Shown here: positions 1 through 64,000 of the stretch, one piece after another
How the letters are laid out: every line of letters begins with the position of its first letter
Numbering within the stretch: the first letter of the stretch is position 1
Assembly: GCA_016719755.1 (NCBI GenBank)
Contig: JADJYM010000015.1
Span: 248,001 to 312,000, forward strand
DNA: 64,000 nucleotides
DNA from: Novosphingobium sp.
GTDB lineage: Bacteria > Pseudomonadota > Alphaproteobacteria > Sphingomonadales > Sphingomonadaceae
Reading direction: 5' to 3'
Notes under the pieces: model-generated
The model's database searches: none
What the model was told of the DNA's origin: nothing
What the model saw: only the letters and a program-made list of their open reading frames with translations
Made by a program: the position numbers and the translations under genes

Positions 1-363
1 GTGGGCGAGGGTGGATCGGGCGGCGCGGTGGCGCTGGCCAGCGCCGAGCGCGTGCTGATGCTGGAACACGCGGTCTATTCGGTGATCTCGCCCGAAGGCT
101 GCGCCTCGATCCTGTGGCGCACCTCGGAAAAGGCCGCCGACGCGGCCGAGGCGATGAAGGTTACCGCGCAGGATCTGCTGTCGCTTGGCGTGATCGACCG
201 GATCGTCAGGGAACCGGTGGGCGGAGCGCACCGCGATCCCGCCGCCGCGATCGGTGCGCTGACCAGCGCGATCGACGAAGAGCTGACCCAGCTCTCGACC
301 CTGCCCGCCGCAAAGCTGCGCGCCCGGCGCGAGGAACGCTTCCTGCGCATCGGCGAAGGGTGA
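1..363 (+). CDS. accA: Acetyl-CoA carboxylase carboxyltransferase subunit alpha, C-terminal part
   Basis: This is the carboxy-terminal 120 residues of AccA; the start lies left of the window. AccA and AccD transfer the carboxyl group from biotin to acetyl-CoA to give malonyl-CoA, the first step of fatty acid synthesis. The visible part has the glycine-rich turn GEGGSGGA followed by a stretch around VYSVISPEGCASILWR, which is the conserved AccA core, then a charged helical tail. The family is about 315 residues, so roughly 60 percent is missing. The identification is strong from the core motif alone. Confidence 0.93.
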   Translation: MGEGGSGGAVALASAERVLMLEHAVYSVISPEGCASILWRTSEKAADAAEAMKVTAQDLLSLGVIDRIVREPVGGAHRDPAAAIGALTSAIDEELTQLSTLPAAKLRARREERFLRIGEG

Positions 364-441
364 ACGCCTCTGGAACTTAGCGGTTTGCAGCGCGTTGCTT
401 ACGTCGTAACGTGCCGCTAACCATAAGTTTCAGGAGGTTAT

Positions 442-1920
442 ATGTCGCGCAGCTCCAATCCGGCCGGGCGCCTGCTGGCTTCTGCCGCGCTGCTTGCGCT
501 GGCCATCTCGCCGGTGTCTCTTGGCGCGCAGACCGCCGCGCCCGTCCAGTCGATCAGCGCGAAGGACAAGGAAGCGGGCGCCAAGGCCCATCCCGAGCTG
601 GTTGCCGAATTCGGCGGGGCGCAGACCGGCACCCAGGCCGCCTATGTCGAGGCGGTGGGCAAGAATATCGCCGTCCAGTCGGGCCTCAGCAATGCGAAGG
701 GCGATTTCACTGTCACCCTGCTCAATTCGCCGGTCAACAACGCCTTCGCTATTCCCGGCGGCTATATCTACACCACCCGCCAGCTCGTCGCGTTGATGAA
801 CAACGAGGCGGAACTGGCCGCGGTGCTGGGGCACGAGGTTGGCCACGTTGCCGCCCGCCACGCCAACAAGCGGCAGAGCGCGGCGACCAAGAATACCCTG
901 CTCGGCGCGGGCCTGGCGATTCTTTCGGGTGTGCTGCTGGGCAACAGCCAGATCGGCCAGGTGCTGCAACAGGGCTTTCTTCAGGGGTCGCAGCTGCTGA
1001 CCCTGCGTTATTCCCGCGCCCAGGAAACCGAATCGGACAATCTGGGCGTCGAATACCTGCGCAAGGCTGGCTACGATCCGCGCGCGATGTCGACCGTGCT
1101 GCAAAGCCTGGCGAATCAGAATGCGCTGGATGCGCGGCTGATGGGCACCACGAATCAGGTCCCGGCCTGGGCCTCTACCCACCCTGACCCCGCATCGCGG
1201 GTGCGCGCGGCGCTGACCCGGGCGGGAACGAACGCCAAGGGGCTGACGAATCGGGACCTGTTCCTCAGCCGGATTACCGGGCTGACCTATGGCGACGATC
1301 CCAGGCAGGGGGTGGTCGATGGGCGCAAGTTTACCCATCCGGACCTTCGCCTTTCGTTTGAAACCCCGAACGGGTTCTACATGGTCAACGGCACCCGCGC
1401 GGTGGCGATTACCGGGCAGTCGGGCAAGGGCCAGTTTGCCGCCGGGCAGTTCAGCGGCGATCTTGACGCTTATGTACGCGCAGCCTTTGCCGGGCTTTCC
1501 CAGTCTGGCCAGGCGGCAATCGATCCCGGTGCGATTGAAAAGACCACGGTGAACGGCCTGCCTGCGGCCTATGCGACGGCGCGGGTGGCATCGGGGAACA
1601 GTCAGGTCGATGTCACGGTCTTCGCTTACCGGTTCAGCGATACCCAGGCCTACCATTTCGTGACCATGGTTCCGGCCGGAACGGGCGCGCTGTTCAACGC
1701 GATGTACGGATCGATGCGCCGGATCAGCGATAGCGAAGCGGCGGCGGTGAAGCCGCGCAAGCTGGTGGTCGTGACTGCCAGGAAAGGCGACACCGTGAAA
1801 TCGCTGTCCGCGCGGATGGCCTATACCGATGCGCCGCTTGACCGGTTCCTGGTGCTCAATGGCCTGTCCGCCACCAGCGCAATTGCCGAAGGCCAGAAGG
1901 TCAAGCTTGTAACCTATTGA
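442..1920 (+). CDS. Secreted M48 family zinc metalloprotease with C-terminal LysM domain
   Basis: A 492-residue protein with an N-terminal signal peptide ending near the AQTAAP stretch. It carries the zinc metalloprotease motif HEVGH (His131, Glu132, His135) and a downstream QETESD motif at 194-199 supplying the third ligand, followed by AGYDP, as in M48 peptidases. The last 50 residues (RKGDTVKSLSAR through EGQKVKLV) look like a LysM domain that would bind peptidoglycan. The general layout matches BepA/YfgC-like periplasmic proteases, which act on misassembled outer membrane proteins; this specific role is inferred. The start is set by a strong AGGAGG at 432-437. It stands alone between accA and convergent pilin genes. 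Confidence 0.9.
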   Translation: MSRSSNPAGRLLASAALLALAISPVSLGAQTAAPVQSISAKDKEAGAKAHPELVAEFGGAQTGTQAAYVEAVGKNIAVQSGLSNAKGDFTVTLLNSPVNNAFAIPGGYIYTTRQLVALMNNEAELAAVLGHEVGHVAARHANKRQSAATKNTLLGAGLAILSGVLLGNSQIGQVLQQGFLQGSQLLTLRYSRAQETESDNLGVEYLRKAGYDPRAMSTVLQSLANQNALDARLMGTTNQVPAWASTHPDPASRVRAALTRAGTNAKGLTNRDLFLSRITGLTYGDDPRQGVVDGRKFTHPDLRLSFETPNGFYMVNGTRAVAITGQSGKGQFAAGQFSGDLDAYVRAAFAGLSQSGQAAIDPGAIEKTTVNGLPAAYATARVASGNSQVDVTVFAYRFSDTQAYHFVTMVPAGTGALFNAMYGSMRRISDSEAAAVKPRKLVVVTARKGDTVKSLSARMAYTDAPLDRFLVLNGLSATSAIAEGQKVKLVTY

Positions 1921-1945
1921 TCGCGCGTCTGCCGCGCACAGCAAA

Positions 1946-1978
1946 GGGGCGGCAGGTTTCCCTGCCGCCCCGATGTTT
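1946..1978. terminator. Bidirectional intrinsic terminator between M48 protease and pilin genes
   Basis: An 11-bp perfect GC-rich stem (1946-1956 with 1961-1971) closes a TTTC loop and is followed by GATGTTTTC on the plus strand. It lies between two convergent genes ending at 1920 and 1997, so it can serve both. Confidence 0.75.
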
Positions 1979-1996
1979 TCAGCCGTCAGGCTTCGA

Positions 1997-2179
1997 TTAC
2001 GCGGCCGAAGCGTTGGCCGTCGACATCGCACCCGAGGTGGTGTTGAAGGTGGTCTGCAGTTCGCTGCCCAGGCCCTGCATCGCGGTGATCGCGGCAACGG
2101 CGATAAGAGCGGCGATCAGGCCGTATTCGATGGCGGTGGCACCAGCTTCGTCGCGGAACAGCTTGTTGATGAACTTCAT
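1997..2179 (-). CDS. Flp family type IVb pilin
   Basis: A 60-residue Flp/Fap pilin precursor. It has a short basic leader (MKFINKLFRDEAG), then the class IV prepilin peptidase site, Gly followed by ATAIEY with Glu at +5 and Tyr at +6, and a hydrophobic helix AALIAVAAITAM. Flp pilins are assembled by the Tad/CPA system into adhesive pili; none of the tad/cpa machinery genes are in this window. A second, less canonical pilin gene lies just upstream on the same strand. A good Shine-Dalgarno (AGGAGAC) precedes the ATG. Family assignment is firm; whether it is the main pilin of this strain is unknown. Confidence 0.88.
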   Translation of the reverse strand: MKFINKLFRDEAGATAIEYGLIAALIAVAAITAMQGLGSELQTTFNTTSGAMSTANASAA

Positions 2180-2276
2180 GGTCAGTCTCCTGTTTGGCAG
2201 TCTTCAGTTACCCGGCTCTTTCCCTGTTACCCGGATCGAGCAATGACCGGACTAAGGGTGAGTTCTTGAAATTTAC

Positions 2277-2468
2277 TTAACCGGCATTCGCATTTTGTAT
2301 TGCTGCCGAAGTCTTGCTGGACACGTTGGTCCAGGTGAGCTGGCTCTCGCTCGCGAAGTTCTGCAGAGCAGTCATCATCGCAAGAATGATGAGCGAGCAG
2401 ATAAGCCCCATTTCGATCGCGGACGTGCCGCGAACGTCACGGAACAGCCTTTTGAGAATGCTCGTCAT
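2277..2468 (-). CDS. Second Flp-type pilin with altered processing motif
   Basis: A 63-residue protein starting at the ATG complementary to 2466-2468, with GGGA about 8 bases upstream. It resembles the pilin at 1997-2179: basic leader MTSILKRLFRDVRG, then TSAIEM, then a hydrophobic helix. The usual Tyr at +6 after the cleavage glycine is Met here, although Glu +5 is kept. The carboxy-terminal part is longer and more polar than in the first copy. It may be a minor pilin or a diverging duplicate. A longer reading frame exists upstream in the same frame, but it overlaps the divergent Nudix gene and has no pilin-like sequence, so I do not use it. Confidence 0.8.
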   Translation of the reverse strand: MTSILKRLFRDVRGTSAIEMGLICSLIILAMMTALQNFASESQLTWTNVSSKTSAAIQNANAG

Positions 2469-2552
2469 CGTTTCCCATCCCCGCAGATTTCGGGCAGTGT
2501 TGACCTGACTAACGGGTTCATCCCTAAGAATTGGTTTAAGCCTGCGCACGAC

Positions 2553-2969
2553 ATGCAAAAAAATCCGACAATGATCCCGGTGGTCGCGGCCGCCCTGCTC
2601 GATGGCTCCGGGCATGTCCTGATGCAGCAGCGCAGGTTTTCGGGCCGTCACGGCGGCCTATGGGAATTTCCGGGGGGCAAGGTTGAACCCGGGGAAACGC
2701 CCGCGCAGGCGCTGGTGCGCGAACTGGGCGAGGAACTGGGGATCACGGTCGATCCCGGAGCGATCGAGCCGCTGACCTTCGCCGCGCTGCCGGACGATCC
2801 GGTTGTCCTGATGCTTTACACTTGCACCCGATGGGACGGGGAACCCGTCTGCCTTGATGGCGAGGCAATCGGCTGGTTCACGCTCGATCAGATATTCGCA
2901 CTGCCGATGCCGCCCCTCGACGTGCCGCTTGCGCGGGCGTTGAACAATGTGATCGCGACAGCGAATTAG
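2553..2969 (+). CDS. Nudix hydrolase, MutT/(d)CTP-pyrophosphohydrolase-like
   Basis: A 138-residue single-domain Nudix protein. The Nudix box runs from GGKVEPGE to RELGEELGI and fits G-x5-E-x7-REUxEExGU exactly. The length and the substrate-side residues around QQRRFSGRHGGLWEFPGG are as in MutT, which removes oxidised dGTP from the nucleotide pool. Related enzymes hydrolyse other nucleotides, so the exact substrate is inferred. The ATG at 2553 is used; the in-frame ATG at 2571 is an alternative that would remove six residues. The gene is divergent from the second pilin and is followed by tRNA-Arg. Confidence 0.87.
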   Translation: MQKNPTMIPVVAAALLDGSGHVLMQQRRFSGRHGGLWEFPGGKVEPGETPAQALVRELGEELGITVDPGAIEPLTFAALPDDPVVLMLYTCTRWDGEPVCLDGEAIGWFTLDQIFALPMPPLDVPLARALNNVIATAN

Positions 2970-3014
2970 GCCCTTGCCAAGCTTGGATCACCTGCCTATT
3001 GGCGCCTCTCCAAC

Positions 3015-3091
3015 GCGCCCGTAGCTCAGCTGGATAGAGCATCAGACTACGAATCTGAGGGTCGGACGTTCGAATCGTTCCGGGCGCGCCA
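3015..3091 (+). tRNA. tRNA-Arg (anticodon ACG)
   Basis: A 77-base cloverleaf with acceptor stem GCGCCCG pairing with CGGGCGC, a D-arm GTAGCTCAGCTGGATAGAGC, anticodon loop CTACGAA flanked by TCAGA/TCTGA (anticodon ACG, read as ICG after deamination), T-loop GTTCGAATC and encoded CCA. It reads CGU, CGC and CGA arginine codons. Confidence 0.96.
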
Positions 3092-3138
3092 TTTGCAAAA
3101 AGACCGCCCTCCGCATGGAGGGCGGTCTTTTTGCAAAT
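3091..3138. terminator. Perfect 22-bp inverted repeat, bidirectional terminator
   Basis: Positions 3091-3112 are the exact reverse complement of 3117-3138, with a GCAT loop between. The stem is a GC-rich core flanked by A5 on the left and T5 on the right, so it reads as an intrinsic terminator from either side. It lies between tRNA-Arg and the convergent glycosyltransferase gene ending at 3160. Confidence 0.9.
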
Positions 3139-3159
3139 GGCCGTGCAGTGCGCCCCGGA

Positions 3160-4491
3160 TCAGGTGGCGTAGCCGATCGCGGCGATACCTGCCCCAGCCA
3201 CCAGGGCTCCGATGATCGCTCCCGGCAACCAGGGCAGGCCATGGCGCTGCCACTCGCGCGCGGCCATCGCGTGGCCCAGCAGCAGCGGGATGAAGTAGTG
3301 ATAGAGGTAGAGCACCCGCATTCCGTCCAGGTATTGCAGCACCGCCATGTTGGCGATCCACGCCGCCAGCAGCATCGCGCGCGGCGGATCGCCGCGCAGG
3401 CGCGATGGCAGCAGGCTGGTCAGTACGCCGAGCAGTGAAACGAGCCAGGCGGCAAGGTTGGGGACCAGGCCGATCAGTTCCTCATACCCCGGGCGGCGGT
3501 CGGCGCGATAGAGGATCGTACCGCGCGCCAGCAGCCACTGGGCCGGGTGCGAGCCATTGGCATCGGCGGCGGGAGTGATCGCCAGATCGTTGGCCATGTA
3601 GCGGCGGTAATCGGACAGGCCTTCGAGCGCCCCCCTGAGGTCGCGCCCGCCGCTCTCCAGCGTGGCCGCATGGTGCGGCGAGAGGAACCGCGCATTGTCC
3701 CGGCCGACCGCCGTGGCGGGATCGGGGGGGAGGGGGCTGAGTGCGTGGAAGGCGGCGAAGGTGAGCGCCAGCGCGGCAAGGCCTCCGCCCGCGCCCGCGC
3801 CCGCCTGGCGCAGCAGCAGCGCCCAGTCGCGGCGGCGCAGCGCGGGCCAGAGCAGGATCAGGCCGATCAGGCCCGTCACCAGTCCATTGGCCCGGACCAG
3901 CGCGGCGCAGGCGATGAACAGGCCGAACAGTGCAAAATGCCGCGCTTTGCCGCTGCGCCATGACGCCAGCGCGGCCAGCAGCGCGGCGAGGATGAAGGCC
4001 ATCTGGAAACTGTCGAGCTGGGCTGAACGCAGTTGCACCAGCAGCGCGGTGTCGGCTACGAACAGCAGCGAAAGCAGGGCGCCTGCCCGCGCGCTTGCCG
4101 TCAGCTGGATCATCAGCAGGCAGAACAGGCCTGCGCCGATCACGCCGAACAGCGCCGGGGCGAGGCGCGGGCCGCGATAGTCGAAGCCCGCCGGCATGGC
4201 TTCTGCGGGAATCGCGCGTTCAGCCCCGACCTTCTGCCAGTCCGCGCCTGCGTTGAGCCCGCTGGCCATGTCTCCCCCCGCGATCAGCATGATGCCGAGC
4301 GGCGGGTGCGAGGCGAACTGGGTGCGCCCCTCATGAAAGCGGGCGGTCGAGGCGATATAGTAGGTTTCGTCCCAGACCGGGGCCTGGACCCGGCCCAGCT
4401 GGACGAAGCACAGCACCGCCATCACCGCCATGACCAGCGCCGTGGCAAGCGTCCGGGGATGGCGGAGCAGGGGGGCTATTGCCGCTCTCAC
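3160..4491 (-). CDS. GT39-type membrane glycosyltransferase (protein/lipid mannosyltransferase-like)
   Basis: A 443-residue multi-pass membrane protein. After a first transmembrane helix (about 15-32) comes the acidic motif WDETYY with Asp41-Glu42, followed by a region with ASHPPLGIML, both typical of the PMT/ArnT (GT39/GT83, GT-C) families that use polyprenyl-phosphate sugars as donors. About ten further hydrophobic helices follow. Such enzymes glycosylate proteins or lipids at the periplasmic face; sugar and acceptor cannot be told from sequence. Translation starts at GTG, overlapping the TGA of the upstream methyltransferase gene by four bases (GTGA), so the two are translationally coupled. 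Confidence 0.8.
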   Translation of the reverse strand: MRAAIAPLLRHPRTLATALVMAVMAVLCFVQLGRVQAPVWDETYYIASTARFHEGRTQFASHPPLGIMLIAGGDMASGLNAGADWQKVGAERAIPAEAMPAGFDYRGPRLAPALFGVIGAGLFCLLMIQLTASARAGALLSLLFVADTALLVQLRSAQLDSFQMAFILAALLAALASWRSGKARHFALFGLFIACAALVRANGLVTGLIGLILLWPALRRRDWALLLRQAGAGAGGGLAALALTFAAFHALSPLPPDPATAVGRDNARFLSPHHAATLESGGRDLRGALEGLSDYRRYMANDLAITPAADANGSHPAQWLLARGTILYRADRRPGYEELIGLVPNLAAWLVSLLGVLTSLLPSRLRGDPPRAMLLAAWIANMAVLQYLDGMRVLYLYHYFIPLLLGHAMAAREWQRHGLPWLPGAIIGALVAGAGIAAIGYAT

Positions 4492-5234
4492 GCAGGATGC
4501 TTGCGAAACAGCACGGCAGGCTCGGTCACCCCGGCAAGCTGGCGGTCATCAGGGCCATAGAGCAGTGCCTGGGGCGGCGCGTCAGCGATCCGCAGCGGAT
4601 CGGCCTCGTAATTGGCGGCGGCCGGTGTGTCGGCAAAGCGGAAATGGGCGTTGCCGATGGCGAGCCAGCCGCCGGGTTCCAGCACCTCGTCCAGCGCGGC
4701 AATGCCTTCGGCAAATCGGGCGAAAGGAAGTACGGTGCTGCAGCTGGCGGGGCGTCTGGCCTCCAGCTCACCGTGGCGGAACACGGCCATGGCCAGCACC
4801 GCGTCGAACCTCTCGCCCGGATCGGGCGCGGCGGCCTGGCGATAGACGGAGCGGGGATCGCGGTCCGCTGCGCGCGCCTTGCCGAGTGCCCGGCGGTTGA
4901 GATCGATCCCGGTGATCCGCGCCAGCGGCAGGCGGCGGCGCAGCGCGCGCACTTCCGCCCCGCTGGAACAGCCGAACGACAGCAGGCGAGGGGCTTCGAG
5001 ATCCGCCAGCCGCTCGGCCAGCGCGTCGAACAGGGTGGGGTAGCGATCCTCGGAAGTATCGGGGAAGGGCTGGAACAGTTGCCCCGCCTCGGCGTGCCGC
5101 AGCCGCGCGATCTCGCGCAGGTCCGGATCGACCGTTCGGCGCAGCCAGCGGCCCAGCGCCATGCCCCCCGGCACCAGCCGCGCCGCCATGCGCAGCGGCT
5201 CAAGGCGATCGCGATGCTCGGCGGCGGGGTCCAT
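4488..5234 (-). CDS. Class I SAM-dependent methyltransferase-like protein
   Basis: A 248-residue protein with a Rossmann-type methyltransferase fold: motif I at about 84-93 (LLSFGCSSGA), an acidic end of strand 2 (ITGIDLN), a motif near FDAVLAMAVF and a post-motif GWLAIGN. It resembles chemotaxis-type and small-molecule methyltransferases, with HAEAGQLF upstream of the SAM domain, but no substrate can be assigned. It is the first gene of a two-gene operon with the GT39 glycosyltransferase, sharing four bases. The start chosen is the ATG at 5234; extending further would run into the divergent phospholipase D-like gene beginning at 5310. Confidence 0.72.
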   Translation of the reverse strand: MDPAAEHRDRLEPLRMAARLVPGGMALGRWLRRTVDPDLREIARLRHAEAGQLFQPFPDTSEDRYPTLFDALAERLADLEAPRLLSFGCSSGAEVRALRRRLPLARITGIDLNRRALGKARAADRDPRSVYRQAAAPDPGERFDAVLAMAVFRHGELEARRPASCSTVLPFARFAEGIAALDEVLEPGGWLAIGNAHFRFADTPAAANYEADPLRIADAPPQALLYGPDDRQLAGVTEPAVLFRKHPA

Positions 5235-5309
5235 GCCCGCGCCATCCCATATTGCCGCGCGAAGGGAAAGGGTGTGCGCGGCGCGATCTTCGGTGGTAAC
5301 CTTGCCGCG

Positions 5310-6815
5310 ATGACCGAAGCCACTTCCTCTGCCAAGCAGGACCCGGGCGAGACGCGATCGGTCTGGCGCTTCGTCAGGGCCACCCGCGCGCATGTCGTAA
5401 TCGATGCCGCCGCCTATTTCGCGCTCATGCAGGAGGCGATGCTGAAGGCCCGTCAGCGGATCCACATGATCGGCTGGGACTTCGATACGCGGGTTCGGCT
5501 GGGGCCGGGCAGGCGGTGGTGGAATGGGCCCAGCCGTAAACGCCATCCGGCCCGCCTAGGTGCCTTTGTAGTATGGCTCTGCCGCCGTAGACCCGGTTTG
5601 CAGGTTCGTGTGCTCAAGTGGAATTTCGGGGCGCTGAAGTTCGTTTTCCGGGGCTCGATGGTGCTCGATCTGGTGCGTTGGTATTTCCAGCGGGGGATCG
5701 CCTTCAAGTTCGATTCAGCCCATCCTCTGGGTTGCAGTCACCACCAGAAGATCGTGGCGATCGACGACAGTTTCGCGGTTTGCGGCGGAATCGACATGAC
5801 GTCCGATCGCTGGGACACGCCCGAACATCTGGAAAACGATCCCCGCCGACGCCGTCCCTATGGTACCCGGCTCTACGGTCCGTGGCACGATCTGACCATG
5901 ATGGTCGAGGGGGAGGCCGCGGCGGCGCTGGCAGAACTGGGCCGCAAACGCTGGCTGCGGGCCGGCGGGTCTCCGCTTGATCCCTGCGTTCCTCAGCCGG
6001 AGACCGCCTGGCCGGACCGGCTGCGCGCGGAATTCCGCGATGTCGAGATCGGCATCGCCCGTACCCGCGCCGCCTGGCGCGATGCGGATGAAGTGCGCGA
6101 GATCGAGGCGCTGTTCGTGGAACATATCCTGCGGGCGAAGCACTTCATCTATGCGGAAAGCCAGTACTTCGCCTCGCGGGCGATTGCCGAGGCGATTGCC
6201 GAGCGGTTGAGCCAGCCAGCTCCGCCCGAGATTGTCCTGATCAATCCGGAAAGCGCCGATGGGTGGCTTGAACAGACCGCGATGGATGGCGCGCGGGTGC
6301 GGCTGTGTCACGCGATTTCCGAGCGCGATCCGGCTGGAAGGTTTCGCATCTTCATGCCCTATAACGCTGCTGGAACAGCAATTTACGTTCATTCCAAGAC
6401 GATGATCGTGGATGACGAGATCGTCCGGATCGGCTCGGCCAACATGAACAACCGCTCGATGGGGCTCGATTCGGAATGCGATCTGTTCATCGACGCGGCG
6501 CGGCCGGGCAATGGCCATGCGATGCCCGCGATCAGGCGATTGCGGATCAACCTGCTGGCCGAACACACCGGCCTTGCCCGCGAGGCGGTGGAGGAAGCGC
6601 TCGAGCTGAAACCGTCGATGATCGCCCTGATTGAGTCCGCCCCCCGCAATGGCAAACGGCTGGAACCTTTTGTCTTGCGTCCCCTCGCCGAAGCGGAGAA
6701 AGCGGTGGCCGACCAGGCGCTGTTCGATCCCGAACGCCCGGAGGAACTGTTCGAGCCCTTCAGTCAGAAGCGCGGACTGTTCCGCCGCGGCGGCTTTCTG
6801 CGGCGCCCGAAGTGA
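5310..6815 (+). CDS. Phospholipase D-like protein (cardiolipin synthase-related)
   Basis: A 501-residue protein with two HKD catalytic motifs: HQK followed by Asp at 145-152, and HSK followed by Asp at 361-368, each followed by the usual glycine/serine stretch (CGGIDMTSD and GSANMNNRS). Two HKD motifs form one active site in the PLD superfamily, which includes bacterial cardiolipin synthases and phospholipases. There are no N-terminal membrane helices, unlike typical ClsA, so it may be a soluble or peripheral enzyme. Reaction direction is inferred only at family level. The ATG at 5310 is in a divergent 75-base gap with the methyltransferase gene. folE follows 16 bases downstream. Confidence 0.88.
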   Translation: MTEATSSAKQDPGETRSVWRFVRATRAHVVIDAAAYFALMQEAMLKARQRIHMIGWDFDTRVRLGPGRRWWNGPSRKRHPARLGAFVVWLCRRRPGLQVRVLKWNFGALKFVFRGSMVLDLVRWYFQRGIAFKFDSAHPLGCSHHQKIVAIDDSFAVCGGIDMTSDRWDTPEHLENDPRRRRPYGTRLYGPWHDLTMMVEGEAAAALAELGRKRWLRAGGSPLDPCVPQPETAWPDRLRAEFRDVEIGIARTRAAWRDADEVREIEALFVEHILRAKHFIYAESQYFASRAIAEAIAERLSQPAPPEIVLINPESADGWLEQTAMDGARVRLCHAISERDPAGRFRIFMPYNAAGTAIYVHSKTMIVDDEIVRIGSANMNNRSMGLDSECDLFIDAARPGNGHAMPAIRRLRINLLAEHTGLAREAVEEALELKPSMIALIESAPRNGKRLEPFVLRPLAEAEKAVADQALFDPERPEELFEPFSQKRGLFRRGGFLRRPK

Positions 6816-6831
6816 GGAAGAGGACTTGCCC

Positions 6832-7440
6832 ATGAGCTGCGAGCACGACAGCCACGATGAAGGCCCGATGGCCAAGCTGCCTGTGCCCAACGAGGTTCAG
6901 GAGGCAATCCGCACCTTGCTGCGCTGGTCGGGCGACGATCCGGCGCGCGAAGGCCTGGTTGATACGCCCGCTCGCGTCGCCCGCGCCTGGAAAGAGTATT
7001 GCCAGGGATACGACGAGGACCCGGCCTACCATCTCTCCCGCCAGTTCGAGGAAGTGGGCGGCTATGATGAGCTGGTGCTGCTCAAGGACATTCCGTTCCA
7101 GTCGCACTGCGAACACCACATGGCGCCGATCACCGGCAAGGCGGCAATTGCCTATATGCCGCGCAACAGTGTGGTGGGTATCTCGAAGCTCGCCCGCGTG
7201 CTCCACGGCTTTGCCCGTCGGCTGCAGATTCAGGAGCGCCTGACCGCCGAGGTCGCGCAATGCATCTGGGACAACCTCAATCCGCACGGTGTTGCCGTGG
7301 TGATCGAGGCGCAGCATGGCTGCATGACCGGTCGGGGGGTTAAGACTCCGGGCGTTTCGATGGTCACCAGTCGCCTGCTGGGCTGCTTCCTTGAGGATTC
7401 GCGCAGTCGCAAGGAAGTGCTCAGCCTGATGGGCTATTGA
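6832..7440 (+). CDS. folE: GTP cyclohydrolase I
   Basis: A 202-residue FolE, converting GTP to 7,8-dihydroneopterin triphosphate, the first step of folate/tetrahydropterin synthesis. Zinc ligands are visible as Cys93 and His96 in SHCEHHMAPI and Cys164 in QHGCMTGRG. The conserved ARVLHGFARRLQIQERLT helix and the closing GVSMVTS motif are present. Length and motifs are full-length. Translation starts at ATG 6832 with an AGGAAGAGGA region upstream. It follows the PLD-like gene closely, probably in one transcript, although the functions are unrelated. Confidence 0.96.
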   Translation: MSCEHDSHDEGPMAKLPVPNEVQEAIRTLLRWSGDDPAREGLVDTPARVARAWKEYCQGYDEDPAYHLSRQFEEVGGYDELVLLKDIPFQSHCEHHMAPITGKAAIAYMPRNSVVGISKLARVLHGFARRLQIQERLTAEVAQCIWDNLNPHGVAVVIEAQHGCMTGRGVKTPGVSMVTSRLLGCFLEDSRSRKEVLSLMGY

Positions 7441-7467
7441 GCAACGCGGTTCGGCTCCAAGCAATTA

Positions 7468-7495
7468 TCTTGCTTTTCGCTGCAATGCATACTAT
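7468..7495 (+). promoter_or_regulatory. Candidate promoter for the rhlE-like helicase gene
   Basis: TCTTGC at 7468-7473 and TACTAT at 7490-7495, spaced by 16 bases, resemble a sigma-70 promoter. It would leave a 5' leader of about 200 bases before the ATG at 7702. Visual match only. Confidence 0.35.
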
Positions 7496-7701
7496 CTGCA
7501 GCCCAACGATCGGCGCGCGGGCCTTGTTCCGCCGCAGTTCAGGGTAGCGTGAGGTCGGCGTTTCCACGCCAGACTTGCCCGGACTTACGGTCGCCGAAAT
7601 CGCCTGAAGCCGCCTTTTTCACGCAGGGTCGCATCGAACGACACCTCGCTTCGCGTTGCGCATTTTGCTGCGCGCGCGCCGCTTCAATTTGAGAGTTTTC
7701 C

Positions 7702-9318
7702 ATGTCCTATTTTTCCGATCTTGGCCTTGCCGAGCCTTTGCTGCGCGCGCTTGAAACCAAGGGCTACACCGATCCCACCCCGATTCAGCGCCAAGCCATT
7801 CCGGCCCTGCTGCAAGGCCGCGACCTGATGGGCATTGCCCAGACCGGCACTGGCAAGACCGCCGCGTTCTCGCTGCCTTCGCTCCATCGCCTGGCAGCGA
7901 ATCCCAAGCCGCGCAGCAATGCTTCGTGCAGGATGCTTGTGATGTCGCCAACGCGCGAACTGGCCGCCCAGATCGCCGAGAACATGCGCGGCTATGCCCG
8001 CTACCTCAACCTATCGGTCCAGTGCGTGTTCGGCGGCATTCCCGTCGGCAAGCAGGCCCGCGCCCTGGTGCCGGGTTGTGACGTTCTGGTTGCCACTCCC
8101 GGCCGTCTGCTCGACCTGATCGACCAGCGTGCGCTGACCCTCCGCAATGTCGAGATCTTCGTGCTCGACGAGGCTGACCAGATGATGGACCTCGGCTTCA
8201 TCGTGCCGCTCAAGCGGGTGGCGAACCTGCTGCCCAAGGACCGGCAGAGCCTGTTCTTCTCCGCCACCATGCCCAAGGCGATCGCGGACCTGGGCAAGCA
8301 GTTCATTTCCAACCCGGTGCGCGTCGAAGTGACCCCGCAGGCCAGCACGGCCGAGCGGGTCGATCAGTTCCTGACCTACGTCAACCAGTCGGAAAAGCAG
8401 GCCCTGCTGACGCTCAAGCTGCGCCAGGGGCTGGCCGATCAGTCGATTGACCGGGCGCTGGTATTCACCCGCACGAAGCACGGCGCTGACCGTGTGGTTC
8501 GCCACCTGGCGACCGCTGGCGTCAATGCCGCCGCGATCCACGGCAACAAGAGCCAGGCTCAGCGCACCGCCGCGCTGCTGGCCTTCCGCAAGGGTTCGAC
8601 CCCGGTGCTGGTGGCAACCGACATCGCCGCGCGCGGGATCGACGTTTCGGGGGTGAGCCACGTGTTCAACTTCGAGATGCCGAACGTGCCCGAACAGTAC
8701 GTCCACCGCATCGGCCGCACCGCGCGCGCCGGAGCCGACGGCATCGCGATCAGCTTCGTCGCCCCGGACGAGAAGCCCTACCTGCGCGATATCGAACGCC
8801 TCACCGACGTGAAGCTTATGCCTCAGCCGCTGCCCGAGGATTTCCAGAAGGAAGCCGCCCGCCTGCCGCTGCCGGTCCGCAAGCCGGCCGAAATGGAGCA
8901 GGATGCCCGCCGCGACGAACGCGATGCGCGTGGGCGCGGCGGTGCCGGTGCAAAGCGTGGCGGACCTTCCGGCCGGAACGGCAACCGCGCTCCGGGCGGG
9001 CAGGGCCGCGATGGCCGCTCGCGCGATGCGCATCTGCGTATTGATCGCGATGCCGCCGCGCCTCGCACAACCTGGGCGCCTGCGGTCAACCCCGATGAGC
9101 GCACCGAACGCGCGGGCGACCGCCGTCCGGCAACCGCCCAGCCGCCGCGCCGCGATGCGCGCAGCACCGCCCCGCGCGGTGAAGGTCGTCCGGTGCGACA
9201 GGGCGACGGCGGCCAGCCGCGCCGTGCCGAGCCGCGCGGTGATGGCAGCCGCGCCCCGCAGCGCAGCGGCGGGGATCGCCGCAGCTTTGGCGGACGCAGT
9301 GGCGGCCAAGGGCGCTAA
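7702..9318 (+). CDS. rhlE: DEAD-box ATP-dependent RNA helicase, RhlE-like
   Basis: A 538-residue helicase. The Q motif (GYTDPTPIQ), motif I AQTGTGKT (46-53), PTRELAAQ, DEAD (156-159), SAT (187-189), VATDIAARGID and HRIGRTARAG (335-344) are all intact. The first 400 residues form the two RecA-like domains, most like RhlE in the opening FSDLGL segment. The last 140 residues are a disordered, Arg/Gly/Asp-rich tail typical of RNA-binding extensions, with a protein-specific sequence. Likely roles are RNA remodelling in ribosome assembly and mRNA turnover. The 261-base gap upstream suggests its own promoter and a long leader, common for cold-responsive helicases. Confidence 0.93.
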   Translation: MSYFSDLGLAEPLLRALETKGYTDPTPIQRQAIPALLQGRDLMGIAQTGTGKTAAFSLPSLHRLAANPKPRSNASCRMLVMSPTRELAAQIAENMRGYARYLNLSVQCVFGGIPVGKQARALVPGCDVLVATPGRLLDLIDQRALTLRNVEIFVLDEADQMMDLGFIVPLKRVANLLPKDRQSLFFSATMPKAIADLGKQFISNPVRVEVTPQASTAERVDQFLTYVNQSEKQALLTLKLRQGLADQSIDRALVFTRTKHGADRVVRHLATAGVNAAAIHGNKSQAQRTAALLAFRKGSTPVLVATDIAARGIDVSGVSHVFNFEMPNVPEQYVHRIGRTARAGADGIAISFVAPDEKPYLRDIERLTDVKLMPQPLPEDFQKEAARLPLPVRKPAEMEQDARRDERDARGRGGAGAKRGGPSGRNGNRAPGGQGRDGRSRDAHLRIDRDAAAPRTTWAPAVNPDERTERAGDRRPATAQPPRRDARSTAPRGEGRPVRQGDGGQPRRAEPRGDGSRAPQRSGGDRRSFGGRSGGQGR

Positions 9319-9342
9319 ACCGCCCTTGTTGCAAAACGCATG

Positions 9343-9381
9343 AAAAAGGCCCCCGTGTCAGCCGACGCGGGGGCCTTTTTT
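9343..9381. terminator. Bidirectional terminator between rhlE and peroxiredoxin genes
   Basis: A-tract, a 12-17 bp GC-rich stem (AAAAAGGCCCCCG opposite CGGGGGCCTTTTT) with loop AGCC, and a run of T. It lies between convergent genes and works in both directions. Confidence 0.9.
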
Positions 9382-9400
9382 GCTGGTCAGTCCGTCAGCC

Positions 9401-9880
9401 TCAGAGCTGGTCGAGCATGTATTCGGCCGAGCTCACCTTGAACTCGCCCGGTCCTTCGACGTGGAGCTGTTCGACCACGCCGTCGTTGACTACCATCGAG
9501 AAGCGCTGGCCGCGCTTGCCCAGGCCAAAGCCGCTGCCGTCCATGGTCAGGCCCAGCGCTTCGGCGAAATCGCCGTTGCCATCGGCCAGCATGGTCACGT
9601 CGCTCGACCCGGCGGCCTTGCTCCACGCGCCCATCACGAAGGGGTCGTTGACTGCGGTGCAGGCAATTTCGTCAATGCCCTGCGCCTTGAGGTCGGCGGC
9701 CTTTTCGACATAGCCGGGCAGGTGCTTGGCCGAGCAGGTCGGGGTAAAGGCCCCCGGGACCGAGAACAGCGCCACGCGCTTGCCTTTGAAATAATCCGCC
9801 GACTGGACCGCTTCCGGCCCGCTTTCGCCGGGTACCACGAGCTTCACGTCGGGCAGCTTGTCGCCAACTGCAATGGTCAT
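9401..9880 (-). CDS. Peroxiredoxin, Prx5/AhpC-TSA type
   Basis: A 159-residue thiol peroxidase of the Prx5 subfamily. The peroxidatic cysteine is Cys49 in PGAFTPTCS, followed by HLPGY, and the later AVNDPFVMGAW segment is characteristic of Prx5. It reduces hydrogen and alkyl peroxides using thioredoxin or glutaredoxin. The ATG at 9880 is chosen because AGGAGA lies 8 bases upstream; a longer in-frame extension exists but is not peroxiredoxin-like. Monocistronic, with a terminator at its 3' side, and divergent from ahcY across 248 bases. Confidence 0.94.
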   Translation of the reverse strand: MTIAVGDKLPDVKLVVPGESGPEAVQSADYFKGKRVALFSVPGAFTPTCSAKHLPGYVEKAADLKAQGIDEIACTAVNDPFVMGAWSKAAGSSDVTMLADGNGDFAEALGLTMDGSGFGLGKRGQRFSMVVNDGVVEQLHVEGPGEFKVSSAEYMLDQL

Positions 9881-10006
9881 CGCTTCGTCTCCTGTCATCG
9901 CACAACTTGCGAATCTGTCGCAGGATATAGGCAGGCAGACGCGGGCGGCAACGGTTTGGCTTGGCAAAATTCACTTTGGCGGGAAGCAGACCCGCTTCGC
10001 CAATTG

Positions 10007-10026
10007 CATATAAAGATATCGTTATG
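10007..10026. promoter_or_regulatory. Candidate operator upstream of ahcY (imperfect palindrome centred on GATATC)
   Basis: ATAA-A-GATATC-G-TTAT at 10010-10025 is an inverted repeat with one mismatched pair, in an AT-rich patch between the peroxiredoxin and ahcY genes. From memory, similar ATAAAGATATC palindromes precede methionine-cycle genes in proteobacteria and are attributed to ArsR-family SAH-responsive regulators (SahR). The link here is inferred from position and shape only. Confidence 0.45.
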
Positions 10027-10053
10027 TTTGCTTCCGGGCAGGCAAGCGGCTAA

Positions 10054-10099
10054 GGGCGGCGCTATCCAAGGTGCCGCCCTACGTGCGTCCGGGCCGGAC
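10054..10099 (+). promoter_or_regulatory. Two hairpins in the ahcY leader
   Basis: Hairpin one has a 9-bp stem, 10054-10062 with 10071-10079, and an 8-base loop. Hairpin two, 10087-10091 with 10095-10099, has a GGC loop. They do not match the SAH or SAM-II riboswitch layouts I know. They could be a leader structure or a terminator of a short transcript. Confidence 0.4.
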
Positions 10100-10128
10100 A
10101 CCGCCGCTTTTCATTCAGGAGTTTGCCC

Positions 10129-11544
<1,416 letters not shown>

Positions 11545-11554
11545 TCGCCGAGCA

Positions 11555-11590
11555 GGTCCGGGCGGGCGATAGAGCCCGTCCGGGCCTTGC
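11555..11590 (+). terminator. Hairpin after ahcY, possible terminator or attenuator
   Basis: A 13-bp stem with two G-T pairs, 11555-11567 with 11574-11586, and a six-base loop GATAGA. There is no strong T-tract afterwards, so it may only partly stop transcription before divL at 11622. Confidence 0.5.
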
Positions 11591-11621
11591 CATTCCGTGC
11601 CCCGGCGCATAGCTGGAAGGC

Positions 11622-13979
11622 ATGACGCTATCCCCCATTGCCATGGTGCTGCTGGGCCTGCTGCTGGCGGCCTGGACCGTTGCCGCGGCCTGGGCAGTTC
11701 TTTGGGCGCGCGGCCGTGAACGCCGCGCCGAATCCGCCCAGCGCCATGCCCGGCGGCTGGGGCGGATGGTCGATGAAAGCCCGGCACTGCCTCTGCTGGT
11801 GCGCGCGGACGGCAAGATCGAGGCGCCGCAGCGGCTGGCCAACTGGCTGGGGCTGGATGCCGTCCCCCAGTTCCTCACCGAACTCGATGGCGGCCGGATC
11901 GATGGCGGCGGCGGCGGCCTTACCACCGAACAGCTCGCCGAGCTGACCGAGGCCGTGCGGCGCACCCAGCGCACCGCAGCGCCATTCCGCATGGTCGCCA
12001 CTCCGCGCGGGTCGAGGCGCAGTCTGGCGCTGCGAGGGCATCTTGCCGATCCGCAGGTTTCGCCGGGCGGCGCGGCGCTGGTCTGGGTGTTCGACTTTTC
12101 CGACAGCGAGAGTGAACTGGTCCAGCTGCGGGCCGAGGCCCAGCGCGCGCGCGAGGATTTCGCGGCACTGGTTGGCCTGATCGAGGCTGCACCGATGCCG
12201 ATGTGGTTTCGCGGACCGGACGGCGCGTTGCGCCTGGTCAACCACGCTTATGTCGAGGCGGTGGCCGGGCAGGACGCGCAGCAGGTCGTTTCGGACGGGA
12301 TCGAGCTGGTTGAGCGGGTCGATGGCCTTACCGCCCGGCAGGTTGCGCTGCAGGCCGCAGCGAAGCACCTGCCGATCGAGCGGATGGTTTCGGCGACGAT
12401 CGGCGGGCAGCGCCGCGCGCTGAAGGTGTCCGACCTGCCGCTTGGGGACGAAGGCATCGCCGGATATGCGGTCGACGTCGAGGAGATGGAGGAAGTCTCC
12501 CGCTCGCTGCGCGCTTTCCGCGAAGCGCAGCGCACCATGTTCGATCAGCTTTCGGCCGGGGTCGCGCAGTTCGATGCAAAGCGGCAGCTGACTTTTGCCA
12601 ATCTTCCGTTCCAGCGGATTTTCGCGCTGAAGCCCGCCGTCATGCTTGATCCGCCGCCGTTCGAGCGGCTGCTTGACCTCGCCCGGGATAACGGACGAGT
12701 GCCGGAAGCGCGCGACTTTCCCGCCTGGCGGCGGGAACGGGCCAGCTGGTTTCAGGCCAGCACGCCGCAGGAAGAAACCTGGAACCTTGCCGATGGCACC
12801 CACCTGCGGATCGTGGCCCAGCCGCTGCCTGATGGCGGGATCATGCTGGTTGCCGAAGACCGGACCGAGCAGCTTCAGCTTTCCGCCGCGCGTGACACCC
12901 TGCTGCGGACCCGCACCGCAACCTTCGACAGCCTGTTTGAATCGGTTGCCGTGTTCGCACCCGATGGGCGGATGCAGCTTTGGAACCGTCGCTTTGCCGC
13001 CGATTGGGGGCTCGATACGGAATTCCTCGACACTCATCCCCGGATCGAGGCCCTGCTGGAGCGGATCGGCGCACGGCTTTCCAAACCTGCCCGGGCGAAG
13101 GCGGTGGGCGATGCGGTGCGCTCCGCGACTCTCGACCGCAAGCAGACTGGCGGACGAGCCGTTCTGGCGGATGGCCGGACACTGGAGTATGCGGGGGTAC
13201 CGCTGCCCGATGGCAATGGCCTGTTGACCGTGCTCGACATTACCGATTCACAAAAGGCGGAAGAGGCTCTCAAGCAGCGTAACGCGGCTCTTGAAGAAGC
13301 CGACGCGATGAAGACGCGCTTCCTTGCGACCATGAGTTATGAGTTCCGGACGCCGCTGACTTCGATCGGCGGCTTTGCCGAACTGCTCCAGGCCGGTCTG
13401 GGCGGCGACCTCTCCGACCAGGGCCGCGAATACGTCGAAGCGATCCTGACCTCGGTCGGGCGGCTGGGCGAGCAGATCGAAAGTGTCCTCGACCTTTCGC
13501 AGAGCGAGGCCGGTCTGCTGCCGCTGGCCCGCGAGGAGATCGATCTTCTGCCATTCGTCAGCCGGCTGGTCGAGGACCGCGCGGCTGCTGTGCGCGAGGC
13601 CGGGCTGACTCTGGATCTGCGCGGCAACCGCAATGTCGGGCGCATCACGGGCGACAAGCGGCGCCTTGCCCGGGCACTTGGCCACCTGATCGACAATGCC
13701 ATTTCCGCGACCCCGCCCGGGGGGCGGATCCTGCTGGAACTGAAGGGCCTGAAGGATGGGGCGCGGATCGTGGTGTCTGACAACGGTCCGGGCATGGACG
13801 CGGCGACGCTCGCCCGCGCGCTGGACGGGATCAAGCTCAGCGCCGACGGCCAGACCATCGAGCGCCGCCAGGGGCTTGGCCTGCCGCTCGCCCGCCAACT
13901 GATCGAGGCGCATGGCGGCTCGCTGGAACTGCTCTCCGAACCGGGGCAGGGTACAGCTGCGATCGTCGAATTGCCGTGA
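11622..13979 (+). CDS. divL: DivL-like PAS-domain tyrosine pseudo-histidine kinase
   Basis: A 785-residue membrane-anchored PAS/HATPase protein. A transmembrane helix (about 5-28) is followed by several PAS-like segments (roughly 180-540), a dimerisation helix (about 555-630) and a HATPase domain with N-box DNAIS (about 691-695), DNGPGMD (about 720-726) and a final G2 box QGLGLPLAR. The H-box reads SYEFRTP with Tyr573 where kinases have His, the hallmark of DivL. In Caulobacter DivL signals through CckA to CtrA and responds to DivK rather than transferring phosphate from His. It is the first gene of a run with GTGA/ATGA overlaps (divL-tsaE-amgK-murU), a known alphaproteobacterial arrangement. 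Confidence 0.92.
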   Translation: MTLSPIAMVLLGLLLAAWTVAAAWAVLWARGRERRAESAQRHARRLGRMVDESPALPLLVRADGKIEAPQRLANWLGLDAVPQFLTELDGGRIDGGGGGLTTEQLAELTEAVRRTQRTAAPFRMVATPRGSRRSLALRGHLADPQVSPGGAALVWVFDFSDSESELVQLRAEAQRAREDFAALVGLIEAAPMPMWFRGPDGALRLVNHAYVEAVAGQDAQQVVSDGIELVERVDGLTARQVALQAAAKHLPIERMVSATIGGQRRALKVSDLPLGDEGIAGYAVDVEEMEEVSRSLRAFREAQRTMFDQLSAGVAQFDAKRQLTFANLPFQRIFALKPAVMLDPPPFERLLDLARDNGRVPEARDFPAWRRERASWFQASTPQEETWNLADGTHLRIVAQPLPDGGIMLVAEDRTEQLQLSAARDTLLRTRTATFDSLFESVAVFAPDGRMQLWNRRFAADWGLDTEFLDTHPRIEALLERIGARLSKPARAKAVGDAVRSATLDRKQTGGRAVLADGRTLEYAGVPLPDGNGLLTVLDITDSQKAEEALKQRNAALEEADAMKTRFLATMSYEFRTPLTSIGGFAELLQAGLGGDLSDQGREYVEAILTSVGRLGEQIESVLDLSQSEAGLLPLAREEIDLLPFVSRLVEDRAAAVREAGLTLDLRGNRNVGRITGDKRRLARALGHLIDNAISATPPGGRILLELKGLKDGARIVVSDNGPGMDAATLARALDGIKLSADGQTIERRQGLGLPLARQLIEAHGGSLELLSEPGQGTAAIVELP

Positions 13980-14419
13980 GGGTTCCGCTACCGGATCTGG
14001 CCGCGACCGATGCCTTTGGCGCGCGAATCGCTATGCGCCTGCGCGCCGGGGACGTGGTGGCGCTTTCCGGCGGGTTGGGGGCTGGCAAGACCACTCTGGC
14101 CCGGGCGATTATCGCCGCGCTGGGGCACCGGGGGGAAGTGCCTTCGCCCAGCTTCGCGATCATCGAGACCTATGATCCGCCGCAGGTCCGTCTGCCGCTG
14201 GTCCATGCCGATTTCTACCGGCTGGAGCGGCCCGAAGAAGCTGCCGAACTGGGGCTGGACCACTACCGCGATGGCGCGGCGTTGCTGGCTGAATGGCCGG
14301 AGCACGCCGGGGGATTCGCGCAGGAACCCGGCTGCCTTTCCATAGCTATCGAAACTGCGGAAATGGGCCGGATTGCCATTGTCGAGCCGGGCTCCGATTG
14401 GCTAGGGCGCTTGCCATGA
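13976..14419 (+). CDS. tsaE: tRNA threonylcarbamoyladenosine biosynthesis ATPase TsaE
   Basis: A 147-residue P-loop ATPase. Walker A is GGLGAGKTT (about 32-40); SPSF, HADFYRL and WPEH motifs complete the TsaE signature. With TsaB and TsaD it completes the t6A modification at position 37 of ANN-decoding tRNAs. The GTG start overlaps the TGA of divL by three bases plus one (GTGA), and its own stop overlaps the next ATG in the same way. Full family length. Confidence 0.95.
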   Translation: MRVPLPDLAATDAFGARIAMRLRAGDVVALSGGLGAGKTTLARAIIAALGHRGEVPSPSFAIIETYDPPQVRLPLVHADFYRLERPEEAAELGLDHYRDGAALLAEWPEHAGGFAQEPGCLSIAIETAEMGRIAIVEPGSDWLGRLP

Positions 14420-15399
14420 GCAGCGATCTTCCCGCCGGCGTCGAAGCCTTCCTTGCAAACGCCGGCTGGACTGGTGCCGAGATCGAACCCCTGGCCGGGG
14501 ACGCATCGTTCCGCCGCTATTTCCGCATCCGGCGTGGAACACGTACCGCCATGCTGATGGATGCGCCGCCCCCGCACGAGGATTCGCAGCCGTTCCTGCG
14601 CGCGGCCAGGTGGCTTGATGCCAATGGCCTGCGCGCCCCGCAGATTCTGGCCGAGGACGCCGCGCGCGGATTGGTCCTGCTGGAAGACTTCGGCGATGTT
14701 CGGGTGCGCGAGTATCTTGATGCCTGGGCGGAGGACGAACGCGCCGTCTACACTGCGGCGATCGACGCGCTGACCGAACTGCACCGCCTGCCGCCGGGGC
14801 CGTTCCTTGACTATTCGATGCAGGAATACCTGCGCGAGGCGCGGCTGCTGGTCGATTGGTATTGCCCGGCGCAGAACCTCTATGTCGATGGTCCCGGTTA
14901 CACTGCCGCGTGGGAGGCGGTGCTCAGCCCGATGCTGCCGCGCCAGCGGCCCGGGGTAACGGTGCTGCGCGATTACCATGCCGAGAACATCATGCTGCTG
15001 GGCTCGCTCCAGAAGCAGGGCCTGCTCGATTTCCAGGACGCGCTGGTCGGTCATCCGGCCTATGATCTTGTCTCGCTGCTGCAGGATGCACGCCGCGATG
15101 TTTCAGCCGCGCTTGAGGCGGAGATGTTCGATTACTACGTGACCGCAACCGGAGCGGGAGGCGATTTTCTGGCGGACTACGCCCGGCTCGGCGCGCAGCG
15201 CAACGCCAAGATCGTGGGCATTTTTGTGCGGCTGTGGAAGCGTGACGGCAAGCCCAAGTACCTTGGCTATATTCCGCGCGTCTGGGCGCTGCTGGAACGC
15301 GATCTGGCTCATCCCGCGCTTGCCCCGGTCGCGGCCTGGTTCGATGCCAATATCCCCGCGGAGATGCGCCAGGCGGGTGGGGGGAGCTTCGCGGCGTGA
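14416..15399 (+). CDS. amgK: N-acetylmuramate/N-acetylglucosamine kinase AmgK
   Basis: A 327-residue aminoglycoside-phosphotransferase-fold kinase. The catalytic loop LRDYHAENIML (184-194) with Asp186 and Asn191, and the metal-binding LDFQDA (Asp205) are present, as is the nucleotide-side GDASFRRYFR. In Pseudomonas AmgK phosphorylates the anomeric position of MurNAc and GlcNAc in the cell-wall recycling shortcut. The call rests on family plus the adjacent murU, with which it overlaps by four bases. The fold alone could also be an aminoglycoside kinase, but the context argues against that. Confidence 0.9.
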   Translation: MSSDLPAGVEAFLANAGWTGAEIEPLAGDASFRRYFRIRRGTRTAMLMDAPPPHEDSQPFLRAARWLDANGLRAPQILAEDAARGLVLLEDFGDVRVREYLDAWAEDERAVYTAAIDALTELHRLPPGPFLDYSMQEYLREARLLVDWYCPAQNLYVDGPGYTAAWEAVLSPMLPRQRPGVTVLRDYHAENIMLLGSLQKQGLLDFQDALVGHPAYDLVSLLQDARRDVSAALEAEMFDYYVTATGAGGDFLADYARLGAQRNAKIVGIFVRLWKRDGKPKYLGYIPRVWALLERDLAHPALAPVAAWFDANIPAEMRQAGGGSFAA

Positions 15400-16118
15400 G
15401 TAGTAAGCCCCTGGTTTCGGACACGGCGATGGTCATGGCTGCCGGACTTGGCAAGCGGATGCGCCCACTGACCACGACCACGCCCAAACCGCTGGTCCGC
15501 GTCGCGGGGAAACCGCTGGTCGACTATGCGCTTGATCACCTGGAACAGGCGGGTGTTACCAGGGCAGTCGTGAACGTCCATTACCTGCCGGAACAGGTCG
15601 AGGCGCACCTTGCGCATCGCGCTGTCCCGAAAGTGACGATTTCGGATGAGCGCGACCAGCTGCTGGAAACCGGGGGCGGCATGATCAGGGCGCAGGGAAT
15701 GCTGCCCGATCCGTTCTTCTGCGTGAACAGTGACAATGTCTGGCTCGATGGCCCGCGCAACGCGCTGGTCGAGCTTTCGGACCGGTGGGACCCGGCAATC
15801 ATGGATGCGCTGCTGCTGGTCGTGCCGCATCCGCGCGCGCACCATCACCACGGCATGGGCGATTTTCACCTCGACGCCGCCGGGCGAATCAGCCGCCGCA
15901 AGCCGGGGCGGGTCGCGCCCTATATCTACATCGGCATCCAGATCGTCTCGCACCGGTTGCTGCGCGATGCGCCGGAAGGTCCGTTTTCCACCAACGTTCT
16001 GTGGCAGCGGGCGATCGAGGAAGGCAGGCTTTACGGGCTGGTGCATACCGGCGAATGGTTCGAGGTCGGCACGCCCGAGGCGATCGCGCCAACCGAACTG
16101 CGGCTGGCCGGTGGCTGA
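15396..16118 (+). CDS. murU: N-acetylmuramate alpha-1-phosphate uridylyltransferase MurU
   Basis: A 240-residue nucleotidyltransferase with the NTP-binding signature AAGLGKRMRPLT (15-26), TPKPLV, and the metal site NSDNVW. It makes UDP-MurNAc from MurNAc-1-phosphate, the product of AmgK, and so returns recycled MurNAc to peptidoglycan synthesis without the MurA step, a route known to bypass fosfomycin. GTG start, GTGA overlap with amgK. The annotation depends on its pairing with amgK; on sequence alone it is a sugar-1-phosphate nucleotidyltransferase. Confidence 0.9.
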   Translation: MSSKPLVSDTAMVMAAGLGKRMRPLTTTTPKPLVRVAGKPLVDYALDHLEQAGVTRAVVNVHYLPEQVEAHLAHRAVPKVTISDERDQLLETGGGMIRAQGMLPDPFFCVNSDNVWLDGPRNALVELSDRWDPAIMDALLLVVPHPRAHHHHGMGDFHLDAAGRISRRKPGRVAPYIYIGIQIVSHRLLRDAPEGPFSTNVLWQRAIEEGRLYGLVHTGEWFEVGTPEAIAPTELRLAGG

Positions 16119-19113
16119 GCCCGCCCGCCCGCAGATTTATTCGATTGCCGCCCACCGGGGCTTTGCCGATGCGCTGGTGGCCGGTCTGATCCCGCGTTAT
16201 GGCGAGGCGGACCTTGGCCTGGCCCGGCTGACCCTGTTGCTGCCTAGCCGCCGCGCTGAGCGGATCGTGACCGAAGCCTTCGTGCGCCTGTCTGGCGGCG
16301 GGATGCTGCTGCCGCGCATGGCTGTGGTGGGTGATCTCGATCTTGACGAGGTGCTGGGGCCGCTGCTCGATCCCCTGGGTGCGGGGAGTGCGATCCCGCC
16401 CGCCGCCGATCCCGCGCATCGCTGGCTGAGGCTGGCCGAATTGCTGCGCGAGGAGATGGGCAAGGACGCGCCAAAGACCCCGGGCCTGCTTCGACTTGCC
16501 TTTGAAACCGGGCGGACGATGGACCGGCTGGCGGTGGAAGGGATCGATCTGGGCGACCTGTTGACTGAGCGGGTCGCCGATATCGTCGGCGAACTGGCCG
16601 ATCACTGGCGGGAAAGCACCCGTCTGTTTGCCCGGGTCCAGGCGCGCTGGCTGGCGCAGCTTGCCATGCGCGGCGAGGTCGATGCGCCAGAACGGCGCAA
16701 TGCCCTGTTCGCCCATGCGGCGGAGCTCTGGCGGGCGCATCCGCCCGAACATCCGGTTGTAGCTGCCGGGATTACCAGCGCCTCACCCGCGCTGGCCGGG
16801 CTACTGCGGGTGGTCAGCGAACTTCCGCGCGGGGCGGTAATCCTGCCCGATCTCGATCTCTCCCTGGGGGCAGAGGTTTGGGATGCGCTTGGCCATGCGG
16901 GGGTGGCACCGGGGCCGGGTGAGCCGCCCTTCGGCAGCCGCGATGCAGTAACCCATCCGCAGTATCACCTGAAGCTGCTGCTCAATCGCATGGGTATCAA
17001 TCGGGACGAGGTCGACGCCTGGCACCGTGCCGGCCTGTCCGCCGCGCCGCCCGAACGCAGTCACGCGATTTCCAATCTGTTCCTGCCCCCTACGGCGAGC
17101 GCCAGATGGGTCGATCTGCCCGCGAACCGCCGCCGTCTGTCCGGGGTGCGGCTGATGGAAAGCGCCCACCCGGGCGAAGAGGCGCAGGCCATCGCCATCC
17201 TGGTGCGCGAGGTACTGGAAACGCCCGAGCGGCGCGTTGCCGTCATCACGCCAGATCGCGGTCTTGCGGGACGCGTTATTTCCCACCTGCGGCGCTGGGG
17301 CGTGGAGGCCGACGATTCGGCGGGCACGGCCCTGCCGCTGACGGCGGCGGGCCGGGTGCTGCTGCTGCTGGCCGAAGTGGTTGCCCAGTCAGCTGCGCCA
17401 GTGCCGCTGCTTGCGCTTCTGAACCATCCCCTGGTGGGAGCGGGAGAAGGCCGGGCAGACTGGCTAGCCCATGCGCGCGCCCTTGACCTCAGGCTGCGCG
17501 GGCCGCGGCCGGCTCCCGGTCTGCCGCCGCTTCAGGCCGCTGTCGCCAGACTGGCGAAACGGGCGGGCGGCGAGGCGCTGGCCGAATGGTGGCAAGGGAT
17601 CGAGTCGGTGCTGGGGCCGCTGCTGGAGTTGGCGGGCGAAGTTCAGCTTTCCGATGCGCTCGACCGTCTGACCGCGGCGGGCGAGGCCCTGTGCGGCGAA
17701 GCGCTGTGGAGCCGCGCCGATGGGCGCGCGCTCGCCTCGTTTATCGAGGACCTGCGCGGCGCGGCCGAGGCTGCGGGAACCCGCCTGACCCCGGCCGAGC
17801 TGCCTGCCGTGCTGCGCGATGCGATGGACCGGCAGGCCGTGCGCCCGCCCTGGGGTGGGCACCCGCGCGTCGCGGTATACGGCCTGCTGGAGGCGCGGAT
17901 GAGCCGCGCTGACCTTGTTATCTGTGGTGGGCTGACAGAGGGTAGCTGGCCGGGTTCCCCCGGCGCCGAACCGCTGCTGCCGCCCGCCGTGCTGCGCGCC
18001 CTGGGCGTGCCGGGCGGAGAGTTCCGCATTGGTCTTGCCGCGCATGATCTGGCCGGAGCGCTTGGCGCCCCGCAGGTCGTGCTCAGCTGGGCACGCCGCG
18101 ACGAGGGCGGACCGGTGATCCCCAGCCGCTTCGTTCTTCGGGTTCAGGCAATGCTTGGCGAGCTTGCCGAAAGCCACCGCGAGATCGAGGCGGTCGAGCT
18201 GGCACGCGAGATCGACCGGGGCAGCAAGGTTGCCGCAGCAGAGCGACCCATGCCCAGCCCCGGCAGCGAACAGCGCAAGGTGGACCTTGCGGTCACTTCG
18301 CTCGACCGGCTGCTGGGCGATCCCTATCAGTTCTATGCTCGCGCCATTCTGGGACTGCGGGTGCTCGATCCGCTTGATGCCGAACCCACTGCGGCGTGGA
18401 AGGGCACGGTCGTCCACAAGGTGCTGGATGAATGGCACAAGGCGGGCGGGCGGGCTGGAGAGCTGCTGGCGCGCGCCAGCGAGGAACTGGCGGCGATGCA
18501 GGCCCATCCGCTGGTGCGCAGTCTGTGGTGGCCGCGCCTGCAACGCGCGCTCGAATGGATCGATGCGGAAATCGCCGCGCAGGCGGCTGATGGGCGGCAG
18601 GTGCTCAAGACCGAGATCAGGGGCGAGATGCGCGTGAGCGGGGTGCGCGTCCATGGCCAGGCTGACCGGATCGACCGGATGCCCGATGGCAGCCTGGCGA
18701 TCATCGACTACAAGACCGGCGCACCTCCGAGCCGCCGCCGGGTGAAGGACGGGTTCGCGCTGCAGCTGGGCCTGATCGGGCTGATTGCGGCGGCGGACGG
18801 CTTCCCGGAGATTTCCGGCGATCCGGAATGGTTCGAATACTGGTCGCTGGCCAAGCGTCCGCGCAGCGAGGGCGGGCAATTCGGCTATGTTTTCGCGCCC
18901 TTCAGGACCGACCGCGCCGACGGGCTGGAGCGCGAGGACTTCCTCGATGCCAGCCAGGCCAAGCTTGACGAAGCGATTGCCCGCTTCATCCTGGGGAACG
19001 AGCCCTTTGCCGCAAGCCTTCAGCCCGACCTTTATGGCTACAACGAGTACGACCAGCTGATGCGGCTCGACGAATGGCAGGCGCGCGGGCGCAGCGACGG
19101 GGCGGGGGCATGA
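16111..19113 (+). CDS. addB: Double-strand break repair protein AddB
   Basis: A 1000-residue alphaproteobacterial AddB. The N-terminal half has a helicase-like fold with LPSRRAERI in place of a classic Walker A, suggesting it does not hydrolyse ATP there; the C-terminal 250 residues hold a PD-(D/E)XK nuclease core with AIIDYKTG (Asp866, Lys868). With AddA it resects double-strand ends for RecA loading, the role RecBCD plays in enterobacteria. The GTG at 16111 is used, overlapping murU by eight bases. The C-terminus overlaps addA by four bases. Iron-sulfur cysteines of Bacillus AddB are not evident, which is usual for this clade. Confidence 0.94.
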   Translation: MAEPARPQIYSIAAHRGFADALVAGLIPRYGEADLGLARLTLLLPSRRAERIVTEAFVRLSGGGMLLPRMAVVGDLDLDEVLGPLLDPLGAGSAIPPAADPAHRWLRLAELLREEMGKDAPKTPGLLRLAFETGRTMDRLAVEGIDLGDLLTERVADIVGELADHWRESTRLFARVQARWLAQLAMRGEVDAPERRNALFAHAAELWRAHPPEHPVVAAGITSASPALAGLLRVVSELPRGAVILPDLDLSLGAEVWDALGHAGVAPGPGEPPFGSRDAVTHPQYHLKLLLNRMGINRDEVDAWHRAGLSAAPPERSHAISNLFLPPTASARWVDLPANRRRLSGVRLMESAHPGEEAQAIAILVREVLETPERRVAVITPDRGLAGRVISHLRRWGVEADDSAGTALPLTAAGRVLLLLAEVVAQSAAPVPLLALLNHPLVGAGEGRADWLAHARALDLRLRGPRPAPGLPPLQAAVARLAKRAGGEALAEWWQGIESVLGPLLELAGEVQLSDALDRLTAAGEALCGEALWSRADGRALASFIEDLRGAAEAAGTRLTPAELPAVLRDAMDRQAVRPPWGGHPRVAVYGLLEARMSRADLVICGGLTEGSWPGSPGAEPLLPPAVLRALGVPGGEFRIGLAAHDLAGALGAPQVVLSWARRDEGGPVIPSRFVLRVQAMLGELAESHREIEAVELAREIDRGSKVAAAERPMPSPGSEQRKVDLAVTSLDRLLGDPYQFYARAILGLRVLDPLDAEPTAAWKGTVVHKVLDEWHKAGGRAGELLARASEELAAMQAHPLVRSLWWPRLQRALEWIDAEIAAQAADGRQVLKTEIRGEMRVSGVRVHGQADRIDRMPDGSLAIIDYKTGAPPSRRRVKDGFALQLGLIGLIAAADGFPEISGDPEWFEYWSLAKRPRSEGGQFGYVFAPFRTDRADGLEREDFLDASQAKLDEAIARFILGNEPFAASLQPDLYGYNEYDQLMRLDEWQARGRSDGAGA

Positions 19114-22100
19114 GCGGCAAGCGGCTCTTCCCGCTCACGCGTGAGCAGCGGCCTGCGGTCGATCCGGGCGAAGTGGTCTGGCTCTCCGCCTCTGCCGGGA
19201 CCGGCAAGACCCAGGTCCTGTCGGCGCGGGTGCTGCGCCTGCTGCTTCAGCCGGGGGTGAACCCCTCGGAAGTGCTATGCCTGACCTTCACCAAGGCCGG
19301 CGCGACCGAAATGGCGGCGCGGATCAACGAGGTGCTGGCGCGCTGGGTGCGCCTGGGCGAAACCGAGCTGGCCGCCGAGCTCAAGGCCATTGGCGCTGAC
19401 ATCGGCCCGGACACCCTGGCCCATGCCCGCACCTTGTTTGCCGCCGTGCTCGATTGTCCGGGAGGGGGCCTCCGGATCGATACGATCCACGCCTTTGCCC
19501 AGTGGCTGCTCGCCGCCTTCCCGCACGAAGCGGGTCTGGTTCCCGGCGCCCGCGCGATGGAGGACCGCGATCGCGACCTCCTGCTACGCGAGGTGCTGGC
19601 CGACCTGCTGGTCGAGGCAGAGCGCAGCAACGACGCGGCCACGCTCGATGCCCTGGCCCAGCTTTCGATCCGGCTCGGCCCGGATGCGGTCGAAGACTAC
19701 TTGCTGCGCTGCGCCGAGGCGCGCGAGGCGTGGGAAGGAACCGGTGCGTGGAAGGCGCCGATGCTGCCGCGGGTCTACCAGCTGCTGGGGCTGCCCAGCG
19801 ATGCCAGCGAGGCCGACCTTGCCCCGCTCTGCGCCGACGATGTGTTCGATGGCGATGCCCTGCAATGCCTGTTTTCCGCCTATCGCCAGTGGAGCGCCAA
19901 GAGCGCGGAGGATCCGCGCGCACTTCTCGCAATCTGGTTGGTTGCCGAACCGCAAGGCCGGTTGCATCTGGTCGAAAAGCTTTACGATGCGCTGTTCACC
20001 AAGGAGGACAACCTCCGAAACCTGCGTTTCCTGACGAAGTTCGAGGAACATTTCGCAGAGGCCGGGGAAGCGGTGCGCCAATCGCTGATGGCCGTGCGCG
20101 AGCGGCGGGCCATGCTGGAACTCGCCGCCTTCCTCGCCCCGGTGCTCGAACTTGGCGGGCGGTTCGCACGGATGTGGGACGATGCCAAGCAGCGCGCCGG
20201 GTTCATCGATTTCGACGATCAGATCCGCCGCGCGGCCGCCCTGCTTGACAAGTCGCACCTCGCCGACTGGATCCGCTACAAGCTCGACCGGCGCTTCGAC
20301 CACGTACTGGTGGATGAGGCGCAGGATACCAATGCAGCGCAGTGGCAGATCATCTTTGCCCTGACCGGGGATTTCTTCGCGGGCGAAGGCGCGCATGGCG
20401 ACAAGCTGCGCACCCTGTTCGTGGTGGGCGACTACAAGCAGGCGATCTTCCGTTTCCAGGGCACTAGCCCGGAGAATTTCGAGGCCGCGCGCCAGCGGGT
20501 GAGACTGGCGATGGACGGCATCGCCGGCAACGTCCGCGTCCTGCGCGGAGGCGGCGGAGCAAGGACGCTGCAGCAGCTCGGCCTGAGCACCAGCTTCCGC
20601 ACCGCCCAGCCGATTCTCGAATTCGTCGACATGGCGATTGGCCGGATCGGCGCGGAGAGCCTCGGGCTGGGTGATCAGGCAGTCACCCATGTGGGCGAGG
20701 ATCGTCCGGGCCTTGTCACCCTGTGGCGCGTTGTCGGCGACAGCGCGGGCGAGGAGGAGGCTGACGACGAGGGCGAGGAATCCTGGCTGTCCCGTTCCGA
20801 CCGCCAGCTCGCCGACAAGCTGGCGCGGCAGGTGCGGCAATGGATGGATCATGGCTATGCTTTGGAGAAGGGCACCCGGCGCCGCGCCCGTCCCGGCGAT
20901 GTCATGGTGCTGGTGCGCAAGCGCAAGGAACTGGCCGGGCTGATCGTCGCGCGGCTCCACGCCGCCGGAGTGCCGGTGGCGGGGGTGGATCGGCTGCGCC
21001 TTGCCGCGCCGCTCGCCGTGCGCGACTTGATGGCGGCGCTGCGGTTCGCCGCCCAGCCACTGGATGATCTCAATCTCGCCTGCCTTTTGGTCTCGCCGCT
21101 GATCGGCTGGAACCAGGACGAACTGCTCGCCCATGGCTACCGCGACGATGGGGTGCCGCTGTGGGTCCACCTGCGCGGCCAGCGGGGCGGGGTGGTCGAC
21201 CCGGCCATGGCCCGGCTGCTCGAACTGCTGGCCCGGGCGGACTACGATACCCCGCTCGACCTGCTCCACTGGGTGCTGGTCGGCCCGTGGCAGGGTCGCC
21301 GCAAGCTGGTGGCGCGGCTGGGGCACGAGGCGAACGACCCGATCGACGAACTGCTCAACGCGGCCAGCGCCTTTGCCACCAACGAGGTGCCCAGCCTGAA
21401 TACCTTCATCCGCTGGTTCGATGCGGGTGAGGGCGAGCTGAAACGCGAGGCCGGTCAGGCGGCGGACGAGGTGCGGGTGATGACCGTCCATGGCTCCAAG
21501 GGTCTGCAGGCGCCGATCGTGATCCTGGCCGATGCCGCCGACGATCCCGACAAGTCACGCACCAGCCCGCTGGCGCTGGCTGATCCGCGGGATCCAGCCC
21601 GCCTGATCCCGCTTCCCGCGCTGGGCAAGGCGGAGAAGCTGGGCCGCATTGCCGAGGCCGAAGCGAGGGCGAAAGCCGAAGAGCGGCAGGAACACTGGCG
21701 GCTGCTCTACGTTGCCATGACCCGCGCGGAAGAAGCGCTGTTCATTGCGGGCGCGCTGAGCGGGCGTGAAAAGGCCCCTGCCGCCGACAGCTGGTATGCC
21801 CGTTTGCAGGGCCTGTTCCTGGAAGACGAATGGATCGAGGACCCGCTATGGGGCGCGCGACTGGAGCATGGAGCCCCGCCAGTGGTCATGCCGCCCCCGA
21901 AGGTGGCCGAGACAGGAAGGCTTGGGCTGCTGCCGCCGTGGCTGGAAACTCCGGTCGCCGCCGAGCCGCGCCCGCCGCGTCCGCTCGCGCCTTCGTCGCT
22001 GGGTGAGGAACTGTCTCCCGATCCACCGCTGCCGCCGGGCGCGCGTGCTCAGGCGGCACGGCGCGGCGTGCTGATGCACAAAATGCTCGAGCGCCTGCCA

Positions 22101-22562
22101 GATGTTCCCGCAGCGGAGCGCAAGGCCGCGGCGCAGACCTGGCTGGCACGCTCTGCGGCCGATCTAGCCGCTCCCGCGCGCGCGGAAATGACCGATGCGG
22201 CGCTTGCCGTGCTGGCAAACCGGGCTTGGGCCGACCTTTTTTCTCCAGCCGCGCTCGCCGAGGTGCCGATCGCCGCGACGGTGGGCGGGCAGGTGATCGC
22301 CGGGACGATCGACCGCTTGCTGGTGGAGGGCACGCGCATCCGCCTGGTCGATTTCAAGACCGCCCGCCGCCCGCCTGCCGGGCTGGACGAGGTGCCCGTG
22401 GCGATCCTGCGGCAAATGGCGGCCTATTCCGCAGCGCTGGAAGCGGCCTATCCCGGCCGAACGGTGGAAGCCGCGCTGCTTTATACCCAGGTGCCGATGC
22501 TGCTGGAGATCCCGGGCGATTTGCTGGCAGTCCACAAGCAGGCATTGACGCCAGCGCAGTAA
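19110..22562 (+). CDS. addA: Double-strand break repair helicase AddA
   Basis: A 1150-residue UvrD/Rep-superfamily helicase with C-terminal nuclease. Walker A is SASAGTGKT (26-34), followed by LTFTKAGATEMA, motif II VDEAQDTN (Asp402-Glu403), VVGDYKQAIFRFQG, the motif VMTVHGSKGLQAPIV and LLYVAMTRAEE. The nuclease site has LVDFKTAR with Asp1081 and Lys1083. AddA supplies 3'-5' translocation and one of the two nuclease sites of AddAB. Translationally coupled to addB (ATGA). Complete. Confidence 0.96.
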   Translation: MSGKRLFPLTREQRPAVDPGEVVWLSASAGTGKTQVLSARVLRLLLQPGVNPSEVLCLTFTKAGATEMAARINEVLARWVRLGETELAAELKAIGADIGPDTLAHARTLFAAVLDCPGGGLRIDTIHAFAQWLLAAFPHEAGLVPGARAMEDRDRDLLLREVLADLLVEAERSNDAATLDALAQLSIRLGPDAVEDYLLRCAEAREAWEGTGAWKAPMLPRVYQLLGLPSDASEADLAPLCADDVFDGDALQCLFSAYRQWSAKSAEDPRALLAIWLVAEPQGRLHLVEKLYDALFTKEDNLRNLRFLTKFEEHFAEAGEAVRQSLMAVRERRAMLELAAFLAPVLELGGRFARMWDDAKQRAGFIDFDDQIRRAAALLDKSHLADWIRYKLDRRFDHVLVDEAQDTNAAQWQIIFALTGDFFAGEGAHGDKLRTLFVVGDYKQAIFRFQGTSPENFEAARQRVRLAMDGIAGNVRVLRGGGGARTLQQLGLSTSFRTAQPILEFVDMAIGRIGAESLGLGDQAVTHVGEDRPGLVTLWRVVGDSAGEEEADDEGEESWLSRSDRQLADKLARQVRQWMDHGYALEKGTRRRARPGDVMVLVRKRKELAGLIVARLHAAGVPVAGVDRLRLAAPLAVRDLMAALRFAAQPLDDLNLACLLVSPLIGWNQDELLAHGYRDDGVPLWVHLRGQRGGVVDPAMARLLELLARADYDTPLDLLHWVLVGPWQGRRKLVARLGHEANDPIDELLNAASAFATNEVPSLNTFIRWFDAGEGELKREAGQAADEVRVMTVHGSKGLQAPIVILADAADDPDKSRTSPLALADPRDPARLIPLPALGKAEKLGRIAEAEARAKAEERQEHWRLLYVAMTRAEEALFIAGALSGREKAPAADSWYARLQGLFLEDEWIEDPLWGARLEHGAPPVVMPPPKVAETGRLGLLPPWLETPVAAEPRPPRPLAPSSLGEELSPDPPLPPGARAQAARRGVLMHKMLERLPDVPAAERKAAAQTWLARSAADLAAPARAEMTDAALAVLANRAWADLFSPAALAEVPIAATVGGQVIAGTIDRLLVEGTRIRLVDFKTARRPPAGLDEVPVAILRQMAAYSAALEAAYPGRTVEAALLYTQVPMLLEIPGDLLAVHKQALTPAQ

Positions 22563-22637
22563 TCCTTTTGAGCCGCCCCGATTGCCAAAGGCGCCGGGCG
22601 GCCTAGATTGGCAGACAAGCTTTCCAAGGAGATTCCC

Positions 22638-22958
22638 ATGGCCACCAAAGCCGTAACCGATGCCAGCTTCGCCGCCGATGTGCTCGGCTCTGACAAGCCC
22701 GTGCTTGTCGATTTCTGGGCCGATTGGTGCGGCCCGTGCAAGATGATCGGCCCCTCGCTGGAAGAAATCAGCGATGAACTGGCCGACAAGGTGACGATTG
22801 CCAAGGTCGACATCATGGAAAACACCGACATCGCAACCAAGTATGGCGTGCAGTCGATCCCGCTGATGGTGCTGTTCAAGAACGGTGAGCCGGTCGCCCA
22901 GAAGCTTGGCGCCGCGCCCAAGAGCCAGCTCAAGGGTTGGCTGGAATCGGTCCTCTAG
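22638..22958 (+). CDS. trxA: Thioredoxin
   Basis: A 106-residue thioredoxin with active site WCGPC (30-34), cis-proline in QSIPLM and the FKNGEPV turn. It is a general protein disulfide reductant, for ribonucleotide reductase, peroxiredoxins and others. AAGGAG at 22626-22632 precedes the ATG. It follows addA by 75 bases, probably in the same transcript or with its own promoter. The adjacency to addA is common in this group. Confidence 0.97.
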   Translation: MATKAVTDASFAADVLGSDKPVLVDFWADWCGPCKMIGPSLEEISDELADKVTIAKVDIMENTDIATKYGVQSIPLMVLFKNGEPVAQKLGAAPKSQLKGWLESVL

Positions 22959-22997
22959 CACAACCGCCGCCGCGACTGCGGCCGGTGCCTTGTTCTT

Positions 22998-23019
22998 CCC
23001 CTCCCGCTTGCGGGAGGGG
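22998..23019. repeat. Ten-bp perfect hairpin repeat, interspersed-element type
   Basis: CCCCTCCCGC, loop TT, GCGGGAGGGG. A second purine-rich copy of the right half (GGGGGAGGG) follows at 23022-23030. Such extragenic hairpins are widely dispersed in sphingomonad and other alphaproteobacterial genomes. It may also end transcription of trxA. Confidence 0.5.
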
Positions 23020-23098
23020 CTGGGGGAGGGCTGGTTGCCAGACACAATCAGAGCCCGTGCCGATCGTCTTGAGCGCAGTCTCAACGCATCCAGTGCCA

Positions 23099-23129
23099 GC
23101 GCGTCTCGACTAGGCTCGGCGCGAACGGA
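23099..23129. repeat. Possible short interspersed repeat fragment
   Basis: The stretch GCGCGTCTCGACTAGGCTCG and the GCGCGAACGG after it resemble a dispersed extragenic element common in sphingomonads (form TCGACAAGCTCAGCGCGAACGG). This is recognition by memory of the pattern, not a search. Confidence 0.35.
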
Positions 23130-23147
23130 CGAGTTGAAGATAGTGTG

Positions 23148-23951
23148 CTAAAGCGCCGCCATCCGCCCGGCCAGATCATCCCACAGTGCCGGGCTAGCCG
23201 CGCCCAGCAGTCCCGGCAGGTGCGCCTCGTTCACGCGGTACGGCCGTCCGTCTGGCCGTGCGGCCTTGCCGCCAGCCTCGTTGAGGAACAGCACTCCGGC
23301 TGCGTGATCCCAGGCAAGGGTCCGCTCGAAGATCGACAGGTCATTCACGCCCAGCGCCAGGCGTGGGTATTGCTCCGCCGCGCAGCGGGGAATGTCGACC
23401 AGGGTATAGAACGGCGCGATCCCGCGTTTCACCGCTTCGCGCCGCTCCGGGTCCATGAAGACCAGCGAGATGGCGGCTATCGGCGGCTCTGCCCCGGTGG
23501 TTCGGGCTTTCACGCGTTCTTCGCCGATCCATGCGCCTCCACCGCGATGGGCGTGGCACAATCGCCCGGACAGCGGATCGTAAATCCAGCCCGCCACCGT
23601 CTCGCCAGCCTCGGCAAGTGCGACCATCACGCCGAACGGCGGCTTGCCGGCGGCGAAGTTGTTGGTCCCATCGAGCGGATCGACGATCCAGCACAGGGCA
23701 TCGCCCAGCCGGTCGAGCAGCGCCGGGTTGGCATGGGCAGCCTCTTCGCCGACCAGCGTGGCCTCGGGCAGCAAGGCCAGGAGACCCTCGGCAAGGATCA
23801 GTTCTGCTTCCTTGTCCGCCACGGTCACAACATCGTCCGCCGCCTTGGCGTCGATCTCGTGCGCGGCAAGGCTCTGGTAGCGCGGCAGGATCGCGCGCTC
23901 TGCCGCGCGGGCCATGACGCCCGCGACCTTGCCGGTCAGGGCCAGGGTCAA
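23148..23951 (-). CDS. Inositol monophosphatase family protein
   Basis: A 267-residue phosphatase with metal-binding motifs GEE (68-70), DPLDGT (91-96) and WDHAAG (214-219), as in IMPase, histidinol-phosphatase HisN and 3'-phosphoadenosine phosphatase CysQ. The substrate is not fixed by sequence. It is downstream of argJ; its reading frame can start at TTG 23951, overlapping the argJ stop (TTGA), or at ATG 23915, which would shorten it by 12 residues. Next to argJ, a role in amino-acid metabolism (HisN-like) is possible but unproven. Confidence 0.82.
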   Translation of the reverse strand: MTLALTGKVAGVMARAAERAILPRYQSLAAHEIDAKAADDVVTVADKEAELILAEGLLALLPEATLVGEEAAHANPALLDRLGDALCWIVDPLDGTNNFAAGKPPFGVMVALAEAGETVAGWIYDPLSGRLCHAHRGGGAWIGEERVKARTTGAEPPIAAISLVFMDPERREAVKRGIAPFYTLVDIPRCAAEQYPRLALGVNDLSIFERTLAWDHAAGVLFLNEAGGKAARPDGRPYRVNEAHLPGLLGAASPALWDDLAGRMAAL

Positions 23952-25174
23952 GAGCGGTAGTCCGCGTTGATCGAGATGTAGCCGTGGGTCAGGTCGCAGG
24001 TCCAGACCGTGGCGCGGCCTTCGCCCATGCCAAGATCGACCTCGATCGCGATGTCCTGCCCCTTGAGGTGCGCGGCGACCGGGGCTTCGTCGTAATCGGC
24101 GAGCGGCTGGCCCTGCTTTGCCGCCCAGGTGCCGCCGAAGCCGATTGACAGGCGGTCACGATCGGCAGGCTCGCCCGCCTTGCCCACGGCCATGACCACC
24201 CGGCCCCAGTTCGCATCCTCCCCGGCGATGGCGGTCTTGACCAGCGGGGAATTGGCGATCGACAGGCCGACCCGGCGGGCACTTTCGTCAGAAACCGCAC
24301 CGCTGACGCTGACCGAGATGAACTTTTGCGCGCCTTCACCATCACGCACTACCAGGTGCGCAAGTTGGCGGCAGACATCCTCCAGCGCGGCGGCGAAAGC
24401 GTCGGCGCCCGGGCAGCCATCGCAGTTGATCTGCTGATTGCCCGCCATGCCGGTGGCGAAGGCCAGAACGGTGTCGCTGGTGGAAGTGTCAGAATCGACC
24501 GTGATGCAGCTGAAAGTGCGCTTGTTCGCGCCAGACAGCAGTTCCTGGAGATAACCGGGCGCAATCGCGCAGTCCGTGAAGATATACCCCAGCATGGTCG
24601 CCATGTCGGGTGCGATCATGCCGCTGCCCTTGATGATCGCGGCCAATGTCACGGTCTTCCCGCCAACCATGGCGGTGGCCGTGGCGCCCTTGGCGAAGGT
24701 ATCGGTCGTGCCAATGGTCCGGGCGGCATCTTCCCAGCTGCATGGCTGGGCGGTGAGGGCGGCCTCGATCCCGGCTTTCGCCTTGTCCTTGGGCAGCGGC
24801 ACGCCGATCACGCCGGTGGAGGAGACGAATACCTGCTCCTGCGGGCAACCAAGATTCCCGGCGACCTGCGCCATGATCGCTTCAACCGCCTCGCGCCCGC
24901 GATAGCCGGTGAAAGCGTTGGAATTGCCGGCGTTGACGACCAGCGCCCGGGCACGGCCCTGCGCAATATTGGCGCGGCCGAGTTCTACTTCTGACGAACA
25001 GCAGACGTTCCGCGTAAACACCCCCGCCACCGCCGTGCCTTCTGCCAGCTCGACATAGGTCAGATCGCAGCGGCCCCAGTCCTTGTACCCGGCGCGCGCG
25101 ACGCGGGGGATGACGCCTGCAATGGCAGGCATGGCGGGGAAGGGGCGGGCGAGTGGAGAGACGGCTTCTGACAT
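23948..25174 (-). CDS. argJ: Bifunctional ornithine acetyltransferase/N-acetylglutamate synthase
   Basis: A 408-residue ArgJ, which recycles the acetyl group from N-acetylornithine to glutamate in the cyclic arginine pathway and can also use acetyl-CoA. The self-cleavage motif KGSGMIAPDMATML is intact, with Thr193 as the nucleophile after cleavage between Ala192 and Thr193. The ATG complementary to 25172-25174 is chosen as it aligns with the usual MSxxxSPLA start. Followed by the IMPase-like gene with a four-base overlap. Confidence 0.96.
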   Translation of the reverse strand: MSEAVSPLARPFPAMPAIAGVIPRVARAGYKDWGRCDLTYVELAEGTAVAGVFTRNVCCSSEVELGRANIAQGRARALVVNAGNSNAFTGYRGREAVEAIMAQVAGNLGCPQEQVFVSSTGVIGVPLPKDKAKAGIEAALTAQPCSWEDAARTIGTTDTFAKGATATAMVGGKTVTLAAIIKGSGMIAPDMATMLGYIFTDCAIAPGYLQELLSGANKRTFSCITVDSDTSTSDTVLAFATGMAGNQQINCDGCPGADAFAAALEDVCRQLAHLVVRDGEGAQKFISVSVSGAVSDESARRVGLSIANSPLVKTAIAGEDANWGRVVMAVGKAGEPADRDRLSIGFGGTWAAKQGQPLADYDEAPVAAHLKGQDIAIEVDLGMGEGRATVWTCDLTHGYISINADYRS

Positions 25175-25232
25175 GGGTCGCGGGTTAGCCCGCAATCCCC
25201 GCCGGAGCAATCACCTCGGCGGGGGGATGGCT

Positions 25233-26105
25233 TCAGGGAACCAGCTTGATCAGCGCGGTCGGCGCGGCGGCGGTGCGCGGGGTCACCTTCCATTCCAGAC
25301 GGCTGCCAGTGGTGTCGGTAACGGGACCCTCATCGGTATTGTTGGCAAGGATCTGGCCGTCGGTGGTAAGCGTGAAGGTGCCTTCCAGCACCGGCAGCTT
25401 GGGCGCGTCGCCGCCCTCGCCAGCCTTGTCGGACATTGCCCCCATCGCGGCGAGCTGGGCCAGGCCGTTCATGCCGCCGCCGTTGCTGGCCGGACCGAAA
25501 CCCGGCGCGTCAACCCGCACCGAGCCGTCAGCGCGGCGGTTCACCATCACGAAGGGGTTGGCCATCGGGAAGCGCTCGATCGTCGGGAAGGCGAAATCGT
25601 GATCGATCCGCCCGGTAATCGCGAAGTCGACGATGTACATCCCGTCGCCTTTGTAGACCACGCTCTTCCACCCGGCCTGGCGGCGCAGGCGCGTCGCGAA
25701 CTCTTCGGCCGCCCTGGGATCGCTCGGATCGATCCCGCCCATCATGGCCTTGGCCATTTCGGCATCCCTCTTGTCCTTTTCCGCCTTGGCGGCGCGTTCG
25801 GCCTCCCAGTCGGACTTTTGCTGGGCAAGTTCGTCCTTGGTGCAGGGACGTTCGTCCATGCTGTCTTCCTTGGTGCAGGGGGTTGCCTCCCACTCCTTCG
25901 CCGCATCCGCCTTGGCGCCCATTTCCGCCAGCTTGCCAAGCCCCAGCATGTAAATTTCGCCCTGGTAAGAATAGCTGAAACGCCCGTCCTTGCGCAGATC
26001 GAGCGCCGAAGTGAACTTGCCCGGCGAGATCAGGCAGGCGGTGAGCAGCAGGCTGAGCGCGGCGGCGATTCCCGCAACTGCGAAGCGGGGGAAGGGCTTG
26101 GTCAT
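25233..26105 (-). CDS. Putative lipoprotein of unknown function
   Basis: A 290-residue secreted protein. The signal peptide ends in the lipobox LLTAC with Cys24 as the lipidation site. A charged, probably coiled-coil segment (about 75-130) contains a short imperfect repeat around PCTKEDS and PCTKDEL with two cysteines, then a beta-rich region with FAITGRIDHDF and a C-terminal domain ending at LEWKVTPRT. I do not recognise a family. Its ATG overlaps the stop of rlmB by four bases, so it is expressed from the same transcript, but no functional tie is evident. Confidence 0.75.
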   Translation of the reverse strand: MTKPFPRFAVAGIAAALSLLLTACLISPGKFTSALDLRKDGRFSYSYQGEIYMLGLGKLAEMGAKADAAKEWEATPCTKEDSMDERPCTKDELAQQKSDWEAERAAKAEKDKRDAEMAKAMMGGIDPSDPRAAEEFATRLRRQAGWKSVVYKGDGMYIVDFAITGRIDHDFAFPTIERFPMANPFVMVNRRADGSVRVDAPGFGPASNGGGMNGLAQLAAMGAMSDKAGEGGDAPKLPVLEGTFTLTTDGQILANNTDEGPVTDTTGSRLEWKVTPRTAAAPTALIKLVP

Positions 26106-26911
26106 TCGGCGGTCTCCCGGACGGCGATGGCATAAAGCGCGATCGCGGCGGCGTTGGACACGTTGAGGCTTTCGATCGCGCTGCTGATCGGCAGACGGGC
26201 AAGGGCATCGCAGTGCTGCTGGATATTATGCCGCATCCCGTCACCCTCCGCTCCCAGAACCAGGGCGACGGGACCGGCCGGCAATGCATCGCCGAGCGTC
26301 GCGGGGCCATCCCCGTCCAGGCCGATTCGCCAGTATCCGGCCTCGGCAATTTCCTCCAGCGCGCGGGAAAGGTTCACCACCCGCACCCACGGCACCACTT
26401 CCAGCGCGCCCGAGGCGCTTTTCGCCACGGTGCCTGATTCGGGCGGCGCATGGCGATCCTGGGTCACGATCGCGCAGGCATCAAAAGCGGCGGCCGAGCG
26501 CATGATGGCCCCGACATTGTGCGGATCGGTGACCTGGTCGAGCACCACCAGGGGGCGCGCGGGATCACCATCAAGCACGTCTTCCAGGAACACGTCCTCC
26601 AGCGCGTCGCATTCCAGCACCAGCCCCTGGTGCGGCGCATCGCGCGCCACCAGCCGGGCAAGATCGGTGGGCGATGCCCATTCCACCGGAAAATCGCTCG
26701 GCAATTCTCCGTCGAGCGAAGCCACGCCCTCGCGCGTCGCCCACAGCTTGCGGTGCCGCCGATCGGGGTTCTTCAGCGCGGCTTCCACCGCATGGCGGCC
26801 CCACAGCCGCACCGCGCCGGTGCTCGCCCGGCCAGAGCCGCGCCCGCCCTGCATCCGGCCCGCGCGGCCGCGCAGGGCGCGGGAGGGCTTGCTGTCATTC
26901 TTGCGGCTCAT
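26102..26911 (-). CDS. rlmB: 23S rRNA (guanosine-2'-O-)-methyltransferase RlmB (SpoU family)
   Basis: A 269-residue SpoU/TrmH methyltransferase with the knotted-fold motifs NVGAIMRSAAAF, LVLGAEGDGM and SLNVSNAAAIALY. The N-terminal 45 residues are basic and Gly/Arg-rich, a likely RNA-binding extension, followed by the L30e-like substrate domain (LWGRHAVEAAL). It fits RlmB, which methylates G2251 of 23S rRNA; TrmL-type enzymes lack the N-terminal domain. Transcribed together with the lipoprotein gene downstream, divergent from tRNA-Tyr. Confidence 0.9.
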   Translation of the reverse strand: MSRKNDSKPSRALRGRAGRMQGGRGSGRASTGAVRLWGRHAVEAALKNPDRRHRKLWATREGVASLDGELPSDFPVEWASPTDLARLVARDAPHQGLVLECDALEDVFLEDVLDGDPARPLVVLDQVTDPHNVGAIMRSAAAFDACAIVTQDRHAPPESGTVAKSASGALEVVPWVRVVNLSRALEEIAEAGYWRIGLDGDGPATLGDALPAGPVALVLGAEGDGMRHNIQQHCDALARLPISSAIESLNVSNAAAIALYAIAVRETAE

Positions 26912-27058
26912 GCATGGATTCCCTGTTTCATCGCCGCTCCCTGCCAGTCACCCCATTGACAGGCAAGACACACTTCGGCATTGGCGCGCTTCCCTCGGCC
27001 GGAGAGGGCCTTTCGGGGCCATCGCTGCGGGGCAACCCGCCACCGGCAAAGCAGGTGT

Positions 27059-27144
27059 GGACAGGTGGCCGAGTGGTTAAAGGCAGCAGACTGTAAATCT
27101 GCCCGCGCAAGCGTACGCTAGTTCGAATCTAGCCCTGTCCACCA
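27059..27144 (+). tRNA. tRNA-Tyr (anticodon GTA)
   Basis: An 86-base class II tRNA with long variable arm. Acceptor GGACAGG pairs with CCTGTCC, anticodon loop CTGTAAA gives GTA, T-loop GTTCGAATC, and CCA is encoded. It reads both tyrosine codons. Confidence 0.96.
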
Positions 27145-27224
27145 CCCTGCTTCTGGTCTGCAACCAGACCCACCTCAGGCTTCCGGCTTGTCCCCGCCCG
27201 CTTGGCACTCTAGACCGCGACGCC

Positions 27225-28352
27225 ATGAGTGAAATTGTCCCAGTCATTTCCGCCACCGGGCTCTACACGCCGCCGGATTCGATCTCGAACGAGGAACTGG
27301 TTAAGAGCTTCAACGCCTATGTGGCGCGGTTCAATGCCGATCATGCCGTCGAAATCGCGGCGGGGACGGTGAGCGAGTTGCAACCCAGTTCCGCTGAATT
27401 CATCGAGAAGGCGAGCGGGATCAAGGCGCGCCACGTGATCAGCAAGGCGCCGATTCTCGATCCGGCAATCATGGCTCCGCGTTGGGCGGAGCGGGCGAAC
27501 GAGGAAATCTCGGTGCTCGCAGAAATCGGTGTTGCGGCGGCTCGCGATGCCTTGTCCCGGGCCGGACGCGATGCTGCAGACGTCGATGCCGTGCTGTGCG
27601 CCGCGTCCAATATGCAACGCCCTTATCCGGCCATGGCGATCGAGATCCAGGCAGCGCTGGGGATTGAAGGCTTCGCCTTTGACATGAATGTTGCGTGCTC
27701 GTCCGCGACATTCGGTATCCAGACGGCGGCCGATTATATCCGTGCGGGCCACGCCCGCTCGGTGCTGGTGGTCAGCCCGGAAATCTGTTCTGGCCACCTC
27801 AACTGGCGCGACCGGGACAGCCACTTCATCTTCGGCGATGTTGCCACGGCGGTGCTGGTGGAGGCGGTCGATATCGCGCCGCAGCCGCACTGGGAAATCC
27901 TTGGCACCCGGCTCAAGACGGTATTTTCCAACAACATCCGGAACAATTTCGGCTTCCTCAACCGCGCCACGCCAGAAACTGCGGGCGCGGCGGACAAGCT
28001 TTTCGTCCAGGAAGGACGCAAGGTCTTCAAGGAAGTGGTGCCTATGGTTGCCAGCCTGATCGTCGAGGAGGCCGCCAAACTTGGCCTTGATGGCGGCGCG
28101 CTGCGGCGGCTGTGGCTTCACCAGGCCAACCAGGGAATGAACCGCCTGATATCCCAGCGCGTGCTGGGGCATGAGGCCAACGACGATGAAAGTCCCACCG
28201 TGCTCGATACTTATGGAAATACCTCAAGCGCGGGTTCGATCATCGCGTTCCATCTCAACAGCGAGGATCTGGCGGCCGGCGATGCCGGCGTGATCTGCTC
28301 GTTCGGAGCGGGCTATTCGGCGGGCACGGTCTTCGTGCGCAAGGTCGCCTGA
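27225..28352 (+). CDS. Beta-ketoacyl-ACP synthase III-like protein
   Basis: A 375-residue thiolase-fold condensing enzyme. The catalytic triad of KAS III is present: Cys158 in [10 protein letters not shown], His299 in LHQANQ and Asn332 in YGNTSSAG. It is some 55 residues longer than E. coli FabH, with an extra N-terminal insertion (about 20-70), so it is probably a paralogue with another starter unit rather than the main FabH. It condenses an acyl-CoA with malonyl-ACP by family rule. Located just upstream of psd and pssA (two bases before the psd ATG), which suggests a lipid-related job. Confidence 0.87.
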
Positions 28353-28354
28353 CC

Positions 28355-29104
28355 ATGGCCGGAGAGATCCTTGACAATCGCGGGCGCGGCGAAGCGGGCT
28401 GGCACTGGCCCGCGTTCCATCCAGAATCCTACAAGTTCGCCATCGCAGCGGCAATCGCCTGCGGGGTGGCAGCCTTTTTCGCCTGGGAAACGCTCGCCTG
28501 GCCGCTTGGCGCGCTGACCCTCGGCATCCTTGCCTTCTTTCGTGATCCGCTGCGAGTAACGCCGCAAGGGGATCAGTTCATTGTCTCCCCTGCGGATGGC
28601 ATGGTCACGCTGATCCAGCAGGTTGAGCCCCCGCGCGAACTGGTGCTGGATGACGGCACGGGTACGCCGGGGCTGGAGCCTGCAGTCGTCACGCGGATTT
28701 CCATTTTCATGAGCGTGTTCGATGTCCACATCAACCGCGCGCCAATCGGCGGTACGGTTCGCCGGGTGGTCTACATCCCTGGCAAGTTTATGAACGCGGG
28801 CCTCGACAAGGCGAGCGCGGAGAATGAGCGGCAGCATTTGCTGATCGAACGCGGCGACGGATTGAAGATTGGCTTCACCCAGATCGCCGGACTGGTGGCC
28901 CAGCGCATTGTGCCCTTCGTGAAGCCAGGCGACATGCTGGCAGCCGGACAGCGCATCGGCCTGATCCGCTTCGGCAGCCGGGTTGATGTCTACCTGCCGG
29001 CTGGCACTGAACCGCGCGTGCTGATGGGCCAGAAGATCGTTGCGGGTGAAACCGTGCTGGCGGAAATCGGCCAGCAGCCGTTGATCGAGGGCATCAGCCA
29101 GTGA
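28355..29104 (+). CDS. psd: Phosphatidylserine decarboxylase proenzyme
   Basis: A 249-residue short-form Psd. The autocleavage site is Gly207-Ser208 in RFGSRVDVY, where Ser becomes the pyruvoyl group. The decarboxylation makes phosphatidylethanolamine from phosphatidylserine at the inner membrane; an N-terminal hydrophobic stretch (about 30-60) would anchor it. It sits immediately before pssA, the enzyme making its substrate, with GTGA overlap, so the two reactions are co-expressed. Confidence 0.95.
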
Positions 29105-29907
29105 CCGGTGAGGCAGACCTGCCTGCGCCCGGGCGCCTGCCGGGTGGCCTCACGCTGCGCTCGATGGTCCCCAATGCCATCACGGCAGCTGCACTCTGTG
29201 CGGGCCTGACCGGGATCCGCTTTGCCATTTCGGGGGAATGGGAAAAGGCCGTACTTGCCGTGATCCTCGCGGGAATGCTCGACGGGATCGATGGCCGCAT
29301 TGCGCGGCTGCTCAAGGCCCAGTCGCGCTTTGGTGCCGAGCTTGACAGTCTGGCCGACAATGTCTCGTTCGGGGTGGCTCCCGCCCTGATCCTCTACCTC
29401 TGGTCGCTGCAGGAACTGCCGCGGGTCGGCTGGTTCGCCGCGCTTGCCTTCGCGATTGCCTGCGCCCTGCGGCTCGCGCGGTTCAATGCGCGGATCGACA
29501 TGGCGGACGAGCCGCGCAAGGAGGCCGGGTTCCTGACCGGAGTCCCTGCGCCAGTCGGTGCGGGGCTGGTATTCTTGCCGATGTACCTGTGGTTTGTCTC
29601 GGGCCTTGAACCGCTGCGCAATCCGGTGCTGGTCAGCGGCTGGCTGGTGGCGATGGGCTTCCTGCTGATCTCCAGCGTTGCGACGCTCAGTTGGGGCAAG
29701 CTGCGTCCGCGCAAGCACGTTCGGCTTGAAATGATTGCCTTCTTCGGCCTGGTCGGCGCTGCTCTGCTGACCGAGCCGTGGTGGACGCTGGTCGGCATCT
29801 GCGTGGTCTACCTCGCCTTGTTGCCGGTTGGCGTGACCATGTACTGGCGGATCAAGCGGCAGCGCGCAGCCCGTCCCGCACAGCCGGAAGAGTCCGGCGA
29901 GCCCTGA
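29101..29907 (+). CDS. pssA: CDP-diacylglycerol--serine O-phosphatidyltransferase
   Basis: A 268-residue type II PssA-like CDP-alcohol phosphatidyltransferase. The signature D64-G-x2-A-R-x8-G-x3-D-x3-D86 is complete ([10 protein letters not shown] to ELDSLADN). Multiple transmembrane helices follow, and the SFG after the motif is typical of serine transferases. It joins serine to CDP-diacylglycerol, upstream of Psd. GTG start, coupled to psd. Its 3' end overlaps the convergent small membrane protein gene by 56 bases. Confidence 0.94.
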
Positions 29908-30112
29908 CCGGCAGCGCCAGTACCTTGCCGTCATCGCTGGCCGTCACCGTTTCGATCACGCGGTAGCGATATTCCTGAGTCTGTGGGCAGTTGGCCAGCG
30001 CGCGGCGCAGCGGGGCAACCTGCTTTAGCGCGTGGCTCAGGGAAACCGCGATGACCGTGGCCGCGAACAGGCCGCTGCAAACAAACGAGAGAGTGAGAGC
30101 AAGGCTGAGCAT
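29852..30112 (-). CDS. Small membrane protein, candidate SOS-regulated gene
   Basis: An 86-residue protein: a hydrophobic helix (about 1-27) anchors it, and a 60-residue polar tail with LKQVAPLRRAL and a basic C-terminus follows. I recognise no family. The start at 30112 is chosen because AGAGGA lies 8 bases upstream; an ATG seven codons earlier has no good ribosome site. Two LexA boxes and a DnaA box lie 50-120 bases upstream on this strand. Its 3' end overlaps pssA by 56 bases on the opposite strand. The one-helix design and the boxes resemble SOS-induced division inhibitors such as SidA, but that is inference and there is no sequence evidence for that function. Confidence 0.6.
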   Translation of the reverse strand: MLSLALTLSFVCSGLFAATVIAVSLSHALKQVAPLRRALANCPQTQEYRYRVIETVTASDDGKVLALPVRARRTLPAVRDGLRAAA

Positions 30113-30161
30113 CGTGCGAGTCCTCTTTTGCATCAGCCTGCGGACAGGCTGTGTATGACCT

Positions 30162-30170
30162 TGTGGATAA
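30162..30170 (-). promoter_or_regulatory. Consensus DnaA box
   Basis: TGTGGATAA on the plus strand, that is TTATCCACA on the minus strand, is the perfect DnaA box. One such 9-mer is expected by chance roughly once per two windows of this size, so significance rests on location beside LexA boxes. Confidence 0.45.
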
Positions 30171-30188
30171 CAATGGGATGAGCTATTC

Positions 30189-30203
30189 GTTCCCATTCCG
30201 TTC
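30189..30203. promoter_or_regulatory. LexA box (GTTC-N7-GTTC), proximal
   Basis: GTTC-CCATTCC-GTTC is an exact alphaproteobacterial LexA site (direct repeat GTTC-N7-GTTC). It lies 77 bases upstream of the leftward ATG at 30112. Confidence 0.7.
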
Positions 30204-30216
30204 CAATGCGCCTTGT

Positions 30217-30231
30217 GTTCTTTATTTGTTC
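30217..30231. promoter_or_regulatory. LexA box (GTTC-N7-GTTC), distal
   Basis: GTTC-TTTATTT-GTTC is a second exact match, 28 bases (start to start) from the first, with the AT-rich spacer favoured in known sites. Two exact copies in 43 bases are very unlikely by chance. Confidence 0.75.
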
Positions 30232-30482
30232 CATGGTGTCAAGCGAGAAAGTGCGGCGCCGTCCGGGTTGGTGCGATTGCCCGGGTGCTCAGGATCGAAT
30301 TTGCGCTGGATTCCACCAGCGACCTCGTCTAAGGGCCCCGGGCCTGCGGGCGAGGTGCCGGATACCGGCGTTTCGTGACGCGCAGGCAAATCCACATGGG
30401 AAGCACTGACATACCGGTGCCGCAGCGGGCTCTATCCGCACGGTTCCAGCTTCCCAGAGGTTAAACCGGAAAGGAAAGTCCT

Positions 30483-31268
30483 ATGGCGGCCCCTGTCGTC
30501 ACCATGCAGCAATTGATCGAGGCTGGCGCCCACTTCGGCCACCAGACCCACCGCTGGAATCCGCGGATGAAGCCGTACATTTTCGGCGCCCGCAACGGCA
30601 TCCACATTCTTGACCTGTCGCAGACCGTGCCGCTGTTCGCGCGCGCGCTCGACTTCATCGACGCCACCGTCCGCGCTGGCGGCAAGGTGCTGTTCGTCGG
30701 CACCAAGCGCCAGGCGCAGGATCCGATCGCCGAAGCGGCGCGCCGCTGCGGCCAGCACTATGTCAATCACCGCTGGCTGGGCGGCATGCTCACCAACTGG
30801 AAGACTGTCAGCACCCGCATCAAGCACATGAAGGCGCTTGAGGAAAAGCTGTCGGGCGACACCACCGGCTTGACCAAGAAGGAAGTGCTGGACCTTACCC
30901 GCAAGCGGGACAAGCTCGAAATGTCGCTTGGCGGCATCCGCGACATGAGCGGCATTCCCGACGTGATGTTCGTGATCGACGCCAACAAGGAAGAGCTGGC
31001 GATCAAGGAAGCCAACGTGCTGGGCATCCCGGTTGTGGCGATCCTCGATTCGAACGTCTCGCCCGATGGCATCGCCTTCCCGATCCCGGCGAACGACGAC
31101 GCCAGCCGCGCGATCCGCCTGTACTGCGAAGCTGTCGCTCAGGCCGCGACCAAGGGTCACCGCGAAGCTGTGGTCGATTCGGGCGTCGACATCGGCGCCA
31201 TGGAAGAAGCCCCGGTCGAGCAGGCCGTGGTCGAAGTTCCGGCCGAGGAAGCGGCGACCGAGGCCTGA
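30483..31268 (+). CDS. rpsB: 30S ribosomal protein S2
   Basis: A 261-residue RpsB with the typical [16 protein letters not shown] start and the [15 protein letters not shown] core. It joins the 30S head late in assembly and is needed for binding S1. The C-terminal 20 residues are an acidic, Ala/Glu/Val-rich tail, common in alphaproteobacteria. It opens the rpsB-tsf-pyrH-frr block. E. coli S2 represses its own mRNA through the leader; the 370-base gap upstream leaves room for similar control, though I could not identify the element. Confidence 0.98.
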
Positions 31269-31291
31269 GGCCCGGTTGTCACATAATTGCA

Positions 31292-31319
31292 GGGTGCCGG
31301 GCGCAAGCGTCCGGCACCC
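31292..31319 (+). promoter_or_regulatory. Intercistronic hairpin between rpsB and tsf
   Basis: GGGTGCCGG at 31292-31300 pairs with CCGGCACCC at 31311-31319, with further inner pairs. No T-tract follows. An intercistronic structure here could act as an attenuator or RNA stabiliser that sets S2 to EF-Ts ratio. Confidence 0.5.
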
Positions 31320-31344
31320 GTGATCATTCAGAAGGACCAGTTCA

Positions 31345-32289
31345 ATGGCTTACACCGCCACTGACGTGAAGAACCTGCGCGAGCGCACCGGCGCCGGCAT
31401 GATGGACTGCAAAAAGGCGATGGACGAAACCGGCGGCGACATGGAAGCTGCGGTCGACTTGCTGCGCGCCAAGGGCCTGGCTGCCGTCGCCAAGAAGTCC
31501 AGCCGCACCGCGGCCGAGGGCCTGGTCGGCGTTGCCGTTTCGGGCACCAAGGGCGTTGCCGTGGAAGTGAACTCGGAAACCGACTTCGTTGCGAAGAACG
31601 ACCAGTTCCAGGACTTCGTGCGCAAGACCACCGAAGTCGCGCTGGGCGCCGCTTCGGACGATGTCGAAGCGCTCAAGGCGGCTGCCTATCCGGGCGGTGG
31701 CACGGTTGCCGATACGCTGACCAACAACGTCGCCACCATCGGCGAGAACCAGCAGGTCCGCCGCATGAAGACCGTTTCGGTCAGCAGCGGTCTGGTCGTG
31801 CCCTACATGCACAACGCCGCAGCGCCGATGCTCGGCAAGATCGGCGTGCTGGTCGCGCTTGAATCCGAAGCCGGTGCCGACGTGCTGGAGCCGCTGGGCA
31901 AGCAGATCGCGATGCACATCGCCGCTGCTTTCCCGATGGCGCTTTCGGCCGACGATCTCGATCCCGAAGTTCTGGAGCGCGAACGCAAGATCGCTCTCGA
32001 AAAGGCGACCGAGGAAGCTGCCAAGACCGGCAAGGAAATCCCGGCCGACATCTTGGCCAAGCGCGCCGACGGCGCTGCCGCCAAGTTCGCCAAGGACAAT
32101 GCGCTGCTCAGCCAGGTGTTCGTGATGGACAACAAGACCCCGGTTGCGCAGGTCGTGGAAGCTGCCGGCAAGGCCGCCGGCACCAAGATCGTCCTCAAGG
32201 ACTACGTCCGCTTCCAGCTGGGCGAAGGCATCGAGAAGGTCGAAAGCGATTTCGCGGCGGAAGTCGCGGCGGCTGCCGGTCTGAACTGA
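31345..32289 (+). CDS. tsf: Translation elongation factor Ts
   Basis: A 314-residue EF-Ts, the nucleotide exchange factor for EF-Tu. It begins with the UBA-like N-terminal domain ([19 protein letters not shown]), then TDFVAKN, the key contact with EF-Tu, then dimerisation and coiled-coil segments. Length is as in other alphaproteobacteria. GAAGGAC precedes the ATG. Follows rpsB after 76 bases with a hairpin between. Confidence 0.98.
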
Positions 32290-32299
32290 GCCAGGCGTC

Positions 32300-32320
32300 G
32301 TCCCGGACTTGATCCGGGAC
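32300..32320. repeat. Short extragenic hairpin repeat downstream of tsf
   Basis: GTCCCGGA, loop CTTGA, TCCGGGAC: an 8-bp stem. The form GTCCCGGACTTGATCCGGGAC is a frequent extragenic repeat of alphaproteobacteria, recognised from memory. It could also act as the end of the rpsB-tsf transcript. Confidence 0.5.
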
Positions 32321-32464
32321 CGAACGAACGGGGGCGTGCCGCAGGGTGCGCCCCTTTTCGTTGCAGGTTCCGCGCGAATGCCGTGCAGGCGGAGCGATTG
32401 CAGCCTCTTTGCTTGGAATCATCCAGCCGAAAGTATAAGGCCCCCCAAACCCTTGCCGAGAGCG

Positions 32465-33199
32465 ATGTCCAGATCCATGAGCCAGCCCCGCTACAAGCGC
32501 ATCCTGCTGAAATTGTCCGGCGAAGTGCTGATGGGCAGCCAGCAGTTCGGGATCGATCCGGAATTCGTCGCGGAACTTGCGCGCGAAGTGAAGGCGGCGA
32601 AGGATTCCGGCCTGGAAATCTGCCTGGTGATCGGCGGCGGCAACATCTTTCGCGGCATGGCCGGGGCGGCCAGGGGGATGGACCGCGCCCAGGCCGATTA
32701 CATGGGCATGCTCGCCACGGTAATGAACGCGCTCGCCATGCAAAATGCGCTTGAGCAGCTGGGTGTCCCGACCCGCGTCCAGTCCGCCATCGAGATGGAC
32801 AAAGTGTGCGAACCGGTGATCCGCCGCCGCGCCGAACGCCATCTGGAAAAGGGCCGGGTGGTGATCTTCGCCGCCGGGGTCGGCGCACCCTATTTCACCA
32901 CGGATAGCGGCGCGGCCCTGCGCGCGGCGGAAATGCGCTGCGATGCGCTGCTCAAGGGCACCAGCGTCGATGGGGTCTATGACAGTGATCCCAAGACGAA
33001 TCCGGAAGCAAAGCGTTATGATACAGTGGATTACGACACGGTCCTGGCAGACAACCTGAAGGTTATGGATGCCTCTGCCGTGGCGTTGTGCCGCGACAAT
33101 TCGATTCCGATCGTCGTCTTCTCGATCCGTGAGAAGGGCAATCTTGCCCAGGTTCTCGCGGGCGGGGGGATGAAGACGGTCGTCCAGAAAGGAGCCTGA
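32465..33199 (+). CDS. pyrH: UMP kinase
   Basis: A 244-residue hexameric bacterial UMP kinase of the amino-acid kinase fold, making UDP from UMP. Motifs [21 protein letters not shown], the DYMGMLAT region and [11 protein letters not shown] are present. Two ATG starts are possible: 32465 (used) and 32477, which begins MSQPR and would give 240 residues; neither has a strong ribosome site, so the second is equally likely. GTP activation and UTP inhibition are expected from the family. It is followed by frr after three bases. Confidence 0.95.
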
Positions 33200-33202
33200 A
33201 CC

Positions 33203-33760
33203 ATGGCCAAGTACGACAAGGCCGATCTCGAGCGCCGGATGAAGGGCGCGGTCGAATCGCTTAAGCATGACCTGTCCGGCCTTCGCACCGGCCGCGCCAA
33301 CACCGCGCTGCTCGAACCGATCACGGTCGAGGTCTATGGCAGCCACATGCCGATCTCGCAGGTGGCAACGCTGTCCGCGCCGGAACCCCGGATGCTGACC
33401 GTGCAGGTGTGGGACAAGTCGAACGTAACGCCGGTCGAGAAGGCAATCCGCTCGGCTGGCCTGGGCCTCAATCCGATTAACGACGGCACCACCCTGCGCC
33501 TGCCGATCCCGGATCTGACCGAGGAACGCCGCAAGGAGCTGGCCAAGCTGTCGCATTCTTATGCCGAAAAGGCCCGCGTCGCGATCCGCAACGTCCGCCG
33601 CGACGGGATGGACAACCTCAAGGCCGACGAGAACAAGAAGGAGATCTCGGAAGACGACCGCAAGCGCGGCGAGGCCGAGGTTCAGAAGCTGACTGACGAA
33701 ATGATCAAGGAAGCCGACGCTATCGCGGCCCAGAAGGAACAGGAAATCCTCGGCAAGTGA
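33203..33760 (+). CDS. frr: Ribosome recycling factor
   Basis: A 185-residue RRF that splits post-termination ribosomes together with EF-G. The three-helix bundle motif at [14 protein letters not shown] and the C-terminal [10 protein letters not shown] match the family. AAAGGAG precedes the ATG. It follows pyrH directly, as in most bacteria. Confidence 0.98.
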
Positions 33761-33797
33761 TCCGTGTGCGGGCCACGATCATGCGAGCGCAAGTGCG

Positions 33798-34472
33798 GTG
33801 AGCAAGGCCCGCCACGTCGCCATCATTATGGATGGCAATGGCCGCTGGGCCAAAAAGCGCCACCTGCCGCGCGTGGTTGGGCATGAGCGCGGAGTCGAGG
33901 CGGTCCGCAAGCTGGTGCGCGCCGCGCGCGAGATGGGGCTGGAGGCGCTAACCCTTTACGCCTTCTCGACCGAGAACTGGCGCCGCCCGGAGGACGAGGT
34001 CTCGGCCCTGATGGGCCTGCTCAAGCGCTACATCCTCGCCGATCTGGAAGAGTTTGTTGCCAACAATGTCCGCCTGCGGATAATTGGCGATTACAGCATC
34101 CTTGCCTCCGATATCGTCGCGCTGCTGGACGACGCGCTGGCGCGAACCGCCGGAAACAATGGGACCACCCTTGTGGTCGCACTGAATTATGGGTCACAGG
34201 ACGAGATTGCCCGCGCCGCGACCAGGGCAGCTGCCAAGGGGCCGATCACTCCCGAAACTATCGAGGCCGAGCTCGATACCGCAGGCCTGCCGGCGCTCGA
34301 CCTGCTGATCCGCACCTCGGGCGAGGTCCGGCTCTCCAACTTCCTGCTGTGGCAGGCGGCCTATACGGAAATGGTGTTCACCGACGTGCTTTGGCCGGAC
34401 TTCACGCCGGCCCACCTTGAAGCGGCCCTTGCCGAGTTTGCGCAGCGGGAGCGCCGTTATGGCGGACGCTGA
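33798..34472 (+). CDS. uppS: Isoprenyl transferase (undecaprenyl diphosphate synthase)
   Basis: A 224-residue cis-prenyltransferase. The catalytic motif [11 protein letters not shown] (Asp12) opens the protein and [18 protein letters not shown] closes the conserved core. It makes the C55 carrier needed for peptidoglycan and surface polysaccharide. GTG start at 33798, since no in-frame ATG exists nearby. The 3' end overlaps cdsA by 14 bases. At 224 residues it is slightly shorter than the E. coli protein (253) but with all motifs. Confidence 0.95.
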
Positions 34473-35184
34473 GGCCAGGCCGAAAAAGTCCGACCTTGGG
34501 GTGCGGACGGCTTCTGCACTGGTCATGGTCGGCGTGGCTGGGACGGCGCTGTGGCTTGGCGGCACAGCATGGATGCTGTTCGTCATGGCCGTAGCCGTGG
34601 GCGTGCTGTGGGAATGGCGCGCGCTGGCGCTGAAGTTCGCTTCGGGTCCAAAGGCTGCGGCGTGGATCGTCGCGGGGATGATTTATGTCGGGCTTGGCGC
34701 GGCCATGCTGCTATTCCTGCGCGGCCCCGACAGTTCGGTCCTGCCAGTGCTAACGATCGTCGGCGCAGTCGTGGCGACGGACATCGGCGCCTACTTTGCG
34801 GGTCGGATGATCGGTGGTCCCAAGATTGCCCCGATGATTAGTCCTTCCAAGACCTGGGCGGGACTTGGTGGGGGCATTGCCGGTGCATCGCTTGTGATGG
34901 GCGTCTATCTCTGGACCGAGCGCAGCTCGCTGGCCTGCGATATGCGCGCCTGGCATTGCGTCAGCGACGGCGGCATGGTCGCCAGCGCGCTGGGAGCGGG
35001 CGCGATTGTGGCAACCGTGGCCCAGGCGGGTGATTTCTTCGAAAGTTGGATGAAACGCCGAGCAGGGGTGAAAGATTCCGGTTCCTTGATTCCAGGGCAT
35101 GGCGGCTTGTTCGACCGGGTCGATGGCCTGTTGGCGGTCATGGCTGCAGGAGCGCTGGCCTGGCTTGTGAGCGCGCTGTCATGA
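34459..35184 (+). CDS. cdsA: Phosphatidate cytidylyltransferase (CDP-diacylglycerol synthase)
   Basis: A 241-residue membrane enzyme producing CDP-diacylglycerol from phosphatidate, the branch point for all phospholipids (including pssA and pgsA in this window). The signature [12 protein letters not shown] and the C-terminal [20 protein letters not shown] (the CdsA motif) are present. There are about seven hydrophobic helices. ATG at 34459 lies within the end of uppS. Its stop overlaps the dxr start. Confidence 0.93.
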
Positions 35185-36338
35185 CCCGGCGTTCGCTCAC
35201 GCTTCTCGGCGCAACCGGCTCGATTGGCGCCTCGACCCTCGACCTGATCCGGCGCGAGCGGGACAAGTGGCGGGTCGTTGCCCTCACGGCCAATGGCAAT
35301 GCGGGGGAACTCGCCAAACTTGCGCGCGAATTTGGGGCGGAGGTGGCGGTTGTCGCCAATGAGGCCGCGCTGCCCGCGCTGCGCGAGGCGCTGGCGGGAA
35401 GCGGGATCGAGGCGGCTGGGGGAGCGGCGGCGCTTGTCGAAGCCGCGCAGCGCCCGGCCGACATCACGGTGGCGGCCATCGTCGGCTGCGCGGGTCTTGC
35501 CCCGACCATGGCGGCAATCGAGCAGGGCCGCACCATCGCGCTGGCAAACAAGGAAGCCCTTGTGGCGGCGGGCGAGGTGATGACCGCAGCGGTCGCCCGC
35601 CACGGCGCGACGCTGCTGCCGACCGACAGCGAGCATAACGCCATTTTCCAGTGCCTTGCGGGCAACAGCTATGATCATGTCCGCTCGATCACGCTGACCG
35701 CCAGCGGAGGGCCGTTCCGCGACTGGAGCCTTGATCAGCTCGCCACCGCGACGCCGGAGCAGGCGGTAAAGCACCCTAACTGGTCGATGGGCGCCAAGAT
35801 CAGCGTCGATTCGGCGACGATGTTCAACAAGGGCCTCGAACTGATCGAGGCGCACCACCTGTTCCCGGTGGGGCTCGAACGCTTGCGGATCATTGTTCAC
35901 CCGCAGTCGGTGGTTCATTCGATGGTCGAGTACCGCGATGGCTCGACCCTGGCCCAGCTGGGCCCCTCGGACATGCGCGTTCCCATCGCCTCGTGCCTCG
36001 CCTGGCCGGAGCGGATGGACACGCCCTGCGCTCCGCTTGACCTTGCGGCGCTGGGCGAACTGACCTTCCGCGCGCCGGACGAGGTGCGCTTTCCCGCGAC
36101 CCGGCTGTGCCGCGAGGCGGCGGAAGCGGGCGGGGCTGCTACGGCGGTGCTCAATGCCGCGAATGAGGTTGCCGTTGCCGCCTTCCTTGCCGGACACCTG
36201 CCGTTCACCCGCATCGCGGTAATGGTTGAGGAACTTATGGCGCGCTATGTTCCCGCAAATCCGGTATCGCTGGGCGATGTGATCGCCCTTGATGCCGAGG
36301 CGCGGGTCCGGGCGCGCGCCCTTCTGGAGTTGGCCTGA
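35181..36338 (+). CDS. dxr: 1-deoxy-D-xylulose-5-phosphate reductoisomerase
   Basis: A 385-residue Dxr, the second enzyme of the MEP isoprenoid pathway and the fosmidomycin target. NADPH motif LLGATGSIGASTL at the start, LANKEALVAAG, the metal ligands in LLPTDSEHNAIFQ, and PNWSMGAKISVDSATMFNKGLE are intact. It supplies precursors for the UppS product next door. ATGA overlap with cdsA. Confidence 0.97.
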   Translation: MTRRSLTLLGATGSIGASTLDLIRRERDKWRVVALTANGNAGELAKLAREFGAEVAVVANEAALPALREALAGSGIEAAGGAAALVEAAQRPADITVAAIVGCAGLAPTMAAIEQGRTIALANKEALVAAGEVMTAAVARHGATLLPTDSEHNAIFQCLAGNSYDHVRSITLTASGGPFRDWSLDQLATATPEQAVKHPNWSMGAKISVDSATMFNKGLELIEAHHLFPVGLERLRIIVHPQSVVHSMVEYRDGSTLAQLGPSDMRVPIASCLAWPERMDTPCAPLDLAALGELTFRAPDEVRFPATRLCREAAEAGGAATAVLNAANEVAVAAFLAGHLPFTRIAVMVEELMARYVPANPVSLGDVIALDAEARVRARALLELA

Positions 36339-36339
36339 C

Positions 36340-37455
36340 TTGATCCAGTCCCCTTCGATCCTGATGATGATCGGCGCATTCCTGCTGGTGCTGGGTCCGC
36401 TGGTGCTGCTGCATGAGCTTGGTCATTACCTGATGGCCCGCCTGTTCGGGGTCCGCGCCGATGCCTTCGCGATCGGCTTTGGCAAGGAACTTGTGGGCTG
36501 GACCGACCGGCGCGGTACGCGCTGGAAGCTGTGCGCCCTGCCGCTGGGCGGATACGTGCAGTTCGCGGGCGACATGGATGCGGTGAGCGCGCCAGATCCG
36601 GAACTGGCCGGCGCCAGCGCCGAACAGCTCAGAGGCACGTTCCAGGGCGCCAAACTGTGGCAGCGCTCGCTGATCGTGCTGGCCGGGCCAATGATGAACC
36701 TGTTCCTGGCCGTGGCAATCTTTGCTACCTTCAACATGGCTTACGGCGTGCCGCAGGCGTCTTCCGTGATTGGCGGGTTTGCGTCGAACTCGGTCGCTCA
36801 GGCCGCCGGCATGCGTGAAGGCGATCGGATCGTTGCGATTGACGGGACGGACATCGAATCCTTTCGCGACATCGCTGAAAACGTGATGATCTACCCGGGT
36901 AAGGCCGTTGCCGTGGAAGTGGAACGGGCCGGGCAGCGGCTGACCTATCCGGTCAGGCTCGCCGTCTCGGTCGAAAAGGACGAATTCGGCAACGAGATGC
37001 GGCGCGGCCTTCTGGGAGTGCGCTCCACCAAACTTGAGTTCGTGCGGGTCGGCCCGGTTGAGGCATTCTCGACCGGTTTCGAGCAGAGCATGGGCATCGT
37101 CCGGACCATGGCGATCGGGCTCAAGCAGATCGTGACCGGCGAACGCGGGGTCGACGAGATGGGCGGCCCGCTCAAGATTGCCAAGTATTCGGGCGAGCAG
37201 TTGCAGCGTGGCTGGCTGGATTTCGTTGGTTTCGCCGCACTGATCTCAATTAACTTGGCATTCATCAACCTCCTGCCAATCCCGACGCTCGACGGTGGGC
37301 ACCTGGTTATCTATGCGGCGGAGGCGATCCGGCGCAGACCGCTGGGCATTCGCAGTCAGGAGTGGGCGTTCCGCACCGGTCTGGCTTTTGTGCTGGCGCT
37401 GATGCTGTTTGTCACTTTGAACGACATTGTCTCGTTGCTGCCAACGGGCAACTAG
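36340..37455 (+). CDS. rseP: Site-2 membrane protease RseP
   Basis: A 371-residue intramembrane zinc metalloprotease. HELGH (His25, Glu26, His29) in the first helix and LDGGH (318-322 region) in the third helix form the active site. A single PDZ domain lies between (about 120-205). RseP cleaves anti-sigma factors such as RseA after DegS, and signal peptide remnants. The TTG start at 36340 is used, with GGAG 10 bases upstream; an in-frame ATG at 36364 would remove eight residues. Just after dxr and followed by bamA, the common order. Confidence 0.93.
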   Translation: MIQSPSILMMIGAFLLVLGPLVLLHELGHYLMARLFGVRADAFAIGFGKELVGWTDRRGTRWKLCALPLGGYVQFAGDMDAVSAPDPELAGASAEQLRGTFQGAKLWQRSLIVLAGPMMNLFLAVAIFATFNMAYGVPQASSVIGGFASNSVAQAAGMREGDRIVAIDGTDIESFRDIAENVMIYPGKAVAVEVERAGQRLTYPVRLAVSVEKDEFGNEMRRGLLGVRSTKLEFVRVGPVEAFSTGFEQSMGIVRTMAIGLKQIVTGERGVDEMGGPLKIAKYSGEQLQRGWLDFVGFAALISINLAFINLLPIPTLDGGHLVIYAAEAIRRRPLGIRSQEWAFRTGLAFVLALMLFVTLNDIVSLLPTGN

Positions 37456-37624
37456 GCGGGCTGCCAGCGTCCCGGTAAACCGGGAAAACTGGTGACGGCG
37501 CAGTGACTATGCTTGATTGGCGGGGGCGCATCGGGCAGAGGGCAGCGTCATATCTGCAAAGGTGAGGGGAGCCCTGTCCGGGCACGTTTCTCCGCGCCAA
37601 CCAATAACGGGAACGACCGTGCCG

Positions 37625-40390
37625 ATGAACCGACACACCATGGAAAACCACGACCATGCCCGCCGGGCCCTGCGCCTGGCCACCGTCCTGATGGGCAGCA
37701 CGGTCCTGGCCGGCCTCCCGGCAGCCGCACTGGCGCAGACCGCATCGCCTGAGGCCGTAGCCGCTCCCACGGCTGCGGCGGTCGAGGCGCCTGCCCCCGC
37801 GCCTGAGATGCCGGCCGTCATTTCGTCGATCACCGTGGCCGGCGCCCAGCGCCTCGAGCCTGATACGATCCGTTCCTATATCAAGCTGCGCGTCGGCCAG
37901 CCCTATACCCAACAGTCCGCCGACCAGGCGCTGAAGGACCTGTTCGCGACTGAGCTGTTCGCGGACGTCCAGATCCGCAATGATGGCGGCGCGGTGACGA
38001 TCGAGGTGAAGGAAAACCCGGTCATCAACCGCATCGTTCTGGAAGGCAACAAGCGGCTCAAGGAGGACAAGATCCTCCCCGAAATCAAGCTTTCACCGCG
38101 TCAGATATTCACCCGTTCCAAGGTCCGCGCCGACGTTTCGCGGATTATCGAGCTTTACAAACGCCAGGGTCGTTTCGCCGCCAGCGTCGAACCCAAGATG
38201 GTGATGCTCGACCAGAACCGCGTCGATATCGTGTTCGAGATCACCGAAGGGCCCAAGTCCAAGGTTCGCCAGATCAACATCCTCGGAAACGAGAAGTTCT
38301 CGGACGGCGAACTGCGCGACGAGATGGTGACCAAGCAGGCGCGGATGTTCCGCTTCTTCAGCTCGGGCACCAGCTATGACCCTGACCGCATGGCCTTCGA
38401 CCAGCAGAAGCTGCGGCAGTTCTACCTGACCCAGGGCTATGCCGATTTCCGCATCGTTTCGGCGGTTGCCGAACTCACGCCCGACAAGAAGGACTTCATC
38501 CTGACCTACGTGGTCGAGGAAGGGGATCGTTACAAGTTCGGCGATGTGAAGGTGGAAAGCCAGCTGCGCGATTTCGACGGCGAGCGTCTGGCCGAGCAAC
38601 TGCCCATGAAGAAGAGCAGCTGGTATAACGCCAAGCAGGTCGAAGACACTATCGACAAGCTCAACGAAACGCTGGGCACCTTCGGCTACGCCTTTGCCGA
38701 CGTCCGCCCTGACTATTCGCGCAACAAGTCAGAGCTGACCATGGGCCTGACCTTCACCATCGCCGAGGCGCCGCGCGTCTATGTCGAGCGGATCGACGTC
38801 AATGGCAACACGCTGACCCAGGACAAGGTCGTGCGCCGCGAGTTCCGCATTGCCGAGGGCGACGCCTTCAACTCGCTTCAGGTCAAGCGCTCGACCAGCC
38901 GCATCAACTCGCTCGGCTACTTCCAGGAGAAGTTCGAGATCGAGCAGAAGCCTGGCTCGGCAGCCGACCGGATCGTGCTGGAAGCCAACGTCGAGGAAAA
39001 GCCTACCGGCGAACTGCAGCTTTCCGCAGGCTATTCCAGCCTTGAAAAGCTGATCTTCCAGGGATCGGTGCAGCAGCGCAACTTCCGAGGGCGTGGCCAG
39101 ACGGTTGGCCTGTCGATCAGCTATTCGCAGTATTCGAAGAGCGCCGAGGTCAGCTTTACCGAGCCGTACCTGTTTGATCGGAATGTTTCGCTGGGCGTCA
39201 ACGTCTACCGGCGTGACTACAACAGCTTCAACTACGCCAATGCGGACCGCAACACGCTGTACCGCCAGACCCAGACCGGCGCCCAGATCCGCATGGGTCT
39301 GCCGCTGACCGAATATGTCTCGGCCGTGGCGAGCTATACCTTCAACATCGATGACATCACCGTCGACAAGAACCAGTACTTCTCCGATCGCGTCAATCCG
39401 CCGACCTTCGAATGCGATCCGCTGATCGCGGGGCGTTACCTGTGCGATGCACTGGGCAAGCGGACCAGTTCGATCCTTGGCCTGTCGCTGATCTACGATT
39501 CGCTCGACAACCGCATGCGGCCCTCGCGTGGGCGCTCGATGTCGATCACCGGCGAATTTGCGGGGCTGGGTGGCTCGGTCAAGTACGGCCGCGTCCGCGC
39601 CAACGTCGCGCAGTATTGGCCGCTGGGCAAGGGCTGGATCTTCTCGGTGCGTGGGGAAGGCGGCGCGATCAAGTCGTTCGACAGCCGTGGCAATGCCGCG
39701 CTGGGGATCGACAGCGTACGTCTGACCGACCGCTTCTATCTGGGCGAGCCGCAGATGCGCGGCTTCGACATCCGCGGCGTTGGCCCGCGCGTGCTGCGCC
39801 AGTTCATCACCGATGACGGCAACGGCAATCCGGTGGTCATTACCGACCGTGACCGGGTGGTCGACGACGCGCTGGGCGGCAAGTACTACTACCTTGGCCA
39901 TGTCGAGCTCGAAATTCCACTTGGTTCGGGCGCGCGTGAACTGGGTATCCGTCCGTCGATCTTCATGGACGTCGGTTCTGTCTGGGGCATCACCAAGCCG
40001 CAGCTGCAGACAAGCCCGTTCCCGAACGGCATTTTCATCCCGACCCGCGATACGGCCGGCAACGCTCTCTTCACCCAGATCAATGCGGCGGAGCTGGTCA
40101 ACAATGTCTGCACCGCGACTTCGGTTGCGCAGGTCACCAACCCGATCAATCCGGCGCCGCCGACGTGTCTGGGTACAGGTACGGTCAACAACACCGCGCT
40201 CGGCAGCACGATCCCGCCGTTCCAGGAAGTGTTCCTGGGGGATTCGCCCAGCCCGCGCCTGTCCGTTGGCATCGGTTTCAACTGGAACTCGCCGTTCGGT
40301 CCGTTCCGTCTCGATTTCGCTCATGTCCTGCTGAAGAAGGACGGCGACGACACCAAGACTTTCACCTTCAATGTGGGAACCCAATTCTGA
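37625..40390 (+). CDS. bamA: Outer membrane protein assembly factor BamA
   Basis: A 921-residue BamA, the central subunit of the BAM complex. A signal peptide ends near AAALAQ. A Pro/Ala-rich linker (about 40-62) is followed by POTRA domains (about 63-425) and a C-terminal 16-strand barrel with the MRGFD loop-6 motif (VRGF-like). The last residues FTFNVGTQF end with Phe, the expected beta signal. The ATG at 37625 is used; a GTG at 37619 is possible. Its stop shares one base (TGATG) with the next gene, a Skp-like chaperone. Confidence 0.95.
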   Translation: MNRHTMENHDHARRALRLATVLMGSTVLAGLPAAALAQTASPEAVAAPTAAAVEAPAPAPEMPAVISSITVAGAQRLEPDTIRSYIKLRVGQPYTQQSADQALKDLFATELFADVQIRNDGGAVTIEVKENPVINRIVLEGNKRLKEDKILPEIKLSPRQIFTRSKVRADVSRIIELYKRQGRFAASVEPKMVMLDQNRVDIVFEITEGPKSKVRQINILGNEKFSDGELRDEMVTKQARMFRFFSSGTSYDPDRMAFDQQKLRQFYLTQGYADFRIVSAVAELTPDKKDFILTYVVEEGDRYKFGDVKVESQLRDFDGERLAEQLPMKKSSWYNAKQVEDTIDKLNETLGTFGYAFADVRPDYSRNKSELTMGLTFTIAEAPRVYVERIDVNGNTLTQDKVVRREFRIAEGDAFNSLQVKRSTSRINSLGYFQEKFEIEQKPGSAADRIVLEANVEEKPTGELQLSAGYSSLEKLIFQGSVQQRNFRGRGQTVGLSISYSQYSKSAEVSFTEPYLFDRNVSLGVNVYRRDYNSFNYANADRNTLYRQTQTGAQIRMGLPLTEYVSAVASYTFNIDDITVDKNQYFSDRVNPPTFECDPLIAGRYLCDALGKRTSSILGLSLIYDSLDNRMRPSRGRSMSITGEFAGLGGSVKYGRVRANVAQYWPLGKGWIFSVRGEGGAIKSFDSRGNAALGIDSVRLTDRFYLGEPQMRGFDIRGVGPRVLRQFITDDGNGNPVVITDRDRVVDDALGGKYYYLGHVELEIPLGSGARELGIRPSIFMDVGSVWGITKPQLQTSPFPNGIFIPTRDTAGNALFTQINAAELVNNVCTATSVAQVTNPINPAPPTCLGTGTVNNTALGSTIPPFQEVFLGDSPSPRLSVGIGFNWNSPFGPFRLDFAHVLLKKDGDDTKTFTFNVGTQF

Positions 40391-41163
40391 TGATCAGCCG
40401 TTACAAGCCGCTGCTTGGCGCCGCCATGGTGCTCGCCCTGGTAGCCCAGCCCGCCTACGCCAAGTCCAAGAAGCAGAAGGAGGCTGAAGCCGCCGCTGCT
40501 GCCGCTGCCGCCGCCCCGGCAGCCTCTGGAACCGGCAACATCGTGGCCGGCATCGCGGTCGCCAATCTCGAAGCGGCGGTCGCCAACACCGATGCTTACC
40601 GTCTGGCAGCCCAGCAGCGCCCGGTGACCTACAAGTCGAACTTCGACAATGCGAAGACCCGCGGCGCCGCGCTCGACGCGCAGCTCAAGCCGCTGATCGA
40701 CAAGTTCAACGCCGACCGCGCGGCGGCCAAGCCCAACGTTCCGGCGCTGCAGCAGCAGGCTCAGACGATTCAGCAGCTGCAGGAACGCGGCAAGGAAGAG
40801 ATCCAGCAGATCCTGATGCCGCCCGCCCTGTCGGAAGCCTACGTGCGTGAGCAGATCGAGGACAAGCTGGATCAGGCCGTGCAGAAGGCGATGGAAAAGC
40901 ACCGCGTTTCGCTGTTGCTCCAGCCTGGCACGGTGATCGCCCGCGCAAACGCCTATGAGCTGACTGACGAAATCGTCACCGAACTCAACGTCTTGATTCC
41001 CAACGCGCAGATCGTTCCGCCGCAGGGCTGGATGCCGCGCGAAGTGCGCGAGGCTCGTGAACAGCAGGCCGCTGCCCAGAAGGCTGCCTCGGCTCCGGCC
41101 GCTGCCGCTCCGGCAGCTGCTCCGGCGCCGCGTCCGGCTGGTCCGCAGCCTGACGGCCGCTAA
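40390..41163 (+). CDS. OmpH/Skp-family periplasmic chaperone-like protein
   Basis: A 257-residue secreted protein with signal peptide ending AYAKSKK. The middle carries the OmpH/Skp-like pattern IAVANLEAAVANTDAYRLA and a coiled-coil helical region rich in Gln/Ala (about 75-160). A long Pro/Ala tail ends the protein. Skp guides outer membrane proteins to BamA; the gene starts at the bamA stop. It is longer than E. coli Skp (161 residues) because of the N- and C-terminal low-complexity parts. Confidence 0.82.
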   Translation: MISRYKPLLGAAMVLALVAQPAYAKSKKQKEAEAAAAAAAAAPAASGTGNIVAGIAVANLEAAVANTDAYRLAAQQRPVTYKSNFDNAKTRGAALDAQLKPLIDKFNADRAAAKPNVPALQQQAQTIQQLQERGKEEIQQILMPPALSEAYVREQIEDKLDQAVQKAMEKHRVSLLLQPGTVIARANAYELTDEIVTELNVLIPNAQIVPPQGWMPREVREAREQQAAAQKAASAPAAAAPAAAPAPRPAGPQPDGR

Positions 41164-41184
41164 GCCTGGCAGCTGGGTGCAGCG

Positions 41185-41664
41185 ATGAGCGAAAGCACAG
41201 AAGGGAAGGGCGCGGCTCCGGCCGCGCCCGCCTATGACATCGTCAAGATCCTCGGCGCCCTGCCGCATCGCTATCCGTTGCTGCTGGTCGACCGTGTGCT
41301 CTCGCTCGAAGTGGGCGAGCGCATTCATGCGGTGAAGGCGGTCAGCTTCAACGAGCAGTTCTTTCAGGGGCATTTCCCCGGACGGCCGATCATGCCGGGC
41401 GTACTTCAGATCGAGGCGCTGGCCCAGGCCGCCGCGATCCTTGCTATAGAGACGCTGGACCTCGCCGGTTCGGGCAAGCTGGTCTACTTCATGTCGATCA
41501 ACGAGGCGAAGTTCCGTGCGCCCGTTGAACCGGGCGTGCTGCTCGACCTTGAGGTTGGCTTCCTCCAGAAGCGCGCCCGGGTCTGCAAATTCTGGGGCAA
41601 GGCCTCGATTGCCGGACAGGTCACCTGCGACGTCCAGTTCACCGCGATGATCGCGGATTCCTGA
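41185..41664 (+). CDS. fabZ: 3-hydroxyacyl-[acyl-carrier-protein] dehydratase FabZ
   Basis: A 159-residue hotdog-fold dehydratase of fatty acid elongation. [10 protein letters not shown], the catalytic His63 in [11 protein letters not shown] and Glu77 in LQIEALAQA are present. In many Gram-negatives fabZ lies between lpxD and lpxA; here it sits directly after the skp-like gene and before rpmE, without any lpx gene, which fits a sphingomonad. Complete. Confidence 0.96.
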
Positions 41665-41783
41665 AGCGGACGGTGCGAAACAGCTGACCAGCCGAAAGGC
41701 TGGACAAAATGGCGCGCTGCCGCTAAGCGCGCGCCTTCCTCTTGCAGGCCGGTCGGAACCGGCCACCAGCGAAAGACAGTGCG

Positions 41784-42011
41784 ATGAAGGCCGATACCCA
41801 TCCCGATTATCACATGATCAAGGTGCAGATGACCGACGGCACCGTGTTCGAAACCCGCTCCACCTGGGGCAAGGAAGGCGACACGCTGGTGCTGGAAATC
41901 GATCCCACCTCGCACCCGGCATGGACCGGTGGCACACGCCAGCTTGACCAGGGTGGCCGCGTCGCGCAGTTCAACAAGCGCTTTGGCGGGCTCACCCTCA
42001 AGAAGGGCTGA
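41784..42011 (+). CDS. rpmE: 50S ribosomal protein L31
   Basis: A 75-residue L31. The sequence has [17 protein letters not shown] and the FNKRFGGL end of the family, but none of the CxxC zinc cysteines, so it belongs to the zinc-free (C-minus) class used under zinc limitation elsewhere, here possibly the only form. ATG at 41784. It is followed by a terminator shared with the convergent PilZ gene. Confidence 0.95.
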
Positions 42012-42035
42012 TCGCGCTTCGCTTGCGCAGATACG

Positions 42036-42063
42036 AAGGGCGGCCTCGCGGGGCCGCCCTTTT
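42036..42063. terminator. Bidirectional terminator between rpmE and the PilZ gene
   Basis: A 10-bp stem (42036-42045 with 42052-42061), loop TCGCGG, then TT and further T-rich sequence. Lies between convergent genes. Confidence 0.85.
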
Positions 42064-42086
42064 CGTTTTGGGAGTGCCGGGCGGGA

Positions 42087-42419
42087 TTACCAGGCGCCGG
42101 ACAGTTCCTCGGCCTCCGCATCGGGGATGGGGCGCAGAAATTCTACCCCGCAAGTGTCCTCGCGCGACCAGCGGATGATGGCTTGAACCGTGCGCTCGGG
42201 ATTGAGCCGGATGCCGATGAACATACCTGTGCGCAGCCATCCCGCCTCGCTGACCAGGTTGCAACCATAAATCGAGATGTCGCGCAGCAGCGCCTTGGCC
42301 CGGTCGCCGTGCGAAGACGTAACCAGCACCAGGCTGCTCGCCGGGCGCCGGGTGCCCTTGCGGGTTAGGGGGCGGCTGGTTTCCGCAGGAGAGTGTGCCA
42401 GTTTCTGTTTGCCTGCCAT
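42087..42419 (-). CDS. PilZ domain protein
   Basis: A 110-residue PilZ-type protein, a candidate c-di-GMP receptor. The N-terminal RKGTRRPAS segment resembles the RxxxR motif and the later RDISIYGCNL and WLRTGMFIGIRLN match the D/NxSxxG core, although the latter is degenerate (SIYGCN). Such stand-alone PilZ proteins are common in sphingomonads and their partners are unknown. ATG at 42419; a longer start would need an atypical extension. Convergent with rpmE. Confidence 0.78.
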   Translation of the reverse strand: MAGKQKLAHSPAETSRPLTRKGTRRPASSLVLVTSSHGDRAKALLRDISIYGCNLVSEAGWLRTGMFIGIRLNPERTVQAIIRWSREDTCGVEFLRPIPDAEAEELSGAW

Positions 42420-42652
42420 CGTTGTCTCTCCAATCCGGAATCGCCCGGAGCGATGAACGATGGCTATCGGGATGCCGTTAAGATTTGCCTGATGCCGCCT
42501 TTGCCTGATGCAGGAATTTCGCACTTTGCGATGCCCGGTGGGGAGGGGGAAGCGCGCCTTGCGGGCGCCTTACCGCAATTTTTGCTTTGAATCCTCCAGC
42601 GGCTGTGCAAGAGGCCGCGCCTGTCCTTGCCGCACCCCGGTGCGCAGGCTGT

Positions 42653-42730
42653 GGCGATCGTAGCTCAGTTGGTTAGAGCGCCGGTTTGTGGTACCGGAGG
42701 TCGTGGGTTCGAACCCCATCGATCGCCCCA
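42653..42730 (+). tRNA. tRNA-His (anticodon GTG)
   Basis: Includes the extra G at position -1 (42653) opposite C73, the histidine identity pair. Acceptor GCGATCG pairs with CGATCGC, anticodon loop TTGTGGT carries GTG, T-loop GTTCGAACC, and CCA is encoded. Confidence 0.96.
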
Positions 42731-42865
42731 TTTTCTCATTTTCGCGGGAAACGCCGAAGGCCACGCCGCCGCCACAGGTTTGCGGCTCTGAGCACCTGAT
42801 CGCACTTGCTCCGTGGCCGCTCTCCTGCCAAATGGCAGCCGATCCTCAGGGATACCGAATCCTTC

Positions 42866-43597
42866 ATGCACGGCTTTGCCAATCCCGCCCGTTTCCTGCG
42901 CCTTGCGCGCCAGCTGACTTTGCCCATGCTGGTGGCCGGAGTGCTGTTGTGCGCTGCATCGCTCGTCTGGGGCCTGTTCGGTGCGCCGGCGGAGCGTTTG
43001 CAGGGTGACAGCGTGCGTATCCTGTTCGTTCATGTGCCCGCCGCCTGGCTCGGCATGGGTGGATGGAGCGCGATCGCTGTCGCCAGCCTGACCGAACTGG
43101 TCTGGCGCCATCCGCTGGCAGGAATCGCCGCCCGGGCGATCGCCGTGCCTGGAGCATTCTTCAGCGCGTTGTGCCTGATTACAGGTTCGCTTTGGGGGCG
43201 GCCCGCCTGGGGTACCTGGTGGGTGTGGGACGGCCGATTGACGTCGATGCTGGTCCTGCTGTTCCTATATCTGTCTTACATTGCGCTCAGCGATGCGGCG
43301 AACCGGGATGGCAACGGACAATCCCGGATTCCCGCCATTTTCGGGCTGGTCGGAGCGGTGAATATTCCGGTGATCCACTATTCGGTGCTGTGGTGGAACA
43401 GCCTGCACCAGCCACCGTCGATCACCGCTGGCAAGTCTGAGATGGCGCCGGAGTTCCTGTGGGGACTGCTGGCAGGAACGACCGGGTTCTCGCTTGTTTT
43501 CGGGGCGGTTGTGTTGATCCGGATGCGAACGATCCTGGCGGACCAGCAGGCAGAAGCGCGCCTGCGCCGCCGCGCCATGGAGGCAGCCGATGCGTGA
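42866..43597 (+). CDS. ccmC: Heme exporter/handling protein CcmC
   Basis: A 243-residue integral membrane protein of cytochrome c maturation (System I). The tryptophan-rich WWD motif WGTWWVWDGRLTS (115-127) is in a periplasmic loop between transmembrane helices. CcmC presents heme to CcmE. First gene of ccmCDEFGHI and overlaps ccmD by eight bases. The usual upstream partners ccmA and ccmB are not here; tRNA-His precedes it instead. Confidence 0.94.
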   Translation: MHGFANPARFLRLARQLTLPMLVAGVLLCAASLVWGLFGAPAERLQGDSVRILFVHVPAAWLGMGGWSAIAVASLTELVWRHPLAGIAARAIAVPGAFFSALCLITGSLWGRPAWGTWWVWDGRLTSMLVLLFLYLSYIALSDAANRDGNGQSRIPAIFGLVGAVNIPVIHYSVLWWNSLHQPPSITAGKSEMAPEFLWGLLAGTTGFSLVFGAVVLIRMRTILADQQAEARLRRRAMEAADA

Positions 43598-43730
43598 GGG
43601 ACTGGATCACTGGCCATTCATCTGGGCGGCCTATTCCCTGGGGATCGGCGGCACGGCGGCAATGGTGCTGTGGTCGTGGCTGGCCATGACAAGGTCCGAA
43701 GCCCGCCGCGACCGGAGCCGTGATCGATGA
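43590..43730 (+). CDS. ccmD: Heme exporter protein CcmD
   Basis: A 46-residue protein with a single transmembrane helix and a Arg-rich C-terminal tail. CcmD stabilises the CcmC-CcmE-heme complex. Its ATG is inside the end of ccmC and its stop (43728-43730) overlaps the ccmE ATG at 43727. Size and position fit CcmD closely, although such short sequences have few conserved residues. Confidence 0.8.
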   Translation: MREGLDHWPFIWAAYSLGIGGTAAMVLWSWLAMTRSEARRDRSRDR

Positions 43731-44185
43731 ACAGTGCAATCAAGGCCAAGCATCAGCGGCTGATCCTCGTGCTGGTCGCACTCGCCGCCCTGATCGGCGC
43801 GGCGCTGATGGCAACCTGGGCGCTGCGCAGCCAGGCCTCGTTCTTCTATTTGCCGGCCGACATGGCCGCCGATCCGCCCGAGCCGGACCGCGCCGTGCGA
43901 CTGGGCGGCATGGTCGAGTCCGGGTCGATCAAGCGGGCGGCGGACGGAGTGACGATCCAGTTCGTGGTGTCTGACAACAAGGCCCGCATTCCGGTCAACT
44001 TCAGCGGAATTGCACCAGACCTGTTCCAGGAAAACTCCGGCGTGGTCGCTGAAGGAAAGCTGCGCGCTGACGGAACCTTCGTGGCTGACAACCTGCTGGC
44101 CAAGCATGACGAGAAATACGTGCCCCGGGAAATGAAGGACATGACTGCCGCGCAGGCCCGCCAGACCGTGGCGGAAACCCGGTGA
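43727..44185 (+). CDS. ccmE: Cytochrome c-type biogenesis heme chaperone CcmE
   Basis: A 152-residue periplasmic chaperone with an N-terminal anchor. The heme-binding motif HDEKY (His127, Tyr131) is intact; His binds heme covalently before transfer to CcmF. A beta-barrel core (VRLGGMVESGS to GIAPDLF) matches the family. Coupled to ccmD and ccmF by overlaps (ATGA and GTGA). Confidence 0.95.
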   Translation: MNSAIKAKHQRLILVLVALAALIGAALMATWALRSQASFFYLPADMAADPPEPDRAVRLGGMVESGSIKRAADGVTIQFVVSDNKARIPVNFSGIAPDLFQENSGVVAEGKLRADGTFVADNLLAKHDEKYVPREMKDMTAAQARQTVAETR

Positions 44186-46128
44186 TCGCCAGTCTCGGCC
44201 TTGCCGCGCTGTGGATGGCGGCAGCGCTTGCGGCGCTCCAGCTGGTGGCCGGCGGGCTGTCGCTGCGTGGCGGCAATCCCGCGCTTGCCGGGCTCGTCCG
44301 TCCGGTGGCGGCGGTGCAGGGACTGCTCGCGGTCTTGTCGTTCGCCGCGCTGGTGATCGTGTTCTGGCAGACCGATCTTTCGGTCAAGCTGGTGGCGATG
44401 AATTCGCATTCGGCCAAGCCGCTGCTTTACAAGATCGCCGGGTCATGGGGGAACCATGAAGGCTCGATGCTGCTGTGGGTGACCATCATGGGCCTTGCCG
44501 GTGGTTTCGTAGCCCTGATCGAGCGCCGTCTGCCGGAGCCGACGATGCTGGCGACGCTTGCCGCGCAGGCTTTCGTCAGCCTGGGATTCTATGCATTCCT
44601 GCTGATCTCGTCGAATCCGTTTGAGCGGCTCAGCCCGGCAGCGCCTGAAGGGCAGGGGCTGAACCCGCTCCTCCAGGATCCGGGCCTCGCGTTCCATCCG
44701 CCCACGCTTTACATCGGCTATGTCGGGCTTTCGGTCGCATTCAGTTTCGCGGTCGGTGCCTTGCTCACCCGCGAGGTCGGGCCGGCGTTCGCACGGGCGA
44801 TGCGGCCGTGGGTGCTGGGGGCGTGGCTATTCCTGACGATCGGCATCACTGCCGGGTCCTATTGGGCATACTACGAACTCGGCTGGGGCGGCTGGTGGTT
44901 CTGGGATCCGGTCGAGAATGCGTCGCTGATGCCCTGGCTGGCAGCAACCGCCCTGCTCCATTCCGCCTCGGTGCTGGCATCGCGCAATGCGCTGCGGGCC
45001 TGGACGGTAATGCTGGGTGTTGTCGCATTCTCGATGTCGATGGTCGGGACTTTCCTGGTGCGGTCCGGCATTCTCACCAGCGTGCATGCCTTCGCCGTCG
45101 ATCCCGAGCGCGGCAGTTTCATCCTTGGCTTGCTGGTGATCAACATCGGCGCGGCGCTGCTGGTGTTTGCCCTGCGGGCCGCGAGCGTCACCGAAGGCGA
45201 ACGCTTTGCCCTGACCAGCCGCGAAGGCGCGCTGGTATTCAACAACGTGATGCTGACCGGCACACTGGGGATCGTGCTGATCGGCACGCTCTATCCGCTG
45301 GTGGCCGAGGCGATGGGGCTGAAGGTGTCGGTCGGCCCGCCTTACTTCAACCCGATGGGCGCGGTGTTTGTCGTGCCGATGCTGGTGGTGCTTGCGGTTG
45401 GGCCGTTGCTGCGCTGGCGGCGCGACAGGCTTGGCCGGGTCGCTCGAATGCTGGCGGTGCCCGGACTGCTGGCGATTGGCGTCGGCGCCTGGTTCGCCGG
45501 AAGCGGGTTTGTCGGGGTTCTGCCGGTGCTGGGTCTGGCGCTAGCGGCGGGACTGGCCGTGGCATCCTTCCTGCCGCTTGCGGGACGCAAGCTGCGCACT
45601 GTCAAACTGCCGCTCTGGGGTATGGTCGTTGCGCATTTCGGCGTTGCGGTCGCGCTGTTCGGAATGGCAGCCGATGCCGCCTTTACCACCGAACGGCTCG
45701 TCGCGGCGCGGGCGGGGCAAACCGTAGTGGTCGGGCCGTGGAAGGTGTTCCTGCGCGATGTCGTGCCGATTGCCGGACCAAACTGGACCGCGCTGCAGGC
45801 CGATATGGACGCGCGTTACAAGGACGGGCCGGCACGCGATATCCATCCCCAGGCACGCTCGTTCTGGGCCCCGCCGCAGGGCACCAGTGAAAGCGCCCTG
45901 GTGACCCGCTGGAACGGCCAGCTTTACGCCGTGCTGGGCGAGCAGGCCGAGGATGGGCGCTGGCAGCTACGGCTGTGGTGGAAGCCCTTTGTGCCGATGA
46001 TCTGGTACGGCGGGCTGCTGATCGCGCTGGGCGGCCTGCTGGCGCTGATCGGCCGCGTTGCCAGCGACCTGCGCCGCATCTTCGCGCGCGAGAAGATCGC
46101 GTACCGTCGCCAAAGGCAGGGACGATGA
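44182..46128 (+). CDS. ccmF: Cytochrome c-type biogenesis protein CcmF
   Basis: A 648-residue multi-pass protein of the heme ligation complex. The WWD domain WGGWWFWDPVEN (235-246) and surrounding HHEGSMLLW-like segment (NHEGSMLLW) are conserved, with about 14 transmembrane helices. It receives heme from CcmE and delivers it to apocytochromes held by CcmH/CcmI. GTG start overlapping the ccmE stop. Full length. Confidence 0.95.
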   Translation: MIASLGLAALWMAAALAALQLVAGGLSLRGGNPALAGLVRPVAAVQGLLAVLSFAALVIVFWQTDLSVKLVAMNSHSAKPLLYKIAGSWGNHEGSMLLWVTIMGLAGGFVALIERRLPEPTMLATLAAQAFVSLGFYAFLLISSNPFERLSPAAPEGQGLNPLLQDPGLAFHPPTLYIGYVGLSVAFSFAVGALLTREVGPAFARAMRPWVLGAWLFLTIGITAGSYWAYYELGWGGWWFWDPVENASLMPWLAATALLHSASVLASRNALRAWTVMLGVVAFSMSMVGTFLVRSGILTSVHAFAVDPERGSFILGLLVINIGAALLVFALRAASVTEGERFALTSREGALVFNNVMLTGTLGIVLIGTLYPLVAEAMGLKVSVGPPYFNPMGAVFVVPMLVVLAVGPLLRWRRDRLGRVARMLAVPGLLAIGVGAWFAGSGFVGVLPVLGLALAAGLAVASFLPLAGRKLRTVKLPLWGMVVAHFGVAVALFGMAADAAFTTERLVAARAGQTVVVGPWKVFLRDVVPIAGPNWTALQADMDARYKDGPARDIHPQARSFWAPPQGTSESALVTRWNGQLYAVLGEQAEDGRWQLRLWWKPFVPMIWYGGLLIALGGLLALIGRVASDLRRIFAREKIAYRRQRQGR

Positions 46129-46682
46129 GCGAGCCTACGCCGCCTGTTTCTCTGCGCCGCTGGACCCTGTGGCTGCCGCTGGGGGTGTTCGCCGGGTTCG
46201 TTATCCTGTTTCTGATAGGGCTGCTTCGGCCAGCAGAACGTGAAGTGCGCAGTGCGCTGATCGGCAAGCCTTTGCCCGAGTTTGCTTTGCCGCAGGCGAT
46301 TCCGGAGCGGCCGGGCCTGGCGACCGCCGATTTCAGGGGGGGCAAGCCGCGACTGCTTAACGTCTTTGCCAGCTGGTGCGTGCCCTGCGCGGTAGAGGCG
46401 CCGCAGCTTGCCGCGCTCAAGCAGGCCGGGGTGGAAATTCACGGTGTTGCGGTGCGCGACAAGCGCGAGGACCTTGAACGGTTCCTGGCCCGCCACGGCA
46501 ATCCCTTCGCCCGGATCGGTGCGGACGAGGTCAGCAAGGTTCAGTTCGCGCTGGGTTCATCCGGCTATCCGGAAAGCTTTATCGTCGATGGGCGCGGGGT
46601 GATCCGCTACCAGCACATCGGTGAAATCCGGCCTGATCAGGTTGAAATGATCCTCACCAAGCTGAAGGAGGCGGAGCAGTGA
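46125..46682 (+). CDS. ccmG: Thiol:disulfide interchange protein CcmG/DsbE
   Basis: A 185-residue thioredoxin-like protein with an N-terminal anchor (about 15-35). The active site is WCVPC (Cys85, Cys88) with the groove motif GSSGYPESFIVD. It keeps apocytochrome CXXCH cysteines reduced through CcmH. ATGA overlap with ccmF; ends at the start of ccmH. Confidence 0.95.
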   Translation: MSEPTPPVSLRRWTLWLPLGVFAGFVILFLIGLLRPAEREVRSALIGKPLPEFALPQAIPERPGLATADFRGGKPRLLNVFASWCVPCAVEAPQLAALKQAGVEIHGVAVRDKREDLERFLARHGNPFARIGADEVSKVQFALGSSGYPESFIVDGRGVIRYQHIGEIRPDQVEMILTKLKEAEQ

Positions 46683-47095
46683 TCCGGTTCCTTTGCGCTC
46701 TGCTGCTTGGGCTGGCGATCATGCCTGTCGCTGCTCAGGACAAATTGCCGCCCGCGCCCTATGCCTATCGGCAGCTTGACGATCCGGCCAAGGAAGCGCG
46801 CGCCAAGGCCCTGATGGAAACGCTGCGCTGCGTGCAATGCCAGGGCCAGTCGATTGCGGATTCGGACGCTCCGATTGCCGGAGATATGCGCAACCAGGTC
46901 CGCCTGCGGATTGATGCTGGCGAGGATCCCGAGGCGATCCGCCAATGGCTGGTCGATCGCTACGGCGATTATGTCAGCTACGCGCCGCGCGTTACCGCGA
47001 CCACCTGGCCACTGTTCGCGGCGCCGCTGTTGCTGCTGGCTTTCGCTTTCATGGTCCTGCGGCGTCGGCTGATTCGCGGAGGAGGAGGCGCATGA
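46679..47095 (+). CDS. ccmH: Cytochrome c-type biogenesis protein CcmH (CycL)
   Basis: A 138-residue CcmH of the short CycL type: signal peptide to about residue 20, RCVQCQ redox motif (Cys51, Cys54), the three-helix region and a C-terminal transmembrane anchor (about 108-125). It works with CcmG to reduce apocytochrome cysteines. GTG start overlapping ccmG. Confidence 0.93.
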   Translation: MIRFLCALLLGLAIMPVAAQDKLPPAPYAYRQLDDPAKEARAKALMETLRCVQCQGQSIADSDAPIAGDMRNQVRLRIDAGEDPEAIRQWLVDRYGDYVSYAPRVTATTWPLFAAPLLLLAFAFMVLRRRLIRGGGGA

Positions 47096-47742
47096 CCTGG
47101 GTATTGGTGGCCTTGCTGGCGCTCGCTTCGTTCGGTGCCTGCGCGTTCCTGTTCAAGGCGCCGCGCAAGGGTTGGGAAGCGATCGGTGCGGCTTTGCTGC
47201 TGGGTATCGCCGGGTTTGCCTTGCAGGCCCGTCCGGCCCAGCCGGGTGTGCCCAAGGTTGTGGAGGCAAAGTCTGCGGATTCAGGCGCTGCCCTGATATC
47301 CGCTCGCAAACAGCTGGCGCAGGCTGACGGTGCGGGAGCGGTCAACCAATGGATGGTGATCGCCGACGGACTCGCCCGCAACGGCCAGTTCGGTGATGCA
47401 GCCGGGGTCGTGCTTGGCGCTGTCGAGAAAGACCCGCGCAATGCCGACGCCTGGCTTTCACTTGCCAACAATCTGGTTGCCCATGCCGAAGGCAGCGTCA
47501 CGCCCGCGGCACTCTATGCCTATCGCCGGGCGGCGCTGGCCGACCCGGAGCATCCCGGACCGCCGTTCTTTATGGGCCTTGCCCTGATCCAGAATGGCAG
47601 GCTGGAGGAGGGCCGCACGCTCTGGGCGGGTCTGCTTGCCAGCAGTCCGGCTGATGCACCGTGGCGAGCGGACCTTTCGGCCCGAATCGGCCAGCTCGAT
47701 GAACTGATCGCAGGACGCGACCCGGGCGCGCCGACACGCTGA
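47092..47742 (+). CDS. ccmI: Cytochrome c biogenesis TPR protein CcmI/CycH-like
   Basis: A 216-residue protein with two short membrane segments at the N-terminus (about 2-20 and 30-45) and TPR-like helical repeats (ADAWLSLANNLVAH through PGPPFFMGLALIQNGRLEEG). CcmI holds the apocytochrome C-terminus for CcmF/CcmH. It is shorter than Rhodobacter CcmI, lacking the long C-terminal periplasmic part. The ATG overlaps the ccmH stop. The call is mostly by context and TPR content. Confidence 0.8.
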   Translation: MTWVLVALLALASFGACAFLFKAPRKGWEAIGAALLLGIAGFALQARPAQPGVPKVVEAKSADSGAALISARKQLAQADGAGAVNQWMVIADGLARNGQFGDAAGVVLGAVEKDPRNADAWLSLANNLVAHAEGSVTPAALYAYRRAALADPEHPGPPFFMGLALIQNGRLEEGRTLWAGLLASSPADAPWRADLSARIGQLDELIAGRDPGAPTR

Positions 47743-47869
47743 TTTTGTCTGATTTGCGGGCTCTCCGGACGCTGTTGCCGGGGTGCCTGCATGCTGCTAA
47801 GCGCGTGGACTTTATTGCCGCAACTCCCGCAGGGAGCGCCGCAAAGCATAGCCAGGGACGGCGCATCGC

Positions 47870-49837
47870 ATGACCAGTGCGGACCAAACAGAAGCGGTGC
47901 AGGATACCGGCAACCCTGCTGCGGATTACGGCCAGGCCAGCGGGCACGGGCATAACAATGGTCGCCTGGTGCCCTTGGCGATTGGTGCAATCGGCGTCGT
48001 TTTCGGCGACATCGGCACCAGCCCGCTTTACGCTTTCCGCGAAACCTTTGCCTCGCATCACGGTGCGCCGGGAATTCACGTCGATCCGGTACATATCTAT
48101 GGTGTGCTGAGTCTGGTGTTCTGGTCGATGATGATCGTGGTGACGTTCAAGTACGTCCTGACCATCATGAAGGCCGACAACAAGGGTGAGGGCGGCAGCC
48201 TGGCCCTGCTCGCGCTGATCAACCGCAAGTCCGAGCATGCCCGCTGGACCGGTCCTTTCGTGCTGCTGGGGGTGTTCGCAACCGCGCTGTTCTATGGCGA
48301 TTCGATGATCACCCCGGCAATGTCGGTACTTTCAGCCACGGAAGGCCTGCAATACGTGGCTCCGGGCTTCAAGGACTGGATCGTGCCGATTGCGGTGGCG
48401 ATCCTGGTCCTCCTGTTCGGGATGCAGTCCTATGGCACAGAACGGGTTGGGCGCCTGTTCGGGCCGATCATGATGGTCTATTTCCTGACCCTGGCGGTGC
48501 TTGGCGTCAGTCACCTGGCGATCATGCCGGAAATCATCCTGCAGACGATCAATCCGCTCAACGCGGTCAACTTCTTCATCACCGATGGCTTCCGCGCCTT
48601 CATCGCGATGGGCAGCGTTGTGCTTGCCGTTACCGGTGCGGAAGCACTCTATGCCGATATGGGGCACTTCGGGCGCAAGCCGATCGGGATCAGCTGGATG
48701 GCCTTCGTCCTGCCTTCGCTGATGCTCAATTACATGGGGCAGGGGGCGATGGTGCTCTCACATACTCCTGCCGAGGCCGCTCAGCTCATCAAGGATCCCT
48801 TTTTCCTGATGATCCCGGACGCGGTGCGGGTGCCAGTCATCTTCCTGGCTCTCGCGGCGACGATCATCGCCAGCCAGGCCGTGATTTCCGGCGCGTTTTC
48901 GCTCACCCAGCAGGCGATCCAGCTCGGCTTCATGCCGCGGATGCAGATCAAGCATACCAGCGCTTCTACCGCGGGGCAGATCTACATCCCGGTCATCAAC
49001 TGGGGACTGATGATCATGGTCATCGTCCTGGTGCTGTTCTTCCGCTCATCGAGCAACCTTGCGGCGGCCTATGGTATTGCGGTGACCGGCGCGATGTTCA
49101 TCGATACGCTGCTGCTGGCCGCCGTTCTGATTTCGCTGTGGCGCTGGCCGCTGTGGAAGGCCGCGCCGCTGGTTGCCGTGTTCATCGTGGTCGACATGGC
49201 CTATCTCGGGGCGAACCTGATCAAGGTGCCCGATGGCGGGTGGGTGCCGCTGACCATCGGTCTGGCAATCTTCACCCTGCTTACCACCTGGTCACGCGGC
49301 CGGGCGCTGATGCGCCAGTCGATGGACGATGGCTCGATCCCGATAGAAGTGTTCGCCAAGAGCGCTCATTCAAGTGCCACCCGCGTTGCCGGGACCGCGA
49401 TCTTCATGGCTTCTACCAGTTCGGGCGTGCCTTCGGCGCTTTTGCATAACATCAAGCACAACAAGGTGCTGCATGAGCGCGTGGTGATCCTGACCGTGGC
49501 GATCCAGGACGTGCCGTTCGTCGATCCGGCGACCCGGGCCAGTGTCATCGATCTTGGCGCGGGGTTCTATCGCCTGACCTTGAAGTTCGGCTTCCTTGAG
49601 GAGACGGACGTTCCCGCCACACTGAAGACGGTCGATCTGTGCGGGCAGCCATTCGAGATGATGAAGACCAGCTTCTTTCTTTCGCGTCAGACACTGCTCG
49701 CCTCGGCGAAGCCGGGCATGGCACTGTGGCGGGAGAAGCTGTTCGCCTGGATGCTGCGCAATGCCGCCAGCGCGATGGAGTTCTTCCGTCTGCCGACCAA
49801 CCGCGTGGTCGAACTGGGTAGTCAGGTCGAAATCTGA
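47870..49837 (+). CDS. kup: Potassium transport protein Kup
   Basis: A 655-residue KUP/HAK/KT potassium-proton symporter with 12 transmembrane helices. The conserved [15 protein letters not shown]-type segment ([16 protein letters not shown] here) opens the first helix, and [13 protein letters not shown] and [16 protein letters not shown] follow. It carries low-affinity K+ uptake. It is separated by about 125 bases from ccmI and converges on the next gene with only four bases between the stops. Confidence 0.95.
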
Positions 49838-49841
49838 CCGC

Positions 49842-50960
49842 TCAACCGCACTTGTGAGCCGTTGAGAGCATATCAACCAATCGCTCGCGGGCGGTAGCGC
49901 GCGCGGCGCTTGGGGCGTACCCGAATGCGGCATAGCGCGCGGCAAGCTCTTGCTGAACTGCGGCAAGCGCTGTCGCTGAAATGCCCTTGCGACGCGGCAT
50001 CGGGCGTTTGCTGAACGCCCGCGCTGCTGGCTGGCCCAGCAAGACTGCGTCGAATTTTGCGCCATAGGCGCGATAGAAAAGATAGCGGATAGTTCCGTCG
50101 CACTCGGGCCAGGAATCCCAGATTGCCCTGTCAAGTACAGCAAGTCGCGGAGCGGGTGGCAGCACAGCCTCGCAATTGCTTTGCGGCAGGGCATTGTCGA
50201 GACTCGATCCATAAAGCGGTTGTTCCAGCTCAATCATGTCCGGGTGGCGCAGCAGCACTTCGCAAGGGAACAACAGCGGCGTACGCGCGCCTTCGGCGTA
50301 GGTTGCAAGAACCTTGATCGTCTGCGCGAAGGTCGCGGGCGATTTCAGTGCATCGTCGAGGCTGACAATGCCATCGCTCGCAAGGATGCCGCTGCCATAG
50401 CCCTGCGCCGGATCGCCGCCCAGTTGCCGCCACGGCGGACCCAGCAGTTCGGCAATCCGTGCGCGATCCTGCCGCAGCGCCGGGCTGCTCCAGTTGCTTG
50501 ACCCGGGCTGCAGCGCATAGATGGTCAATGCCTCAAGCAGCGTTGCTCCAGCGGGATCGAGCCGCCGCAACGTCGCCAGTGCCGCGTCCCGGTTGGTGAA
50601 TAGGGCAGCGGTCGCCAGTTCTATGTTGCGGTCGCGATAGCGTGCCATCAGGCAATCCGCGCGCGTTGGAAAAGCCGCGCGGACAAAGTCCTTGCAAGCG
50701 GCACGCTCCTTGAGCCACGCAAGCTGGGCAGCGCCGTGTCCGGACTGTCCATCGCCGCGCGCACCCCGTTTCGCCGCCGCATAGAGCCGCGCCATCACAG
50801 CGTCCTCATGCGCCAGTGCAGGGCTGGCACAGATCGCCCTTTCCACCACGGTGCTCGCTGAGGCGCAGGAGAAGCTGGGAGAGGGGGTGTCAGCATACAC
50901 CGACGATCCCGGAAGGGCAGCAAGCGCAAGCGCGACGAGCAGCGGAAGCAGTGTTCGCAT
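49842..50960 (-). CDS. Secreted protein with an LprI/DUF1311-like N-terminal domain
   Basis: A 372-residue protein with a signal peptide ending near VYADTP. The next 80 residues (SFSCASASTVVERAICASPALAHEDAVMARLY style pattern with ICASPALAHED and cysteines) resemble the lysozyme-inhibitor LprI-like domain. The remaining 280 residues have no family I recognise, with scattered cysteines (PCEVLL, QSNCEAV, WPECDG) that could form disulfides. A periplasmic role is likely. It ends four bases from kup. Confidence 0.7.
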   Translation of the reverse strand: MRTLLPLLVALALAALPGSSVYADTPSPSFSCASASTVVERAICASPALAHEDAVMARLYAAAKRGARGDGQSGHGAAQLAWLKERAACKDFVRAAFPTRADCLMARYRDRNIELATAALFTNRDAALATLRRLDPAGATLLEALTIYALQPGSSNWSSPALRQDRARIAELLGPPWRQLGGDPAQGYGSGILASDGIVSLDDALKSPATFAQTIKVLATYAEGARTPLLFPCEVLLRHPDMIELEQPLYGSSLDNALPQSNCEAVLPPAPRLAVLDRAIWDSWPECDGTIRYLFYRAYGAKFDAVLLGQPAARAFSKRPMPRRKGISATALAAVQQELAARYAAFGYAPSAARATARERLVDMLSTAHKCG

Positions 50961-50992
50961 GACGCCAGCCTATTGCCGGATGGGTCCTGCGG

Positions 50993-52141
50993 CTAGCCCC
51001 CGCTTTGGCGTCGGTTGCGTTCCCTCAGCCACGGTTCGATCCGGCGGATCGCCTCCTCGATCTCGGGCGTCGAAACGGCAAAGCTGAGGCGGACGAAGCG
51101 GTGACCGTCGACCGGATCGAAATCGATTCCCGGCGCCGTGGCAACGCCGGTCGCTTCCAGCAACTGCTTGCAGAACTTCATGCTGTCGTCGGTGAAGTCC
51201 GATACGTCAGCGTAGATGTAGAAGGCTCCGTCGGGCGGTGCGATGCGGGCAAGGCCCATGCCGGGAAGTGCCGCCAGCAGCAGCTCGCGGTTGCGGGCAT
51301 AGGTGGCGATGTTGGCCTCCAGTTCATCGCGGCAGTCCATCGCGACAAGGCCGGCGTGCTGCGCCAGGCTGGGCGGGGTCAGGAACAGGTTGCCCATCCG
51401 TGCCCGCGCCGCGTCGATCCCGCCGGGCGGCACCACCAGCCAGCCGAGCCGCCAGCCGGCCATGCTGAAGTACTTGGAGAAGCTGTTGACCACCAGCGCC
51501 TGCGGCTCAACCTCAAGGATCGAGGGTGTGCGCAGGCCGTATGCGATGCCGTGGTAGATCTCGTCGGAGATGATGGTGATGCCGCGCTCACGGCAGACTG
51601 CGGCAATCGCGGCCAGTTCCTCGCGCGGGATGATGGTTCCGGTCGGATTGGCGGGGCTGGCCACGATCACGCCCCGGGGGGCGGGATCGAGTGCGGCGAG
51701 CGCCCCGGCGGTCAGTTGAAAGCGCTCCGCTTCCCCGCACGGCAATTCCACCGGCACCATGTGCAGCGCCTTGAGGTTGTTGCGGTAGGCAACGTAGCCT
51801 GGACGAGCGAGCGCGATTCGGTCACCCGGAGCGAAGCTCATCGACAGGGCGAGGACGAGGGCAGGGGAGGCACCGCAGGTCAGCAGGATCTGCGCGGGGC
51901 TGATCTCCACCCCGTACCATTCGGCATAGTGGCGCACGATCCGTGCCTTCAGTGCCGGGCTTTCCCAATAGCCCATCGGATCGGCATCGAGCACCCGGTG
52001 CGCCTCGGCGATCGCGGCGGCAGGCGCGCCGGTGCTGGGCTGGCCGAATTCCATGTGGATCACGCTGCGCCCCTCGGCCTTCAGCCGGTGGGCGATGCCG
52101 CTGATGGCAATGGCGTGGAACGGGTCGATCTGTGCGGTCAT
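50993..52141 (-). CDS. PLP-dependent aminotransferase, class I/II
   Basis: A 382-residue fold-type I aminotransferase. PLP sites are Asn165 in SPANPTG, Asp193 in SDEIYHG and the Schiff-base Lys223 in SFSKYFSMAGWRLGW. It resembles AspC-like and MalY/PatB-related enzymes; substrate is undetermined. Monocistronic, with its stop 33 bases from the start of the next (leftward) gene and a terminator for the upstream gene at about 52177. Confidence 0.9.
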   Translation of the reverse strand: MTAQIDPFHAIAISGIAHRLKAEGRSVIHMEFGQPSTGAPAAAIAEAHRVLDADPMGYWESPALKARIVRHYAEWYGVEISPAQILLTCGASPALVLALSMSFAPGDRIALARPGYVAYRNNLKALHMVPVELPCGEAERFQLTAGALAALDPAPRGVIVASPANPTGTIIPREELAAIAAVCRERGITIISDEIYHGIAYGLRTPSILEVEPQALVVNSFSKYFSMAGWRLGWLVVPPGGIDAARARMGNLFLTPPSLAQHAGLVAMDCRDELEANIATYARNRELLLAALPGMGLARIAPPDGAFYIYADVSDFTDDSMKFCKQLLEATGVATAPGIDFDPVDGHRFVRLSFAVSTPEIEEAIRRIEPWLRERNRRQSGG

Positions 52142-52169
52142 TCCCGCCGGTTACCGGCAGCGCGCACAA

Positions 52170-52202
52170 AAGGAAAGCGCGGCGCCCGTTGGGGCACCGC
52201 GC
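52170..52202 (-). terminator. Terminator of the PuuD-like gene
   Basis: A 10-bp stem (52177-52186 with 52193-52202, one G-T pair). On the minus strand it is followed by a T-rich run. It lies just after the PuuD-like gene ending at 52242, reading leftwards. Confidence 0.65.
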
Positions 52203-52241
52203 CTGCCTTCATATCATCAGGCCGGTTGGCCTGGACTGCGA

Positions 52242-52829
52242 TTAGCCGAGGTTGGCGCTGGCCATGCAGTAGAGCATCGGGATCGACAGCAGCACATTGG
52301 TGCGGCTTGCATAGAGCGCTCGCGGTGCGGCGGCGGCCTTTTCCTCGGCGCTGGCTTCGACCAGGCCCAGGATCTTCTTCTGGGCCGGCCAGATGATGAA
52401 CCACACGTTGAAAGCCATGATCAGCGCCAGCCACATGCCGAGACCGATCAGGTTTTCGTTGGCATTGTTGCCCGCGAACTGGAAGACACGGCCAATGTAG
52501 CCTTTGACCATGGCGATGCCGAGACCGGTCAGCACCGTCAGCAGCGCGCCGTAGCGGAAGAAGAACATCACCTTGGGCGCAATATAGCCGGTGACGCCGC
52601 CCTTCAGTTCGGCCGGAATTGCCGGCATGGTCGGCACCTGAACGAAGTTGAGATAGTAGAGCAGCCCGATCCAGACGATGCCGAAGAACACATGCAGCCA
52701 ACTCAGCACCGAGGCTGCGTTGATTGGCAGCGCGCCATCGGGCATCCCGGCAAAACGAACCATCACGACAACCGCCAGCACCAGCCCGGTCAGCAGCACG
52801 AGGTGCAGGTTTCCGAAAAACTTGGCCAT
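52242..52829 (-). CDS. PuuD-like membrane protein (urate hydroxylase N-terminal domain)
   Basis: A 195-residue protein with about five transmembrane helices. The block WLHVFFGIVWIGLLYYLNF and the FFFRYGALLTVLTG stretch match the N-terminal membrane part of PuuD, a urate hydroxylase. PuuD normally also has a C-terminal cytochrome c domain, which is absent here. No purine genes are near. A role in urate oxidation is therefore unproven; it may serve a related redox function. Confidence 0.65.
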   Translation of the reverse strand: MAKFFGNLHLVLLTGLVLAVVVMVRFAGMPDGALPINAASVLSWLHVFFGIVWIGLLYYLNFVQVPTMPAIPAELKGGVTGYIAPKVMFFFRYGALLTVLTGLGIAMVKGYIGRVFQFAGNNANENLIGLGMWLALIMAFNVWFIIWPAQKKILGLVEASAEEKAAAAPRALYASRTNVLLSIPMLYCMASANLG

Positions 52830-52944
52830 TGCTTCCCCCTAATAATTTGAAGCGAACCCGCTTGTTTCCTTGGGCCGGTTCCGGCCCGCGATTCTTTCCA
52901 TGCGCCGGAAACGCGCGCTTGTCAGCCCTTTTTGCGAGCCATTG

Positions 52945-53598
52945 TCATTCGTGGGGAGGATCGGAAAGCACCTCGGGCTCAGCTTCCTGGGCAAGGCCGT
53001 GGCGCAGCAGCATCGGAATCTGGAGAAAGGTGAACAGGAAGGTCAACGGCAGGAAAACCCACAGCTTCGCCGCGATCCAGTCTCCGAACGAAAGCTGCGC
53101 GCGCAGGGCTTCGTTGAGGCCTGCCAGCAAAAAGAAGAACACGCCCCAGTTGCGCGACAGCTTGAGCCAGCCTTCATCACTCAGCCCTTCGAAGGCGGCT
53201 TCGAGCAGGATCTTGAGCAGTGCCTTGCCGCGCAGCACGCCCGCCAGCAGCACGGCGCCGAACAGCACGTAGATCGCAGTCGGCTTGACCTGGATCCAGA
53301 TCGGATCGTGCAGCAGGATGGTCAGGCCGCCGAAGCCGACGATCAGGACCGTCGATAGCCACAGCATCGGCGAGATTCGCCCCAGCTTCCATTTCGATAC
53401 CAGTAGCGCGATCACTGCGGCGACCATGAAGGCACCTGTGCCGGAAATGACCGCGGCAACCTCGCCAATGCCTTCGTGGTTGCCTGGCGCGTTATAGCGG
53501 TAGACGCCGAAGAAGACGGCAATCGGCGCATAATCGACCAGCAGGTTGAGCAGGCCGGACTTTGCTTTTTTGGGGGCAGAAGCGGCTTCGGCCATCAT
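52945..53598 (-). CDS. yciB: Septation protein A (YciB/IspZ) family membrane protein
   Basis: A 217-residue integral membrane protein with about five to six helices. The core YAPIAVFFGVYRYN, WIQVKPTAIYVLFGAVLLAG and WGVFFFLLAGLNEALR are diagnostic. YciB affects cell envelope and septation in enterobacteria. It is the last gene of dapF-mtaB-ftsY-yciB and its ATG overlaps the ftsY stop (ATGA). Confidence 0.93.
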   Translation of the reverse strand: MMAEAASAPKKAKSGLLNLLVDYAPIAVFFGVYRYNAPGNHEGIGEVAAVISGTGAFMVAAVIALLVSKWKLGRISPMLWLSTVLIVGFGGLTILLHDPIWIQVKPTAIYVLFGAVLLAGVLRGKALLKILLEAAFEGLSDEGWLKLSRNWGVFFFLLAGLNEALRAQLSFGDWIAAKLWVFLPLTFLFTFLQIPMLLRHGLAQEAEPEVLSDPPHE

Positions 53599-54518
53599 GC
53601 GACCCCCGCGATCACGCGCGCGACCAGATCGGGATCGAACGGGCGCAGATCGTCCATTTTCTCGCCAACGCCAATGGCATGGATCGGCAGGCCGTACTGT
53701 TCGGCCGCAGCGACCAGCACGCCGCCGCGCGCCGTGCCATCGAGCTTGGTCATGATCAGGCCGGTCACCCCTGCCACCTCCTTGAAGATTTCGATCTGCT
53801 GGAGCGCGTTCTGCCCGTTGGTGGCATCGAGTACCAGCACGACATCATGCGGAGCTTCGGGATTGAGGCGACCGAGAACACGGCGGATCTTGGCAAGTTC
53901 GTCCATCAGTTCGCGCTTGTTCTGCAAGCGTCCGGCCGTGTCGACGATCAGCGCGTCGATCCCCTGTTCGGTTGCCGCCCGAACCGCGTCGAACACCACC
54001 GCCGAAGGGTCGCCGCCTTCCGGCCCCTTGATGATCGGAACCCCGATCCGCTCTGCCCAGACGGCAAGCTGGCCAATCGCAGCGGCACGGAAAGTATCGC
54101 CGGCCGCCAGCATCACGCCATAATCCTGTTCCTGGAACAGGTGGGCCAATTTGGCGATTGTCGTGGTCTTGCCAGAGCCGTTGACGCCAATCACCAGCAC
54201 GACTTGCGGGCGCGGGAAGGCGACGACTTCAAGCGGCCGGGCGACCGGACGCAGGATTGCGGCGATTTCCTGGGCCACCGCCTCGCGAATGGCGGCTTCG
54301 TCGGCACCGCGCTCAAAGCGTTCGTCCGACAGCCGGTCGCGGATGCGGCGCGCGGCGCGCGGCCCAAGGTCGGAGAGGATCAGTGCATCCTCGATATCGT
54401 CGAGTTGCGCTTCGTCGAGCCGGGTCTTGCTGACGATGCCGGAGAGGTTTTCGGTCAGCCGCTCCGAAGTCTTGCGCAGGCCGCCCAGCAGGCGGTCGGT
54501 CCAGGTTTCGGCGCTCAT
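53595..54518 (-). CDS. ftsY: Signal recognition particle receptor FtsY
   Basis: A 307-residue SRP GTPase. The N domain (about 1-95) is followed by G-domain motifs GVNGSGKTTT (111-120), DTFRAAA, VDTAGRLQNK and TKLDGTARGG. The long acidic A domain of E. coli FtsY is missing, which is common in alphaproteobacteria. It docks SRP-ribosome complexes at the membrane. The ATG at 54518 overlaps the mtaB stop; a frame extension upstream is not FtsY-like. Confidence 0.96.
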   Translation of the reverse strand: MSAETWTDRLLGGLRKTSERLTENLSGIVSKTRLDEAQLDDIEDALILSDLGPRAARRIRDRLSDERFERGADEAAIREAVAQEIAAILRPVARPLEVVAFPRPQVVLVIGVNGSGKTTTIAKLAHLFQEQDYGVMLAAGDTFRAAAIGQLAVWAERIGVPIIKGPEGGDPSAVVFDAVRAATEQGIDALIVDTAGRLQNKRELMDELAKIRRVLGRLNPEAPHDVVLVLDATNGQNALQQIEIFKEVAGVTGLIMTKLDGTARGGVLVAAAEQYGLPIHAIGVGEKMDDLRPFDPDLVARVIAGVA

Positions 54519-55687
54519 GCCAGCAGGCCTTGTTCGACACGGGTGGGAATAACGGTCACGATTGTTCCGGCTGCAATTCCGGGTGCGAGCCGCACCCTGG
54601 CGAAGTTTTCCGCATGGCCTGTCCCGTCGCGTTCGGCAAGCACCCGGTGCGAGTGGCCGAGCTGGGAAGAGAGCCATCTTGCCCGCTCTGTCGCTGCGGC
54701 CTGGCGCAGCTCGGCAGCGCGTTTGCGGATCGTGGCATGGGGCAATTGCGGCATCCGCGCCGCCGGGGTTTTGGACCGGGCGGAATAGGGAAAGACATGG
54801 AGGTGAACCAGGCCAAGCTCCGCGATCAGCGAGAGATTGGCAAGGTGCGCAGCCTCGTCCTCGGTAGGGAAGCCTGCGATCAGGTCAGCGCCAAAAGCGA
54901 TTTCCGGACGGCGCCTGCGCAGCGTCTCAACCAGTGCGGCGGCCTGAGCGCGCGAATGGCGGCGCTTCATCCGCTTGAGGATCAGATCATCGCCGTGCTG
55001 GAGCGAGAGGTGGATGTGCGGCATTACGCGTGGCTCGCTCGCCAGCAGGTCGAGCAGCAGTGGATCGATCTCGATCCCGTCCAGCGAGGATAGGCGCAGG
55101 CGGCCGAGCGCTGGAAACGCATTGAGTATGGCTTCGACCAAAGCGCCCAGCCGGGGCTCGCCAGGCAGGCCATGCCCCCAGCTGGTCAGATCGACGCCGG
55201 TCAGCACGACTTCGCCCGCGCCTGCGGCAAGGTGACGCTCCACCTCACGCAGCACCGCCGGAACAGCAAGCGAGCGGCTTGGTCCGCGCCCCTGCGGGAT
55301 TACGCAAAACGTGCAGGCATGATCGCAGCCGTTTTGCACGGCAGCAAAGGCACGGGTGTGCGTCGCGGTGCCCGGGGTACGGGCGGTAGCTACATTCCAG
55401 GCGCGTGGATCGAGCTTGACGGCATTGGCGATAAACCCGTCGACCTCGGGCATGGCGGCGAGCGCCATGCGCTCCACTTCGGCGGCGCAGCCGGTGACGA
55501 GAAGGCGCGCATCGGGCCGGTCGCGCCGCGCCCGCCGGATTGCCTGGCGGGTCTGGCGGACAGCTTCGGCGGTCACCGCGCAGCTGTTGACCACCACCAG
55601 CGCGTCCTCGCCCGCAAGCAGCGCGCGCAGTTCCTCGCTTTCCGACAGGTTGAGCCGGCAGCCGAGCGAAATGACATCAACGGCCAA
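54515..55687 (-). CDS. mtaB: tRNA (t6A37) methylthiotransferase MtaB
   Basis: A 390-residue radical-SAM methylthiotransferase. N-terminal cluster cysteines are Cys10, Cys36 and Cys67; the radical-SAM CxxxCxxC is Cys121, Cys125, Cys128 in CDHACTFC. It turns t6A37 into ms2t6A37; t6A itself depends on TsaE, also in this window. The start is TTG at 55687, supported by GGAG 7 bases upstream. It overlaps ftsY by four bases and follows dapF by two. Confidence 0.93.
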   Translation of the reverse strand: MAVDVISLGCRLNLSESEELRALLAGEDALVVVNSCAVTAEAVRQTRQAIRRARRDRPDARLLVTGCAAEVERMALAAMPEVDGFIANAVKLDPRAWNVATARTPGTATHTRAFAAVQNGCDHACTFCVIPQGRGPSRSLAVPAVLREVERHLAAGAGEVVLTGVDLTSWGHGLPGEPRLGALVEAILNAFPALGRLRLSSLDGIEIDPLLLDLLASEPRVMPHIHLSLQHGDDLILKRMKRRHSRAQAAALVETLRRRRPEIAFGADLIAGFPTEDEAAHLANLSLIAELGLVHLHVFPYSARSKTPAARMPQLPHATIRKRAAELRQAAATERARWLSSQLGHSHRVLAERDGTGHAENFARVRLAPGIAAGTIVTVIPTRVEQGLLA

Positions 55688-55689
55688 GC

Positions 55690-56502
55690 TCAGGCTCCGA
55701 AGTCCGCGCTTTCGAAGCTGCCGCGAAAGCTTTCGGTGGCGGGGCCGGTCATGGTTACGCGGTTATCTGCGCCCCACGAGATGCCAAGGTCACCCCCGGG
55801 TAGCGTTACCGTCACCACGCGTCCGGTCAGCCCCCGGCGCATCGCGGCAACGGCGGTGGCGCAGGCCCCGGTGCCGCAGGCGAGCGTCAGTCCGGCCCCG
55901 CGCTCCCAGACCCGAAGGCGGATGTGACCGGGGTCGACGACGGTTGCGACGTTGACGTTGACGCGCTGCGGGAACAGCGGATCATGCTCGATCTCCGGTC
56001 CCAGCCGGTCAAGTTCCACCGCGTCGCAATCGGGAACAAAAAACACCGCATGGGGATTGCCCATGCTGACGGCAACCGGGCTTTCCAGCACTTCCCAGGC
56101 GACCGGCAGACAGAGCGTGTCCATCGCATAGGCGAGCGGGATCTGTTCCCATTCGAGCCGGGGCTCGCCCATATCGACGGCAACGCCGCCGCTGCCCGGC
56201 TCGGCTGTCAGTTCCCCGGCCAGGGTCTCGATCCGAACGGGTCGCCCTTCGAGCAGGCCGACGGCGCGGGTGGCATTGCCGCAGGCGCCCACTTCGCCGC
56301 CATCGGGATTGAAAATCCGCATTTTCAGGTCAGCGCTGGCGGACGGTTCAAGAACGATGAGTTGATCGCAGCCGATCCCGCTGCGCCGGTCGGCCAGCGC
56401 GCGGGCGAACTGTCCGGTCAGCAATGGCAGCGGCTGAGCGCGCGCATCGAGCACGACAAAATCGTTGCCCAGGCCATGCATCTTGATGAACGGAACGCGC
56501 AT
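55690..56502 (-). CDS. dapF: Diaminopimelate epimerase
   Basis: A 270-residue DapF, interconverting LL- and meso-diaminopimelate for lysine and peptidoglycan. Both catalytic cysteines are visible: Cys74 in ACGNATR and Cys209 in LACGTGAC. It begins MRVPFIKMHGLGNDF. First gene of the operon with mtaB, ftsY and yciB. Confidence 0.97.
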   Translation of the reverse strand: MRVPFIKMHGLGNDFVVLDARAQPLPLLTGQFARALADRRSGIGCDQLIVLEPSASADLKMRIFNPDGGEVGACGNATRAVGLLEGRPVRIETLAGELTAEPGSGGVAVDMGEPRLEWEQIPLAYAMDTLCLPVAWEVLESPVAVSMGNPHAVFFVPDCDAVELDRLGPEIEHDPLFPQRVNVNVATVVDPGHIRLRVWERGAGLTLACGTGACATAVAAMRRGLTGRVVTVTLPGGDLGISWGADNRVTMTGPATESFRGSFESADFGA

Positions 56503-56551
56503 GTCCGCGCTCTAGGCGCAGCCGCGCGCGGCGGCAACCGTGGAAGCGCCC

Positions 56552-58195
56552 TCAGGCGTTGCCGACGAGCGGGAGAGTGGCCTGGTCAGCCTCGGGCACA
56601 CCGGTCACTTCCAGCAGCAGGTCCAACTGGGCAAGTTCATGGCGGGTCCGTTCGGCAGGGGCTGGAAGGCCATAGAAATAGCCCTGGACCTTGAAGTCGC
56701 CGAACCGGCGCAATTCGCGCAGCACTTCTTCCGATTCCACGCCCTCGGCCGTGATTGGCAGACCCAGGCCTTCGCCCAACGCGACGATCGACTGAACGAT
56801 CGTCGCGTTGTCGGGATTCCCGGGCAGCGAGGTCACGAAGCTGCGGTCGATCTTGATCCGGTCGAACGGAAGGGTCCGCAGCTGCGACAACGAGCTGTAG
56901 CCGGTACCAAAATCATCCAGACTGACCTTCACGCCCTGGTTCTTGAGGCTGGTGATCAGCGAACGGACTAGGCCGATGTTTTCGTGCAGGCAGCTTTCGG
57001 TCACCTCGATATCGAGGCGGCTGGGCGGGAAATTTGCCTCGACCAGCATTTTCAGCAGCTTCTGCGAGAACCACGGGTCGCGCAGCTGGATCGGTGAGAT
57101 ATTGACCGACAGGGTCAGGCGCGGGTTCCACTTTCGCGCATCGTTCAGTGCCTGCCGGATCAGGTTTTCGGACATCTGCGCGATCACACCGATTTCCTCG
57201 GCAATCGGAATGAAGATTTCCGGGCTGATCAAGCCAAGCGTGGGAGAGTTCCACCGCGCGAGCATTTCGAAGCCGACGATTTCGCCCGTCGCGATATCGA
57301 CCTGCTTCTCATAGTAGGGCACGAATTCGCCCTGCTGGACACCGCGGCGGATCCCCGCCTCCAGTTCGCTGCGAAAGCGCAGTTCGCTTTCCATCGATGG
57401 CTCGAACCAGAAGTACCGGTTCCGGCCCTGCTTCTTGGCATGATACATCGCAATATCGGCCATGTGCAGCAGGGTCTGTGAATCAAGCTGGCCATCTTCG
57501 CTGTCGCTGCGGGTAATCCCGGCCGAGATCGTGGTTTCCAGTGCTACCGATTGGAATTTCACCGGGCGCGAAACCTCCTCGATCAATGCGGCGGCCAGGC
57601 GATCGATGGTGTGAGGCTGACGGGGGTCGAACGGGACCACACAGGCGAATTCATCACCACCAAGCCGCGCGGCAAGCCCCCCTTCGGGCAGGCAGGCCCT
57701 GATCCGCCGCGCCGCTTCCTGAAGCATCAGATCACCGGCGGCATGGCCGTGAACGTCGTTGACCTGCTTGAAGTTATCCAGATCGAACATGATGAACGCC
57801 GCCGCCTCGCCGCGCGCGGAGGCCTGCTCGATCAGGCTGTCGGTGGCAGGGGCGACGCTGCGGCGGTTGAGGCAGCCGGTCAGCGGGTCGGTCTCGGCAA
57901 GGAACCGCGCCTGTTCCTCGGCCCGGCGACGCTCGGTCACTTCGCTGGTCAGTTCGCGGTAGCGGCGCCAGCCAAAGATCACGAGCGCGATGTTGAGCAG
58001 GACGGTGTTGGTCAGCAGCGGATCGGGAGACGCACCCTGTCCCAGAAGCGAGCGCACTACGGCCGGCAGGGCCGAGCCGCCCGAACCGACGAACATGATG
58101 ATCGCCGCCGCGACGATGCCCAGCGCGATGAGATCGCGCTCGGCGGTGCGCAGGCGAGCGCCTCCGTCATCCGCCGGCTTGTCCCTGTCTGCCAT
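56552..58195 (-). CDS. Membrane GGDEF-EAL bifunctional c-di-GMP protein
   Basis: A 547-residue protein with two N-terminal transmembrane segments (about 22-42 and 62-77), a GGDEF domain with intact GGDEF (179-183) and an EAL domain (about 285-530). The first EAL signature is EML (310-312), but NISPIQL, EVTES, DDFGTGYSS and AEGVE are kept, so phosphodiesterase activity is plausible. The RxxD inhibitory site is absent. Net activity, c-di-GMP synthesis or breakdown, cannot be told. A PilZ protein is encoded at 42087. Single gene. Confidence 0.92.
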   Translation of the reverse strand: MADRDKPADDGGARLRTAERDLIALGIVAAAIIMFVGSGGSALPAVVRSLLGQGASPDPLLTNTVLLNIALVIFGWRRYRELTSEVTERRRAEEQARFLAETDPLTGCLNRRSVAPATDSLIEQASARGEAAAFIMFDLDNFKQVNDVHGHAAGDLMLQEAARRIRACLPEGGLAARLGGDEFACVVPFDPRQPHTIDRLAAALIEEVSRPVKFQSVALETTISAGITRSDSEDGQLDSQTLLHMADIAMYHAKKQGRNRYFWFEPSMESELRFRSELEAGIRRGVQQGEFVPYYEKQVDIATGEIVGFEMLARWNSPTLGLISPEIFIPIAEEIGVIAQMSENLIRQALNDARKWNPRLTLSVNISPIQLRDPWFSQKLLKMLVEANFPPSRLDIEVTESCLHENIGLVRSLITSLKNQGVKVSLDDFGTGYSSLSQLRTLPFDRIKIDRSFVTSLPGNPDNATIVQSIVALGEGLGLPITAEGVESEEVLRELRRFGDFKVQGYFYGLPAPAERTRHELAQLDLLLEVTGVPEADQATLPLVGNA

Positions 58196-58320
58196 CGATT
58201 GCTGGCCCCTTTGCCTGCTTAAGCAAGGAGGAAGCTGTCAGAATAGACTGAAGTTTGGGTTAAGATGCCCCGGCAACCGACTTGCCGAGCACATTACCCA
58301 CCGGATCGGCGCTGCTGTCG

Positions 58321-59256
58321 CTATTTCTTGAGGCCGATTTCGCGCAGGCGCTGCTGCAGGAAATCGTCTGCGGTAATCGAGACCGGATAGCGATCCGGAT
58401 TGTCCGCCGTGATGCACTGCGGCAGGGTGACAATTGGAAAGTCGCTACGCAGGTGGAGGAAGAACGGCATCGAATAGCGGCTGAAACGCGCCCGTTCGGG
58501 ATCGGGATTGCGCACGCGGTGGATGGTGGAAGGCAGGACGTGGTTGGTCAGCCGCTCCAGCATGTCGCCGACATTGATGACCAGTGCGCCGGGCGGCGGC
58601 GAGGCGCTCATCCAGGCGCCTTCCTTGGTCAGGAGCTCGAGGCCCGCCTCCTCCGCACCGAGCAGCAGGGTGATGAGGTTGATGTCGCCATGCGCTCCGG
58701 CGCGGATTGCCTCGCCGGTTACGCCTTCGAGCGGCGGGTAGTGCAGAAGGCGCATTACCGAGTTGCCGTCCTCGATCCCGGCGTCGAACCAGTTTTCCTC
58801 AAGTCCCAGGTAAACCGCGATGCGCGAGAGGATTGTCGCGCCGGTGCGATCGAACTGGGCGTAGAGCTCCTGGAACAGTTCGCGGAAGCCTTCCGGGCGG
58901 TCCGGCCAGACGTTGGGCGGCATTGAATCCGCCAGAGGGCTGCCTTCGGGCAGGTCGCGGCCGATGTGCCAGAACTCCTTGAGGTCGTGGGCCTTGGCGT
59001 CCTTGGCGATCTCCACGCCGAACGGGGTATAGCCGCGCGCACCGGCAATGGCGGCATTGTGGTACCTGAGCTTTTCCTCGACCGGCAAGGCAAAGAAGGC
59101 TTCGGTCAGCTGCCAGGCACGGTCGATCAGGCTGGCATCGATGCCGTGGTCCTTGACCATGGCGAATCCGAAAGTCCTGAAGCTGTCGCCAATGGATTTC
59201 GAGAAGCTGGCAGCATCGTCGGCCAGCGAGAGGATGGGAAGTGAGCTGAGAGGCAT
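58321..59256 (-). CDS. 2-oxoglutarate/Fe(II)-dependent dioxygenase, isopenicillin N synthase-like
   Basis: A 311-residue double-stranded beta-helix oxygenase. Iron ligands are His189 and Asp191 in HGD, and His246 in TIHRV; Arg260 and Ser262 in RYS bind the co-substrate. The N-terminal part has the usual VKDHGI motif. Family members act on many small molecules; here no substrate can be named. ATG complementary to 59254-59256; a longer frame upstream is not homologous to the family. Divergent from the EVE gene. Confidence 0.88.
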   Translation of the reverse strand: MPLSSLPILSLADDAASFSKSIGDSFRTFGFAMVKDHGIDASLIDRAWQLTEAFFALPVEEKLRYHNAAIAGARGYTPFGVEIAKDAKAHDLKEFWHIGRDLPEGSPLADSMPPNVWPDRPEGFRELFQELYAQFDRTGATILSRIAVYLGLEENWFDAGIEDGNSVMRLLHYPPLEGVTGEAIRAGAHGDINLITLLLGAEEAGLELLTKEGAWMSASPPPGALVINVGDMLERLTNHVLPSTIHRVRNPDPERARFSRYSMPFFLHLRSDFPIVTLPQCITADNPDRYPVSITADDFLQQRLREIGLKK

Positions 59257-59319
59257 GGGTGGACGTATCCGCGAAGATTTGACTATGGGGCGCTGATAGC
59301 CGCAAACCCGGGACCGCGC

Positions 59320-59739
59320 ATGACCAAAATCAAATCGTTCTGGCTGATGAAGTCCGAACCCGACGTCTATAGCTGGGATGACCTGGTTTCCGAAGGGGAG
59401 GGAACCTGGGACGGGGTGCGCAACTACACTGCGCGCAACAACATGCGGGCGATGCGAACGGGGGACGGCGTGTTCTTTTACCACTCCAATATCGGAGTGG
59501 AGATCGTCGGGATCGCCGAGGTCAGCGAGGAAGCATTCCAGGATCCGAGTGACGAAACCGGGCGCTGGTCGGCAGTCAGGGTCAAGCCCGTGCGAAAGTT
59601 GCCTAGGCCGGTCACGCTCAAGCAGATCAAGGCCGATCCGGCGCTGGCCGACATGGATCTCATCACCAAGTTCCGCCTCTCGGTCTCGGCGGTGAAGCCG
59701 GCCGAGTGGGATCATATCCTCAAGCTGGCCGGGTCCTGA
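59320..59739 (+). CDS. EVE domain-containing protein
   Basis: A 139-residue EVE (PUA-like) protein beginning KSFWLMKSEPDVYSWDD with the conserved WDGVRNYTARNNMR. EVE domains bind modified bases in DNA or RNA; in bacteria they are often linked to restriction or RNA modification, but this lone form is common in alphaproteobacteria and resembles human THYN1. Its last 20 bases overlap the convergent ThDP enzyme gene. Confidence 0.92.
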   Translation: MTKIKSFWLMKSEPDVYSWDDLVSEGEGTWDGVRNYTARNNMRAMRTGDGVFFYHSNIGVEIVGIAEVSEEAFQDPSDETGRWSAVRVKPVRKLPRPVTLKQIKADPALADMDLITKFRLSVSAVKPAEWDHILKLAGS

Positions 59740-61393
59740 GCCGCAGGCCGGAGACGGTAGCGCCGCCGGCGCTGAGTTGCTCAACGTCGATCACCAGATG
59801 CAGCAGGCGCAGGCCCTTGCGCTGCCGTGCGTCTTTAAGTGCTTCAATAGCTTCGGCGGTGGTCTCGCAGCGCACCGCCCAGCCGCCGAATGCGCGGGCG
59901 AGTGCCGCGAAGTCGGGATTGGCAAGTGCCGTACCGCTAACCCGCTCGGGAAACTCGCGTTCCTGGTGCATCCGGATCGTGCCATAGGCGCTGTTATCGA
60001 CCAGGATCACGGTAAGATCGCAGCCGTATTGCGCGGCGGTGGCAAGTTCCTGCCCGTTCATCAGGAAATCCCCGTCGCCCGCCAGCGCGACCACCTGCCT
60101 GTCCGGGTGACGCAGGGCGGCGGCTACGGCGGCGGGCACTCCGTACCCCATCGCTCCGGCGGTCGGCGCGAGTTGTGCCGGAAAGCCGTTGTAGTGCCAG
60201 TAGCGGTGCCACCACCCCGAGAAGTTGCCCGCCCCGTTGCAGAGGATGCTGTCGTCCGGATAGATCCCGCGCATCGCGGTGACCAAGGCGGCGAGATCCA
60301 GGCGGTGGGGGGCGGGTGCGGCGGTTGTCCAGTCGAGCCACTCGCAATGCGCCTCCTCACCCGCATCGAACGGCACGACATCGTCGCAGAACATCAGCGC
60401 GGCTTCGGCGAATTCCCCCATGTCGGCGCAGATGGCGAGGTCGGCGCGGTAGACCTTGCCCAGCTCCTCCGGATCGGGGTGGACGTGGATCAGCGTCTGG
60501 CCGGGATGGTCGGGGGTGATCAGGTCGTAGCCATCGGTCGTTGCCTCTCCCAGCCGCGCGCCGACGGCGAGGATCAGGTCGGCCTGGCGAATGCGCTCAA
60601 CCAGTTTCGGATTGGGGCCATAGCCCAGATTGCCTGCCCAGACCGGACTGGAATTGGTAAGCGCGTCCTGCCGCCGGAACGCGCACGCGACCGGCAGGCC
60701 GATCTTTTCGGCGAACCGGGTGAAATGGTCGCGCGCCTTGCCGTGCCAGCCGGCCCCTCCAACGATGGCGACTGGCGCGGCGGCATCCTCCAGCAAGGCC
60801 ATGATGACGCCCATGGCATCGGGGCAGGAGGCCTGTGCGGGACGGACGACCGCCGGGCGCGGAGCAATGCCGCTTACAGTGTCGAGCAGCATATCCTCGG
60901 GCACCGCGACCACTACCGGACCCGGTCGTCCGGCGATCGCTGTCGACCACGCACGGGCCACATATTCCGGAATCCGGGCCGGATCGTCGATCCGCAGCAC
61001 CTGCTTGGCAAGCGGCGCGAACATCATGCCGAAATCGACTTCCTGAAAGCCCTCGCGGTCGCGCATCGAGCGGTCGACATCGCCGATGAACAGGATCAGC
61101 GGCTGCGAATCCTGAAAGGCGACATGAACCCCGATCGAGGCGTTGGTGGCGCCCGGCCCGCGGGTGACGAAGCACACTCCGGGCTGGCCGGTCATCGCCC
61201 CGTCCGCGCATGCCATGAAGGCGGCGCCACCTTCCTGGCGGCAGACAATGGTCTGGACCCCGGGCGAGTCGTGTAGCGCGTCGAGCACGGCAAGGAAGCT
61301 TTCGCCCGGCACGGTGAACACCCGGTCGCACCCCTGGGCGATCAGGCAGTCGACGAGCAGCCGCCCGCCGTTGATGGTCTTGTTCTCGCTCAT
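59720..61393 (-). CDS. Thiamine diphosphate-dependent acetolactate synthase-like enzyme
   Basis: A 557-residue ThDP enzyme with three domains. The activating glutamate is Glu54 in CRQEGGAAFM; the central FAD/NAD-like domain follows; the ThDP motif runs from GDGDFLMNG to DNSAYG. It resembles IlvB-type acetolactate synthases but has no partner small subunit nearby, so it is better called a generic ThDP enzyme. ATG at 61393; nearby in-frame upstream codons give a non-homologous leader. Converges with the EVE gene. Confidence 0.88.
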   Translation of the reverse strand: MSENKTINGGRLLVDCLIAQGCDRVFTVPGESFLAVLDALHDSPGVQTIVCRQEGGAAFMACADGAMTGQPGVCFVTRGPGATNASIGVHVAFQDSQPLILFIGDVDRSMRDREGFQEVDFGMMFAPLAKQVLRIDDPARIPEYVARAWSTAIAGRPGPVVVAVPEDMLLDTVSGIAPRPAVVRPAQASCPDAMGVIMALLEDAAAPVAIVGGAGWHGKARDHFTRFAEKIGLPVACAFRRQDALTNSSPVWAGNLGYGPNPKLVERIRQADLILAVGARLGEATTDGYDLITPDHPGQTLIHVHPDPEELGKVYRADLAICADMGEFAEAALMFCDDVVPFDAGEEAHCEWLDWTTAAPAPHRLDLAALVTAMRGIYPDDSILCNGAGNFSGWWHRYWHYNGFPAQLAPTAGAMGYGVPAAVAAALRHPDRQVVALAGDGDFLMNGQELATAAQYGCDLTVILVDNSAYGTIRMHQEREFPERVSGTALANPDFAALARAFGGWAVRCETTAEAIEALKDARQRKGLRLLHLVIDVEQLSAGGATVSGLRLRTRPA

Positions 61394-61542
61394 AAGGCCA
61401 AGACTATCCGCACGCGGCGGGCTCCGCAACGCGTGACCCCCGGTTTGCCGGCGCAATGGTTACTGTCCCGGAACGGGATGGTGGATCATCCGGGCGATTC
61501 CACGTCTGGCGACATGGTGAAGAAATTCTTAAGGCCCAGCCT

Positions 61543-61731
61543 ATGAGAAGGTCACTGGTCCTCACCGACGATGCCGCACGGCACCCGTTCCTTGCCAGCC
61601 TGCCGCCGCACGTGCGGCGCGGGGGCGAGCCTGTCCGCGCGCGGCGTGCCCGCCTGACGCTGCATGATCTGCGCGATTTCCTGGCCGCCTACAGTGCCTG
61701 CTTCGTCGCGGTCAGCCTGTTCATCGCCTGA
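61543..61731 (+). CDS. Small hypothetical protein with C-terminal hydrophobic segment
   Basis: A 62-residue protein starting MRRSLVLTDD, with a basic middle (RRGGEPVRARRAR) and a hydrophobic end (AAYSACFVAVSLFIA) that could insert in the membrane. No family recognised. The ATG at 61543 has a weak ribosome site. It lies alone between two leftward genes; its stop is four bases from that of the MFS transporter. Its composition is protein-like for this genome, but it is not certain to be expressed. Confidence 0.55.
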   Translation: MRRSLVLTDDAARHPFLASLPPHVRRGGEPVRARRARLTLHDLRDFLAAYSACFVAVSLFIA

Positions 61732-61734
61732 CGC

Positions 61735-63039
61735 TCAGGCAGCGGCCCGCTCGGCCTTGACCAGCAGGTAGCCGAGCCAGGCAGAAAACAGGCACATCGC
61801 CGCACCCAGCAGCAGTTGCTGCACCACGGGCACGCCGACCGCGCTCAGCACCACGGCGATCACCGATCCGATCACCATCGCCCCGGAATTGACGATGTTG
61901 TTCGCGGCAATGGTCCGTGCGGTCTGGGTCTTGTCGACGAAGGTGGTGAGGAAGGCGTAGAGCGGCACCACGAACATGCCGCCAGCCGTTGCGATCCCCA
62001 GCAGGCTGAGCAGCAGCGGCACGGCCAGCGGTTCTGCCACAAAGCTCGCCACGTCGAGCAGGCCGCGCGCGTCGGGAGCGGGCCAGGCCTGGCACACGGC
62101 GTAAAAGCCCACGACGAACAGCGCCATGACCAGCACCGAGACCGGCGAATAGCGTGCTGAAACGGTGCCTTTCAGCAGGGCGTTGACCGACATCGAGCCG
62201 ATCGCAACGCCGATTGAGAAGATCACAAGGAACAGGCTGGCGACTTCCTTGCTGGCGGACAGCACGTTCTTGGCAAGCGGCGGGAACTGGATGAACAGCA
62301 CCGCGCCGATGGTCCAGAAAAAGCTGATCGCCATGATTGCAAGGAAGACCCGCCGGTCGTGGCTGGTGTTTCGGACCAGCGCGATCGACGAGCGCAGCAC
62401 GTTATAGTCCAGCGGTTCGATCTTGCCCTGAGCCGGGGCGGGAGGCACTTCGCGGCTGACGACGTAGCCCACCAGCGCCGTCAGGATCACGCCAAGCGCG
62501 GCCCACTCCACCTCGATCCAGCCGGCGATCATCGTGCCGGCAAGAATCGCGATATAGGTCCCCGCCTCCACCAGCCCGGTCCCCGCCAGAACCTCGTCCG
62601 AATGGAGATGCTGGGGCAGGATCGCGTACTTGATCGGGCCGAAGAAGGTGGAATGCACCCCCATCGCGAACAGCGCGATCAGCATCAGCGGAATCGCGAT
62701 CGCGTGGACGGCCACGCCCTGCCAGGCCAGCACCAGGCCCGCGCCGCCCACCAGCATGATCGCAATTTCGCAGGCCTTCACGATGCGGATGATGCGGGCC
62801 TTGTCGCGCATATCGGCCAGTTGCCCGGCCAGTGCCGAAAGCAGGAAGAATGGCAGTATGAAGATGCCCGAAGCCAGCGCGCTGAATTGCCCTTCCGCCT
62901 CTTCCGAGTTGTAGACGCTGTAGACCACGAACAGGACCATCGCGTTCTTGAACAGGTTGTCGTTGAAGGCATTAAGCAATTGGGTGACGAACAGCGGCAG
63001 GAAGCGCCGACTGTGGATCAGGTGGGTCTGGGTTGTCAT
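61735..63039 (-). CDS. MFS transporter, LplT-like (lysophospholipid transporter family)
   Basis: A 434-residue transporter with about 12 helices. The first helix has FVTQLLNAFNDNLFKNA, strongly reminiscent of LplT, which imports lysophospholipid for reacylation by Aas; the MFS motif GPIKYAILP is also LplT-like. No acyltransferase is adjacent. The ATG at 63039 is chosen since the longer reading frame upstream runs into the pgsA promoter region. Divergent from pgsA. Confidence 0.85.
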   Translation of the reverse strand: MTTQTHLIHSRRFLPLFVTQLLNAFNDNLFKNAMVLFVVYSVYNSEEAEGQFSALASGIFILPFFLLSALAGQLADMRDKARIIRIVKACEIAIMLVGGAGLVLAWQGVAVHAIAIPLMLIALFAMGVHSTFFGPIKYAILPQHLHSDEVLAGTGLVEAGTYIAILAGTMIAGWIEVEWAALGVILTALVGYVVSREVPPAPAQGKIEPLDYNVLRSSIALVRNTSHDRRVFLAIMAISFFWTIGAVLFIQFPPLAKNVLSASKEVASLFLVIFSIGVAIGSMSVNALLKGTVSARYSPVSVLVMALFVVGFYAVCQAWPAPDARGLLDVASFVAEPLAVPLLLSLLGIATAGGMFVVPLYAFLTTFVDKTQTARTIAANNIVNSGAMVIGSVIAVVLSAVGVPVVQQLLLGAAMCLFSAWLGYLLVKAERAAA

Positions 63040-63151
63040 TCGCCTGCTTCTGGTCGCCCCGGGTGCGGCGGAACCTAGCGGGACTTGTGTTGCGGACAAG
63101 CCCAAACCGCCCCCTTTTTCCCCGGCCCAACCCCGGCTATGCAATGCGGCG

Positions 63152-63727
63152 ATGCTGTCGCTGCCCAATCTGCTCACGCTTTCGCGGATCTTCGCCGTGC
63201 CGCTGCTGGTGGCCCTGCTATGGTGGCCGACCTGGCAGACCGGTTACCTGATCGCTTTTGCGCTCTACTGCCTGATGGGCATCACCGACTATTTCGACGG
63301 TTACCTTGCCCGGGCGCAGGGCGCGGTGTCGCGGCTGGGGCAGTTTCTCGATCCGATTGCCGACAAGATCATGGTCGCCGCCGTGATCCTGATCCTGACC
63401 GGCAAGGGCATGATCGACGGGATCCACGTCATCGCCGCGCTGGTGATCCTGCTGCGCGAGATCGCGGTATCGGGGCTGCGCGAGTTCCTTGCGGGCCTCA
63501 GGGTCTCAGTCCCGGTTTCGCAGCTCGCCAAGTGGAAGACCACCTTCCAGCTGGTCGCGTTCGGTGCGCTGGTGCTGATGGGCGGGGCGCCTGACTTCGC
63601 GATTCCCTTTACCGGTGGCTGGATTACCCCGGCCAGCGTCGGCTTCACCACTCTTTGGGCGGCTGCGGCGCTGACCCTGGTGACCGGGTGGGATTACTTG
63701 CGGGTCGGCCTTAAGCACATGGATTGA
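63152..63727 (+). CDS. pgsA: CDP-diacylglycerol--glycerol-3-phosphate 3-phosphatidyltransferase
   Basis: A 191-residue CDP-alcohol phosphatidyltransferase. The motif D49-G-x2-A-R-x8-G63-x3-D67-x3-D71 (FDGYLARA to FLDPIADK) is complete. PgsA makes phosphatidylglycerophosphate, the precursor of phosphatidylglycerol and cardiolipin, using the CdsA product. The N-terminal SLPNLLTLSRI is typical. Divergent from the LplT-like transporter. Confidence 0.94.
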   Translation: MLSLPNLLTLSRIFAVPLLVALLWWPTWQTGYLIAFALYCLMGITDYFDGYLARAQGAVSRLGQFLDPIADKIMVAAVILILTGKGMIDGIHVIAALVILLREIAVSGLREFLAGLRVSVPVSQLAKWKTTFQLVAFGALVLMGGAPDFAIPFTGGWITPASVGFTTLWAAAALTLVTGWDYLRVGLKHMD

Positions 63728-63799
63728 GAACACTCGCTGAAAGCTTTGAGCGGGTCGTATACTGACAGCCGCGCCCCGGGCGGGAAAATGCCCGCAAGC

Positions 63800-64000
63800 C
63801 TACCAGCGCTTGGCGGGTGGAGGCGCGCAGGCAGCGGGGAGAGGCGGCACCGCGACCGCGCCCATTGCCACCGGCACCGGCTGCCAGGTCCCGCGCGAGG
63901 CGTCGGTGCGCTTCGCCGCAGGCCAGCGCAGTGACGAGACATAGTCGACCATGTCGGCATCGGCGGTCCCGTCTCCCGTCGAGCGGACCACGAAGGCGTC
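63800..64000 (-). CDS. TonB C-terminal-like domain protein, partial
   Basis: The carboxy-terminal 66 residues of a protein whose start lies right of the window. DAFVVRSTGDGTADADMVDYV and the following RWPAAKR resemble the VxxSSG...LD pattern of TonB C-terminal domains, then a Pro/Ala-rich tail with two nearby prolines follows. The family assignment is tentative because only part is visible. Confidence 0.45.
   Translation of the reverse strand, partial: DAFVVRSTGDGTADADMVDYVSSLRWPAAKRTDASRGTWQPVPVAMGAVAVPPLPAACAPPPAKRW

What the first reader, a model, noticed from the sequence alone, without database searches (positions are those of the whole stretch)
29852..30231. Short membrane protein behind two LexA boxes: candidate SOS-induced inhibitor
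Two exact GTTC-N7-GTTC sites (30189-30203 and 30217-30231) lie 77-119 bases upstream of an 86-residue single-helix membrane protein with AGAGGA at ideal spacing. One exact box is expected about once or twice in a window this size by chance, so two within 43 bases are hard to dismiss. Caulobacter encodes small membrane division inhibitors (SidA, DidA) induced by DNA damage; this could be a sphingomonad counterpart, but sequence similarity was not seen.
Basis: partly seen in the sequence, partly recalled or inferred. Interest (0 to 1): 0.78.

Follow-up and report, generated by a model that had tools for sequence, protein, structure and literature searches.

The report
SOS-controlled membrane protein in sphingomonads
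A tiny, previously unnamed membrane protein that these soil and water bacteria appear to switch on when their DNA is damaged, probably to pause cell division, sits behind the same damage-responsive switch in nearly all relatives examined.

Summary
In detail: two exact GTTC-N7-GTTC sites lie 77-119 bases 5' of an 86-residue single-helix ORF on the minus strand between pssA and rpsB.

The arrangement is conserved. Of 80 related rpsB loci, 78 reach far enough upstream. All 78 carry a small N-terminal-helix ORF antisense at or beside the pssA end; 76 have an exact box on the gene strand within 300 nt, and the other two have one mismatch in place. The rest of those loci (479 kb) hold 2 boxes. Where rpsB lies up to 1.2 kb away, the box stays with the small gene. 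TTGAC, reading towards the small gene, stands 3-14 nt before a box in 74 of 79 loci (1 of 79 on the other strand). In the window's genome the same box pattern precedes lexA, uvrA, mmcB, rmuC, an ImuA-like gene and a repair radical-SAM gene.

The frame is under purifying selection (dN/dS 0.06-0.64), one helix face is conserved, and 72 of 79 proteins end in Ala-Ala, as does the ssrA tag. No Pfam or NCBIfam family covers it.

LexA control is well supported by sequence. Division inhibition by helix docking is my best explanation of function, untested.

The parts
29852..30112 (-). ORF, 86 aa small single-helix membrane protein (P0001)
   Evidence: dN/dS 0.38 against its nearest relative L031 outside the last 28 codons
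30044..30100 (-). transmembrane helix (residues 5-23, peak hydropathy 2.13) with family face F-x6-[AS]-x3-[IL]-x2-[ST] (F10, A17, I21, S24 here)
29855..29863 (-). C-terminal Ala-Ala-Ala; 72 of 79 family members end in AA (71 of 78 relatives plus the window)
   Evidence: own tmRNA tag ends LAA
30217..30231 (-). LexA box nearest the -35 element (GAACAAATAAAGAAC on the gene strand)
   Evidence: rank 9 of 90 genome sites with a matrix made only from six boxes of other repair genes
30189..30203 (-). second LexA box, 28 nt downstream in the gene's direction (GAACGGAATGGGAAC); 24 of 78 relatives also have two or more boxes
   Evidence: rank 11 of 90
30237..30242 (-). TTGACA, predicted -35 element 5 nt before the box
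   Evidence: TTGAC so placed in 74 of 79 loci, 1 of 79 on the other strand
30162..30170 (-). TTATCCACA, DnaA-box-like element (motif recalled) between LexA boxes and the ORF
   Evidence: exact in 19 of 79 leaders, up to one mismatch in 30 of 79; base shuffles average 0.0 and 0.4
30134..30151 (-). perfect inverted repeat CAGCCTG-TCCG-CAGGCTG in the leader
   Evidence: the leader as a whole folds only slightly better than shuffles (z -1.4)
30121..30126 (-). AGAGGA ribosome-binding site, 8 nt before the ATG
29852..29907 (.). 56-bp tail-to-tail overlap of the small ORF with pssA
   Evidence: same overlap phase in 71 of 73 overlapping loci
29101..29907 (+). pssA, CDP-alcohol phosphatidyltransferase
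   Evidence: Pfam PF01066; the name pssA is my reading of that family and the context
30483..31268 (+). rpsB, ribosomal protein S2, divergent neighbour
   Evidence: Pfam PF00318

Best explanation
A LexA-repressed gene for a small single-pass inner-membrane protein, kept in nearly all sphingomonads examined. LexA sits on a box directly behind the TTGACA -35 element and, in about a third of loci, on a second box 3' of it, keeping the gene off. RecA-triggered LexA cleavage releases it after DNA damage (from established SOS biology). The protein inserts by its N-terminal helix, and one conserved helix face docks on a specific membrane partner, most likely the late divisome (FtsW/FtsI/FtsN), delaying division. 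The basic tail probably lies in the cytoplasm, and its Ala-Ala end lets an ssrA-type protease remove it when damage is repaired. Shown by sequence: gene, boxes, promoter arrangement, selection, conserved face, Ala-Ala end. Inferred: damage induction, topology, partner, division arrest, proteolysis. My separate estimates: LexA control 0.93, division or divisome effect 0.55, Ala-Ala as degron 0.5.
For: Small N-terminal-helix ORF in 78 of 78 usable loci, exact box in 76 of 78; control strand 0 of 78. The box follows the gene, not rpsB. TTGAC placement. Own-genome regulon. dN/dS below 1 in 48 of 48 pairs compared. Conserved helix face, permutation p 0.022 over helix columns that I chose. Profile hits in 17 of 20 same-family genomes, the best hit within 5 kb of rpsB on the opposite strand in 17 of 17. 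Of 11 of those loci read, 10 have box and TTGAC; 3 of the 11 repeat earlier loci, and all 8 new ones have both. Functional analogues act through their TM helix on FtsW (PMC13396833, abstract and discussion read) or on FtsW/FtsI/FtsN (PMC4211646, passages read).
Against: No expression, binding or phenotype data. No sequence relation to a known inhibitor was found, and SidA itself was not compared. Topology is predicted only; 8 of 79 have the opposite charge bias. The Ala-Ala end lies within pssA in most loci, so part of its conservation may be pssA's. The box lies up to about 220 nt from the ATG, and the -10 element was not identified. Most of the 20 other boxed stretches read in this genome showed no recognised SOS gene.
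Confidence: 0.55

Rival explanations
1. LexA-controlled membrane toxin of the TisB/DinQ kind: it lowers membrane potential and slows growth rather than blocking the divisome.
For: SOS-controlled single-helix peptides of this kind exist in E. coli (DinQ, PMC3567139, listing and abstract start seen; TisB recalled). If the promoter is at the box, the leader is about 100 nt and holds a perfect hairpin.
Against: The proteins are longer (66-109 aa) with a strongly basic tail. One helix face keeps F, A/S, I/L and S/T, which argues for a protein partner. The leader fold is ordinary (z -1.4). I did not search for an antitoxin RNA beyond the Rfam scan of 29800-30600.
Confidence: 0.2
2. LexA-controlled modulator of another membrane process in damage (transport, lipid synthesis, phage entry), or an antisense device in which SOS transcription across the pssA 3' end lowers PssA.
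For: The gene is convergent with pssA and overlaps its end in most loci (phase).
Against: The protein itself is under purifying selection outside the last 28 codons. In four Sphingobium loci (L060, L064, L069, L079) the two ORFs do not overlap.
Confidence: 0.18
3. The boxes regulate rpsB, not the small gene.
For: The boxes lie in the divergent intergenic region about 250-295 bases from the rpsB start.
Against: Box-to-gene distance stays within about 220 nt, while the boxes lie 0.75-1.2 kb from rpsB in seven loci (L039, L048, L050, L054, L067, L071, L077). TTGAC points to the small gene in 74 of 79, to rpsB in 1 of 79.
Confidence: 0.03
4. Chance: GTTC repeats and a spurious ORF.
For: Single exact boxes occur by chance (59 for the reversed control pattern against 90 in the genome).
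Against: 102 gene-strand boxes in 24.6 kb of upstream DNA against 2 in 479 kb elsewhere in the same loci; helix ORF on the other strand in 0 of 78; dN/dS below 1 in 48 of 48 pairs.
Confidence: 0.01

Closest known systems
SidA of Caulobacter crescentus
   Same: SOS-induced very small inner-membrane protein in an alphaproteobacterium; acts on FtsW/FtsI/FtsN (PMC4211646, passages read)
   Different: SidA has 29 residues; these have 66-109, with a basic tail and Ala-Ala end. No direct sequence or synteny comparison was made.
SosA of Staphylococcus
   Same: 77-aa SOS protein with an N-terminal helix; its extreme C-terminus governs turnover (PMC6851548, passages read)
   Different: SosA's C-terminus is extracellular and is proposed to be a CtpA substrate; here the charge bias predicts a cytoplasmic tail
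YneA (Bacillus) and ChiZ (Mycobacterium)
   Same: SOS-controlled single-helix inhibitors; the YneA helix binds FtsW TM7 (PMC13396833, abstract and discussion read)
   Different: extracellular LysM domain; none matched here
DinQ and TisB of E. coli
   Same: SOS-controlled single-helix peptides
   Different: toxins with antisense RNA control (DinQ: PMC3567139 abstract start; TisB recalled); no such arrangement was seen here, but it was not searched for beyond Rfam

Membership tests
LexA (SOS) regulon of alphaproteobacteria | GTTCN7GTTC operator in the promoter region | tested here: met
   77 of 79 exact; L104 and L108 have one mismatch right behind TTGAC; adjacent TTGAC in 74 of 79
LexA (SOS) regulon of alphaproteobacteria | same operator before lexA and repair genes in the same genome | tested here: met
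   lexA, uvrA, mmcB, rmuC, radical SAM (TIGR03916), and an ImuA-like gene below the family cut-off; recA was not looked for
LexA (SOS) regulon of alphaproteobacteria | LexA binding and RecA-dependent induction | not testable with these tools
   needs EMSA, ChIP or transcripts
SOS-induced single-pass membrane division inhibitors (functional class) | small protein with one membrane helix behind a LexA box | tested here: met
SOS-induced single-pass membrane division inhibitors (functional class) | blocks septation when produced | not testable with these tools
   no phenotype data
SidA family | sequence or synteny relation to SidA | not tested
   SidA sequence not fetched and its locus not examined
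YneA/ChiZ | extracellular LysM domain | tested here: not met
   no LysM model among the matches of 79 members at E 0.1
ssrA-type C-terminal degron (Ala-Ala-COOH) | C-terminal AA kept where pssA does not constrain it | tested here: inconclusive
   4 of 4 clearly non-overlapping loci (L060, L064, L069, L079) end AA, but all are Sphingobium; L076, a Sphingobium with a doubtful pssA end, ends TA; paralogues L039 and L054 end AA, L067 AT; background 15 of 266 ORFs

The most novel reading that the evidence does not exclude
A family-wide damage checkpoint of sphingomonads in which one promoter reads both LexA (damage) and, in many Novosphingobium-like and some other lineages, DnaA (replication state). 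It makes a membrane inhibitor of reversed topology (N-out, C-in) that docks on the divisome by one helix face and is erased from its built-in Ala-Ala end by cytoplasmic ClpXP.
Probability: 0.18. Interest if true: 0.78.

Novelty: new variant of a known kind. Interest (0 to 1): 0.62.

Why it matters
How this group of environmental alphaproteobacteria holds division after DNA damage appears to be undescribed: none of the listings of my ten paper searches (one search listed 10 of 27 papers) names a sphingomonad SOS division inhibitor, but the library lacks most subscription journals and I saw titles and abstract starts, not full texts. A gene kept in nearly all relatives examined, with an operator more conserved than the protein, is a strong candidate. 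It would add an independent case of small SOS membrane inhibitors, perhaps with opposite topology and its own clearance tag, and gives defined residues (F10, A/S17, I/L21, S/T24 of the helix) to test against FtsW.

Tried and rejected
Family searches gave nothing: no Pfam hit for the window protein; over 79 members only scattered weak NCBIfam and Pfam matches, at most 2 members each; PDB profile best E 0.11. A search with the single window protein matched only 50 of 298 same-family genomes at E 0.1, most of them weakly, and missed two of the same genus (G111, G288): the protein diverges fast, and the family shows only through synteny or a profile. Rfam gave no credible match for 29800-30600. 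A sigma-70 consensus scan found no full promoter, so the -10 element is not identified. The leader is not unusually structured.

The idea that the box belongs to rpsB was rejected. Presence outside the family was not supported: of 39 rpsB upstream regions (38 from other families plus G040, a member of the same family; L143 only 1071 bases) none has a pssA match (tblastn with the window's protein, which could miss distant PssA) and none a correctly oriented box; L138 has one in the other orientation. Profile hits outside the family are weak (5 of 60 genomes, E 2e-5 to 8e-3); the best, in G411, was not followed up. Within the family 3 of 20 genomes (G040, G050, G440) gave no profile hit; only G040's rpsB region was read (no box, no pssA). 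SidA and DidA sequences were not compared.

Full report
Observation. The neighbours are pssA (29101-29907 +) and rpsB (30483-31268 +). The genome is sphingomonad: the nearest record in the collection is an uncultured Novosphingobium with RpsB 98% identical.

Relatives. L049 and L088 have 172 and 95 bases upstream and were dropped. The other 78, bearing 15 genus names in their titles, all have a small ORF antisense at or beside the pssA end, with a hydrophobic helix at its N-terminus. My first pass missed five (L041, L043, L061, L076, L082), probably because the pssA end was misplaced; one search found them. Five loci (L039, L054, L067, L070, L077) offered two candidate ORFs, and I took the one next to the box, a small selection bias. 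As a control blind to the box, one filter (ATG start, 50-130 aa, N-terminal helix) passes 77 of 78 regions on the gene strand, 0 of 78 on the other strand and 1 of 39 rpsB upstream regions lacking this arrangement; L102, with a GTG start, fails it. Lengths are 66-109 aa.

Boxes. Exact boxes on the gene strand lie within about 300 nt of 76 of the 78 genes; the opposite orientation occurs in 2. The remaining 479 kb of the same loci hold 2 boxes in all. The two exceptions, L104 and L108, have AAACN7GAAC directly behind their TTGAC. 24 of 78 have two or more boxes. In seven loci the box-gene pair lies 0.75-1.2 kb from rpsB and remains together. TTGAC lies 3-6 or 14 nt 5' of a box in 74 of 79; the five without it (L065, L081, L082, L094, L097) are all titled Sphingopyxis. 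Of 11 further loci found by profile, 10 have box and TTGAC, in one (L182) with a gap of 22 nt. L174 (no exact box), L178 and L181 repeat L108, L110 and L099, so eight are new, and all eight have both.

LexA. The window's genome has lexA (DNA-binding domain at C15:448728-448922, minus strand) with a box just upstream. Boxes also precede uvrA, mmcB, rmuC, the TIGR03916 radical-SAM gene and an ImuA-like gene; the last scored below its family cut-off. A matrix built only from these six ranks the two window boxes 9th (tied) and 11th of the genome's 90 exact sites. The genome has 90 sites against 59 for the reversed pattern, so many single sites are chance. I read 20 stretches of 4 kb around sites that scored well and tested nine genes there: six repair genes, a Dam-like methylase, an S24 repressor and a glyoxalase. 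The other stretches showed no gene that I recognised as SOS. recA was not looked for.

Protein. All 48 pairs above 55% identity have dN/dS between 0.06 and 0.64 outside the last 28 codons. Sequence is otherwise very divergent (mean column identity 18%). The helix keeps F, then A/S at +7, I/L at +11 and S/T at +14. The 100-degree moment of conservation has permutation p 0.022 over columns that I chose. Net charge is 0 before the helix in 76 of 79, and the tail averages +6.4. 59 of 79 are more positive after the helix and 8 less, so N-out/C-in is predicted. The ending Ala-Ala occurs in 71 of 78 relatives and the window; exceptions are L040, L072, L085 (VA), L057, L068, L074 and L076. The own tmRNA tag is ANDNEALALAA. 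Because most genes overlap pssA, nearly always in one phase (71 of 73), part of this may be imposed by pssA. The four clearly non-overlapping loci all end AA, three different codon pairs being used, against 15 of 266 background ORFs, but all four are Sphingobium. L095 also appears as non-overlapping, but its pssA end is doubtful; so is that of L076, which ends TA.

DnaA-like element. TTATCCACA occurs exactly in 19 of 79 leaders and within one mismatch in 30 of 79, against 1 and 2 of 79 for the reverse orientation; base shuffles give 0.0 and 0.4. Named loci with the exact site are mostly Novosphingobium, with three Sphingomonas and one Pontixanthobacter. DnaA as a second regulator is a lead only.

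Range. Upstream regions from 38 genomes outside f1 and from G040 inside it show neither a pssA match nor a correctly oriented box. A profile search of 80 genomes of the order hit 17 of 20 in f1, always near rpsB, and 5 of 60 outside, weakly. A search with the window protein alone hit 50 of 298 f1 genomes at E 0.1, which shows how far the sequence diverges.

Comparison. Small SOS-controlled membrane inhibitors are a known functional class: SidA (PMC4211646, passages read), SosA (PMC6851548, passages read) and YneA/ChiZ (PMC13396833, abstract, outline and discussion read), with FtsW proposed as a common target. YneA is cleared by YlbL and CtpA (PMC6051672, abstract and outline read). This family fits the class by regulation and size, lacks a LysM match, and differs in predicted topology and tail. 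Function is inferred, not shown.

Noticed in passing
window 30340-30482: A block just upstream of rpsB looks conserved across the relatives (its chance translations recur in many loci), probably the rpsB leader RNA; no credible Rfam match.
   Followed up: partly
G000:C7:40008-40022 (L111): A box identical to the window's 30217 box precedes a Dam-like adenine methyltransferase gene; possibly prophage.
   Followed up: partly
G000:C10:7406-7420 (L127): A box lies about 270 bases from a gene with an S24 peptidase domain (CI/LexA-like repressor).
   Followed up: no
L039 and L054 (391 bases before rpsB), L067 (342 bases before rpsB): A second small single-helix ORF, paralogue-like, closer to rpsB and without an exact LexA box within 250 nt.
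   Followed up: partly
window 30162-30170: TTATCCACA, a DnaA-box-like element, in the leaders of about a third of the family allowing one mismatch.
   Followed up: partly
G000:C14:17374-17407 and C15:13719-13752: Two contigs share the same pair of oppositely oriented boxes (GTTCTACTCTTGTTC and GTTCGACTCCCGTTC), suggesting a duplicated segment.
   Followed up: no
L084: A contig titled 'Actinobacteria bacterium 21-64-8' carries the sphingomonad arrangement with RpsB 83% identical; the title is probably a misassignment.
   Followed up: no
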